A stretch of DNA of 64,000 nucleotides, taken from positions 27,215,068-27,279,067 of the forward strand of contig NC_090952.1 of NCBI RefSeq assembly GCF_040807025.1. The letters run 5' to 3'. Of this stretch, positions 1-64,000 are shown piece by piece. The position numbers and the translations under genes were made by a program. This DNA is from Struthio camelus (taxonomy: Eukaryota > Chordata > Aves > Struthioniformes > Struthionidae). Every line of letters starts with the position of its first letter. Within the stretch, counting starts at the first letter, position 1. The notes under the pieces are model-generated. The model searched no databases, was not told the origin of the DNA, and saw only the letters and a list, made by a program, of their open reading frames with translations.

Positions 1-27
1 ATTGCATAATAAGGTTTGAGGTCTGTA

Positions 28-264
28 TCATTGGAACAGGTTGAACTGTTCGTCATGTTTGGTTTTCGGATCTGGACTCGGGTGAGGCAATCCGCAGAGT
101 TCCCAGCTGTCTTCCAGTTCCCTGCAGGACTGAATATTTAAGAATAGCAGAATACCTGCACATTTAGCATTGTGTTTGCCCTCTTCCTCCGCTTCCCTCG
201 CCTTCTGGGATAGGTTTACTTTGTTCTTCATGAAGTCTTCTGCTGTGATAATCGAAATGTGCAA
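28..264 (-). CDS. Possible terminal exon of an unrecognised minus-strand gene
   Basis: An open frame of up to 78 codons ends in TGA at the left window edge. Its composition looks protein-like: a charged stretch (KAREAEEEGK), then a hydrophobic patch, then a Pro/Lys-rich end finishing in FNLFQ. On the minus strand the frame is preceded by a plausible 3' splice site, ATTATCACAG followed by CAGAAGACTTC (around 235-245), so the real exon may start there rather than at the ATG at 264. I do not recognise the family and see no domain. It could equally be a chance open frame. No polyadenylation signal is visible because the window ends. Treat as a candidate only. Confidence 0.2.
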   Translation of the reverse strand: MHISIITAEDFMKNKVNLSQKAREAEEEGKHNAKCAGILLFLNIQSCRELEDSWELCGLPHPSPDPKTKHDEQFNLFQ

Positions 265-3200
265 AGTTGGTGGTACAGTATAACATTGTTCTTCACCAGC
301 TTCCTGCTGGCCAGGTTGTCCAGAGGTTGTCTGTGTTTTAAATAAAAAAGTTTGTATCTCTTTCCACCCTACTGTCTGTATGCAAGGCTTCAGTTACAGG
401 ATCATTTAGTCCAGTTTTGGGAGGAGCTTGGTTCTGTGGTGAATGACTTAAAAGTCTTGCTTGTGCACTTGACTCATACTCTTTTTCAGAAGTTACTAGC
501 CCTTAATATAGTCGCTTGCAGCATTAACAGAGTGACGATCCACACGGAGATACATCTTCGTGTGCTGAAGCCCTTGACAGCTTGCCGCTGGAGCTGCACT
601 TTCTGTCACCTTTCGGGAGGCATTTCAGCCACTTTTCTCAATGCGTGAGTTTGACAGCAGATGCAAGCCTGCAGCTGAAAAACAGAAAACTGTAATTATA
701 ATGCTGCATGGAGACATGGGTCTTAAAAAGCAAAACATACGTGAAAACTGGCAGGAGAGGAAGGGCTGTTTCTTTAGCAGAAGCCTTTTATTAGTGCTCT
801 TTGTGGTGGTCATTTCTTCACCCATCTAAGGGAAGGCCCGTGCCTTGCCCACGAGGGTAGGTGCAAAGCTACAGAGGAATAAAACAGAAAGAGAAAATGT
901 GTTTAACTGCTGTTACAGACCAGCTGTGCGTGCTGCACCCTCAGAACTCATCCCTGCTCCTGTTTACTTTCTATTGGTTTTCTGCAGCAATTCTTTCAAG
1001 CTGTGGATGCCCGACTCTGGCTTTTCCATCTGGAGGTCCCTTTTGCTTCCACTTTCTGTTTTGGTTGCTCCCATTGCTGAGCTGTGCAGCCAGCCCTACA
1101 GACGTGCTGCTGTGAGTGCTGCGCTTGCGTACATCACGCTTACAACGCTGTTAGGATGCTGTCCTCGTGAGTGGAAAAACTGTGCTCCCACCAATGCAGC
1201 CTGAAAGAACATCAGCCCATCTGAGAGTCTTCCTGTCCTAAGAGCTATGCAAAGATTTGCTGCCTTTCAATACACAATAGCCTTACTAATCATCAGCCGA
1301 AACACCGTACTTTAGATTCCCCCTGCTTAAAATAGTAAAGCAAGGCCTACTGTCACCTTCACGATGGCAACATCAGCTACCTTGCTGCCCTGTGTGTCCG
1401 GGAGTCCGCCTGACCCTGCACCCTAGGACTAGCTCTGTGCCACACTCAGCCACCTTCATTTCTTGGTTTGAGCTCTAGCTTTGTGGTTTGCCTCAGGGCT
1501 GGCTATTGGTTTCCCAGTCCTGATCACATTCAACTGCCCTCAACAGGTAATTCATACTGACTCAAACTTGCCATATTACCATTTTTCTCTTATTCCCCTC
1601 AACTTAAAGAAGAAATTAAGGTGGTTTCTGCTGGTCTGTCACAAAAGAAGTGAGCCAGAAAATCGAATTATACCTGTTCTTTCCAGAAAAGTCTTTCAGA
1701 AGGTGCCCACAATCGCCACAGCTATAACCAACCAAGAATTGCGAGATCTGAAGACCCTTTTCATTGCAAAGCTCCCACATAAGGAACTGGTGATTAGCTT
1801 TAGCGTGTCTTGCCGAAAAGAGGGAGCGCTACTTTTCAACCAGATGAACTAAGAGGAATACATAATTAGAATAGATATTCGTAACAAATCTCTGAGATCT
1901 GGGGCTATGACTACATTGCAGAAAGAAGTCTTTTTGTAAATGAGTAATATTAATCTGAGAAATTAACTTTTGCCATGAATTAGTACTACAGTTCTGAAAG
2001 GCAAGTCACAAAATGGTGGCCTTTCACCAAATTTGGTCTTTGGAGAAAAAGTGCTATTTCGGTTCCGTGAATGTTGAGCATATTTGAAGTCCTGGCAGTA
2101 ATTTTAATGGTTACTTAACAACCTCTCATTTGAGATGTAGGCACGATTGGTGTCTCCGTGTCCACCACTTCTAAAAGATGTCAACACTTAACAGCTACTG
2201 ATAGCAAAGTGGTGTGCCTTTTGAAGGTGGTTAAATTTTTAATTTAACTTTTAGAAGTAGGGTATAAATATAGATGACAATAGAGACAAATGGCCCATTT
2301 ATTCAACCCTTTTTACCACAAAACTATATGCATTATATTAAATTGGAGTTTCTCACAACTGCTTTTCCTAAGACTTTTCCTTAGCCATCTTGTTGATGTG
2401 AACTGCGGTCATTGCAACTGCCAGATATTGCTTGCCTGTAAACTAAATTCACTGCAGGTGGGCTTCAAAAATCGCTTGCCTAAGAAGCAGCTGATATTAT
2501 CTGAATCTGGGATAAAGTTGTCAGAAACAAACAAACAAAAAATAGATCAGATAAGTACAGAGGAAATTCAGATCTCTGCCCAAAGTTTCTGTTTATCTTT
2601 TGCTTCAACATTAAGTATTAGCCTACAGTTCTAAGGGAGCAAAAGTTTTAGGTACCAACCAAAGCACAGACGGTACATTTTTAAAGGCAAAATTAAAGGC
2701 TTATATCCTGCTGTTATCTGTGACATTTTTTCCTGTGCTTCATTACATCATGAACGGTTATTAATGAAGTTGCTTGATATACTTTTCAGTGCCATTCCAC
2801 CAAAACTTTGAAGTAGCTTTCTGTGAAAATGTAAAATCTACAAAAGGAAACCATTCTGAAGGGCAGCTTTTGTGCATTTGTTTGTATAGTTTCTCAAGTC
2901 ATACCATTGAGTAACCAGTCCAGTAAGATCGAGAAGTTTTTTGTGTTCACATTCTAGGAGCCACCACCTAACATAACCAGTAGAAGAAAATGGCTCCAGA
3001 AATGATCCCATTAAACTTCAGGAGTGATGATTAATAAGACGTAGTCAATTAGCCTTCTGTCCAAACAGTTTCCAATTCTTCTATTAATTCTCAGACCAGC
3101 CTCAGATGTAAAAAGCTGTACGATTAATTCCCGAAATGTGAGTAATCAGTTAGTCATGCAGGAAAACTAGTTGGTGAATACCTACGTGCTAGGTTTTATC

Positions 3201-6200
3201 AGCCACTAGTGGGTGACTTTGACCAAGTGCTTCGGTTTCTCGTTTGGTGGAAGTTTGTGGGCACGAGTAACTGAGAGGGGCTTGTGGATGTGATGAGAGT
3301 TTGGCAAGGTCTGTGACTCCTTTGCCACTTGCGAGGGTCTCTTTGTCACTGTTATTTCCTGGTGGAGACTTTCAAAACCAGCACACAATCTGCAAGAGGC
3401 CACTTGTTAACCCGTGAAATAGTTCCTGCAAACTGTGGCTGGTCAAAGCAAGTTCCTCCCTTCTCCTCCTCCCGAGTGGTCTGAAATAGTCTTACTGGTC
3501 TTAAGGATATGCTGAGTATAGGTGTACCCAGGCTAGGAGGAGGTAAACACAGGCAGAGGAGGTTATGATGTGATCTACCTGACAAATGGAGGAGACTGGT
3601 TTTAGCTGGGGAAGCGTTCGGATCTGCTTAGTGAGGTTTGGCATTTATAGCTGACGGAGAGACGTTGTCTTTCGTTACGATTTTCCGTAGTCGATGCTGG
3701 GGCACCCTGAAGAGGCATTCCCCTTCGCTGCGAAGGCAAGCACACAGCACGAGGCATCAGTGCTTCCCACCCAGAGGTCTTTACCTGCTTGCCTCAACCT
3801 GCTGACGCACCAGCCGAGGGCACCTGCATCCCTCCCTTGCAGCCATGGAGGGAAGGGGCCTCTGAACCCCGGGCGAAACAACTGCATGGGTAAGTTGCTC
3901 AGCTACGCCAACACTAGGAGCACTAAGACACATGTAGCTAGATATATTCAGTTATTCCCAGAGAACTGGGAATTCACCCTTGGCTTCATCTTAATTTCCC
4001 TGCTGTCTCGATAGCCCACTACCACTGTCCTCTGGGACGTGGGCACTCTGGCTGGCAGGCGACGATGGCCGGTAAGGAGCTGTGCGGGCTTTGCCTCGGG
4101 GTAATCATTGCCTTTCCACCCAGAATGTCTCAATTGACTGAGATTGCTCTAAACAACAAGGACCTCACATGACTTTGCACAAATGCAGTGCCCTGCCTCA
4201 CCCTCAGTACAGATGTCCTCATCCTGCAAACATATATGTGCTTAACTGGAACTATTTATGTCAGTAATGTTCGGGCTGGGCTACAGATAGGTGACGAGTA
4301 TGTACATGAGTGCTTGCAAGGACAAGGTCCTAAACCAGCATCACCCATCTCTTCCTTTCAAGGGCAGCCTTTTACAGGCCTGTCTTTCTTCTGAATTCCT
4401 GCCTGGCAGCTCCTCTCACCTAGTCAGGAAGGCTAACTCTTGCTCCTTTTCTTCCAGCTGGGTTATCTGGATGAACGGGGTGGGCAGATTTGCCCTTCCT
4501 TGCATCGCCGATCCTTAAGACACCCAAGGGTAGGACAGCATAGTGCAGCCCCAGCCCAGCTATCCTGTTCGCAGCCTGGTGCACGCGCGCGCAGGTCCAG
4601 GAGCCTCAGCATTTCCCCACGGCAGCCCAGTGCCTGCATTTCCCCGTCCCCACCGTCTACTGACTTTTCTGTAATACTGTCTTCCTCGCCTCGCATCTCG
4701 CGCAGCCGCACGGGAGCCACGGCGCGGGCCGGAGCGTGGACATGGCCTGAGGGTGCTGGGCAGCTCCCGCCCCTTTCCCCCCTTGCAGCACCATCCCTCC
4801 GTGTGCGCGGGGGTCTCCTGAAAGCCCCTGGAAAAAGGGCGAGAGGGCAGAGGGCTCACCCTGCTCGGAAAGGCTTCTACCAAACAACCTGTACTGAGCA
4901 AAAGTACAGCCATGTGAGAAACTGCACTCTGGAAATCCCAAGTAGTAACATTTCAAAGTGTGGTAGTTCAGCCAAACATGCTATGTAAAAACCAGCAGGT
5001 TGCTAAAAAAAGACTCAGAAAGAGGAAATTTTGTTTCACATACTGTGCACTCTTGTTTCTCTTCAGCTTACAGTGTTACAGGGTTTTTTTTTTTCTTTCT
5101 CTCTCTCTGTGATAACTGTGAGGCTCTCCTCATATACACTTCCTTTTCTTTCTGTACGCCTTTTTCCCTCTCTTTATTTTGCCAAAGCGATCCCATACGT
5201 AGCCAGGCACTTTATGACAGCTCCTCTTTTGCACTTAATAACTGAAAACCCTAGATAAGGTTTCTAGCCACTGTTTATAGCCAGAGTTTGCTTAAAGCTG
5301 GGCACATCTCATGGCAAATATTTCCCATTTGTTCAACAGCAATCTCTGCTTGCCAGGTAGACAAATGCAGGATTTGGGGATACGGGGGGCAGTTTATTTA
5401 TAAAACACCTATGAGCTTTTTAACTCTGCCATTTAAAAGACAAGCGCTCTCCCCAGCACACTGTTGGCCCTTTGCATCCATGTTGGAGCAGCTGAAGGAT
5501 TGACCCTAAGTGAGTAACGAGGCTCAGCAGAGTTTGGCAGCTGAGGGAGTTTATAACTGCAGTTTTCAGCCCAGGAAGCTCCTTAGCAAGCGCTGCAGTC
5601 CTTGCTCTGGGAAGGGAGGTGAGTGTCTCTGGCCGGGCAGCTACCCGAGCTTTGGCACAGGCTCTCCAGCAGGTCTGGGCTGTGTTTGTGAGCACCGACC
5701 CTCAGAAGTGGTAGCGTGGTGTCCCAGAGCTTGTTTTGGGGATATCGTGCCTTTGGGAAACACAGGGTGCTGCTGGACTCCTCCTTTCTCTGAGGGTGGG
5801 GTAAGGGATCAGCCCAGCCAGCCCCTGGGACTGGCCCTGGGGGTGCCGTGCTAGCAAGAGCAGTAACTGCTGGGCTACGCAAGCCAGAAGCGCACTGTGC
5901 GCCCGTGTGCAAGCACCCTATCTGCTGCTACTTGCGCTGTAAAAACCTACAAAGCATCTCTTAAGAGGAGGGGTGGACAGAGCAATAACTGGCTGTTGTG
6001 GTCAGCACTGATGCTTGTTTGCGGACTTACGTTTTGGTGTGAGGTTTGGGGTCCCTGCTGGTTGGAAAACCTCTCATTTGATTTTCTCACTTCTCTTCTA
6101 GAGCCTAAAATAGAAGAAGAATGGGCACAGTAGTAATTTCAAAGCTGTGCAGGCAAAGGCATTGCTGTGTTGCAGTTGTCCTGCATCCGGGCTCCTCCCC

Positions 6201-9200
6201 TAGTGCAGGCAACTAGGGCTATAGTGAAACGGGTGCTGGCCTGAAACCAGAGAAGGGTAACACGTCTTGGTGAAGTGAAATTCCTTCTTTCTGCATTACT
6301 TGAATTCTTTCAGCCCTGTTGTAGTGGAGATTACTACTACTAATAATAGGTACTTAAGAGGAATGATAGTTAGAAATATAAACAAATAATTACATAGGAC
6401 TATTTAAAAAAAAAAGTGAGTGAAGGATGAAGATTCTTCTCTTTAAGCTGTTTTCTGGTAGATTGTTGATTTTATATTGTGTTCCATAGATGGAAGAGGC
6501 AATTTTATCTCTTGCTATGCTGACGGTAGGAATTTCTCTCTACTACTACTTCAGCAGCATCTGCCCACCGAAGCCATGTTGGGTTTTGTCAAGTATTCTC
6601 AGCACCGTATGCGTATTGCCGTGTTTAAAACTTTGCTCAGCTTGGACTGAAACAGTGCGTGAAACCCATCATTCTGGTATTGCCCGACTGCTTTAACACA
6701 GACCTGATCCCTTTGGGGCTGTATCAGTGTTGTAGTATATCTGAGCCTTGGGTATCCATCCACTCCTGCAGCATCTTTCCTGCGCTAAGCACCATACATA
6801 TGTCAAGTTGCTAGACTATATCAGCTAATGCCCTTAGTGGAAGAGGATAGACTAGGAAATTTTGTGCTTTCTTTGTGGCTTAGACCTTAAAGCTGTTTTT
6901 TCATGCACCAATAATGAGGTGCATTGCCTTAATAATTCATGACTCTGCCTGTTAATATCCATGAAGTTGTAAACCTGAGGAGAAATTGCCACTGGGGAAA
7001 AGAAAAGGAAGTCTTTGCTTTAAAAGAAAGAGAAAGAAAGGGTTAGGTTTCTAATGTGGATGTTAGTCAGAACGAACAGCAGCACTGACAAGGAACACGC
7101 GTTCACCCCCGCGCAGAACTGGTGTGTCAGCCGAAGCGTGTGGCCTGTGGCTGTCCTCTGCCAATATACTGCCCTTCAGACAGCCGTGAAGCCATAGCTG
7201 CCTTGTCACCTGACAAGGTCCTTGTTCGGCCACTACCTCATGCACGGGTGCCAGAGGGAAAGTCCCTGGCGAGGGGGTGGGAGTCGGGCTGAAAACAGCA
7301 GCGAGCCTCGTTCCTTCCGCATGGAAAAATAGGTGCGTTACGCATGGGGTGGGCTTTCATTAAAATGCAAGGCTTTGCGAGTCATCCTTTGCGAAGCAGT
7401 AGGGATAGGAGTAGCTGTTTGATTTGGTTGCAGGTGCCCACTTGTCCCATGTATTTCCTGAGGTTACCTGAAGCACTAAGGTGATTAATGTTTCTCTCAA
7501 GAAAGAAGCAGTGAAACAGCCATGGTTTTATGTGTTGGTACTGTGGGGCCTTGGCACAGCTGAATGAAGCAATTTCTTTCTGCCTGTGTGCTTGTTACCT
7601 TCTCACGTGCTCGTTGTTATGGCACCTGCGTGTCTCCCTGTATTATGCCTGCTCTTTGCCTTGCCTGTGGTCCCTGAGTTTCCAACCTATATCCATGTTG
7701 ACTTGATGGGTTGGAGGAAGAAATCGGTTTTGGCTGTTGGGTAAATGTAGCGAGGTGCCAAAGCGTGTTCTCAGCACCTCTCCAGTGGGTTTCATGTGCC
7801 CATTTCCTCTTGCAAGATGTGGCTGGCTGATGCATACTGGCTAAGCTGGTGTTGTATGAGTGTCACTGAAGTGCTGGGAGACAAAAATATGTTGCCCAAG
7901 GATCTAAAGGTCTAATGAAGTCCAGACTCCTGGCAGTGTTTGGTGCTGCTGCTTCTCATGAGTCCAGTGCTGCTGAGGAGGCTTGTGCTTATGGGGGATC
8001 TCTGCTCCATGGGGTTGAGCTGTGGCCCCTGCAGCTGCACTTCTCAAACCCTGCAAGGCCAAGGAGGGCTTGTGCCCTGGGTAACCACCTTGTTCCGTCA
8101 AAAAGCTTTGACTGCATTTCTTCACCATCCGGTTCATGGCTGCAGCAAACTCTTCAGAGGGCAAAACTGGGATGTGGCTCAGGTCCTGCGCTCCGGCTCA
8201 AGCTACCATGCCAGGAGCTGCGTCCCCTTTGGTGGGTAATGCAACCTCTCCCGCTCGACCTGCACTGCCTCTGCTAGTTGCACTAGAGCTTGGCTTGGGA
8301 CGTAGACATGACCACGCCTGCCTTTTGGGACAGGCTGTTCCCAGGTTTCCCGGTGGGACGTGGGCCAGCGCTGCGAGGCACTGGGGCTGGTTATCCGTGA
8401 AACACTGTCACAGGCCTTTGGGACTTCTTTTGGAACGGATTTTTTTTTTTTAATTTCTTATTTGCATGCTGGGCAGCCCTGAGGACAGCCCCGCTGCAGC
8501 AATGGCGGGAAGGGAGCCGGGCCTTGGCATCAGCCTGCAGCGAGCTGCTACGTCAGAGGTGGCAGCAGCCTCATCAAAACAAGTGATTTTAGTGCTCCTT
8601 CTCGAGCAGAGGGTGTGCAGCTGAGTACCCGCTCCGCAGAGCGTCGCAGTGGGCCTTGCTCCTTGGGGCCCCTCCACAGGGCGAGACAGGTCAGTTTGGG
8701 ACCATTTAGCATCTTTGAAGGAGGTAACATCTCAACAGGCGTTGGGAGGAACGGTGCGGTGTTGGGTGCCATCCTGCTGCCCTGGGGATCTGCACTAGCG
8801 GGGTATCGGGGCAGCCCCAGAGAAAGGTGCGGGCACCCAGCGAAGCTGTGGGCTGAGCCCCAGGAAGGTTCCCACCGTCATGGATGAGTCTTCCCAACAC
8901 TGGGAATAGGCGCCGAGGTCCTTGCTCAAGCAGCGCTTGCACCGCAATTGGTTTGCTGACAGCCTCGCGAGAGAAGTGTTTGCAGTTGGGTTGTCGTAGG
9001 GGTTTTGGGGGGTGGAGGTGAGGGGGGGGTGCTCAGATTCCTGTGAGTTGTGCCGCTGTGACAGGCGGGTCAGCACCGAGCACGGAGCCGGCCCGGTCTG
9101 TGGCCGGCACTTCCCGGGAACGTTTGCAGCGCGTGCGAGTCAGGCAAGTTGGAAGCAGGGGAAACGAGGGGAATTTCAGCTGAATAAATTCCGTGAATAT

Positions 9201-12200
9201 GCAAGAAAGAAAATAAACGCTGGCATTTAATCCCGTTTGAAGTGCACTACTTCTGCTCTTTAATTATTTGCCAAAGCTTTTGTCTGCCCTGGACAAAAAA
9301 GGAAAAAGTGAGCACCTGCGCAGCAGGGTTTAGGTATGAGTCCAACCCACGTGCCCTTCTCCTTTCCCCTTCATTGAGAGGCGCGATGGCCGTGTTAAAG
9401 TGAGCAGTAACTAGTGTTAAAGCAGGGAGCTTCCTGCCCAGGCCATTCATTTCACGCTCTTGGCCGCAAGCGTTGCCACGTGCTTCATGGCCCTGAGTCT
9501 ACGTTTCAGGGAGCACAGCGTCAGTCTTCCTGCTCCTTCTCCCCCCCGTGGCCGCACCTCACACTTTGCTGTCGGATCCACCGCAGCAGTATCTGGGAGA
9601 GAAGCAGGAGCCTGCTGAGGCTGAGAAGGGAAAGTTTTACTTTGTGCTTGGAAATCTCTGGAAAGCTGAGAGTGAGAAGGGACCTTTTTTCTTTCCAGTT
9701 TTGGCAATTGAGTGGAAAATAGCCAGTGAAAAGTTAGTGTGTTTGACAGGGCATTGACTTTTGCAAGGAACAGACCATTTAATGAGGTCCCTGAGAGAGC
9801 TGTAATTAGGCATATTGAAGTAAGACCTTAAGTAATGAGTAACTTAGATATCTACACCCTTGCTAAGATGGTTTGTTTTTTTTAAAGTCCACATCTTAGA
9901 GTCCCTTTTAGAAGGCACCTGTCAGCGAGTGACCGCTCTTCTTTATGGCAGCTGTGGGATTTGCAAAGGTTAAGAATAGCCTTAATCATTATTTTTCTTA
10001 AATATAGCTTCTTGACAGTCACATAACAGCAGTAGACAATATGATTTGAAACTTCATAGCTGGATTTTAATGTAAAACTCCCCCAATTTTTCTTACTGTG
10101 ATACACAGACCGCCTCACAGACATCTACCGACACAGCCTCTTCTGAAAAATGGAGCGCACCCTCACTCTTGGTAACTTCCTGAGTACTGAAACGCCCTGC
10201 TTGGCATGGACTTCTGCTTTTATTTCTTTCCTTGAAGATTTATGGAAGTCAACAGTTAATTCTCCCTCCTGTCTTCCACTCTGAAAATAGCTCCCTTGTC
10301 TCCCCTTATCATTTCTAATGCCAGTAGGAAGAAGCAGGAAAAGCCATGTTACAATATTCAGAAGAGTGCCATTCAAACTTCTTAAAAGCTAAATCAAAGA
10401 TAACCACGGGGTAGGGGGGGAAAAAACCCCTAGTGGTCCTACCTTTGCGATCTCTCCCGGCTGTGGCTCTGCAGGCTTCTGCTCCAAGGGTCGCGCTGGA
10501 AAGCGTGGCGCCGCTCAGCAGCGGCAGCTTCCCTCTCCCGTCTCGATGCACAAACCAAAAGCGCAACCGCTGGGAGCCTTGGGGCGCGCCGGAGCAGCGC
10601 GGCAGGCGTCTGCGCGGTGCTCGCGGCCCATGCACTTCCCTTCGCCCGTGGGCAGCGCCCTCGCAGCCTGCTGACGAGGAGCTGGTCCCGTGCGCGGCGT
10701 CCCGTGGCAGGGGAAGTGGGGCCACGGCTCTTCGTGGGCGGCTTTATTTTCTGCTCGTCATGTCGGCGGGTAAGACCTGGACCTGAGTTTTGGGGAAGAG
10801 AGGTGTTTAAGCAATCCGTTTCAGTGTGTGTTGGTAAATCCTGCCTCAGCGCAGAGATGCACAGATGTTTGCTGTAGTGGCCGCCACTGCCATGTCCTCC
10901 CCAGGGGCTGGAGATGCCCAGCAGCACCTGGACAACACTGGCCAAAATCAGGGCCAGCTCTTGGGGATGAAAGGATGCCTCTAGGCAAATATCTTCTTTC
11001 AGAGACCTCTTTTTGCTAAGTGAACAGAGCTGGAGAGGCTTAATAAAACGCCTCTGTTTTCAGTGTTTTTCTTTCTTCCATCTGCTTTATTCCCTCCATG
11101 AGATTATTTCAGTCTTTTTTAGCTCAACATTGTGACTTTCTGTCATTCTCTCTCCTTTCCCTGGTTTCACTTTCTGTCCTCTTCCATTCCCAGTGTAACT
11201 CTTGCATTCTTCCCTCTCTGCTGGCTTGCCCACCCCTGCCTCCCCATTTCCTTCTACCTCTCTTGGTGGTCATGGGGGACCTTTCTCCTGGGCTCTTCCT
11301 GCTGGATAGCAAGGGACCGTGTGATGTAGGCTTTCCGCTGGCTCCTCCAAGTCCTGCTCCCCTTCGCTGTTCATGCTGGATGAGGGTTGCCTTCCACTGG
11401 ACCTTGCCCTTTAGTGATGGGAAATGTGTGATTCGGCCCGTGAGCGTTCCTCTGCTCCACGCTGGACCTGGTCATGGTGCCTGCACAGCCCCAGCACTCC
11501 TGCTCCACTGGGATTGCTCCTCGTTGTGCGGGAAGGCCTCGATCAGGAGGGAGCATGGTTGTAGGCCCCTCTTTGAATCCCACCACCAAAAGCAGACCCT
11601 GCGAGCAGGATGGATCGGCAACGGTTGGGGTGCCAGGACAGTCACTGGCGCGTCCCTGAGGTTGTTGGTTCGTTCCCTGGAGTCCTCAAGCAAAGGAAAC
11701 GAGGCCATCAAGAGGCAACTTCAGCCGCTGTTTTGGGGTGTTTTTTCTTTTTAGGCCTCCCTGGGCAGTCTGCTACCTTATTTGGCTTTCCAGTGGCCAA
11801 AGGAAACTTGCATTACTGATGACTAAATGTGGAACTTCTACACATTTTTAATGTGGAAATGCAGACACATTTGCCCACCCAACTTGTACTTGAGTGATCT
11901 TTTTCCCTTGTTTGTGACAATATAGAAACTGAAGATCTGAAATGACACGAGCAGAATAAAAGTGTATATTAGTTGCAATTAAGTCTTCTGTGCTTGGCCC
12001 TGGGTGGATCTATTTTAGGGTCAAAGGGTAAAGCTGTAGGGAAGTGCTCCATTACACCGACCTTGGCAGAACTATCTCAGGGTTGCATCTCACCCACTGT
12101 TAACCTCACTGCTAACTGCTTCTGAGTCCCTGTTTGACGTGGAGCTGCAGCTTGTCCAGAGAGCAGCTGCAGACTACCCAGATGCAAGAAGGATTTCTTT

Positions 12201-13539
12201 GCAACTTCATGTTAAAATGACAGCACCTGTAACATCCAGACTAAATGTGTCCTAGAGGCTGGAATGGAAATAGCATTTATTTCTGCCGGGTCTGGGTTTG
12301 CAAGGAACCTGTGTATCAGGCCAAGTTCTGCTGGTGCCGGATCTTGTTGGGAAACGGCAAGGTAATACGTAGGTGTATTAGGTGATTCTCTGAGCTGTGT
12401 CTGCTTCTGACACAACATAATCAATACTCCTTTCACTTGATCTACTAACTGGGCAATGGAGAAGTCTTTTTATTATTATTGTTTGTTGTTCTTTTAATCC
12501 TGGAGAAGATCTGAAAATATTTAGGATAATGCAGACATTCCTATTTTGAGTTCCTGTGGATGTATTTTTGTAAGCTTTTAAAGTGACTAATGAGGGTGGT
12601 TGACCAGCAGCATGCTACACATAGGCATCTCCTTGGCTCTTGCATCTTCCTTACAGAGAAGTAGCAAGTGCCAGCCCTTACTTTGGGTAAATGGTGCCAG
12701 GGTGAAAAATAGGGCAGCTGCTCCAGTACTGAAATCTCCCTGCTAATAAAAGTAGTATGCCTGGGACAAAATGAGCCTTTGGGGGGTCAAAGTTACGTAA
12801 GTGCAGGCCCAAACAGCTCAAGTCCTAGGCTAGGAGTATATGAAATGCAAACTCCTTGTGGGTCAACAGAGGTTGGAGCAGACCTGTGTGGCCAAGACCT
12901 GTCCTCCAGGGTGGAACTGGAGTGGGGAGGCGGGGGGAGCACAAGGAATCCAAACTTCCGATTTTCAAAGATCTGTCATACTGGGATGGGTCCCAGCCAC
13001 TTCGTGTCTGTTTTTTCCCCAGAGTTTACAGGTGCAGAGTGCCAGTATGAACCATGATCATCCCTGGGCTTAGCAGAGACTGATGCTGCTGGGCTGGGTG
13101 CATGAGAAGGGGCCGGTGGACGCCTCTGCAGGGTCTGGGGCAGGTGCCCGGTCTCCCCGGCAGCACGGGGCCCTCTGTGCCCAGCCCTTGCGTGGGCTCT
13201 GGTCTCCTTCTGAAGAGTTGCACCAAAACGTGACCCAGTTCTGGCTTCCCTCCAAAGAGCGAGGCTCTTGGAGGTAAGGTGGTTAGGTTGTTCTCCAGCA
13301 AATTTCTGCAGCTCATATGAGGCAAATGAGGGCCACAACCAAAGATTTCTCCCTTCTAAATGAACGCTCGTGCTACAAAATCGTGCTGGTTGTGTTATCC
13401 CATCTCTTACCCGAGGCCCCTTGGTGAGATGAGGAGCAGCTTCCCCGGGGTTAGTTAGCCGAGTATTGATTTGCCCAAGAAAAGTGCAGGATTTTGGTTA
13501 ATCCCAGTCAGCAGGGGGCAGGGTAGGACACCCTATTGG
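265..13539. other. Non-coding stretch, no supported gene
   Basis: No open frame here resembles a known protein. Frames are short, overlap on both strands and lack family motifs. Composition varies: AT-rich background over about 1.2-3.2 kb, mixed sequence with small GC/CpG-rich patches at about 4.56-4.75 kb, 8.46-9.15 kb and 10.43-10.74 kb, and a pyrimidine-rich strip at about 11.05-11.30 kb. Short simple tracts occur at 5081-5110 (T then CT) and 7025-7040 (GAAA-like). Small exons of a spliced gene or a lncRNA cannot be excluded by eye. Confidence 0.6.
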
Positions 13540-14850
13540 AGAGTTGATGTTCCTCCCGCGCGCAAACTCTTCTCTTTTCTGCCGAATATTAGCTGACCCT
13601 TTGCAATTGCGATGCTGCGGCGCTGCCCGTAGCAGGACTGGGGCGGCAAAGCCCCTGCTGGGTGGCGCAAACGCAGTCCGAGGCGAGCCGTGCCGGCGGG
13701 GAGCTGCCGAAATGGCTCGCTGGTGTCTCGTTGCTTGTGGGTGGCTTGAGCGGGCATCAAAGGGGCGTTTTGCCAATGCCTCTTCGCCCGGCAAATCCTG
13801 CGAAGGGCCCGGCCACCGCTGCCGGCGGCAGAGCGGCGCCACCGGCATCCTCCCGGCAGCCGCGGGCACGCGAGGAGGCGCCACGCGGGAGGACGGAGAC
13901 TGAGGCAGAGCCGCGGCCCAGCCCGTGCCTTGCAGAGGGGCTGTTTCAGGTTGTCGGAGGTGCTTTATCGCGTGGGTCAGCCAAAATTTCCCTTTCTGCT
14001 GCGGGAGAGCAGCCGGGTGCCCTGCATCCCGGCAGGGTCTGCTTCGTCAGCGTACCTTTGTGCATCCCTGCAGCGCGTTTCTGTTGCCCGGCTCCTGGCA
14101 TTTGGGGAGCTTTCAGTCCGTTGTGTACGTGGGTCAGTTAGCGGATCGCTCGCTCGGAGGCGGCTTTGCTGGGGTACGGCCCCCAGGTGAGGCCCGGCCG
14201 AGGGCCGGGGCGGCGCTCGCCGCAGCTGGGGGGATGCTGCCCCGTGGCACGGGTGTCTTTGGCGGCCCGTTATTTGGGGTGAGCGCTGGCGGGGAGAGGG
14301 AGCTCGCCGGGATGAAGGGTGACGGCGGGGGTGTGGAGGAAGCGCGTGGCCAGGCCCAGGGCCCCGGGTTGCAGCATCCTTCGCCCACCTGGCAGTAGAT
14401 GCCCTCCTTCGCTGCTGGCCAGGATGTGGCACGGGTCTCCGGTCGGGGGCTCGCAGGTGCCACCTCCTCTTCCCAGTCACTTATTTTGGAGGCATCGGGG
14501 TCACATATTTGCTTTTTGCACAAACTGCAATGCTTTCATAGTTAGGGTCATTTTTATTAGCTGACCCTCCTGCTCTTTAAAGCTTGCAGCCTTTTTGTTG
14601 AAGTCTGCTGGTTGCTTAACGTTGGCCCGGGGACTGTGGGAGGCAGAGCTTTCAGCACTGTGGTGTCTTCGCTCCTGTCTCCGCTGGCCTGGGGATGGAT
14701 TAATCCGTTGCTACTTCTGGAATAAAAGCATCAGAGGTTTTGGCTTTGTTGCTTAAACGGACCTTGTTCGCCCCGTGGGCTGTTTTGCGAAGCGCCCCGA
14801 GGCCTCGGCGGCGGGTGGCGGCTCCTTTCGGGTCGCTCTCGCAGCGCGGC

Positions 14851-14884
14851 CGTGCTTGCGGGGGGCTCGTGCTTGCGGGGGGCT
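14851..14884. repeat. Perfect 17-bp tandem duplication
   Basis: The 17-bp unit CGTGCTTGCGGGGGGCT is repeated exactly twice, head to tail, inside the CpG-rich block. The exact identity of the copies suggests a recent slippage or duplication event. Confidence 0.85.
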
Positions 14885-16944
14885 CGGCGGCGGGAAGCTT
14901 TCCCGCGCCTGCCGGCGCCTCCGGGCAGCTGCCCGGCTGCTGCGCCCGCCTGCCTCGCTGCTCCTCTCGCCCTGCAATCACGCGATGCAAAAACCGGCGA
15001 TCCCCAGACGCTAAATCTTGCATCCCAGAGCCCACCAAAATGACCACAAAGCGCTGCCCCCATCGTACCCGGAGGGCTTACGGTAACGCGTTTAATGCTG
15101 TGCAATCGCCCGTGTAGCTGCCGCCCGCCGTGAGGGCCGGGTCGCTCGAGGGTCCGCGCCCCGGCCCAGCCCTTCGCCGCCGTCCGCGCGGTGCCTGGCC
15201 CCGTCGGGAGGCGGCGGCGTGCGTTAGGAGCACGGATCTCTTGGCAGGGCTTCGCCCGCTGCCTGTGTTTGATCCTACGGCGACGGCGGGCCGGGCGCTT
15301 CCCGCGGGACGTGCCCTCCGCCCGGGACCCGCGGCGGCGCTGCGCTCCTCTGCGCCCTCCTCCTGCCGGCTTTGCCCTGGCTTTGGATGGAAAGGCTGAG
15401 GTCGGTCAGTCTATAGGCAATAAAAAAAAAAAAAAATAATAATAACAGAAACCCCCCCACCTAGGCAGCGGGCAGGCTTTGGCTACCCGGGGCCGAGCTG
15501 GGGTGCCGTTTCTGCAGCGCAAGCTCTTTATCGGATATTTTTTCCCTCCCCGCCGAGATGTGCAATGGATGCTCAGTTTTGCACTTTCACTTCCCCGGGA
15601 GGCAGCTCGTTTATAGGAAAGGCTAGCCCGCGCTCGGTTCAGCAGCCCTGTTTACTGTAGCGGCGTTTTGCTTCAGAAGCGCGACTCGGGATGTAACCAT
15701 ATCCTGTTTTGCCTGGGCTGGGCTCTTGCACGCAGCCCGCGCTCGCGCGCCCTGTGCCGTCGCCCTGCCCCGCGCTCGGCTTTCCTGCAAGTCGGCAGCC
15801 AAACGCGCGTGTCCCAGTCGCGCTCGTGCCTGCAGCAGCCCCGCTGCTCGGGTGCCTCCTTTGCCCGTGGACAAAGGGAACTCTTACAGCAGGAGACGAT
15901 ATCAAAAATCGAGATCCTTCCCCCAACCCGCTGGCGCCGCAGGGGATGCTCGGGTAGCGGCTGACCGCGCTGGCGGCGGTAGGAGTGATCCTTGAAAGCG
16001 GCCTGAGCGACTCTTGCCTTCAGCTGGCCGGCGCTTCGGGCTGTTTCGCCTGCTGCTGCTGGGGCGGGAGCCCGGGGAGCAGGGCGCTGGCGGGGCGGAC
16101 GCAGCGGAGCGCGCGGCCCAGCGGAGCGTCGGCAGGGCCGGCCGCCTTACTGCCGCCGCCGCGAGCGGGCTCTGCCCGGGCCTCCCTGGCGGCACCCGTC
16201 CATCTGCTGCCAAGGGCAAGTCTGTCTTTTAAAAAAAAAAAACCAAACACCCCCCCTACACCCCCCGCCCAACCCAACGCAAACAAGCGCGCGCTGCAAA
16301 CAGTCGGAGAGCAGAAGCAGGCGCTGCAGGCGGGAGTTGCCGCTGGAAGCGGGACCCCCCCGGGGGCGGCTCCTGCCTCTCCAGGAGCTCGGGGTTTTGC
16401 CGGCGCTCGCGCGTGTGCTGAGCCCAGGAGTCCGGACCTGGGACTTGCATGCGGTCACGGCTGTCTGGAAAACCACCCCCGGTTTTGCTTTGGTTGACAG
16501 CAATGACGTTTGCCTCCTGCCCGTGGAGGTCGCGCTCGGGATTCGAGTCTCTGCTGCTGCGGTGGTTTTTCCCTCCGACGAGCACCGCGCGCCGCTCCCT
16601 CCGGAGCGAGGAGGGAGGATCTCCAAGCAGCTCGCTTCCAGGAGCCGCGGCTGTTAGAAGCGGGCCAAAAATCATGAGACTCTGTGTCTCGCTCGTGGGT
16701 AGATGGTGCACATTTCATTGAGGACTGAGACTGAGTGTTTTTGCAGACGCAAAGTAACGAGGCTGTCTTTGGGCTAGAGGCGTGCGGTCACGGTGGGAAA
16801 GAAATGTAGAGAGATATTTTTAGCAAAGGAAAAAAGCAGCCTTCCTTCCCTTCTTGCAGCGCCCTAGAAAGCACTGTGCGTGAGAGACGTCTCTGATAAT
16901 TCCTTATTGCCTTCTGAAGTACTGCGTAATTTCTTTTCTTTTTT

Positions 16945-17049
16945 AACACACACATATATATTTATATAAAGTGTGTATGTATGCATATGTATAATGTGTG
17001 TGTGCGTGCATGTATATACATACACACACACATATATATTTATGTATAG
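16945..17049. repeat. Compound (CA)n/(TA)n/(TG)n microsatellite
   Basis: An alternating pyrimidine-purine stretch of about 105 bp runs CA repeats, TA repeats, TG/TATG repeats, TG repeats, then TATA, then CA repeats and TA repeats again. Because CA runs flank TG runs, the tract is partly self-complementary. It sits as an AT-rich island inside GC-rich sequence. Long open frames across it (CVHVYTYTHTY and similar) are simple-repeat artefacts. Confidence 0.85.
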
Positions 17050-17208
17050 ATGCACAAGCAGAAAAGCCACTAAGCTGTTGCAGCTGTTCCCGCAGCAGCG
17101 GAGCGGCGTCGCGCATCGCCCAGCCCTCCGGCACGCCTCCGTCCCAGCCTCACGGATCGTCCCGACTTTTTGTCTTGCTCTTCTTCTTCCTGTGGTCTTC
17201 TGGGGGCC

Positions 17209-17220
17209 GGGGGGGGGGGG
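17209..17220 (+). repeat. G12 homopolymer tract
   Basis: Twelve consecutive G residues are preceded closely by GGGGG-CC. A second G11 run is at 17591-17601. These are potential G-quadruplex sites in the CpG-rich block and are also places prone to sequencing length errors. Confidence 0.8.
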
Positions 17221-18008
17221 TTGGCATTGCCAAAACGGCTTGAAAAGCCGAACTATCGGAAAATGGACAGGGCCTAAGTCCCCGTGGGAATCGGGGCGAG
17301 TGCTGCCGGGAAGGTCAGGTCGCGCCCGGGAGCGGGTGTCCGGCGACGCGGGCGCCTGCGGGGTGGCCGCAGCCGTCCCCAGGGACGCGCTCAGCCCGAA
17401 ACCCCGTTCCTGGATCAGTGGCGCTGTTGGCCTCGTCGGGGTCGGTTTGCCTGCGCCGCGTCCCCTTCCTGCCCGGTTTGCCTGCGGCTGGTCGTTCGTT
17501 CACTTAACGAGAGACGTTTTTCTCCCGTTTCCCGCTCTGCCTGTGCGTGCTGCGGGGTTGGTGCCATCCTTTTGTAAGGGCCTCTGAAACGGGGGGGGGG
17601 GTTTTTTAGCCTTGCTTCCTCCCCGCAAAGCAAGCAAGGAAAACATGTCCCTTTGTTTTTCTGGGTTTTTTTTTTTTTCTTTCTTTTTCGGAGGAGACTT
17701 CTGCTAGCTCGGGGCAGACGGATTTGGGCTGCGGCAGGTTTTCTGGCGGTCGCCTGCGTGCTGAAGCACCAAAGCAAATCAGTGCCGGCTGCCCGGACCT
17801 CCTCTCGTCTGTCTAAGCACAGCTTTGGCAGCGCGCGGTCCCGGAAACGCAGCGGGGCTTGGAAACGTGCGTCCAATTACCCGCGAGGCTGCTTTCCGTC
17901 CTGTGGGAGGCTAACTGGCAGAAGTGCTCTGCCTGCGTTTGCTTGTGTCGCTCTTTGAGGGCTTTTGGCGTTGCAGCCCTCGATGCCTTGGTCCGCAAAG
18001 CAAACGTG

Positions 18009-18029
18009 GCCGGCCCGCGGCGGGCCGGC
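18009..18029. repeat. 21-bp GC-only inverted repeat
   Basis: The arms GCCGGCCCG and CGGGCCGGC are exact reverse complements separated by CGG. The sequence is entirely G and C and lies at the right edge of the CpG-rich block. Confidence 0.8.
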
Positions 18030-18140
18030 ACGCTCGCGGGACTCCGCTTGGCCTCTGCAGGCTCCCGCGTGCAGACACCCCCCAAGGCAAAGCAGGGGGC
18101 GATTTCCGTCTCTGCGGCGCCTGCTGGAGCTCCCCGAGAT

Positions 18141-19292
18141 GATGAGGTTATTTACAAGTCACAGCACTTAAAATAACACCCGTAATGCCAAAATACATGT
18201 TGTGGGATAATTTTATTTGCTCCCGAGTCTGAAGCCTTAAGGATGCGCTTGGGTCAGCTTTGTGAACTTTTGGGAACCAGCGAGGGCTGGAAGCGTTTTT
18301 GTTCTTTAAGGCAAAGCCGAGAGCCTCATATAACATCTTAATCTAGGAGCAGAGGCTTTAGCAAAATGCCAGGTAACACAAGACTCCTAATAACAACAGG
18401 AGATGGCAGCACCGACTGCGAGCTCCCCCGTGGCAGGTCCTGCGCGCGAACGTGCTGTGGGAAGGACTGCCCGGTCCCTCTCCCACCTCGCGCTTGGCAT
18501 ATCCCCTTACAGTCATCTTTCAAGTATTCATCCCTTATAATCGCTTTAGTGTCTTGCAGCTCCCAGCAGCCTAAGCTCCCTCACTTAAGTCTAGGTGGCT
18601 TTTTTCTATAGAGTAAACTCAGCTGACATAGCTCAGCTCGTTTGAAAACTCCCTTTAACGCTGACGTGAACATGGGTTAATGCTGCTAGCTTGGTGTTTG
18701 CTGGTAACGTTGTAGTCCTGCAGTCTGGTCTAGGTTAGGTCCTCAATGGGAGGAGGTTTGTTTTACGTGGAGATAGTTAACTGTCTGGATCTAGAGCCTA
18801 ATGAGAGCGCAGCACAGGCAATTTTAATTGGATGTATGCAGCTGCAGTCAGTGCTGTAATTCCAGCCGGTGGTACCTCTGTTGAGGGCAGAGCTGCCTGG
18901 TTGCAAGCCAGGGTTTAGAAGGATTTTCAAGAAGGACAAATACATAGATACGTTTTTTTCTGGTTCAGAAATATTCCCTTTTCCTGTGGGACTCCACCGA
19001 AGCGAAAGGAATTGTAGGGAACCACACCTGCTGCAGTTCAGCCTGGAGAAAAATACTGGTATTGGTGATGGCTGTTTCAAATAGTTTAATAATAACATGA
19101 CGGAGACCACTGTGGGTCAGACAGTCACTAATAGCAACAATGCAACTACGAAATGTGTTTTCATCGAAGTGTCATTCTGTGTCACTCTTGTACCTGTTGC
19201 AAACAAGGGTAATGCAACATGTATTCAGACACCTAATGCAGTCTTCACTAGAGCTCTGAGAAGCACCTATATGGAGGGAAATGTCTTATGTT
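18141..19292 (-). other. 3' flank of the P2RY10 paralogue (likely 3' UTR)
   Basis: This follows the stop codon of the minus-strand receptor gene. No other gene is visible. The first canonical AATAAA on the minus strand (TTTATT on the plus strand) is at 18212-18217, about 1.1 kb past the stop. Weaker ATTAAA variants occur nearer, around 18820-18827 and 19084-19089. Which one is used cannot be told from sequence alone. Confidence 0.4.
18212..18217 (-). terminator. Candidate AATAAA polyadenylation signal for the P2RY10 paralogue
   Basis: This is the first canonical hexamer downstream of the stop codon at 19293. It implies a 3' UTR of about 1.1 kb if used. ATTAAA variants closer to the stop are alternatives. 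Confidence 0.25.
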
Positions 19293-20408
19293 TCAAGAGA
19301 TGGACTCTAACAAAAGCTCAGCTGGTGGCATCGGAGGAATTTCCATACTATTTATTCGACCAAAGAATTTTGGAAGGGACCAAAATTTGAAACGTGGAAA
19401 ACTTTGTTTTTTCATATGAATATTGTCGCTGGTCTCCCTAACAGAGAGGCTGCTCCCTTTGCGTGCAAACCAAGACCTCAGGGCAGCATGGCTGTGTCGC
19501 AGCAATTGGTCCTGAAACTCGGATGTCATGAAGTAGTAGAGGACTGGATCCAAGCAGCAGTTCAGGCTCGCGAGGCAGAGGGAGATGGGGTGGAAGCGGA
19601 GCGTGCTCCTGTGAATGGCACAGTCTTTGATGATGTTCTCTATTACCATCATAAATAACGGGAAGTTGATGTGGTATGGGGTGAAGCATATGAAGAACAC
19701 AGCAGCGCACATTAACACCATTCGCAAAGCTTTCTGCTTCTCACTGGCATTTTGCAGCTCCGTTTGACATTCCTGCAAGGACTGCCTCATCTTCCACGTG
19801 CAACAGGCAATGATACCCAAGGGGATCACAAACCCAAATAGCTCCGCAACTGTCACCAAAGCGATAGAGGCTCCTGGTGTCATTTGCTTCACACCTAGGT
19901 CGGAAAAGCATGTGTTTGTGGTGTTGGATAAGGCCGGGCTCCTCACAATGGGCAGCGGTAAGCAAGCTGCCCCCACGAACAGCCACACCGCGGCGCTGAT
20001 GGCCGCGTCGTACCTCCGCTTCCAGTCCTTCGCCTTGAACGGGTGGAGAAGGAAGAGGTACCTCTGGATGCTGATGCAGGTGAGGAAGCAAATGCTCGCG
20101 TACATGTTGAGATACTTCAGGTAGAAACACACCTGGCAAAGAAAGCTTCCAAAAGGCCACGTATGGTTTATATAGTAATACATTCGTAAAGGCAGTGAGA
20201 GAACGTGAGCCAGGTCGGCCACGGCCAGATTGATCATGAAAATCACAGCTTTGCTCTTCTTGCTGATGAAGCGACATAAAACCCACAAGGCAGCACTGTT
20301 TGCCAGAAGCCCGGGTATGAATATGATGGTGTAAGTGGTTGCATACAGGGTGGACTGAAAGGACATCTGGGGATCAGTACAGTTTCCAGAGGACATGTTG
20401 GTCTCCAT
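19293..20408 (-). CDS. P2Y purinoceptor 10-like receptor (tandem paralogue of P2RY10)
   Basis: A 371-aa class A G-protein-coupled receptor in one uninterrupted coding exon. Seven membrane segments are readable. TM1 contains N37 (1.50), TM2 has LAVAD with D65, and C91 likely bonds to C167 in the second extracellular loop. TM3 ends in IQRY (114-117) instead of DRY, TM4 has W142, TM6 has CFTPYH with P244, and TM7 has DPVLY (287-291). N-glycosylation sequons are at N4, N9, N81 and N162. The closest family I recognise is P2RY10, a lysophosphatidylserine receptor of lymphocytes reported to couple to G12/13. The C-terminal tail (about 76 aa) is far longer than in P2RY10 (about 30 aa), is rich in basic and aromatic residues, and ends in LESIS. 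The start has a strong context (G at -3, G at +4) and lies 48 nt inside the exon. The gene could be the bird counterpart of mammalian P2RY10B/LPS2L or an independent duplicate. Confidence 0.93.
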   Translation of the reverse strand: METNMSSGNCTDPQMSFQSTLYATTYTIIFIPGLLANSAALWVLCRFISKKSKAVIFMINLAVADLAHVLSLPLRMYYYINHTWPFGSFLCQVCFYLKYLNMYASICFLTCISIQRYLFLLHPFKAKDWKRRYDAAISAAVWLFVGAACLPLPIVRSPALSNTTNTCFSDLGVKQMTPGASIALVTVAELFGFVIPLGIIACCTWKMRQSLQECQTELQNASEKQKALRMVLMCAAVFFICFTPYHINFPLFMMVIENIIKDCAIHRSTLRFHPISLCLASLNCCLDPVLYYFMTSEFQDQLLRHSHAALRSWFARKGSSLSVRETSDNIHMKKQSFPRFKFWSLPKFFGRINSMEIPPMPPAELLLESIS

Positions 20409-20456
20409 CTCGACTGAACGTCTTCACTCAAGACAATTAAGGTGAATGGAGGGTTT

Positions 20457-20458
20457 CT
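20457..20458 (-). other. 3' splice site before the paralogue's coding exon
   Basis: Reading the minus strand, TTTTTTCTCCCTACAG is followed by AAACCC, a good polypyrimidine tract plus CAG acceptor. The coding exon therefore starts at 20456 and has 48 nt of 5' UTR before the ATG. The same junction sequence occurs in front of the second receptor gene, which supports both as real splice sites and dates them before the duplication. Confidence 0.75.
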
Positions 20459-22019
20459 GTAGGGAGAAAAAACAGATGCTGTAAAGCCAAAAACTTCTCA
20501 ATATTTTCCCACATTGAATAAATGCGCTTCAGTACAGAAACCTAAGTTTTAAGTGAGATGGCTCATAGTGTCGATGCATTTAGATTACAGTGTTCTCACG
20601 GAAGGGTCTGCCCCCCCCATGGGTATTTCTGTGCAGCAAACTGTCCAGTCGGCCACAACTGGACCTCAAGTGTTTGACCTCACTGGAACAATGAACTGGT
20701 GTATTGCTGCATTGCCCTGTAGTCTGCTGCTTCTTACGCCCTCGGATGATCCTCGAGGACTATGGTGCTGTAGACAGTATACGTACGTATCTATCTCTCA
20801 AAAGAGAGATAGCAAGAAACAGATAAGCGGTTTACTCCCTTAAGAAACAGATCGAACTTAGTCAAAGAGGACCGAAAGTTCTCTTAACGCGGGCCGGTGG
20901 CCTGGTGTGGGGTGTCGTGACCCTGTGTACATCCCGGCCGTAGTACGTCCAAAAAATCTGCATCATCTTTCCTGTCTGTCGTTCTGAACTCAGAAGCACA
21001 GAAGCACCAGCCAGGTAGAGCCTCCACCCTGGAAGGGACTGAGCTAGTGTTGACCTACAGAAATGTTATATTTCTTTTATATAGGGGTGCATGTGTATAC
21101 GGCTAGAGAGCACGTGCGCGTTGGGCTTGGTGGCATCTCCCAGGCAGCTCGGAGCAGGTTTAGTCCGTGCGAGGGCGGCTGGCGATCCTGCTCTCCCGCA
21201 CCCTCGTGCGCTGATAAGAGCACAGAGGCTGCAGTCATGCTCCGGATCATCCACCTGCAATTTTCTGTCAAACTCCTGTGAAACTGGTGCCTCTGGCACG
21301 TCTACAGGTGATTCAGGTGGGACCATAAATAACACAAGCTCAGAGCGCACTGAGACGTTGCCCGTTCGGAGCTGAGCAGAGGTCCGATGTGAACCGGCGG
21401 CAAGGGCAGTAATCACCATCAGTAACGGTGGTGCTGGCCGGCAGCAGGCTGGAGCGGGGGCCGGTGATGGAGAGGTGCAGACGGCTTTATCAGCGCTCTG
21501 GCTCCAGATTTGAGAGGGGATTTAAAAACTAATAGCTGGCTGAACACACACAGCCTATCTGTCAGTACTGCTAACTCAATTTCTGTACTCATGGCACATT
21601 ACGCAGGCATCGTGTTGTAGCAACAGAAATTATCTTCCAGCAACAACTCAGGACATGAAGGAAGATAAATACATTTGTCTGTTAGTTAGACCAGAAATTC
21701 ATTTCATCCGTTTACCCTTTTCACCTCCTATCATCAATGCTGAGGGTACCTGCGGGTCTTGTGTAGTTCACGGGCGCTCGCTCAGGTCTCCAAGAGGTAA
21801 TGAATTCAATGCATTTCACTATTCCTGAGCAAAGCCCGCAGGGCAACTCCGCTTTTTGGGTAGCGATGATTACGCACGTGGCAGGCTGCAAAACCAGGCA
21901 GCGTCTGTAGCAGCGCTTGGGACAAAACAGTGCTGGGCTTTTTTGGTGGTGAGGTGCCAGAAGTGTGGTCTGTAAGCGACCGCAAGGTGTCAGACGGCCG
22001 GTGGCCTTGGGCATCCTCC
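20459..22019. other. Intron/upstream region of the paralogue, no gene seen
   Basis: The first 60 or so bases upstream of the acceptor still resemble the matching intron of the other receptor (shared CTGTAAAG-type words). Beyond that I see no coding sequence. It holds a short perfect hairpin at 20779-20812. Confidence 0.5.
20779..20812. repeat. Two adjacent short palindromes (ATACGTACGTAT and a 9-bp hairpin)
   Basis: The 12-bp palindrome ATACGTACGTAT (779-790 in this kilobase) is directly followed by CTATCTCTC, a four-A loop, then GAGAGATAG, a perfect 9-bp stem. It lies about 325-350 bp upstream of the paralogue's splice acceptor. Confidence 0.8.
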
Positions 22020-23600
22020 TCACCTCGCCGCGGGAGACCAGATCCCGCAGCGCCGCGGAGCCCCGTGATGGTGCTGCCGAATTAAGCCGCCGTGGTGGTT
22101 GGTGAATGGACCAACCGCTGCTGCTCCTGGTGGTCCCGAGCGCGGTGCCTGGTGCTTCCCCGGGGAGATCGCCCGTGGCAGGGACCCGGCTCGGGGCAAG
22201 AGCTTTGCGCTGCTCCGGGAAACCAGAGCAAAGACCAGATTTTTCCCCCGAGCACTCTAGATTTGGACTGGAGCTCCCCTAGCCAAACTCCGGGGCAGCC
22301 GGGCCGCAGAGGACCGAGCGCTTCTCGAAGCCTGGGCTGGGCACGGTGCTCTAAAGCACCGTCAGCTCTGCGCCGGGGCTCTCGAACCAGGCCGCTTCTC
22401 CGCTGGCTCTCCTGCCCTCCTCGCGCCCGCTCGCAGGGAGCACGTCCTGCCCTCGTTCGCAGGAGGAGAATGTTTATATCGACATACGCGTATATATATA
22501 TACTTAAAGAAAAATTATGAAAATAAATAAAAATACGCAGCCTGGCGTTCTTCATGCCAGAGCTGCCGGCCAGGAGCCGAACAGTCCTCAATGGAGAGGT
22601 GCCAAAACCTGTCTCAGGGGGCTCGCGGCCGGTCGGCGCCGGCGGCCGCTCTTCGGCCTCGCTGCGCTGCCGAGGGCCGGCCGCCCGCGTTAGCGTTCGC
22701 CCGCCGCTTAGGTCCTGATGTTTGAATCAAGTCCTTGTGACGCTGGGGTTCCTTCTCACTTGTTTCTCCTATTTTAAGGATGTAAAAATGAAACAGCGAA
22801 GTGAAACGCCCGGGCGGGCTGCCTGCTGCGCGGATGCGCTCCCTGGCCGCTGCGGGCGCCTGGGCTGGTGACCCTGCGGTGGAAGGTTTCTCATTCCGCT
22901 ACCAAACCGGAGCCGCGAGACCTGGGCGCTGTTGGCTGGATTTGGGGGTTGTTTTTTTCCCTCCCCCGCCACCTTTCGGTGTTTGCGCCGAGCCGGAGCG
23001 CGTGCCGCTTGCTCTTGCCAGCAGACGCTTTTGGATTTAGTTTGATAGCGGCGGCTCACGCTGCTGGCAAGGGGGCGGCTCGGAGCCTCCTGCCGAGCTG
23101 CCGGCCGCCTGGGCTCAGCCCAGCGGTTATGCAGTGCAGCGCTTCTGGAAATAGGGGTTTTTTTTAATTTATTATTACTGTTAACTCGGTGTGGACTCGG
23201 CGGGGAGCTTTGTCTCGCCTGTACCTCGCCCCGCGTCCCTGCAGCTCTCTCCGTGTTTTGCCACCAGTGACGCTGGGTCGGGGCCGAGGTGCTGCTCGGG
23301 GCCCCCGTCCCAGGCGCCTTGGCGAGCTTTCGGCTCAGCGACTTTCTGAAACGTGCAGAAAATACTCCTTGCAACTCCTTGATTTTTTTTGTTTGTCCTT
23401 ATTGCCGGTGTGCCAGCGCTCAAAGGCCGCTCGCAGCAGGTGGATGCTCTTGCTGTAAGTGCCGCCAGGGTCGAGCGAGCGGGTGCCGTCGGCTCCCCGG
23501 GAGAGGAGCTGCGCGGGGCGAAGCAGCCTCGAACGCGCTGCCCGTGCACGCACCGGTTTACACGCGGGCGGTAGCTGTGCAGGCTTTTTTCTGAGTGGCA
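22020..23600. promoter_or_regulatory. CpG-rich block upstream of the P2RY10 paralogue (candidate promoter)
   Basis: GC- and CpG-rich sequence over about 1.6 kb, strongest at 22.03-22.45, 22.61-22.70, 22.80-23.12 and 23.19-23.57 kb. It contains a TATA-like palindrome GTATATATATATAC at 22490-22503. Its position, 1.6-3.1 kb upstream of the paralogue's coding exon on the gene's own strand, would suit a promoter with a non-coding first exon. No coding exon is recognisable, and the assignment to this gene is inference. Confidence 0.35.
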
Positions 23601-24833
23601 AAGCTGAGTTTTATCCAGCTGCATGCTAAAATTAATTCCTGTCTGGCTGCAAGTAGAGGGGGGAGAAAGCTATTGCCACCGGCAGAATCAGAGTGCTGGT
23701 GGTGCATGTAGCACTGTGATTTTTTTTTTAATCAACAACTGATGTTTGCAATTAATTAGCGGCTTAAGACAGCGATGATAATACCCTTGTTCCGTTTTCT
23801 GAGTGTGTTAGCAATTTCTTTTTCTAGATCCGTATGCGGCTCTCGTTATTGAAAATTGCCTGGTTATTCTGAATCACTGCGTGCCCCACCCAGTTCTACA
23901 TTTCTGCGGTATTGCCTTTACTGCTCCCAGATTTACTGGCGTGTTTGCCCTCATCTTTTCCATGTATTTGTTCTTCAAAGTATTACGAAGCTGCCCTCCA
24001 AACTGCACGTCTGAGGAGCCCCCAGCTTTGGGGAGTCCTCGGTCACATCGGAGCCCGCTCTCTACAGCAGAGCGTCCTCCCTTGGACCTGCTCAAATCCT
24101 TAGATGCTGGAAGGACAAGCAGGCTAGTGAAAAAAAAAAAAATCTGCTTTTGGCTTCAAATAAGTTTTTCTAAAGCTTCTTATTTTAAGCAGTAGAGGCT
24201 TTCTGGACCTTCTGCTTTAAGCAGTAATTTCATTTGCTTTTTCAATCCAGGCACTAGTAGAAAGCACGTAAACAGAACGGAGCGGTTATAGTAGCTTCTG
24301 TCAATCAAAACGGTTCTGAAGTATTTTCGGTAAAACAGACTTTGCCTATTTGCAGCTGCACATAGCAGGCTTGTGCTCTAACGCACTGTCCTCTGCTCCC
24401 CCAGCCCTTCAGAATGAAAAGAAATAGGAATAAATTTCCACTGTCCAAAGCTGTGGAGGACATTGTACCAGCGTTTGTCTGGTAAGACCTTGGGGGGGGA
24501 TGAAAATATTGCTCAACATTGCGGTAACTTATATCTACTGAAGAAACTGTTAGAGAAATCAAGCTTACCTTCCTGGAACTGCCATTCTTCAGGGGGGAGG
24601 CATCCATGCTAGCGAGCAGCAGGAGCAATCTTTCTGCTTTTATTCGCTACAACTTTTCTCCGAGATCCCAGCCCCAAAGATCCTTCTTTAAACTTCAGCA
24701 TGTTGAGGGAAATTTCAGAGTGCTGAAATCCTGCCGGCATCTGCAGACCAATACGGCGTCTGTAGAACAGGAAATCCTGTATTTTGTTTCTCTTCGCCAC
24801 AGAAAATGTGTAGAGTTAATGACGTTAAAACAT

Positions 24834-24850
24834 GTTGGATTTGATCCAAC
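24834..24850. repeat. 17-bp inverted repeat (GTTGGAT TTG ATCCAAC)
   Basis: Seven-base arms GTTGGAT and ATCCAAC flank TTG. The half TTTGATCCAAC recurs in the neighbouring 24859-24880 palindrome and its right flank, so the two elements share sequence. Confidence 0.8.
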
Positions 24851-24858
24851 GTAAGTTA

Positions 24859-24880
24859 GATCAAATGACGTCATTTGATC
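24859..24880. promoter_or_regulatory. 22-bp perfect palindrome centred on a full CRE (TGACGTCA)
   Basis: GATCAAATGAC and GTCATTTGATC are exact reverse complements, and the centre is the consensus cAMP response element TGACGTCA, the binding site of CREB/ATF dimers. A second half-site-like TTAATGACGTTAA lies about 45 bp to the left. It sits about 4.4 kb upstream of the paralogue's coding exon and about 6 kb past the 3' end of P2RY10. Binding and target gene are inference. Confidence 0.5.
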
Positions 24881-25735
24881 CAACTGCAGGGTGATTTAAG
24901 ACTCAGGCACAGATTTCTTTTTTTCTGTTTGCACCGAACTTGTGCGTTACAATGATTTGTGCATTCGTTCCTTCAGGCAAGCTGTTTTTGCTGTTATCTG
25001 CAATCAATCGCTTGCCATTTGCTTGATAAAAACGACGAAATACAGAAAGAAAAATCTTCCACTAAGTACTCACTAAGGTAAAACTGAAAGGCATATCAGT
25101 AGAAATTCACTGGAAAGTAGTAATTTTCCTCCCCTTCCTTCCGTTCCTTGGAAGTTTTGTTAGTCTTGAGACTATAAAGGCTATAGGCTAAAGCTTTTAA
25201 GGGTTTAGGCTTTATTCCTGAAACAATCTGATGTTTTAAGGTTGAGAGTTTCCCAAAACATTTGCTTTTTTAAAAAGTGTCCATCACCCCCGATTTCATC
25301 AATGTTTGTCGTCTTTCTGCCTCCTTTAACTCCTTCCCTCTGGGGAGGAGTGGGTGTGTTAATTCTCCTACTGCCTGCAGAGGACCTGGGAAAGACGACC
25401 TCCCTTCCCGACTCTCGTGATCAGCGTATGCATACGTTGCATATATGATAGATGCAATCATTGTAGTGTGACTTACTGTGATTCATCTCCAGCTGGACAG
25501 CGTTATGTAATATTTAGTGTTGCATCTTATGGCCCAGTGTTTGCAATGATATGCCTCCTGGCATGTTTCCCTTTCTTATTACATATAATATATAAATAGG
25601 ACTACTTTTTCTAGATTTTTTTTTAATTGGTTATATGACCCCACAAAAGGAGCAGAAACGTAACTGAGAACAGAAATGAAAAAAGGAAGACGTTATAGCC
25701 TTTTTATGTAGCCAGGGTCTGGGATCGGGCTTGCA

Positions 25736-26010
25736 TCTGTTCCCATTGCAGTTGAGCACCCCAGCTCCGAAAGCCGTGCCGTTGCGGGGGTGCCGCTGCG
25801 CGGGCGGGAGCGCTGTCCCGGGCGTCCGAGAGCAGTGGCACGTCGGTGCGCCCTGAAGCAGCGCTTCGTGACAGTGCCGAAAGAAAGGGAGAGGAGGACC
25901 CTTGACGGGGACGTACTGCGCTCGCTGGACGGGCGGTTGCTTTGCTCCACGGCTCCACGTCCTCGCGAAGGCAGAGCGCAGGGACAGCAGCTCCCCGCTG
26001 TCAGGACCAA
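25736..26010. other. Short CpG-rich patch
   Basis: A roughly 270-bp GC- and CpG-rich segment stands out from AT-rich flanks. Overlapping open frames on both strands reflect composition rather than coding. Confidence 0.5.
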
Positions 26011-29000
26011 GTAACTGCAGGTATATTCTGCTGGTTTTGGAAGGAAAACGCATTTTAGGGGAGATCCAAACAGATTGTATACTAACGCTTATAGTTGTAT
26101 CTATGGCTTCTGCATTACTGTGTGCTTATCTATCATTTTTAAATTTTATCCACAAAAAAACCCTGCAAAGCCCCGTGCTTGCAGTGTCAACCAAGAGCAA
26201 AGCCCTAGCCTGGCAGGGTGTAAATACTGCTCATCCTTCGAGGTTTTCTCCCTGTGCATCTTTTTCAGCAGCTGATGCAGATCCTTGGCAGCAAGAACGA
26301 TGCTCAGGTGTTTGCTGCAATGTTCCCGAATCCGTAACGGGGAGATGGGCACTGTTCCAGTGCCTGCCTCTCTCCAGAGTTTGGAGGTTTTTCACAAACC
26401 AAGTGGCTATCTTATCAGGATATCCAGGCTAGCGCTTCCTACTTCTGTGAGCAAGGCACACATCCAGCATCCTCTCCAGCTGCTGCTGCAGCCTATTTAT
26501 AGGTACCTACTGAGAGCAGGGGTGGTGGGGCGGGAGGGTCATCGGCTGTCAGTCTGCAGTGAGGACCAGACTGGCACTTTGGGTTCATAATCATGTCACG
26601 TCCCTCCTCTGCTCATCAGCTCTCTGCTGTGCTTTGCAGAAGGTCGTGGCATTCCTGGCTGTGAAAGGTCAGTGGGCTGAAGAGCATCAAGCCTGTCCCT
26701 TCGACATATACTAAACAACTTTTTTCATTCTTTTTTCAACTGCATGTGTATTTTTATTCTGGCTCATTGTTAACACTAAACATGCATATTTTACACTATG
26801 CAATTTTACATTTTTAAAGGCAGAAGATAAAAGGAATTTTTAAATCACTGTGAAACTTTTATCTAAGGCCTTTGATTCTTTGCCTTTAGACTGGTATCCT
26901 GTGGGCAGAAGGCCAAATGCATATAATGGGCACCTCTTTCATGTTCTGCATTTGGTGACATCTGACAGGATGCACCTGAAGGATGTATGGAAAAACAAAT
27001 CTGGGCTTTTCAGAAGGAAGAGGTCTTATCCCCACAAATAGCAACTCACCCTTGTGCAGAGAGCTGGTATGCTCAGACCGAAGGCATCACTATCTGGCTC
27101 TTAGTGCTGTGCAAGTGAGTTGCTGGTGGCCTGCTGCACACAGCTGAGCTTCACCACTACACCCAAGTGGCCTCTACAGAGATAGTCTTTTTAGGAGGCT
27201 TCAATTTATTTTAGAGTAAAAACTTGTCAGTCCCCCTCTACCTTTTCAGAATGAGCCCTTGTGTAAACTGTAGATGAGGGATTTCTGGTCAAAATTCACA
27301 TGTCGTGACTCCAAAATCTGTGAAATAGAACAAAGACTATTCATACTTTTTGAGTTGTCTCCTAGTTTTTGAGCTGCTAGCCTATATTTACAGCATATCT
27401 TGATTTTTCTCTGCACAGAGCACTGGTAATTTCATTTAGGAAAAGAAAACAAAGCCAAGGTGCTCACAAAATCCTCCAGCTCAATCTGAGGCTTGAAGAG
27501 AGGTGTTAAGTACTGTGAGTTACACCGCTGGTTCTGTTTCTTTCCAAATGCATTTGGTGTTGTGCACAGGGGCCCCGTTCTCACAGACGTATCTATGGGC
27601 TTAGACTGGGAGAGGAATTATCAGCGTTCTGATATCAGTTAAGATAGGGTAACTGCTTGCTCACCCTGCAAAGGAACGCTTTTTCTTTTGCTAGCAGATG
27701 CATTGCTCCTGGATGTAACTGAGACTGTCTTCTGACCAGCGCGAGTGCCAGAGAAGGGGAATACATCATGCACTGACTTTGCCCCAGCTTTCTACTCCAA
27801 TATGTAAAAGGGACTGGTTTCATGTGGGTCTAAGGGAGCTCAGAGAGGAGAAGAGGCAGGAAGACTGGGGCTCCAGCATGAGTGATCGAGGCTGAGGGTG
27901 CTTAGGGATGCTGTTGTGGTGACAGGGATGTCACCCTTACAGAGCTACCATATCTGTTTATATTGATGTTGACTCATCCTTCCCAGAAATCAGGGTAGAT
28001 AAGCACAAAATGGCCTCGGAGCAAGTGACAAAGAGAGAGCGTGTTGCTCACCAAACAACTGCTCTCATGAGTCCGGGGACCTCAAGTCTCACAAAAAGTT
28101 ATCTGTACTCCCTATGGCATTCGTCCAAAAAGCCTTTCCTCCCAGAATGCAATGTTCAGGGTGGGAGAGTTGCTGTCACTCCCCAGAAACTGAGAGACCG
28201 CGTTCCCCTGACAATTCCCCATTTCAACTTTGAGTGCATAGAGGACTATCCTTACTAATTACATGGTGCTCGTGCTTTTTCAAGCCACATAGGTTTGGAT
28301 CTACAAATTGATTTTTGGGTAAGACATAGTCTTCGTTTCTACAGTCCTGCTTGTACATAAAAATGACCCTGGTCAGTCAGCTTCAACCAGTCGTGCCCCA
28401 TGCCGGGACGCGGGCATCCCTGGGGTTATGACTGACAGCTCTTCAGCACCGCACCTATTCCTGCAGGGGAAGGGTGAGAAGCTGTCCTGCTCTGAAGCAC
28501 CTTTCTATCCACAAAATATGGCTAAATCCAATTTAATTGTTGTAGTTTTTAAAAAAAATGAAAATAATCCTATTTGACTGGAGTGAAAACCTTTCTGCAG
28601 ACAGGCAAGCAATCTGTTTAAGAATAACAGAAGCTGGTAGTGGCCAAGGCACTTAATCATCTGAGGGTAAGTCTGTGATTTATGTGATGGAGAAACTGAT
28701 CTCATTTGGTTCTGCAGGTGTAAGTGATAACTATGAAACTCAGTTTACAGTTGCCAAAACGCGTTTATTTTTTAAGCATCAATTTTTAGAAGGAAAAATG
28801 TAGAACAAGCTACACAGTTACCATAGCAGTGTCTTCAACTTGTTTCCACCTCATAAATGCAGAATTGTTTGAGAAGGCAATTACAGTAAGCAGCTCCTAG
28901 CTACATGCTAGGTAATCAAGGTCTATAAAAATCCTCAAAACAACCATTGAAACTAGAGTCTTATTCACGGATGATGTTGTACAGTATCTAGCTCGTGAGA

Positions 29001-31004
29001 AAGTTGCTAAGTTGGCAAGAATTGCATTATACATGCTTAACTATACCTGAGCATCAACCTCTGCTCACATTTTAAAGGGATTACCTGCAGTGTGTAAACG
29101 AGCATACATATAACATTGGCATAATAAACTGCCCAGTTAAACCAGTGGAAAAATGTCCATTGCCTTCAATGAGAGATGGACTGTTCACTTGCTCTGTAGT
29201 TTTCTCACTACGAAACTAGAGCAACTTGCAAGAATACAGTGTTCTTAAAAGCTATTTCCTTCAGATAAGCACATTTCAGTACTCTCGTGCATGTGTAAGA
29301 TTAAATTCCCCATACTACAGACCATAATCATCTTTTTACAAACAGGAGAACTACAGTAGCTTATTCTATTGAAACAGTATGTCTTCACTGCCTTTTAGAG
29401 GAACTCTGGTGTCATGGTTATTTAAACCTGGCTGTTGTTTGCTTTTTCCCTCTTCACTGTGTGTAAAACTAATATGCAGAAAAATTTTGATTGAGTCAAA
29501 ATGTAGCAAAGTGGAATTAAGTAGTTAGATTTCAGTTATACTTAGCAAGCGTTTCTGAAATTCCTTGAATGTTACAGTAACATCTGAGGCGCTGCCACTG
29601 ATGTTTACTGAGACTTTCTCAGAATGCTTTTGAAAAGCCCCAGGCTTTCCAAAGGGTATAAATCAGTGCCTGTGTTCGGCCAAAACTATCCCCAGCTATC
29701 GGCACGCTGAAAGCCTTGAAGTTACACAAACTGGATGAATTTGGCCTAAGAGCTATGACGTACTTAAAACACTTTAGGGGTAAACGGAACCCTGTCTTGT
29801 GACTGCTTTTAATAGTCAATTAGCAATAATTAATGAAGTCATAAAAATGTAAACATTAAGGTCATAAGAGGGGATGATGGGAAAAATACCTGTGAGTTTA
29901 CTTGAAGAAATTAGCCATTGCTCGATTAGTGAAATAATCATGGCAAGGACACCTTACTTTTTTTAAAGATTTTTCAGCTGATTTTGTTGAGGACGCGTTT
30001 CATGGTGGAACCGTCACAGATCCCTCTTGGCCTAAGACGGCCTCACGCAGAACAGAGCAGGGGCTCGAACGGAGCCACTGGGGCATTAAATCCAGCCTGC
30101 ACTGGTGCTTAGTCCGAGCAGATGGGCTCCCCGCAGCCGCCAGAGGCTCCTCGCGGTCCTGAACCCCACAGTCCTGACGCAGACGCCTTGCGCCGCAGCA
30201 CCCCGTTGCGAAGCGGGCAGCCGGGGGGAAAGAGGCAATCGGAGCAGAGCCAGTCCCGCTCCCCAGAGCGGCTGCAGAGTCAGGGGAGAGCTTGTGCGGC
30301 AGCGCGGGGCACTTGCCATGGTGGTGGCTGTAGTTGCAATTGCAGGCTGGGTCAGCAGTGGAGAGCAAGCTTAGAGCTGAGTGAGAGGAAACACATGATG
30401 AACGAGACAGGAAGGGAGAAATACAAAGAGAACAAAACAAATGCAAGTGTTGTGACTCGCAGGGTGTACTTAAAGTCAGCACCCTGAGGCTGCCGTGCTG
30501 AAGCAAGCTGTGAACCTTTCACGTGCAGTGTGCCTGAGCGTAGAGACCTGAAACAGTCACTGAGTGTTATTGGCCATTTTCAGCTTCTCGTATGCACTGC
30601 ATATTTTTAATTGAGAAGACACTTTGGTGGATGTCAGCGTATGATTATCTTCGGCTTGGCCAGAAAACTACTAAAGTTGGAAAAATACAAAAAGGCTGCT
30701 GGGACGTTTCCGCTGTTTCCCAGCGAAAGCCTCTCTGCTCCCGTCTGCACTTTTGCGGTCCGGTCGGGTCAGGCGTGGGCATCACGTCAGCAGGTGCAGT
30801 CACACCAGCTGGGTCACTCAGCAGCTACTAACACGCTTTTACTTTTTTCCTTCTTACTTTGTGTAAATCAAAAGATTTCCACTGCCGCAAAACTCCTCTG
30901 AAAAAGCAAACTTGCAGGATCTTCCTTAACGGTTGGTAAGTGAACATAACAGAACAGTCCTAGATTTCATACAAAATACTTTGTTAATTTTTCAAGCCTT
31001 CTTT
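26011..31004. other. Non-coding spacer between the two receptor genes
   Basis: About 5 kb, mostly AT-rich, with no recognised coding sequence or transposon. A small GC-rich, CpG-containing patch lies at about 30.05-30.33 kb. The right end (about 30.6-31.0 kb) should be the 3' UTR of P2RY10. No canonical AATAAA is visible there on the minus strand; an ATTAAA variant is at 30606-30611. Confidence 0.5.
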
Positions 31005-32027
31005 TCATTCCTTAATCGATGAGGCGCTTTCTTTGCTCATGAGCCGACTCCTGATGACCATGCTGCTATGCCTTGATATCTGATCCTGAAAGTCTGAAGT
31101 CATGAAGAAATACAGGATTGGATCCAAACAGCAGTCCAGACTTGCAAGACTTAAGCAAAAGGGTTGTGTGTAAAGAGTGATTGTACGTAAGGAACAGTCT
31201 GTAATAACATTTTCTTTCACCATCATGTAGAAAAAGAAGTTGATGTGGTACGGTGCAAAACACACAAAGAACACAATGGCGCACATGGAAACCATCCGTA
31301 AAGCTTTCTGCCTCTCGCTGCTGTTTTGCAGCGGTATCTGGAATCCCCGAAGGGAATCTTTTGTTTTCAAAGTGCAGAATAAAATAATAACAAGAGGGCC
31401 CACGAACCCAAATAGCTCCGCCGTCGTTGTCATCAGCACCGTGGCCACCTTGCTGTTGATCTGCCGGACTTCGAGGTCTGCAAAGCAGGTATTTGTACTG
31501 TTGGCTAGGCCGTAGTTTCGCATGATGGGAAACGGTGAGCAAGCTGCCCCCACGAACAGCCACACCACGGCGCTGATGGCCAGGTCGTACCGCCGCTTCC
31601 AGTCCTTAGCTTTGAATGGCTGGTACAGGAAGAGGTACCTCTGGATGCTGATGCAGGTGAGGAAGCAAATGCTCGCGTACATGTTGAGATACTTCAGGTA
31701 GAAACACAGTAAGCAAAGGAACCTCCCAAAAGGCCATGTGTGGTTAGTATAGTAGTATATTCGCAGTGGCAGTGAGAGAACGTGAGCCAGGTCGGCCATG
31801 GCCAGATTGATCATGAAAATCACAGCTTTGTTCTTCTTGCTGATGAAGCGACATAAAACCCACAAGGCAGCACTGTTTGCCAGAAGCCCGGGTATGAATA
31901 TGATGGTGTAAGTGGTTGCATACAAGCTATATTTAAACGTTATAACAGGATCAGGACAAGTTCTGTTGCTCTGCATCGTGACAGGGCTGCTGGAAATGTT
32001 TGGCACAAGGTAGGATGGACAGGACAT
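31005..32027 (-). CDS. P2RY10: P2RY10, lysophosphatidylserine receptor (putative P2Y purinoceptor 10)
   Basis: A 340-aa class A receptor in one coding exon, matching the usual P2RY10 length. N51 marks TM1, D79 TM2, C105-C181 the conserved disulfide, IQRY (128-131) replaces DRY at the end of TM3, W156 TM4, P259 in CFAPYH TM6, and DPILY (302-306) TM7. Sequons are at N10, N21, N95 and N176. The tail contains SRLMSKES, which I recognise from the C-terminus of mammalian P2RY10, so this copy is the better orthologue. P2RY10 is known as a lysophosphatidylserine receptor on lymphocytes acting through G12/13. The open frame extends upstream to an ATG at 32084, but that stretch is intron: a strong acceptor ends at 32030, so I chose the ATG at 32027, two bases into the exon. 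This gives an N-terminus close in length to the mammalian one. Confidence 0.95.
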   Translation of the reverse strand: MSCPSYLVPNISSSPVTMQSNRTCPDPVITFKYSLYATTYTIIFIPGLLANSAALWVLCRFISKKNKAVIFMINLAMADLAHVLSLPLRIYYYTNHTWPFGRFLCLLCFYLKYLNMYASICFLTCISIQRYLFLYQPFKAKDWKRRYDLAISAVVWLFVGAACSPFPIMRNYGLANSTNTCFADLEVRQINSKVATVLMTTTAELFGFVGPLVIILFCTLKTKDSLRGFQIPLQNSSERQKALRMVSMCAIVFFVCFAPYHINFFFYMMVKENVITDCSLRTITLYTQPFCLSLASLDCCLDPILYFFMTSDFQDQISRHSSMVIRSRLMSKESASSIKE

Positions 32028-32029
32028 TT

Positions 32030-32031
32030 CT
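32030..32031 (-). other. 3' splice site immediately before the P2RY10 start codon
   Basis: On the minus strand TTTTTATTCCCTACAG is followed by AA and then ATG. The exon therefore begins two bases before the start codon, and the -3 base of the start context comes from the unseen upstream exon. The junction matches that of the paralogue at 20457. Confidence 0.8.
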
Positions 32032-35000
32032 GTAGGGAATAAAAACAAAGGTTGTAAAGGCAAAGGTACTGCAATAATTTGCATTTCTTATTTGAATTTT
32101 GGTAGAAAGTAGAGGTTTTGAAATGTCTTCTATATAAAGCATCTCACTTTATTCTTCAAAGCTACCTCTTCAGAGGTCTCCCACCACTGCTGTCACTGTT
32201 GGTCCCCTTGCTGTGCTATCCACATGCCCCACAAAAGGCTCTGCTCCTGTCACCATCTGTAAAGCAGAGAGCTCACGCACTAAAAGACTCATCCTTAAGG
32301 TCATGCAGGAAATCCATGGCAGAGCAACACACTGAACAGGGGAATTTTCAGGCTACCTTAAATATATTTAAACAAGTGATCCTATTTCAGGACCTGAAAT
32401 GGGGACTGCCTCAAAAACGTAAGCGTGGGTGAAGCTGTGCCAAACTACTTGGCATAGGTTACAAGTAGGAAAAGCTGCCCATCCTTTGGCAGCTCGAGAC
32501 CACCTATGGTGGGTAACTGGCTAGCAGGGTAATAGCAGCCAGCATAAGCCATGTGGTATTTCAGGAATAAGCTAAAGGAAGGTATGCCGCCGCCCAGCTT
32601 CTGCGTGTGAAGGCTAGAGGCCTCTGCACATGGCCTAGAGACCAAAATGCGGGTGCCAGCCACTGCATTAGACCTGCCATTAAGTTGCCACTTGGGCATT
32701 GCATTGGTGTCTCGGGACCAAGTCAAGTATCAGCAGACCTGATGGACCCAGCTCCCCTGGCGTGATGACGAGAGCCCATGTGGCCTTTCTGGGGGAAAGG
32801 GGAGTGGGAAGCAGGCTTGAAGAGCTTGAAGGCTGTAAATGCAGTTACTGCTCCTGAAGTGTACTGACCTGTGTTTAAATAAAAGGAAAAGGCAGAGACT
32901 TAATCTGATCACAAGCTTCCATTTCTCATCACCCCAGCATCCTCAGTCTAACGCTTCTCCTCTTTGGATAATTTTATTTTGAGATATTCCCAAAATCTGG
33001 CTCTCCTTTGATTCAGATGAGTAGAGATGGCTACGTGTCAGACTGAACTGTTGGGCCTTCTTTCTTTTGTTATCCTTTTTAACTGAGACTTTTCTCAGGA
33101 GGGTAACACAGGCAGGAAGACTTTGGTTTCACTGGGTATTTCCCCATAGGGTTGTAATTCTTGGTACAGTGATTCCCTCCTGTGTCTAATTTAAGAGTTA
33201 AAAAAGTTGAATATTGGCTTTCTATTTCATGTAGCTCTGCAGACACTGATTCATTGCTTGTGACTCATTTTCTGCAAGTATCACTTACAAGGGACACATT
33301 TGAAAAAGTGTCTCTGTAGGTAGGTATTAGTAACTCACATCCTGTTACTAATGCTTTTTTTCCTTCATATTATAAAAAAGAAAAAAAAAGTAAAGAGTTT
33401 AGAGTTCTCAAGTCGCAGAGAACACAAATGGCTGTTTTTTTCAGTTTGTTAATCGTTGTGGTACTTGAAGTTGGCAGCACTAGGCATTTCTGGGGCCTGA
33501 GTTACAACCCTTCCATTGGTCCATGGGACCAATCCAGGCCCCAGAAATGCCTAGAATTGGCAAAGTCCTAGCACAGGACATAGTCCAAGCTCAACACTGC
33601 CTAAACGGCTGGCTTGCGTACGTGGACAGTGAGGAAAACCACCAAACCCTGCACCTACGGGGGCTCTGAACAGACCCTACTGCCAGCTTTCTTGCTTTTC
33701 TTCTTAAACTTCCCTTTCCTTAAGTTTCATTTTCTCCTAGTCTTCAAAAAGCAAGGCCTGCTGATTTATGTCCTGCAGCACCATCAGCTGTAGCAAGTGG
33801 GCTACACCCACTAGTTGGGTTGGGCAGAACATGAAGTATACAGCCACTCTGATGACTTGTATCCAAGGTTTTTTTTTTTTTCTTTCCAAACAAAGGGTAG
33901 CAAGTATATTTTTCCTTGCCTTTAAAGTATGACTGTTGCCAATTTCTGATGCAAATTGAGACCGGTTATTCAATGCACTCTATTCATTTCATTACAACTC
34001 AAAGCAGATGGCATTGAAAATCAAGCACAATGTAAGATGTTAGTAAGCGTAACAGCTGTTCAAGTTTGATTGATAAATGGGTAGGTTGGGCAGGTTGGGC
34101 TGCACCCAACCCTTTAGTTGCACCAAAGCATCAATGAAATGCCGTAATCAAGAAACTCTATCCAGTCCGTCTCCTTTACTGAGTCAGCATGAGTATACAG
34201 AGGCCAGGTGTCCCAAAGCAACCCTTGCAGGCTGTTTTTGTTCCTCTAGGACAATTGCTGCAGGCTGCAAGTCACTCCCATTAAGCCTCGTCCCTGAGGC
34301 AGCTCTGGAGCAAGCTCAGGTGAGATGCTTTGTTCAGTGGTACTGGCAGGAAGGAGTTATCGGCTGTCTGGGAACTGGACACTAAGTCTTGATTTTGCGT
34401 TTAGGCATTCCTCCTTTTCAGGAGGAATATTTCTCCTTTGTTTGAAATGTCATCTTTTAGATTGCATCCCATTTCTTGAGGCCGCTTTGAATTTCTGGTG
34501 CTCGAGAGGTTTGTGATCCCTTTCCGTCGGTGTCACCCGCAGCTCTAGGTGGACGTGCTGGCTGATGTCCCCGTCCTCATTGACAGCTCTGCTCAGTGCA
34601 CCCGGTTGCTGTCTCCTCATGTGACCTCCCTGTTTGGCAAGAAGCCATTGAGCAGTCACTTTTGAAGTTATTAGCTGTTTGCGTTTCCTTGGATGTCAAG
34701 GTTAGACTGACTGACCTATGTTTCTCCAAAATACATGAGTGCCACGCAGCCACAGAAATCATGGAGGTTTAGGTGCATTTGCAAAACGTTCCATTTTAAG
34801 GAACATTATTACTTAAAAACTGTCCAGTGGACTCATGTTCTTAAGTCTTGAGTCTGAGTTCAAGTGAGTCATAGCAGTCAGTTTGCTCATGGATGACCCT
34901 AGATACAGTTAGCCTGTATTTACAATTCATGTGACAGCTACAGGACGAGATTGTAACTAGATTGCATGCTGCTGTCTCTGAACATGAAGGATGATACTGT

Positions 35001-38000
35001 GTGCACACATATGATACCACAGTTCAGCCTTCGCCTTCTGGGGCGGAAAGCCATGTGCAGCCACGTGATGCGCACGGTGCCTGGCCTGCCACAGGGACAG
35101 GTTCCCCTGCCCTGGCTCATCTCCCTCTGCTAATTGTCCACCAGGTGTCAGAGTTAATCAAGATTTCATTTCTTCCTCCACCTCTTTCAGGCAGTTCTCT
35201 AACTCTAGCAGGAACAGCTGAGGCGACTAGGGCTGTCTGAGTGGGCAGAGGCAGAGGTAGCACCACCATGTCTTCCTGACTGTGACTTGCTATCTTCTGA
35301 GACAATCCCAAACTGAAAAGTTCTTGTGTGCCTATATAACTGATATATATGATATATAAAAATGGTCCAAGGAGTAGTCCTCAGATTCCTGGTATTTACA
35401 GGGAGGAATGTCCTGAAGCACTGCAGCATGGTGGCGATGGTGGCTGCCCAGAGCCCTTGGCACTAAAAGGTCATGAAACCCAAGAGACAGAAACACAGGT
35501 GTTGTCCTCCCACCACCACTCATGGGGAATCTAATGCCTCTGCTTGATTAACAACACATGTGAGCCCAAGCCAAAGCCTTACGGAGCCTCCGCTGAGTTC
35601 AGGGTCAGGCCGTTTAAAACAAAATACAGGATTACCTGGTTGGCAGTGCAAAAACACATCTACAGTTTACACACATGTACGTGTGTAAAGTCTGCTGGCT
35701 GATCAGCGCACAGTGCTTTCTGATACTGAATGACTTCATTACAAAGGCATAAAAACATAGTGAGACTTAACCATCCCTACAGCTAAAATGCACCCAGGCA
35801 GATGCACAAGGGCTGATTTATGCAAGGGACCATAAAATGGCTCTATTTTGCCCTTCACCCAACTTTTCTTATTCAGGTTTGAGCTGCATCCCTCCCTGTC
35901 ACCTCTGCTGCCTGAGCCCAGAAGCACACACACAGACAGGAATACCACTGAATGTCTGCCTGAAATGAGACTTGCTGCCTACAAAGCTGTTAAGAAAGCA
36001 AAGGCGTTTGCTGCAGGATGTACAGGGAAGGAGAGGGCTGAAACGCCCAGTCTGATTTATCCACGCTCATTTACATGTTGCAGGGAGACAGTGAAAGGCT
36101 CTTCAAAACCAGCCTCCTGCTGAAACATTGTTTTCAGAACATGCCGTTTCAAAAAAAATTAGGTAATAAAAAGCACTGTCGTATATAACTAGTGTTTTTT
36201 TACATTTTAAGTAGAGCCTGTATTTCTGAGGCTGTTGCAATAAGGAAAGAATTAAGTGTGCACGCTATTACTTGTGCTGCACGTTTGGAAACTATTATTT
36301 CATGGCATTTCCAGGAAAAGGATGTTCATCTTGATAGGACTGCGAAGTACAGGAATGTCATTCCTCAATCCTATATCTTTCTGTCATGTCCATGAGCAGA
36401 CGGAATAACTGACTTAATTGAGACAGAAATGCCTTTCGGTAGAGTCTGCCCTCATTGCTTGGCTGTGAACATATCACGCTATTGCACTCACACTTCAGTG
36501 TGAAACCTCTGCAGTCAGAAGTGGAAAGTTCTACAGTTAACGGTATTTTTTTTCTGTTTGTCTTTTTCCAAAAAAAAAAAAAAAGTCTATCTGGGTTGTC
36601 TGATCTGTAGTGATGATATGTTTTGGTTTTGCAATATCAATCTAATTTTCACTTCTGCAGCTCTAACAGCTGAAGAAACGGTGCCCGCACAAGCAGAAGG
36701 AAGCCCGGCAGCCAGACGAGGGCTGTCCTGGGCACGGAGTCGCCTCGCCGACGAGATTCCCATGGCTTGTGATGTTTGCGCAGGAACCAAGGGCTGAGCA
36801 CTTTCACTGAGGCATAACTTGACAACAGAAAATATGCCCTTAAACAAAATCACGCTCTCATTTCACACACACCAGCCTACTGCTGAAGTTCCTCTCCCAC
36901 ATGAATCTGAGGCAAGACGGATTGGACGTCCTGACTCACCCTTTGCACTACTTTGATAGCAGAAAGCTATCCCCAGAGCACACTTTTGATTTACTTTGCG
37001 AAACTTCAGATTCAGGGTCCACCCAGTTTGTATCTCATCTGTTTCTGCCAAACCCCAGCTGTACGAATTGCTTATGTTCCCCTCCGAGCTGAGGTGCAAG
37101 TCGGGGTGATAGCGATCTCATCAGTAAGCCATCCTTTACAGAGTATGGTTTAAAAGAGTCAGCCAAAGAATCAAGGTAGATCATGATCTCGGTTGGAGAC
37201 TGCAGTCGGAATTGTGAACTGAAACTGCCTTGGAGTTCTTGAGACTGAGAATATGTCCAAGCAGCTCGATTTTTGTCATGTTGTGTCCCCCCGACTCAAA
37301 CAAATATTCATGTCCTACTATTGCAATTCAGTCTGAGAGCAGGGTGGATTGCACAAATACAGCACGTAGCGTTATTTAGTATAAATCACTGCCAGAAGGA
37401 ACAGATTTGGAACAATTCCCTCACTGTCAAATCCGATTTTAAAATAGAAGATACTTGTAGTGTAATTGGGTAAAAGAAGAAAATTAGGTCGAGTGAAGAT
37501 ATCTGAGACCAGTCAGAGAACCGTTTATCACCCATGCTATAAAACTGTACATTCTCTATTAACGGTAATTTCATGCAGCCACTGTTTTAACTCCTCCATG
37601 TGTACAAACAGAGGACTGGCGCCCAAGGAGCTCTGTTGTTTTTACAGGACTCAACATGCCACAAATCTCCTCCCGGCAAGAGTCAACCCCAAAGAAAAAG
37701 CTCAAGGAAGGCAACACTGTTGTAGGAAAAAGTACAGGCTCCTTAATGCTTGTTCTAAATCGTGAAGAGAGAGCTTAAAAGCAGCCTTACCTTATCAGGC
37801 AGGAATCCAGCTAGCTGCAAATGTGCTCTTAGAGGAAGTGCGAGGTCTTGAGCAGCCTTGTTTACATATGCAGAGCAACCTGCGTGAAATCACGAGCTGC
37901 TCAGGTGCCGCTCAGACTGCGGCCCCACAGCATGGCCGCCTTTGGAGCCGCCGGTGCAGACGCCCAGCTCGGGCACCACCTGCGCTCGCAGGACTCACTT

Positions 38001-39865
38001 GCATGGCTCCAAGCCCTGGCCGGGTGCATGACACGGGGTTCCCGTACCTTTGGCCTCGCTGATTCCTCCCGTGTGGCTCTGCCCAGCTTGGCACCGGGCA
38101 CCGGCGCTGCCCAGCCGCCCTGGAAGATGGTACTGAGCAGAGCAGGTGCTGCTTTCCAGGCTGTGCCGGCTCTCCGGGCTCCTCTGAGCTGCCCCCGAAA
38201 CACTCCGGAGACTCCTTCTCACTCTGAATTGGAAGCTGAGCTTTGCCTCCTCATTGAGCCATCCGCAGCTGTTCATTGCCGTGTTGGAGCCTTGGCTAGT
38301 GGTTGCTCTATTTTACCTAGTGCTGCCTCCTGTTTCCAGTGAGGTCAAACATCCCAATGGCTTTTTATAGAGCTGGTTTGAGCCTTGCTTGTTATTTCGC
38401 TTGCACTTAATAAAAGGGCAACTCAGATTACACTTGCTGGAGCTCGCAGCCAGCGATGCCAAACAGTGGCAGCTCCTCAAACATTTCCAGCAATGGGGTG
38501 AAATCCAGCCTCACCCTCATTCCAGGGGGTTAATGCTTTAATGAGGCTGGGACTTCAACCACTTTCCTTTCTGTATTAAAAGTTTTCGAAGGTCTCATTG
38601 TTTGGATTTTCAGGAAGCCGTAGGGAATCCAATCTGCCTTGCCTTTTCCAGGTCGGACTCTGGCTTGCAGCACACAACTGTCTCGGTAGCTCAGCAACTA
38701 AACTCTGCTATGTTGTGGTTTAAAAGTACGGAGTAAAACATCGCTGCACCTATTCTCTGACTTAGGGACAATATAGACGTTGATGTCTGACTCCTCAGAA
38801 CGCGCTGCCTCGGCTCGCCCAGGTATGGAGGGGAGGAGGGCAGAGCCGCAGGTCTCTTCCCTCCTCCTGGCTATGTGGCTCTGGCCCGGCGTCCTGGCGG
38901 TGCAGAGCGCCCCGAGGAGGGGAGCAGGGCCAGCCCTGCAGAGGAAGCTTCGTGGTTTGCTGGCCGAACCTCGGAGGCAGGCTGTGACTGCCTCCTCCTC
39001 TGCTCTGGGGTCTGGTCATAAATTCTCCAGTATGACTTTCTAAGTTCGTTATTGCTACTGTAACACTTTGGGCTACAAAGGATCTAAAACGAATGGCTCT
39101 GATTCAAATAAGGATGACCCAAAGTTGACTCCTTGAAATGCACTGCTGCAGTCCACAGACTGTTGTTTCCATGATTTTTCAAAGGAGGTTGATAAAAGCT
39201 GGGATTTTATATTGCCAGATGTTTATTTTAGAATTATTTATATGGGCCTCATGAAAAGCAACAGCAAGCTTTTGGCCAATAGTGCAGTGTTTATCAGTAT
39301 AACCTGCTTAGCTGATTTTTAAAGTTGTTCATCAGCAATGGGAATGTGTTTGCTGGAATCTAGCCAATACAAAGCTGTCTTTTTAATTAAATCACCTCAC
39401 AATGCTCTGCAGCCCAGCAAGCTAAGCAGAAGCCGGTTTGGGACCAGCTTTCAGACATACTTCACTGACTGATCTGAGTAACGTTTGTGGAAAACAGACT
39501 TTGTCAAACTCTTCTGCAGGCACTCTCGTCTGCCTGAGCTTCTCTCTGTAATTCTTTCATCCCTCACTCGGTTGTTACTAATAGAACTGACTGATTTGAG
39601 GAAAAGCTACACTGGTTATAGAAAAGAGATTAAATTAAACATAGCTGCAGCTGTGCATATTGGTACCTGAAATGCATTGCACAGTTGCAAGAACCAGAAA
39701 GAGAGCGCTTGTGAAAATACACTGGATACTTATGAACAGATCTACCTACCAAAGAGATGCAACTACTGTTGCTACGATATACTTGTCCACATAAACTGTC
39801 CTGGCAGCCCAGTTCAGTGCAGGTTGCTACAAAAAAATGTACAGGTGCGAAACGGAGATTTAAAG
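32032..39865. other. Non-coding region upstream of P2RY10
   Basis: This is the 5' side of P2RY10 and should contain its promoter and first exon, but I cannot place them. No coding sequence is recognised. Notable items are the hairpin at 33480-33554 and a small CpG-containing patch at about 37.9-38.2 kb. A run of TA repeats is at about 35340-35358. Confidence 0.5.
33480..33554. repeat. 75-bp hairpin: perfect 20-bp inverted repeat with a nested palindrome
   Basis: The outer arms (33480-33499 and 33535-33554) are exact 20-bp reverse complements, beginning CTAGGCATTTCTGG. Inside, ATTGGTCC-ATG-GGACCAAT (33515-33533) is a second perfect 8-bp stem with a 3-base loop. The two stems are joined by 15 unpaired bases on one side and one on the other. 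Pairing stops sharply at both ends. It could be a fold-back DNA element or MITE remnant, or a structured RNA; no family is recognised. Confidence 0.8.
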
Positions 39866-39867
39866 GC

Positions 39868-40008
39868 CCGAATCATAGCACCTGCAGAACAATTCTGCTG
39901 AATTGCTCTGTGCTTGAGTTTACTCGGTTGTAGAGGGGGGATAACATTTTCCTATCCTCAACACAAGGATGTTGCCTGGACTTCTGTAAGACTTAACTGA
40001 AAGGTTAC
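39868..40008 (+). mobile_element. MIR-like ancient SINE fossil
   Basis: The stretch CTCTGTGCTTGAGTTTACTC followed by a GGGGGGATAACA segment (about 39906-39947) closely follows the MIR consensus order: CTCTGTGCCTCAGTTTCCTC, then TGTAAAATGGGGATAATA. Further on, GTAAGACTTAACTGAA (about 39986-40001) matches the MIR GTGAGGATTAAATGAG segment. Alignment is from memory of the consensus, so boundaries are approximate. Confidence 0.5.
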
Positions 40009-43000
40009 GTAATTCAAAAAACTCCTTAGTGAAGGGTCCAGAAGCATGCTGTCACTCCAAGGCATGGTTTGCACTAGAAGCAGACTCTTTTATAGCCAGC
40101 CTGGAGGATTTGAAGCTTACTTGCTAGCATCATCTATCAGTTTCCTAAGTAAGTTATCTTGGAGGTGAGGAGTGGGACATGGCCTTTTTTGCTAATAAAA
40201 CTGAATTTACTCTAGAGACTTTGTGGACAGTTATACTGGTTACTGATGTACTTTCCCCCTATAGCTATTTGCCCTAGCTGTGTAGGTAAATCTTTGATTT
40301 GCATAGCATGCCTAAAACTGTTCCTGCTCTTGGTTTCTGCTTATCAGAATATTGGGCTTACCAGAAATATTCAGCTAGCTGAATGACCTGCAGATTTCAG
40401 AGTGGCTGCTTGGCCTCAGCTCCAGCGCGCTGCCGGCGGCTGCTTACCCACGGCCCTTCGCTGGGGTGCTCGGCAGCGTGACGGCCGTCCGTGTCTGCTG
40501 CTCCGGCAGCTGAGGAGCCGCCTCGGAGGAGGCTTCTCCAGGTTACTACAAACGCCAGGGCCCACCTTCCCAGCTGAAAAAATGACAGCCCTTGAGCGGG
40601 AACTAGGGAAAAAACAAACCCAGGTCTAAATTATTGTCACAATAATATTATATAATTATTAACATTCACCTGAAAAAGGGAGTCAGAGTTAGATTTCATG
40701 TCAAAAATATTTATTTTATCTCAATGACTGTGGATAGCAAATTCATTTTATTGTCAACTCAAGCATCTCATGGTTTGGACAAGCACATATTCAGTGAAAG
40801 CTGCTGCCAAGCAGTTATTTGACTTTTCTCAAAAGCTGTATGTACTACTACAAGCAAAAAGTAAATATGTGCATCCCAGTTGTCCTTATCGACAATTGTA
40901 ACAACTTACTTAAAGGAGTACAAACACTTACAATAGGACATGAAAAACATATATGGGGATTAAAGTACCTAAATATGTTGTTTATTTGAAAATTCTCTTC
41001 CATGCTCTGAATCAGATAACAGAAAGAGGAAGGTGTAAGGGAAAGCATTTCAAAATTCTGCTCTTTCCCCTGCATATCTGGGCCCCGAGATAATAATGTT
41101 TTTTCCCATGCTTAAAAAAAAAAAAAAAAGCAGGCGTAAGGGAGAGGTAACAACTGGGTGTACTCTGAGAAACAATTTCTAATTATCTGCCTGGACTCTG
41201 ATGACAACAGTAATAACACTGTTTTTTACTGCATCTTTTACTGTTACATAGCTAAAATTACACAACATAGCTAGATCATGTTGTTAATGATTTTTCCTGG
41301 TCCTAGTACAAGTTCATGTTACTTTTGTCCAAAAGACTCTTCAGCTTATTTGAAATATATGGTTTTTATTCAAAACACAGCAGCATTTTTCAATAGGGAA
41401 GCCTGTTAGTTCTGCCTTAGATTATCGCTGACTGTGTACCACAGCACTCACTCTCCTCCATGGGCCATTGAAACTGTGAATAGGATGCTATAATGAACTG
41501 AAAAGACTCATAATCCAAGTATTTCTACAATAACAAAAATATTCCTCCCTGACAGTAGAAAGAGATAGGAAATCTCAGAACGTTTCAGAATCTGGGGCAC
41601 CCAAAACCTTGGCAGATCAGATCACTCCAGATTTTATTCAGACTGGCTGAGCACCTTGAATCTTTGGAACAGGATGAAATTTGGATACTTTCTCTTGGGA
41701 GATGTGGGGCTCCCCAGTATCAGCCACAAGGACTTACCCATCAGAGCAGTTGCTTTTTTATTATTATTTACTTCTGAACTTCTTTTTTTCAGCAGAAACT
41801 AAAACGGAGGAAATATGTGTTATATTCTAACACTCCAGAGCCTCTGAGAAGTATTTTCCATGCAGCTGATTCTAAAAATAGCTATGTCAGTTTTCTCTGC
41901 TAAAATTTTTTTGCCCTACAGTTCTGGATCTCTCGATGCCTAAAATCAAGTAACCTATGCTTTTTTGGATTGGATGCAAGAAAATGTATGTGGGGAAGGG
42001 CCTGGGGGAGGGAATGCGTGCTTATTTTTGTTGGTGGGGATTTTAATTTTCTTTCCCCAGCTTATTCAAGAGGAGTACTACAGTTCTGTCTACATAGTGG
42101 CAAGTAACCCCATGTTCGGTAGCACCTCCCACAAGCCTCTACATATGATCCCTTTTTCCTGTCTCCACAGTGTTTTGAACACATCCTTAGAGTGTCTTTA
42201 GGAATCGGTATGCAGGCACAGGGTGAAGTCAGCGCTCTGCTCTGCAGAACACAGTCCTTTCCCAAATCTAACCATGACCAACCCTGTCTTTCTCAGCAGC
42301 CCTACCGGCCAACATTTTATCACAACTTGCCTTGGTGTGAGACCCAGGAAGCTGGACATCAGTGACGGCGCCCATCATACGCCACCGTGATGGGTGGCAG
42401 CGAGCGGTGCTGCTGAGTGCCGGGAGCTGCAGCGCTGCGGAGCCGCTCTGGTCCTGACACCTGCTGCTGCTTAGGGATTCCCTGCAAGGCCCTTCAGCGT
42501 CTCATCACACGGCAGCCCTGCAGCGCAAGCAGCTGGGGAACAAGCTGTCAGAGAAAACAGTTTGTAAACATATGAGGCCACTTTTATAACAACTGCTGTT
42601 GCCCACCTGTCAGTAGCATTGCTGGAGGAGAAAGATTTGTGTGATCTGGTGAGATCCAGCTAAACGTGAATGTTACGCAAATAACAGGCTTTAGTGCTTC
42701 TGCGTAAGGATTCACATCTTCATGGACTTATGCAAGGAGATTTCTTCTACTTTCCAGTATCAGATCATCAGACTAAGGGAACGAAAATCAGCTTAGAAGC
42801 AAGCTGCTAGAGCTATCACAATTCTTACATGCCTGTGGCTAACCACTTTAGTCTTGCCAAGCCAATTATAAGACTAGTGGTAATGAAAGTTTGTGATACT
42901 GGTGTGACGTTGTAGATCCTCAGGCTCTTGCCATTGGGACCATACCTGAAATACAATAGCTGGCTTTCAGGAAAGTAGATGTTCAACCTGTCTTGGAACC

Positions 43001-44671
43001 TTTGGGGCATTCCCGTGCCCACAGCTCGCCCTCCTGCTTGAGCCAGCAGATGTGTTAACTGTAAAGACAGTACCGCCTGGGCCTGCAGGGGAAAGCTCAT
43101 GAAACTGGTGTGGGAAGATCCAAGGCTCTGAGATCAGGTATTTGCATGTTTGCAGTACTTCCTCCGCAGCAAGATAGGGCAAAGCAGTTCCCATTGGTTA
43201 AGAGATATTGCCTGCCAGCATATGACTGCACATGATGCTTTTAGCATGCATGGAGCAGCAGTGGAGTGCATGTCAAGGCTGGAAGGAAAATGGTGCTTCT
43301 TCAAAAGCCGTTGGTGTGCCAGTGTCCCAAATACTGTCTGTGATGTTGCAGGCTGCTGCAGCCTGCACATGACAGCTGCAAAGTGAAGGGCAAGTATTTT
43401 TGTGTGAACTGGAACACAAAAACCAATAAACTCCACAGGGGATTCCCAAGACTGGAAAACACCCTCCTAACAACTATCAGCCAACTCTATGCCTGTACTT
43501 CATCACATTTACTTCATAAGGCTGTGCTTCCCCTTTCACTTCAGCTGGGTAGACAGCAGCAAAGGTTTCAGCAAACAGTGAACTTCATAAAATGTAAAAA
43601 CTGGGAATAACTTGACAAGAATGAGGTCAGACTGCTGACATACGCACATGAAACCAGCGCACAAGTCAAGCTATACAAAAGACCGAGTCAACTGAACTCA
43701 ATATCTAAGGTACAGATGGGGCAGGTGGCACTAAAGCTAATCCCCTGTAAGCTCCTTACCTTCTTATCTTCTGCCCTAAAGCAAAGCCAGCTGCACCTGA
43801 AGGAAGATGAAAACCTTTGCAACTTCACTGGCCATCCACTATAAAATCCCAGCATGTGGGCTGAGGCCTGAGCAGCTGTGAGTGGTGCTGGCAGTCCAGA
43901 GCATTAGCAGGCACCACAGTTGGAAAGCTCTCTCCAGCGTCCAGGCATTGAAGGGCATGAGGGTAAGCAGAAGGGCTAGCAGATATGGGAACAGAGAAGA
44001 GCAGGACTGCAATGGAAAACGCTCAAAATTCATGTTCTGTAGGACAGGGCTGCACTACAAATGCGGTGTTTCCCATGGGAGGTTAGCAGGTGCCTGCATC
44101 CACAGAAGTTGTGCAGAACAGGCAACATCCTGCTGAATTTGTTTGGGAAGAGACCTAGCAGGTGACATGTAGGACAGACGGGATGTCTTATGAGCTTTAG
44201 CACAGGTCTAGGCGTGTGCCTAGCTATCAAGATGTAAACCTGTTGAGAGAAAACAACAAGTTCAATGACATCAACACCTAGCACAAAGAGATCAACAGCA
44301 CAAGTCCTATTTCAGGTCTACTTTGAGTATCTCCTGCGTGGTAAAGGAATCCAAGGAGGATAACTCACTGGAGAAAACATGCTCATAAAACAATCACTTA
44401 ATCATTCCATTAAGATCAGAAACAGCACTGACAACATATACAAAACATACATCTACCACAAGGATTTTACTGATTCATTGGTAATAGTGAAAAGACAGGG
44501 AAAGGGTTTGCTCCTAGTCCTACTTTCCATGATTCTAAAGGAGCAGGATGCAGTCTTGGAAGCAGGTTTAATTTCCCTGCCCAAAGGTAGGGGTGAACGC
44601 ATGTATGTACCTGAAAATAGAGCAGCTTTATCTCAGTGCTTCCTGAGAGATGTGAGCTTAATCTGGTCTTT

Positions 44672-44692
44672 TTGTTGTTGTTGTTGTTGTTG
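44672..44692 (+). repeat. (TTG)7 microsatellite
   Basis: Seven consecutive TTG units within a T-rich stretch. Confidence 0.85.
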
Positions 44693-45663
44693 CTTTTTAC
44701 CTTATGAACGTTCTTTTTAAGTATTGTTCTTGCTTTTAGCATATTAGCACTGAACGTAACAGACTGTTAAACTGCCTGATTGTGCTGGACTCCAGTGAAG
44801 CTGAACGTTACCAGTTGTGAAGGCCAAGATTGCATCTTCCTGTGGATATAGACAGAGCTATGACTCTATTAAGATCTACAGAGCAAGGTCTGGGCAAATA
44901 GGCAAAGGAGATCTGAGAAGAGGCTTGATAAAGAGCTGTGGCTTCCCACAAGAAGGTGGATTTGGTCTTCTGAACCTGGTAGGAGGGAGCAGAGCAGGAG
45001 CCAAAGGGACTGTGTGTCAGATCTGTGGCCTGCTTCGCATTTTAGAGAATGCTTTTCTTTGCTTGCATCTCATGAAGCCTGTAACTACAGCTGTGTGTTG
45101 GAAGAAATGAGTAAGTCTGTACTATTACAAGCGGTTACATTTGGACAGAGGAGTCAAGATTTCCTTGGCAATAGTAATTCATTGGCCCTGTTGATTTTTC
45201 AGTCACTACTTCTCCTTTTGATGATTTTTCCACTACCTCTGCCTTTAGCTCGTCTCCTTTTTTCTATTTTCTCTTTTCAGGTTGTCTTTCACTCAGCAGG
45301 AGCCGTTTTTCTGTGACACCTGGGGAGGAAGCGCAACACAATAATATCCTAATTACATCTGCAGCATTGCCATGCATCTGAAGTATTGCCATGTTTTAAG
45401 CAAAGCATCCTTCAAATTCTGGGATGGCACAAAATAGCTACATGCTATATTTCTTGCTTTTCCCCTCTATTTTCTCGTCTTTTTTGTTTCTCACCTTTTT
45501 TGTTTTCTATCTGTAATGTGGATTGTATCAAACTACTAATTCCTTAAATACTGTTTCTGAAGCTGGATTTTTGGTAGTTGCCCTAAGGGATTTGACTTTA
45601 AGTGGCTGCTTCTAAGTATACATGATCAGACGGAGGATTCATAAGCTAGGAAAGGAAATGTTT

Positions 45664-45735
45664 GTTGCATTTGAGTCAGTCTAAATTTATTTCTCCCTCT
45701 ACACGGTAGTTGCACTTGTAGAGGGAAAATGCAAC
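45664..45735. repeat. Imperfect stem-loop
   Basis: CCCTCTACA (45695-45703) and TGTAGAGGG (45717-45725) form a perfect 9-bp stem around a 13-base loop. Outside it, GTTGCAT (45664-45670) and ATGCAAC (45729-45735) are also complementary, but with unequal spacing. Confidence 0.55.
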
Positions 45736-46095
45736 CACCAGTTAGTAGTACAAGATAGCACCACAATTACTATTTGTTCATTAGGGTTTAAAACCTGAGG
45801 TTTAACTGTCCAAATCCCATGCAAACTCTCCACATAATTTCTAGAGTTAGCAAACTGTTGAAGTTTCTGCACAGAAATTAGGCCCACTTAAAGTGCGTTT
45901 GAGCTGTATATATAAACGCTAAGGGTATTGACTGCAAATATATCTTGGCAAATGACTTCCAACATACACAATGCTCATTTAACTATTGTAGCTGATTAAG
46001 GATCCAGATCATAATAGTTCTGCTCCCCCTTGAGAAAGCAAGTATTCCATAAACTTCCAACTGGTCAGAAGAGAATTCATCGTGTCTATGGGGAT

Positions 46096-46538
46096 TACAG
46101 AATCACAGAATCGCAGAATGGTTGAGGCTGGAAGGGACCTCTAGGAGATCTCCCTAGGAGATCATCTAGTCCAACCCCCCTGATCAAGTAGGGTCATCTA
46201 GAGCACATTACACAGGATCATGTCCAGGCAGGTTTTGAATATCTTTGTAGCCCTCCGCTGGACTCTCTCCAGCAGTGCCATGTCTCTCTTGTACTGAGGA
46301 GCCCAGAACTGGACACAGTACTCCAAATGTAGCCTCACCAGGGCTGAGGAGAGGGGCAGGATCACCTCCCTCGACCTGCTGGCAACACTCTTTCTAGTGC
46401 ACCCCAGGATACCATTGGCCTTCTTGGCCACAAGGGCACATTGCTGGCTCATGGTCAGCTTGTCCACCAGGACTCCCAGGTCCTTCTCTGCAGAGCTGCT
46501 TTCCGGGAGGTCAAACCCCAACCTGTACTAGTGCATGA
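46096..46538 (-). mobile_element. CR1 LINE, 5'-truncated 3' end with internal deletion
   Basis: The plus strand opens with the CACAGAAT octamer repeats that form the 3' end of avian CR1 elements (seen as ATTCTGTG in the element's own sense), followed by the typical GGTTGAGG and CATCTAGTCCAACCCCCCTG stretches. The element's sense strand is minus. The minus-strand open frame (46198-46521) carries the conserved CR1 reverse-transcriptase C-terminal motifs [18 protein letters not shown] and [10 protein letters not shown]. An internal segment is missing: the frame jumps from RRATK directly to IFKTCLD, at 46241-46244. A 13-bp near-duplication (CTAGGAGATCTCC) is at 46141-46166. The copy is 5' truncated, as is usual, and cannot move. 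Confidence 0.92.
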
Positions 46539-49500
46539 TTCAGCATAAGCTTACAGTTAGCATTACTTAGAAGCTTTTCTTAACAGAAGCTTGAAATAGT
46601 AGGACTGGTAAACATAAATTCTTGTACCTTGGCAGCTTGATCACAGAGAAAACCCATAGAGATGTTAATACTGGATGGAGAAAGCATCACAAAGCCAGTG
46701 GATCTCTTTGGAAGAGAAGGAGATAAGCGAAAACATTACAGTTGCATTTCACTGTAGGACCCTGCTGACCGGCCTTTCTGTAATTTAGGTGCTATCAGAG
46801 CATAGTCTGCATGTAGTTGTTGGGTGCCAGTGTGATGTGCTGACCCACTTGCTCTGAAGACCCAGCCAGGCTGCTAGTTGTGCTCCAGCTGGTGAGAGAG
46901 GCCACTGCGCTAACCAGTTTTCTTTTTCTCACTCTGGTTTGTCCTTAGGTATGGGTATTCTTATATAATTGAAGAAAACCTACTCTGAGCATGAAACCAA
47001 GACTTAAACCCTTATGAATTCTTAAAGTAAGTGGGTTCTAATTTGATTATAACTTCTAATTTTTGCTGCTTTAAAATGAAAACCTTTTTGAGAATCTGGG
47101 GGATTTGGAAGAAAGCATTTGAGACTGGTATAATGCCTCTCTATTTAAAGCCTGTTCAGACACTGAGGAGTAGGGTCTGCAGGGCTCCATGTCAAAGAAG
47201 GTAGAAGTTCAGAACTGGCTTCTTAAAAAAAAAAATCAAATCCTAGACTAAAAGCAAACTTCCTTATCTTCCCCTCTTCCCTGAGGTCAGTAGAAGAACC
47301 CCACATGGTCTTGATGGCATTGGACTGAGCCCCAGATTTCCAAGAAGCTCAGCTGTCAGATGACCCCACGTAAATCAAACCATACCTAATCCCAGTTGGT
47401 GTTGGACTCTAGCTGAGAAGCGATAATTGGCTTTGAACTAGAATTGGACTCCACACTTTCTAATTTCAGGCTGGACTTTTGGGGGGTTTTTTTGGTTTTG
47501 TTTTGTTTTTTCTCTTTTTTGGCATGCAAAGCTTTCATGAAACGTTTTTGGTTTTTCTGTTTACTCTTCCCAAGAAGAACACAGATGTTTCCCAGATCTG
47601 TTAGTAATTCTTGGGTTCCTCTTCTACATCAGTCTCTCCCCCCATCTCTACTTTTCCCAGGGCTTCTCAGTATCTTTGCATCTAGATAAAAACATTTTTA
47701 GCCACAGTGGATGATAAAACACATTGTCTTGGATAGCTTTATCTGGTAAATGCATGGTGCAACCATTTTTTCTGAGAACTATTGTACAGTTAAAAAAAAA
47801 AGAAACCACTAGTTCGTGGTCAAAACATGCACAGTGATGTGAGAAATTTGACCAACAAAACAATGTTGTCAGGATGTAAAGATCAGACACGATGATTCTC
47901 CTTTCTTGCTTTCTAACTGAAAAGAGAATGACTGGAAGAAGCATGAAACAGTCACGGTATTAGGAATTTCAAGTTAGTTCTATTAACATGTATTAATTAG
48001 ATTGCCACAGAGCAGAAAGCATCACCCTTCACCAAAGCAGTATCCTGCCTTTTGTCATTGGTCTCAACAGATGCTGCAGAGGAAGGAAGGATCTGCCTTC
48101 TGCAATGTATGTGGCTGTGAGACAGCATGTGTTAAAGCGGGGAGGGAAATTCCAGCGAGAGCATGTGAGAGAGGCAGCCAGGGCTGAGCACTGTTCAACT
48201 GGTCATACTGTGGCTGCAGAGTGACTGACGGTGTGTTAAGACAGCTCAGAAAAGTAAGAAGTCGCTGTGCTCTGAAAGGTGGCGCCGTGAAAGAGGTATA
48301 GGAAAACGAAAGGGATAAACATGTCCTGAGCATTTGCAGAGCAGCTTGCAGGAGGAGGAAGGGACAGTGACCAGACAGAGCTTATGGCCAACTGAAGGTG
48401 TCCAGCACAGACACCGAGGACGAAGTCTGCCCTTGAACCATAGGACAGGCACTGCGGGGCGGGGAGCGCGAAGCAGGACTGCCTGCATGTGCAGTCAAGC
48501 CAAATCTGCAAACAGGAAATGTTCGTTATTTGCTGGCAATGTGGTTTCTTGTTAACACTGACAAAAGTAATTAATCCTACTCTCCCGGGGAGTGCATGGA
48601 TAACAGCAGCCAAACGTATTCCTGCCTGCTTAAAGCACAGATTAAAGCTATTGCAGGAGAGAGAGGAGCTCTCTCAGAAACAGAGAGCCAAACAACAGAG
48701 GGAGGGTTTTAATTCCCGCTGTGATGCTGTTTAAATATGAGCCCCTTCACAGTAAGGTCTGAACTGGTCTCCTCACACAGCTTAGTAGCCTCTTCTGTTA
48801 CAGCCATATTTTTCAAACTACATATTTAACCCCCAAACTAAGCCACCCTTCTTCTCATAGCAATTTTTTCAGAGAAGACTGTTTATAACTTTCCTCTGAA
48901 AGTGGCTGAGAACAGTTCACAGCTGCTTTCTGCTTACATACACTGGGGCTAGACCCAGTGAAGGCAGAAGCCTGCGTTGCAGCCCAGGGGAGGCAGGCGC
49001 CCGAGGAGAGCCAGCCCTGTGAGCAGGGAGCTCAGAGCAAAAGCTCAGCCTGTGGGTATGTGATCTTTCCCTCTCTCTTTCGGCTCAGTGAATCCTGAAT
49101 TCTTGGCTGCGCGTCTGGAAGAGCTGAGAAAGGAAGGGTGGAGAAGGCATCCGCCTCCTAAAAAGGAATAATTTACCAGTAATGCAGTAATCAGGGCAGT
49201 CTCCTGCAAGGGATGTGACAGCCCTGAGCCCAAATGGGTGCTCCATCCACACAGAAATTACAAACAAGGGATGGCAGTACCACCACCACCACTGCCAGCT
49301 ACGTGGTTTGACGGAATAGCTCTCTCCTGGGTTCCAGCGGGATTTACGCATGAGCTCGGTGTTCAACAGCTCCAGAAAGGGGCAGTTCCAGGCACGTGGC
49401 ACAATTCTAGGGATCTGATCTGGGGAAAGAAAAATGCCCAGTGTCTGCAGTGCTGGGGCACATCCAGGCCAGTGGCTGCTGCGTGTGACTGCGATTTTGG

Positions 49501-50231
49501 TACCTTTGTTCTACCAAAACCTCATTTAAGAAGGCCAAGTCCTTTGTTCAAGCTCAGCTTTGAGTGCTCGGGAGTGTGACTGCTGATGAAAAGCTGATCG
49601 CTCAGGGAAAACAATCAAGAGATTTCCCCATGTAGGTCACCAAAGAAAGCTCTGAGAAAAAATGCTTTCTTCTCAGCCAATTTCTTGGCAAGACAGTAAA
49701 CCTGAGTAAAGGGCTGCTAATGCTAGCACACAGATGGTGCAGCTGCATGACCTGCAGCAATGACCTGCTGTGAAGTCACCGAGGTTTCACATTTGTTCAC
49801 AGAATTTTCATTTTGCAGTGGCATGCCTGGGAACGGCCTGTCCTCCTGTGTAAACCTGTCGTTTACTCTCCACTGCATGTCCTGAGTAACTTGACTGAAG
49901 TGTAAGCACCCTGGCCAGGATCCAAACCAGCTGTGGCCTACTGGATAATCCAGCAGTGCACGAATCCCAGGGCCTCCCCGCACTGTAATCACTGCAGCAG
50001 GCATTGCCTTCAAACCATTAGCCAAGAGCAGGGCGGCTGTAACAGCACAGTTCCTAGCATGAGCTGTCTGGATATTTATGCAGCTTTGTGGGCAGGCTTC
50101 ATAGCCCACACTGTTTTATCAGCTGTGGCTAGATTGCTATTAGTTCCCCAGGCAGCAGGTCTGAAGGCTTCTGAGGTATGAGATGAAGCACAGACACGTG
50201 TCTGTGCATTTACATAACTCCCCTGATATAG
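46539..50231. other. Non-coding stretch, no gene seen
   Basis: Mixed composition without recognisable coding sequence. A T/G-rich strip with runs of TTTTGG-like sequence is at about 47480-47520. No transposon beyond the neighbouring CR1 is recognised. Confidence 0.55.
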
Positions 50232-50347
50232 CAGTTCAGCACCTTACAGCTCTTAATGTGTTCAGCCTATTAGCCAAGGCAGTGGTATTAGCCCCGTTTC
50301 ACAGATAGGGGATCAAGGAACTGCAAAGACTAAGACAAGTGGCTTCT
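50232..50347 (-). mobile_element. MIR-like ancient SINE fossil (reverse orientation)
   Basis: On the plus strand, GTATTAGCCCCGTTTCACAG followed by ATAGGGGATCAAGGAACTGC and CTAAGACAAGTGGC reads like the reverse complement of MIR (TATTATCCCCATTTTACAG, ATGAGGAAACTGAGGC, TTAAGTGACTTGC). The preceding AGCACCTTACAG and TTAATGTGTTCAG fit the next part of the consensus. Boundaries are approximate. Confidence 0.5.
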
Positions 50348-53300
50348 GATTTCTCATGTTGAACTTGGTCTCTTCACCCACACAACCCTTCGTGTTAGTG
50401 TTTATTCAGCTCTACCGTTGCAGCTGGCTCCCCTAGTGAGAGAACTTAACATGCAGAGGCTGATTCTCACTGCAGTGTTGCTGATGGATGCAACTGTGCC
50501 AAACCAGCTGGCTGGCCCACAGTCCTCCAGAAAGTCCTCACAGATTTTAGGGCCTTTTAGCCTTCCTAAAGACTCAGAGTGTCTCCAGCATACCATGGCA
50601 GGTCTCAGACCACTCGCTTCCAAACAGCAACTGGTTCTCAATCCATTCTCTGACCCATCTAGAAAGAGGTATAGCAGATGAGCCATTAGCAAGTGCATCT
50701 TGCGTTGCAGGACAAATCAGCTCTCTTCACTGTCTGCACTTGCTAACCTAAACACGGTCACTAGGGCTGGCTCCCAGACTTTCCTGTCTACCATCCTATC
50801 TTTCCTATCTGCCATCTTTCCCATCTACTTGCTTATGTGCCACTCTGGCTAGAGTTTTTTCTAAGCAATCCTTAGAAAAAAAGACTGAAAGGCATAAGGC
50901 CAGTAAAGGCAGATAGATACAGAACTGCAATGAGCATTTTGGGTGCAGTATTGCAGGAAGGTAGGCCCGTTTGGTGTTCATTGCACTGCGTGTTCTCAGG
51001 TCCTAGAACTGCCAGCTTTGGTCGTTTTCTGTTATGGCAAAAAACAAGGCTGCTTCCATGACCTCTTCCCCTGCCACCACTCTTGGAGTGGTCCACATCA
51101 GAAAGGACTACAGATGAGGCAGATGAAAGACATGTGCTGAGCACCAGCAGAGAATTTCTGGAGTTCCTCAGAGCCCTGGCCCCAGAGCAGAGAGAGGTAT
51201 CTGAGAAGAACCTGGAGAGGAAGGTGGAGAACCAGCAGCAGCTGCCATGCATATAACTGCTCACACACAGCTCACAGCTCTTTCAGAAGCTGTTTTGGCC
51301 TTGAATCTTGCCACTGCTGAAGCTGCAGTTGATAGCTTCTACTGTGGAAACGCGCATGCCCTTCTGCCTCTCTCTGCTTCTGGAGGGCCTCGTTGCTCAG
51401 TGGAGCCTCATGGAAGGTAGGACCCTATGAGAGCATGCAGGCAGGATGCAGAGCAGGAGGAGTGGGAGGTGAAGACCAACACTGGGCACATGCTGTCTGT
51501 GCTTGGAGGAGGCCAGCAGAGATCTGCTGAGAGGAAAGGATCAGCGCGGGGTTTACGAGAGCACGTTCCCCACACCACGTTCGGCAGCCAAGGTGGCAGG
51601 GGAAGAGAGGCAAGAGGCCTCTACTGAGCAGAGACAAGGTACTGGTTCACTAGAAAAGGAAGAGGACTTTTTTAGGGCCCAGTGTGAGAATGACTCAGTG
51701 TCAGTGTTTTGTGCAAAAGTCTGAAAGGCTGCAGGATTCCACAACCACTTCATAGCAGTGATGTTTGCCACCTGTTGCTAAATCTTCATGCTAAATCAAT
51801 AGGCCTAAAAGGCCCTGAACAGCCTCACCTGGGGCCTCCACCCACCCTGCCCATGGCCTGAGGGCTCCATTTAAGCTTAACCTGGGGCTCTTACATCCTC
51901 TCCAGGTTGTGCTGTAGGAGTGTATGTCTCCAGGTTTGCCTCTTGGACAGACTCAGACCTGCAGTGTGAGTAGCTTCTCTCTTAGAGGGACCCCCTTGGT
52001 TGTATGCTGTAGTTTGTCTCTAGCCCTGGCTGTGCCTTGGCTCCTGGAGGGACTTTGGACCTCTGTTGTAGCCTTGTCTCCTGTCCTATCTCTGGCCTGG
52101 TCTTCTTTTGCTCCTGCCTGGGCTCCCTGGGTCTGGCTCATTGCTTGCCGCGTCTGGAACTGTCAATGGAGCCTATTGCCAGCATCTGGCTCTGCTGCCA
52201 TGGGACTGCACCTGATGGTGAGGGTGCTGCCTGTGCTAGGGTCACCCTGGCCCCTAGGTCACCTTCCCTTAGGGAGCAGTAGGCCCTTGTCATCCCTTAC
52301 AGTGTTCTGTTTTGCTTAAAGTTTTACATAACTTCCTGAGGTTGCCTGAATAGCTGCTTCCTCTCAAATAAAGGGGTAAGAGCAAATAAGACTTTCAAAC
52401 TTTGAAGTAAGATGCTAGAGAGGCTAGTTTTAGGTTTTTGGAACAGATGCAGAACTGAGTGAGATATCTGTGATTCCCATGTGTTCCCTGGGGAGGGGGA
52501 GTGCTCTCCAATTGGGACCTGGAGTAGCCAATATCATGTGCCTGAGGTGAGGTGAGAAGGAACACTTAGCAGAGGGCCCCCTTTCCCCCCCCCCCCTTTT
52601 TTTTATTTTTAAAGAAAATGCTGCCTCTGTTACCATGTGGAGATTTGATGGCTCCTGCCATCAAACTGTGGGTGTCTTTGGAGTTCATGCTCTCTGGAGG
52701 ATGGTCTGTAAGGGTCCTGTGAGGGCCACAAGTGAGTGCTCCGTTGCTCGGTCAAGCCCAGCATGCTTTGGCCAAGTGCTGAGTCAATCGCCTCCTACAA
52801 TTTCAGGCACGCAGTGGAGCTCTGAGCTATTTCTTTTGGTTACCAAAAATAAATGGGTATGTTTAGGGTGTGATTGTTTTAGATGTCTATTGCGGGAGAA
52901 GATAATTGTAAGTGCCTGTTTTTATCGGTGACTAAAAGGAAGTCTAGATGACCAGTTGGGACCTGAAGTCATGCAGGTTGTATCCCATGCCCTGTGTCTG
53001 GAGCTGCTGTAAGGCTGAAGTGTGAAGCGCCTGTAGAGTTTAGATACTAACAGTAGGAGAAACTGTAGGACCTCCGTTTTGGATTTAAGCCCCTAAATTT
53101 CACTGAAGTCCTCTGTTAACTCCCCAAATCTATTTTTGCTATAGGCTGACATACCCGACACAAATGTCAGAAGCAGGAACTGGGCCCTTGTCTCTCTCAA
53201 GCCAGTGGCTTTCCAGCTACTGGACTGTATTTTTGCCCTTTCAAACATGAAATCACAAGTAAAGGGACTGCCTAGTCCTTCTTACCTCTGTGACCTGTTT

Positions 53301-54129
53301 CCTGCTCTCTGGCAGGCATGGCTGTGGGGTTCATTCTAATCTCATACAGTTGTGTTCACAGGGTAAATTATTTTATAACTATGACTTATTAGCTTCTTGG
53401 GTTTATTTGCTATTTTAAGTTGGTTTTTTTTCAGCTTCAAACTCTGGCTAAATGGACTTTCCCTTGCTGAAAACTTGTCTTCAGAACAGGAAGGAACTTG
53501 ACTTTGTAAAGATTTATGTCCCTTTTAACCTAATTATGTGACTATTTGTAATAATAAGCTTCAGTTCCACTTCATATAGTAAAATTTCTTCTGTAAGCAG
53601 TTATTTGCCTCAGGCTATGAGGTATCTGCTACTGAAACTCAATGAATTTATATGTATAAAAAAATGAAAATGTGTTAAAAGTCTGGGCCCTGTCCTGAAA
53701 TCTTTGGAAAAGTCTATGTGGGGCAAGAAATGTGACATATGTGAAGACTGTTAAACCCTTAAACTTATTCTTTTCAAAGTTAAAACTTGTTTTAAAGGTT
53801 GTTTTCCTAAAATAAAAAAAACTGGAGTGGGGAGAAATACGTATTTGTAGATGTAGAGAGAGCAGAGGATTATTTCACTGTTATTAAGGCAATATGAAAT
53901 TAGGAAAAGGTGTTGCTTTGAAACAAGAAACTTAACTTTGACAAAATCATGATTTAAAAAAAAAAAAGTAACCCCTTGACTCCGTTTTAGTCTGACAGAC
54001 ATTAAGGAATCATTCTCATCCAAGCAGGCGTCCCTTTGTCAGCACACGCGTGCCCAAAGCGCTTGAGCAACGATTCACCTCGTCTAGCGCTGCGTCTCCC
54101 CATTTTCTTTATTCTTCCCCCCCCTTATT
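50348..54129. other. Non-coding stretch, no gene seen
   Basis: No coding sequence is recognised. The 51.9-52.3 kb segment is rich in CCTGG/CTCTG words and has a 131-codon open frame of low complexity that looks compositional. A C12/T8 tract lies at about 52587-52608. AATAAA-like words at about 52367 could belong to an old transcript or element. Confidence 0.5.
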
Positions 54130-55060
54130 TTTCTCTCTCGGTGGTTGTTTTTTTCTTTAATTAAAAATATAATTGGACGGGCAACAATAGCAGGCCTTCC
54201 TGCCTCCTGCCCTTCCTCCTCCTCCTCCCCAGAGGATGTCGTCCTGCAGGAAGCCAGGCGGCTGCCGAAGCCAACCGACAGCCCCGTCAGCCGCAGGAGC
54301 AGAGGAAACCAGCGTCTGCTGAGTTGCCAGCGTCTCTGGTGGTCATAAATGAGTCATAATTTGCTATATTTGTGCGGCCGGGGCAGAAGCTGTTGCTGTG
54401 GCCGGTTTGCCCTCGCTGGCTGTGCCGGCGCCTCGCGCCCGCCAGCGTTGGCGCTGGGTGAGGGAGGGCGCGAGGCTGACATGTACAGTGGGTGCTGTTG
54501 CATGGACTCTATCTTTAGATAGCCTCCTTCCCCCTCCTCCCCCCGCTGTCAGTTGTTTTTTTTAGCCACATATTTCTTTTGTGTACAACAGACCAAAAGA
54601 AGAAGCGACGGCTTCAGAGCACGTACCTGAAGCATAAAAACATGGCGACCGTCACGGCAGTGAGCCAGCCCCCAGCTGGCGGCGGCTGCTCCCTGCCTCG
54701 TGCCACGGCCCTCGCTTCCCCTGCAGGTGTTGCCGCACTCCGCTGCCCTGAGCTGCCACAGGCCCCGGTGGCTTCCCCCTCCCTGGGGAAGCTGGAGGGG
54801 GGCGGGACGTGCCAGAAGGGCCTCGGCAACCATCTTGGCAGTGCCGCCTAGGCAGAGGCGAGGGCGGCCGCCTCGGGGTGGGCGGCTGCTTCACACTAGT
54901 TTCATTCCCCCCTGGCTCTGCTGCCCCCACGCAGGGCTCGAGCGGGGCTGCGGTGGGTGGGCAAGCCCCCGGCTCGTAGCACGGCCGCCACCGCTGTGGT
55001 GAGGGCTGTGGAGGTCGCCGTCGCACCCAGCGCCGTGTTTCAGCTCTGGCCTCCGGGTGC
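54130..55060. promoter_or_regulatory. CpG island with clustered regulatory-looking motifs
   Basis: A CpG-rich block about 0.9 kb long in AT-rich surroundings. It begins with an AT-rich segment, then holds an AP-1 consensus TGAGTCA (54350-54356) next to a repeated GTCATAA, a MEF2-like CTATATTTG (about 54364), a stem-loop at 54430-54476 and the palindrome CTATCTTTAGATAG (54509-54522). An ATG in good context (AACATGGCG, at 54642) is followed after six codons by a possible splice donor GCA|GTGAGC (54659/54660). This could be a promoter with a first coding exon on the plus strand, but no protein family is recognised. Confidence 0.45.
54430..54476. repeat. GC-rich stem-loop with 11-bp perfect outer stem
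   Basis: GCCTCGCGCCC (54430-54440) pairs exactly with GGGCGCGAGGC (54466-54476). Nested inside, CCAGCG (54442-54447) and CGCTGG (54452-54457) pair around TTGG. The internal loop is unequal, 1 versus 8 bases. Confidence 0.75.
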
Positions 55061-55129
55061 CTGAGAAGGTGGCCTGTTTCTGTTAACTACATGCAGCAAC
55101 ACGACAGCCAGCACTCCTGATCGTGGTCT

Positions 55130-56204
55130 CTCTGCACAAGCTTAGCTGAACTCCTTGCATGGCCTCTGTTCTCCGTTTTCCCCTCTGCACCTCTCCTGAC
55201 AATAAAGACAGGTGTTTTTTTGCTTTCCTTCTCATCTTCCACTAGCTTTTTTCTCCCCCCTGATCTCTGCTACCTCAAACCTTTTTAAATCCGCTCTGTG
55301 GTTATCTGTTTTGGTGTTTTCCTTTCACCAGTACTTTTCTACCTCCTTGTACCCCTCGGTTCTGGAGACTCTTATTACGCAGGCAAGCCACCTTTATCTT
55401 TACATCTCCTATGTTTGTTTTCACTACTGTTTCTGCCTGCCTGCACTTATTTCACATTTATTTCCTGTTTCATCAGCTTTCTTTATCTATCCACTACCCT
55501 TTGTGTCTGAAATCCTTACTGTGTCTCTAGAAAAGCCTTCATTACTCACAGCCTCTTCAGGTTTGTCCTCCAGGCCTCCTTCCTGCCTCTGATCAGGTCT
55601 GGTTTTACCTCCTTCACTTCTGATGCTTCCCATCCCACCTTTGTGCACCAACACCCCTTTCTCCCCTTCTTCCTCATGTCCTGGTTGTTGACAGCTATCT
55701 TCACTCAGCTCTTCCTCATCAGCCACCTTCTCCAGTGTCAGCTTTTGTTTCTTCCTCTTCTCCTTGCAGGCTTCTCTCCTCGCCCTCCAAGACCTCAGTG
55801 ATTCATCTTGAGCTTTTGCTCCTTTCTCATCTTGCATGGTCCAGCCTGACAACTCCAGGCTCTGTCTTTTTATCCCATGCTCTTTCTGGTTCTGTATATA
55901 TCTAGCAAGAATTGCATTACCTTTTCCTACTGTATATGTGATTTCTTCTTTCTTGCTAATTCTGTGCTGTTGTACTTAACAGTTCTTCTCCAGATTAATC
56001 AAATTCCAACCCATAATTCTAATTGCTTCTTGTGGAGTGAAATAAGGTGACAAGACCTTACTTCTTCCTGCCTCTGAATCTCCCTTCACATAGCATATCT
56101 CAACTTCTTTTCCCCCAAGAGAAATGATTAAAGCACGCAACCATTGCTTGATCACCTTGTCCATCCAGGTCTTCCTTATTATTCTCTTCCTCTAACCTTC
56201 CTTT
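55130..56204. other. Long pyrimidine-rich (plus strand) segment
   Basis: About 1.1 kb in which the plus strand is strongly T and C rich, so the minus strand has a 121-codon Lys/Glu-rich open frame (55487-55852) that I attribute to composition. The bias continues into the L2-like fossil that follows. It may be the 5' part of the same decayed element, but I cannot align it. Confidence 0.4.
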
Positions 56205-56640
56205 TTGCCCTAAACATTCTATTGAAGCTGCTCTTGTCAAAGCATCAAATCATGTTTTGAAGAGCCAGTTCTTAAAGGTGGTACTGTTTTCAATCTCCCT
56301 GTCTCCTCAGCCAGCACTGATCCAACAGTGCTCTTCCTAAAGTATTTGTCTTCCCTTGGTAACCAAAATGCCGTAGTATCCTGGTTTTCCTCTTATGTCT
56401 CTAGTCTGTTTTTTGGTACATCTTTCTCCCTGAATTTTGTAGGGTTCCTAGAGGGCTTCATCCTTCATTCTACTCTCCTGCTGCAAGTAATCTCTGGATA
56501 ATCTCACCCTCAAATACAAATAAAATCTTTGTCTACGCTGTCTACGCTTAATCTACAGAATTAACTGGGTGCTTCTGGCCAACCTCCTCTTGTCCAAGCC
56601 AGAATCTTAGGAGGACCGGACATCAACTTCAGCACAGTGG
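56205..56640 (+). mobile_element. Decayed L2-like LINE, reverse-transcriptase region
   Basis: Read on the plus strand, a series of words keeps the order seen in L2 reverse transcriptase. TGAAGCTGCTCTTGTCAAAG (ETALVKA) comes first, then a TCAGCCAGCACTGATCCAAC stretch where the family has AAFDTVD. Next come CTTCCCTTGG and a CCTGGTTTTCCTCTTATGTC stretch (WF-SYL), then GGGTTCCTAGAGG where GVPQGS is expected. Frameshifts and stops interrupt every frame, so it is long dead. Recognition is by eye against remembered consensus; a CR1/L3-type relative is the alternative. Confidence 0.45.
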
Positions 56641-58380
56641 TTCTTCTGTTCCATTTCTTCCATTTTGATCACAGGAGATAGCTATAGCCATACCAGACGA
56701 CAAAAAATTGTGCTATCGTATCAGCTAGCAAAGTTATTGGCAAGTCATGATAACTCAACATGCTAATGTGTGTGAAAACAGCACATAACCCCCACGTTTT
56801 CATTAATATTGTAATATGCTCGAGTAAAAAGCACAGCTTTTTCTGTTGGGTTGTTTGTTTGCCTTAAGGAATGGAGACTTAACATCTTAAAAGAATCATG
56901 AACAATTGGTTGCTGTTAATCAGTAATGGACTGTTCCCCAAACATCATGAACAAAGGATTGTCCCAGGCTGTCACCTTCCTCTCCTTTAGATGGTCCTAT
57001 TTAGGACACCCAGCTGTTACCACAAAGGACTTTTGTCTCTTAATATTTAGCTCCTGTTCCCCTGAAAAGAACCATGCCAGCTGATCTTGTCCGGAAGTTG
57101 ATGGTAAACTGCAAAAGCACTTGGATATGTTCATGACTAGAGCAACAAGATGGAAGCAGGCTGGGTCACTGCTCAGAGCTTTCAGGACTGCCTGTGTTCC
57201 ATTACAAAAGGGAAAAGAAAATCTGCCGTCCAGCAGAGTGACATTATACTTTGTCAAGGCAAAGCACTAGTGCTTCCAATTTGGGATTCAGTAATAGCTT
57301 TCTAAGGGATGTGAAAGTAGGGGCAAAAAGAGCTATGCTCTTGTAAACAACAAAGGAGAAATAATTTGGCTTAGGTTTACGTTTTGACTTTTCTTTTTTT
57401 TTTTTCCAACCTCTTGAGTGTGTCGTCTTTGAAGCTCAGACAGTTTCACCTCAGCTTTTTGAGGAATCTGAGGGTCTTTCAGATAGCTTTTCTTATCAAT
57501 GTTGCCTATCAACTATGTTTAGTAATGAAGGCACGAGCGGTTCAGCCTTCTTGTCTAACAGTCACTCTTTAGCCCATCTTGTTGCAATATGCCTTTTAAA
57601 ATTATTAGATTTGGTTTTTTTTTTTCCTGAACACTAATCACATATCATTTGCACTTTTTAATGTGCTAGTAATTTTATGAACAAATGACTGGTGAGTCTA
57701 AAAATAGTTCTTAAAAAAGTCTCCTATAATGGCCAACTTCCCTTTGAGGGCAATGACAATTTGGATTGGGAATTAACAAGCGAAATCACTACAAGGCATA
57801 CTTGGTACCTCAGTTTTTTCAGAAGCTGTATATTGCTAATTCCCGACACTTATATACTGCTGTTGTCTTTTACCTACTTGCAGGCTTGTGGCTCTGCTAT
57901 CACAGTAATTACCGAGGGGTGGCTCTGGGTGCAATTTTAAGAGCATTTTGATAATCCATGTCTCATTTCTCAAGGCAAGGATGGAAGGAGGTCTAGAAAA
58001 CAGTCACAGCTGGAGTTTGTTCCTCACCTGAGCCTCATTCTCATGTCTAAAGCAGGATGGGGAAGCCAGGAGAGGGCAGACCTGTGGGAGGAACAGATTG
58101 AACTGCTTGGTTTAGAATGGCTCTGGCTTTCCAAAATTGTACCATTCAATTTTGTTTATCTCAGCACCTATTTGAGAGGATGATATTGTTGCCTGCCAGT
58201 AAGTACATTAAAGAAGTAAATGGAGTGTTGTAAGAAAGAAACCTTATTTCTACACAGGAATGTTAGAGCATAGTTGGGAAAACGGGCTGAGCTGTTTGGA
58301 GTGGTAAGCAGGAACCAGACCCTAATGCCTAGGAGTAGCTGGTGCTCTGCAATGCTTGTAGATCTTACAAAACAGTGGGG
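56641..58380. other. Non-coding stretch, no gene seen
   Basis: AT-rich with poly-T runs at about 57395-57406 and 57617-57627. A weak MIR-like word series (CCTGAGCCTCATTCTCATG then AGGATGGGGA) is at about 58027-58065 but is too short to call. Confidence 0.5.
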
Positions 58381-58473
58381 CTCTCATTTACTGGCTGAAC
58401 TTCCTAAGTCAATGCTTTCTCTGGTCCTCTGTTCTTCTTTCTGAACACATGAGGGCAGTACATACCTTACACA
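58381..58473 (+). mobile_element. MIR-like ancient SINE fossil
   Basis: CATTTACTGGCTGAACTTCC, then TAAGTCAATGCTTTCTCTGG, then TCCTCTGTTCTTC, then ATGAGGGCAGTACATACC and CTTACAC follow the MIR core in order: CACTTACTAGCTGTGTGACC, CAAGTCACTTAACCTCTCTG, CCTCAGTTTCCTC, ATGAGG..AATACCTACC. This is the longest of the three MIR-like matches. The true left end may reach about 58340. Confidence 0.55.
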
Positions 58474-61400
58474 CCAGCTCCAATTTTTAATATTAAAAGT
58501 AACTGAGTGTAAACTTCTAATCCTTCTCTTTACAGTACCTTCTAAGAAGTGAAAGAAGTATTTATGCCCCCATGCCTAAAATACCCAATCTTCCTTTCCT
58601 TTATAAAAACGCAGTCCCCTCCAAATTCCTCCCCTTTAAGTCAGTTCTCCCCTTATTCCTAATCCAGCTGAATTCCCCCCGGCACTTTGTCCTATTGCTT
58701 TGAATCACAGGGCTTCTTTTGCAAGGTGGTGCTTCTCGTGTGCAGATAACACACGTTTGGGGATTCTACTGGCTGGTCAATCTGTAACTCAGGGTGGTGT
58801 AATGGGAAAAGCAGTATCTGACGTCATGGTAGCAAACCTTTCATCAAAAGAATTTTGTCAGTGGTGGATTAAAGAAGGTAGTGAGCTCAGAGGGAAAGGA
58901 CCTTCAGAAATAGTTATAGGGGAAGACATTCTGGATATGAATTTATGGCATGAGGATTTGGAACGTCTCTGACTTGCTTGGAAAAGAAGCCTTCAGATGA
59001 TCTGAGGTTTGGCAACAATTTTTTTCTCCAGTCTTCAAAATACTTTCAATTTTCTCTGCAGGAGATGAATTTATAGAAGACAACTCTCATCCTGATATAT
59101 TTTACTGACTCCTCTCAGCTTCTGACTACTGCTTGCTTTTGTGTCCCACGCCTGCCCCCTGGTGTTGCTCTGGCTCTGAGCTGTGAGACCGGCCCTGCTG
59201 TCTGTGACAGTATGAGTTTTCTGGCTGTGATTAAGCAGTTTTCTATACAGACTTTGTAGCCTTGAGTTGCTTTGTTTCACGTTGCTTATTTTTTGGCATT
59301 ACTTGTATTTGAGGGTGTGACGATAGTATCTAACCAAGGGAGAACGGGTAAAAGAAGCAGCAGAAAGCAATTTTGAGAAACCTTGCCATTTCTTTAGGCC
59401 CTTGTTGTCTTTAATACTTTTGTTAGTCTCTTAGTTAACTCGAGGAAGCCATGAAACAGTGCTGCTGTACTCTGCTCCGAATGAGTGGCTGCACTACCCT
59501 CAGGAAAGCAAAAAAAGCAATTTAAATAAGGTATGAACACCTAAGTGACATGTGGAGCTAGAAATGAAGATGACTCTCGGAAAATAACCGAAGTAGAAGG
59601 CAGCAAACAAGTGAAATTCAAGGCCCAAAGTATGACTGTTTTCTCACTGAAGGCATATACATACCTAAATATATGAATAAATAATGCAGAAGTGTGGGAA
59701 AATAAGCTGTTAGTCAAGCCCCTGGATGAATTATGAGAGTGCATCCAGGAAGGGGAAGTCTGTGGACAGCTTCCGTGGGTTAGGGAAGCTCAAAGCAATG
59801 GCAGAGCCCATCTATTCCATAGGACTTCTATGCCTTGGGCACTTTCTTGTGTGTGAAGGCAGAAAATAAAAGTCAAGGGGACACACTTACTGCTCTAAGC
59901 ACCAGAGAAAAACTGACCATGTGCATAGAATCACTTGTCATTGGGGAATGCTTTCCTTATGCACCAAACCTGAATAATTAGATGTATAAAATTCAGAAGC
60001 ACCTTTATCATCTTCAGGGGTTAGGCTTCACAAAGCTTACCTTTTTTTTTTTTTAAAAAAAAAAAAAAGAAATCAATTGCCATGTCAGCATGGTTCTCAC
60101 AGGTGTCATTACAAAAAGAAAGGAAAAAAAAAAAGAGGAATTTGTGCATGCTTTGTACTCCCTTTGGGAAAGGCAGTCCAAGTCCCAAAGTCCCAAGGAT
60201 GTCCGGAGAGGCTCCAGTTGTAATGATAGTAAGTGCAAAACTACAAGCCACACCCAGACATTTCCAGTGGAGCGTATTGACATAGTCTTCTTGCAGCGGG
60301 ATGATCAGGAGAGGAGACAAGTAGCTTGCCTGTTTGGGGAAATAACGCAGTCAACGTGTCAGTCCTCCCAGGTAGTTTTAGCCAACTTCCATGGGTGAGA
60401 AGGGTTTCAGGTCTCCTTGATGGGAAAGAAACATTAATTGGAACTGACTGTAAACTGCATTGTCTCAAACAGCCCCCTCATGATATCTAAGACTATATAT
60501 CAATTTTTCATCTACAAGTGTATAACTTACAGATGAATTATGTACTTGGGTACTTGGGAGAGATTTGGGTGTTACAGATATGCTTTTTAGAGTATTTAAC
60601 AAGAGCTCAGTGGTGGAGCTCACTTAATTCCAGCCTGAGCTGTCACTGCTGGCAGATATATAGCATAGAGAAAAATCAGTCTTCCCTAGATGGGGAGGAA
60701 GGAGGATAAAGGGCACCAACTCTACCCTTTTTCTTAAGGAGGTCTCAGATAAGCAGCAGCTGCTGCAGGAATGACTTCCCAAAGCTCATGTACGAACTGC
60801 CTCCTTGCAGCAGTGGTTCAGGAGAAGCTGGATGGCAGGAACTGGGTGAACGTCTCCACTTAGTATTTGATTTCTACATGCTTGAGATGCTGCCTTTACT
60901 TAATACCGAGAATCGCAGTGTCTGACTGGGAAGGAAAATAGCAGCAGTCTGTGGCTGGACTGGGCTGGAGGAACTCATTCTGTAGAAGCCAGTGTCAGGT
61001 GATGCAGGTTAGTGAGAAGCTGGGAGCTAAGGGAAGCAGATGCCTTGGCCCTGGGTGATTTCTGAGCATAGTGAATTAACAGTGGCCTTCCCCAGCAATC
61101 TGTATGCTCTGTGGAGCAAGGGCTGTCATCCTGTGTGTGTCTGGAGCACCTATCACAGGGAGCCTGAGGTCAGCTTGGTAGAAAGGAGTGCTGTAATGTA
61201 GACCTGTAACGGACATAACAGCTCACTAAAACTTCTACTCAGAAGAGCTGCTGTGAGTACTCAACTCTCTTGACCTTGGTAACTATTTAGGAATGACTGC
61301 ATGGGTGTGTAGTGGTGGAGAGGTAACCATCTGCCCTTTTAATCCAAGCTATAAGATTATATGTGGGGTCTCCAAGAGAGATTGGGCATTGTTGGCTTTC

Positions 61401-64000
61401 TGGATACTAGCAGCGATATGTTGATTCTTCCTGAGTTCTTACTGTTGCATACAATCATTTCTGTGAATAAACCAGAGAATGAGTTGGCAGCGTGGCTACT
61501 TTTTGAGCTGAATGGCTTTGGTGTAGGAGGCAATGTCTTCAGTGACTCTTGACCTAAGAATCTCTACTGTTTTCTTAACCACCTGTGAGGGATAGGTCCA
61601 ATGTGTGATGAACCGATGTCTGTTAACAAGTGACTTGTTCTAGTTTAACCTTTCTTCCAATTTCATGCTTTATAGTGTAGGCTTTTCTTTTCTATCCATC
61701 CTACATCACCTCCCTCTGCCCTGTTATCTTTGCACTCCAGCTAATTCTCTCCCTCCCTCTAATCCTTGGGGGTTTTCTTCTGCTCTACCACTTTGTATTT
61801 GCCCAAACCCATCTTGCCCTTTCCTGTCTTTCTTTTGAGTGTCTGCATGTCCCCTTTTCTCTCTGTTGCATTCTCTGTTCCCCTGGGCCACCAGGAAGAT
61901 GGCTGCTCCCTCTCCTTGCTCCAGTTTGGGAAGGGACTGTGTCATGCTGAGGCAGGCAGTGCTGACCCCCTTCCCCTGCTACCTGTTCCTGCCAGGAACG
62001 TAGCAGCAGCAGCTAGGAGGAGGCCTGGCTGCCTGTCCACCAGCGTCCCGTAACTGCTTGGGAGCCTTGCTGTTCAGTGACGTCCCAAGGCTGAGGGGCG
62101 CTTGGCACGTGTTGGTCCTCCCCCAGTCTGCGTGTGACAAGCAATACAGACAGCACACCAGATGCCATAATCTGCTTGTCTGAGCAGTGACACTCGATTG
62201 CAGCAGAGGTGTCTGCTATGAGCTTTTGAGGCGGCATTGTCTGCTCTCCAGCTTGATATAAACTTAAAAAATAGAAGACTTCCAGATCTACCTTCTCTAC
62301 TTCTTAACTTAAACACTTCCACCTAATTATCTGACTGACCTGTGTTAGCTGATCCCAGCCTAAACTCTAGTTTGCTGAGTTGCAGGTAACACATTTAGTG
62401 GGGTAACATGTTTAACTTGGTAAAATCAAGCTAAGAGGTAAATTGAGGAAAGGTGTTTAGGGAGCAGCAGCTGCCAAGCAGTATTCAGGTGGATTTCCAG
62501 GGGCAAGCAGGTGGCTGCAAAGCCAGCAACTGGACCAATTTTGCCTTCAAAGAGGGCAGACAGCTCTGCAAGTGGGACATGCCTCAGCGTGCGCCTGGAA
62601 TATGATGAGGGTGTCGAACATGGATTGCTAACAATCACCTTCCTTTCAGAATCTCCCACCAGAGGAGAGGCGGAAAAGTGTGGGATGTACCTGACCTCGT
62701 CTCACCAGTCCCACCACTGTGTGAGGAGAAGCTCCTGCCCGTGGATACCAGCCAGTGTCATCCCGCTTCTTGCTGAGCATCACGCCTTTGGATCAGTCAG
62801 AGGTAAGGAGACAGCACCAAGCTCCTGACTATGTGTATCACTCTTTCAGAAATGCTGTATTTTTTATTGCTCGAAAAAATGTTTCATGTTCTAGAGGCTT
62901 ATGTTGGCGAAGGGATGCTTTGTATTTCTTTGTCACAGTGTCTAATGAGCCATCGCAGAGACAGTTAAGAGAACTGGGGAAGGCAGCTGGGGGGATGCAC
63001 GTAGAAACAGCCCTGGGCGCCGTACCAGTGCGGTATCCTCAGTTCTCCTTTCACTTGGAACGAGCATCAGAGCTGTGAAGACCAAAGAGAAATACTGATA
63101 TCGACTATAAACTAAATTCTCCATATTTTGAAATAAATACACAGCTCTCCTAGAGCTCTAACGTGAAAACAAATGCATCAGCAGTTTTTGAGCATCACGC
63201 GGCCAGGCACGTTAATAAACGTGGCAGGGTGAACAACCCTCTAAGCTGAAATCCAGCACGTGTGGGATGTTCATGACCAAATAACACCAGCTGTGTCCTT
63301 CCCCCTTCTAGGCTTGACTTAAGTGTTGGGTGTGTAGAAGAGAAGGACAAAACATGGTCAGCGTTCAGCCCCGAAGGGGGAGGCTGCGGATGCGCTCGTG
63401 CGCCGCGCTAGCGGGGGCAGTGGTTTGCTGCTTCAGGTGTCCAAACTGCAGCAGTCTGCAGGCTCTGGACAGGATGCTTTGTTTTGTTGGTTTGATTGTA
63501 TAATTGAAGGGCTATGGGTTTTTTCTATTTAAAAAAAGAGCTGTCTCATTTCCGTGGGTGGGGAAAACTTACTCTATGCAAACAGCTCTGATTCTGATAT
63601 AGAAATGCAGTTAAGTAGGAAACGGGCATCCTGGCATCACTCCTCAGGGTCAGCTTGGCAGAGAGCTTTTGGAAGCTCCTCTTTTCCCCTTTGGTTTTGG
63701 GGGATGGCTCGACGGAGGTCTGGATGTGGGGCCTGAAAGTTGTGTTTGGCGTTGGCTTCAGCCATACCTGTGTCATAGCTCTATCTGAGCTGGAGGAACC
63801 GATGGGTGTGCACTTGCTTAGAAACAAAGGAAGTTGTGTAGCACGCTGGGCAAGTTTTCTTCTATTCTGTATATTTCTGAATATACAATATAAATGTCAG
63901 TACTTCAGCTAATGGTGAAAATCTAGGCTCTTCAAAGGGCAATTAGTTTCCATGTCAGCCATCTGTCCTCTTCCTCTGTAGATCAGCATGACTATAAAAG
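58474..64000. other. Non-coding stretch to the window end
   Basis: No supported gene. Contents seen are a T13A14 palindromic run (60042-60068), a pyrimidine-rich strip at about 61.68-61.90 kb, and short CpG-bearing sequence near 63.36-63.42 kb. Open frames at 58700-58972 and 62755-63078 are 90-107 codons long but have no recognisable domain or splice context. Confidence 0.5.
60042..60068. repeat. T13-A14 homopolymer palindrome
   Basis: Thirteen T residues pass directly into fourteen A residues, a self-complementary run of the kind left by poly-A insertions in opposite orientations or by slippage. A further A run is at about 60125-60135. Confidence 0.85.

Follow-up and report, generated by a model that had tools for sequence, protein, structure and literature searches.

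The window analysed here is a stretch of 64,000 nucleotides from Struthio camelus (contig NC_090952.1), which corresponds to C11:27215068-27279067 of its own genome. The list of open reading frames contains two intact single-exon receptor genes, referred to here as A and B, both on the minus strand, which stand in tandem in the same orientation about 11.6 kb apart (Table 1). The open frame of gene B extends to 32084, into the presumed intron. Among solved structures, the best match of gene A is the P2Y10 chain 8kgg_R (E 8.9e-136; 455.9 bits vs 342.3 bits for GPR174), and gene B matches the same chain at E 2e-140 (470.9 bits vs 317 bits for GPR174); both receptors are nearer to P2Y10 than to GPR174 among these structures. 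The P2Y10 chain of 8kgg is presumably human. A genome search covering 1.45 Gb in 262 contigs, with 110 candidates scored, found A and B once each, the match of gene A being identical. Gene A is adjoined by a separate gene of GPR174 type, so named from its likeness to a PDB chain, whose start extends into positions 1-56 of the window. Beyond B and outside the window lies an LPAR4-type gene, which we take to be LPAR4.

Table 1. Features of receptor genes A and B in the window. Segments are named after the favoured conversion reading; residue positions in A and B are transferred from GPR174 numbering.
Feature	Positions	Strand	Remarks
Receptor gene A, P2RY10-type, coding exon	19293..20408	-	371 aa, intact ORF
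Homogenised region in gene A	19961..20347	-	codons about 22-150, 1.35 to 4.58, TM1 to TM4; neutral divergence about 0.19
Partly homogenised 3' edge	19961..20049	-	partner 31538-31626; 11/89 bp, 5/24 silent codons differ
Presumed converted block 2 in gene A	20050..20131	-	partner 31627-31708; 0/82 bp differ
Presumed unconverted patch	20132..20190	-	partner 31709-31767; 16/59 bp, 7/15 silent codons differ
Presumed converted block 1 in gene A	20191..20347	-	partner 31768-31924; 2/157 bp, 0/47 silent codons differ
Splice-acceptor-like sequence of gene A	20458..20475	-	related gene B sequence ends at 32030
Receptor gene B, P2RY10-type, coding exon	31005..32027	-	probably 340 aa from ATG at 32027
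Partner region in gene B	31538..31924	-	ungapped partner of 19961-20347

Upstream of the coding exons, the flanks of A and B are similar only across 55 bp near the acceptor (78% identity, E 2e-5), where the local alignment score is 33, whereas 300 shuffles reach 21 at most; the remaining matches between corresponding flanks have E 0.02 or worse. The start ATG of B at 32027 lies just inside this splice-acceptor-like stretch that it has in common with A. The shared stretch suggests, from its likeness to an acceptor, a duplication of DNA that carried an intron.

The preliminary description of this DNA had proposed gene conversion between the two receptors, on the grounds that 387 bp align without gaps at about 29 differences. 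The codon alignment of 19961-20347 with 31538-31924 gives 29/387 differences and no gaps, and two blocks described as identical, 20255-20347 (93 bp) and 20050-20131 (82 bp), are both so. The reported contrast in protein was also recovered, with 12/129 residues differing in the tract and 75/175 aligned residues after it, where there is a one-residue gap, and a three-segment change-point fit given no prior coordinates placed the edges at 20347 and 19961, as had been claimed. The statement that silent changes are absent is right for the blocks (0/47 and 0/25 codons) but not for the whole half, in which 12/111 silent-comparable codons differ; these differences sit between the blocks (7/15 codons) and at 20049-19961 (5/24). 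On both sides the tract is bounded by diverged homologous sequence, with 32/63 coding bp differing upstream and 191/525 bp downstream. Such a closed tract is neither a plain recent duplication nor the product of a single crossover.

Synonymous divergence along the codon alignment had been proposed as a check, and both the counts in 20-codon windows and a codon model fitted by region find it strongly non-uniform. Between A and B, 12/111 silent codons differ in the tract against 49/95 downstream (Fisher P 1.2e-10). With separate selection strengths allowed, the codon model places neutral divergence at 0.19 in the tract vs 2.3 after it, the latter value being saturated with a lower bound of about 1.6. 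Forcing one neutral divergence value on both regions costs a likelihood ratio of 61.6, and in 300 simulations under one age, with transition bias held fixed, the ratio reached a maximum of 12.6 and lay below 3.2 in 95%. Uniformity was likewise rejected by a GENECONV-like permutation, run with our own script rather than the GENECONV program, in which silent codons were shuffled within degeneracy classes 20,000 times: the longest run of identical silent codons is 47, another is 27, and P for the whole gene is as low as this number of permutations allows, 5e-5. Taken by itself, the remainder of the gene gives no silent clustering (P 0.78 for the longest run, 0.40 for the sum of squares).

These analyses support conversion, but not the single even tract of the earlier proposal; change-point and permutation results point instead to at least two homogenised blocks around an unconverted patch. 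Six segments gave the best BIC (1007.9; three 1016.2, four 1011.3, five 1009.7, seven 1011.2), a gain of 8 over three segments, with boundaries that are chosen from the data and with fits of five or four segments lying within 2 to 4 units. The six-segment fit places 20347-20191 (2/157), 20190-20132 (16/59), 20131-20050 (0/82) and 20049-19956 (12/94) between diverged ends. Estimated on codon stretches nearly equal to these segments, dS is near zero in block 1 (upper bound about 0.05), 1.3 in the patch (0.58-4.4), 0.06 in block 2 (up to 0.26) and 0.26 in the 3' edge (0.08-0.71), single estimates that lean towards contrast because the patch edges were picked from the data. The patch covers the top of TM2, the first extracellular loop and the top of TM3 (2.58 to 3.27), and its silent share of 7/15 resembles the rest of the gene. 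Inside the tract, silent matches are clustered (P 0.003 for the sum of squares, 0.010 for the longest run). Read most simply, the patch was spared either by two or more conversion events or by a single one whose repair was patchy; the 3' edge is read as older or patchy conversion. As a separate observation, gene A has a GC3 of 0.90-1.00 at 20108-19989, in the surroundings of block 2, and a lower GC3 elsewhere; GC-biased conversion or a local codon bias could account for this.

At the protein level, A and B differ at 12/129 residues of the tract, about half of the 25/129 that separate each of them from the P2Y10 chain. Beyond it, the differences number 72/170 between A and B, 69/169 between A and the P2Y10 chain and 63/169 between B and the P2Y10 chain, so that in this part the distance between A and B is no smaller than the distance to a mammalian P2Y10. 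The A/B duplication is old. By eye, A matches the P2Y10 chain at 5 of the 12 tract differences, B at 5, and neither at 2, which singles out neither copy as the donor. Four-taxon protein trees of A, B and the PDB chains of P2Y10 and GPR174 left all topologies acceptable for both halves (AU p at least 0.117); grouping A with B was favoured by 0.36 log units in the tract, and grouping B with P2Y10 by 0.92 after it, neither being significant.

What lies at the locus is a local loss of silent divergence which has diverged sequence at both ends and a mosaic structure, and which does not occur between A or B and the neighbours GPR174 and LPAR4. Interlocus gene conversion between A and B, with or without the mosaic reading, is very probably its cause. 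An account that dispenses with conversion would invoke a uniform age, the TM1-TM4 half of the protein being under strong purifying selection. This half is also the more conserved one against the P2Y10 chain (25/129 vs 63-69/169), but silent sites reject one age, block 1 differing at 0/47 silent codons against 49/95 after the tract, and we give this account almost no credence. Mixing of reads from A and B into one consensus would be an artefact of assembly, and similar copies close together are the classical place for it. However, A and B each have a single place in the genome searches, the window contains zero N, and the identical stretches are short islands split by 16/59 bp differences rather than patches of read length, which makes an artefact extremely improbable. 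Within conversion, and overlapping the main reading, a single event of about 390 bp might have been followed by fast change of the first extracellular loop at 20132-20190. The patch does hold 5/12 of the tract's residue differences, at an extracellular loop; its 7/15 differing silent codons are nevertheless not expected from selection on residues, and the clustering inside the tract (P 0.003) also speaks against one event with later change, which we hold to be unlikely.

It may also be that silent sites are themselves constrained here, by a hidden reading frame, a splicing or regulatory element, or codon bias. Silent constraint in TM1-TM4 would show in other pairs, and other receptor pairs were therefore compared. 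When the GPR174 gene of this genome is the partner, silent codons in the tract differ at 42/72 for A and likewise at 42/72 for B, and those after it at 47/73 and 39/60 respectively, so that tract and rest are about alike for both; block 1 by itself gives 21/29 with either receptor. Silent differences have also been able to accumulate in the patch, which lies within the same stretch, and this too argues against constraint on silent sites. Block 2 has a lower silent divergence from GPR174 (7/19), with very high GC3 that may lower silent change, and codon bias may add a little to the identity of this block. Across 28 pairs of eight genes, A-B has a differing silent share of 0.11 in the tract, and each of the other 27 has at least 0.39; tract and rest vary in several pairs with no common direction, as in B against one further gene (L006, 17/43 vs 20/32) and A against another (L008, 33/44 vs 22/45). 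The run test was extended to 33 other pairs within clusters, drawn from A, B, GPR174, LPAR4 and a further 20 genes, which were taken by closeness from the 110 genome matches and all gave an ORF, that of L020 being only 269 aa. The longest identical silent run was 3 to 8 codons in 30/33 of these pairs, which have 28-52% amino acid identity against 69% for A-B; lower identity makes long runs less likely, and the 30 pairs are accordingly a background for old clustered receptors and not for equally alike pairs. The three exceptions, each of at least 60% amino acid identity, have runs of 17 (a pair at C1:165.6 Mb, P 0.005), 170 (a CCR-type pair, P 0.0005) and 355 (a pair without any difference). 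Constraint on the silent sites is, taken together, very improbable as the source of the pattern.

Under interlocus gene conversion, A and B would be an old tandem P2RY10-type pair in which short coding stretches of TM1-TM4 were homogenised, a break in one copy probably having been repaired from the neighbouring copy as template. The same orientation, the distance of 11.6 kb and the short, closed, patchy coding tracts fit break repair from the other copy. Conversion would probably have acted two or more times, or a single time with patchy repair, and the old divergence would have been retained at the N-terminus, in the second half and in the upstream flank. Constraint on the protein in TM1-TM4 may have left the DNA of that part alone similar enough for strand invasion. 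Functional differences between the receptors may lead selection to disfavour conversion in the second half; alternatively, the second half may be too diverged for strand invasion. Beyond the bird genome, a search for relatives gave zero pattern matches in viral contigs, and 17 pattern matches in prokaryote contigs, none of which was a relative by tblastn.

Passages of PMC9950150, in which human GPR174 was studied, describe seven head-group contacts as conserved in LysoPS receptors: R2.60, Y2.64, Y3.33, R4.64, F in ECL2, Y6.51 and K6.62. Gene B keeps 7/7 of them and gene A 6/7, Lys6.62 being replaced by Ile256; the hydrophobic contact Phe4.60 is Leu152 in A. Both of these changes in A fall in the unconverted half. 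In the converted half, the contacts 1.35, 1.39, 2.60, 2.64, 3.32, 3.33 and 3.37, whose positions were checked, are identical in A and B, and 2.60 and 2.64 fall inside the unconverted patch. The C-tail of A is longer and its own, and the tail of B has a motif in common with P2Y10. These differences would be compatible with a shifted ligand response of receptor A. A more far-reaching proposal is concerted evolution of half a receptor, in which TM1-TM4 is repeatedly homogenised and selection bars conversion of ECL2-TM7 and the tail, receptor A having turned to another ligand or coupling, with the loss of Lys6.62, the change of Phe4.60 to Leu and the long C-tail as its marks; we regard this proposal as possible but rather doubtful.

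Conversion between neighbouring receptor genes has precedents. CCR2 and CCR5 of mammals are neighbouring genes with much gene conversion, as described in PMC6168169; like A and B, they encode class A receptors of immune cells and lie next to each other, and they are the precedent. In gibbons and other catarrhines, the L/M opsin genes undergo conversion that is checked by selection, according to PMC3213168 and PMC3924837; here too, parts of tandem receptors are homogenised while functionally different parts remain apart. Introns of the opsins are homogenised and central exons protected, whereas in A-B the homogenisation affects coding blocks, and the upstream flanks resemble each other only close to the acceptor. 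Segmental homogenisation has also been reported for the mammalian pairs BMP8A/B, DDX19A/B and TUBG1/2, duplicated more than 100 million years ago (PMC2720389), which resemble A-B as old pairs with long-lasting segmental homogenisation. The screen behind that report demanded a similar intron, and intron similarity of that kind was not found in A-B. P2RY10 and P2RY10B, a local P2RY10-type duplicate like the present one, are described in passages of PMC6504862 as a mammal-specific duplication, and the A-B pair is therefore likely of separate or older origin. Our literature search, outside which most subscription journals lie, found, among the papers listed, none on gene conversion of P2RY10-type receptors and none joining the chicken free fatty acid receptor with gene conversion. 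A and B are, as read here, a further example of the known conversion between adjacent receptor genes.

Because segments of these genes differ in history, analyses of P2RY10-type receptors that are based on the whole CDS would be misled in this lineage, whether they build gene trees, call orthology or estimate dates. The A-B pair offers a clean case of conversion between copies that are otherwise saturated at silent sites. Data from several species could reveal whether constraint on the protein is enough by itself to preserve the DNA similarity that conversion needs, and which parts of the receptors selection keeps apart.

Several other receptor pairs of the same genome came to light. L033 and L034 (C2:50.375 and 50.392 Mb) are a tandem CCR-type pair with 85% amino acid identity and the run of 170 identical silent codons; the best solved-structure matches of L034 are CCR5 and CCR2. 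A run of this length is as expected, since conversion of CCR2/CCR5 is known, and we read the pair as a second, stronger case of conversion or partial duplication. It is much more alike throughout, whereas the silent sites of A-B are saturated after the tract. The tandem receptor pair L031/L032 (C1:165.63 and 165.65 Mb, 60% amino acid identity), with its silent run of 17 (P 0.005), possibly carries a further short conversion tract. L036 and L037 (C2:52.470 on the plus and 52.481 on the minus strand) are chemokine-receptor-like, in opposite orientation, and identical over 2212 bp, with one edge of the identity inside the fetched stretches and the other beyond them; a very young inverted duplication, a palindrome under conversion and an assembly artefact are the alternatives. 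Finally, L016 and L017 on contigs C40 and C41 (70.4 and 89.9 Mb) belong to the same receptor cluster, which is 99.7% identical between the two contigs over 9.86 kb. The assembly therefore seems to contain one chromosome in both of its copies, and the shared cluster is perhaps part of a shared Z/W region as in ratites.
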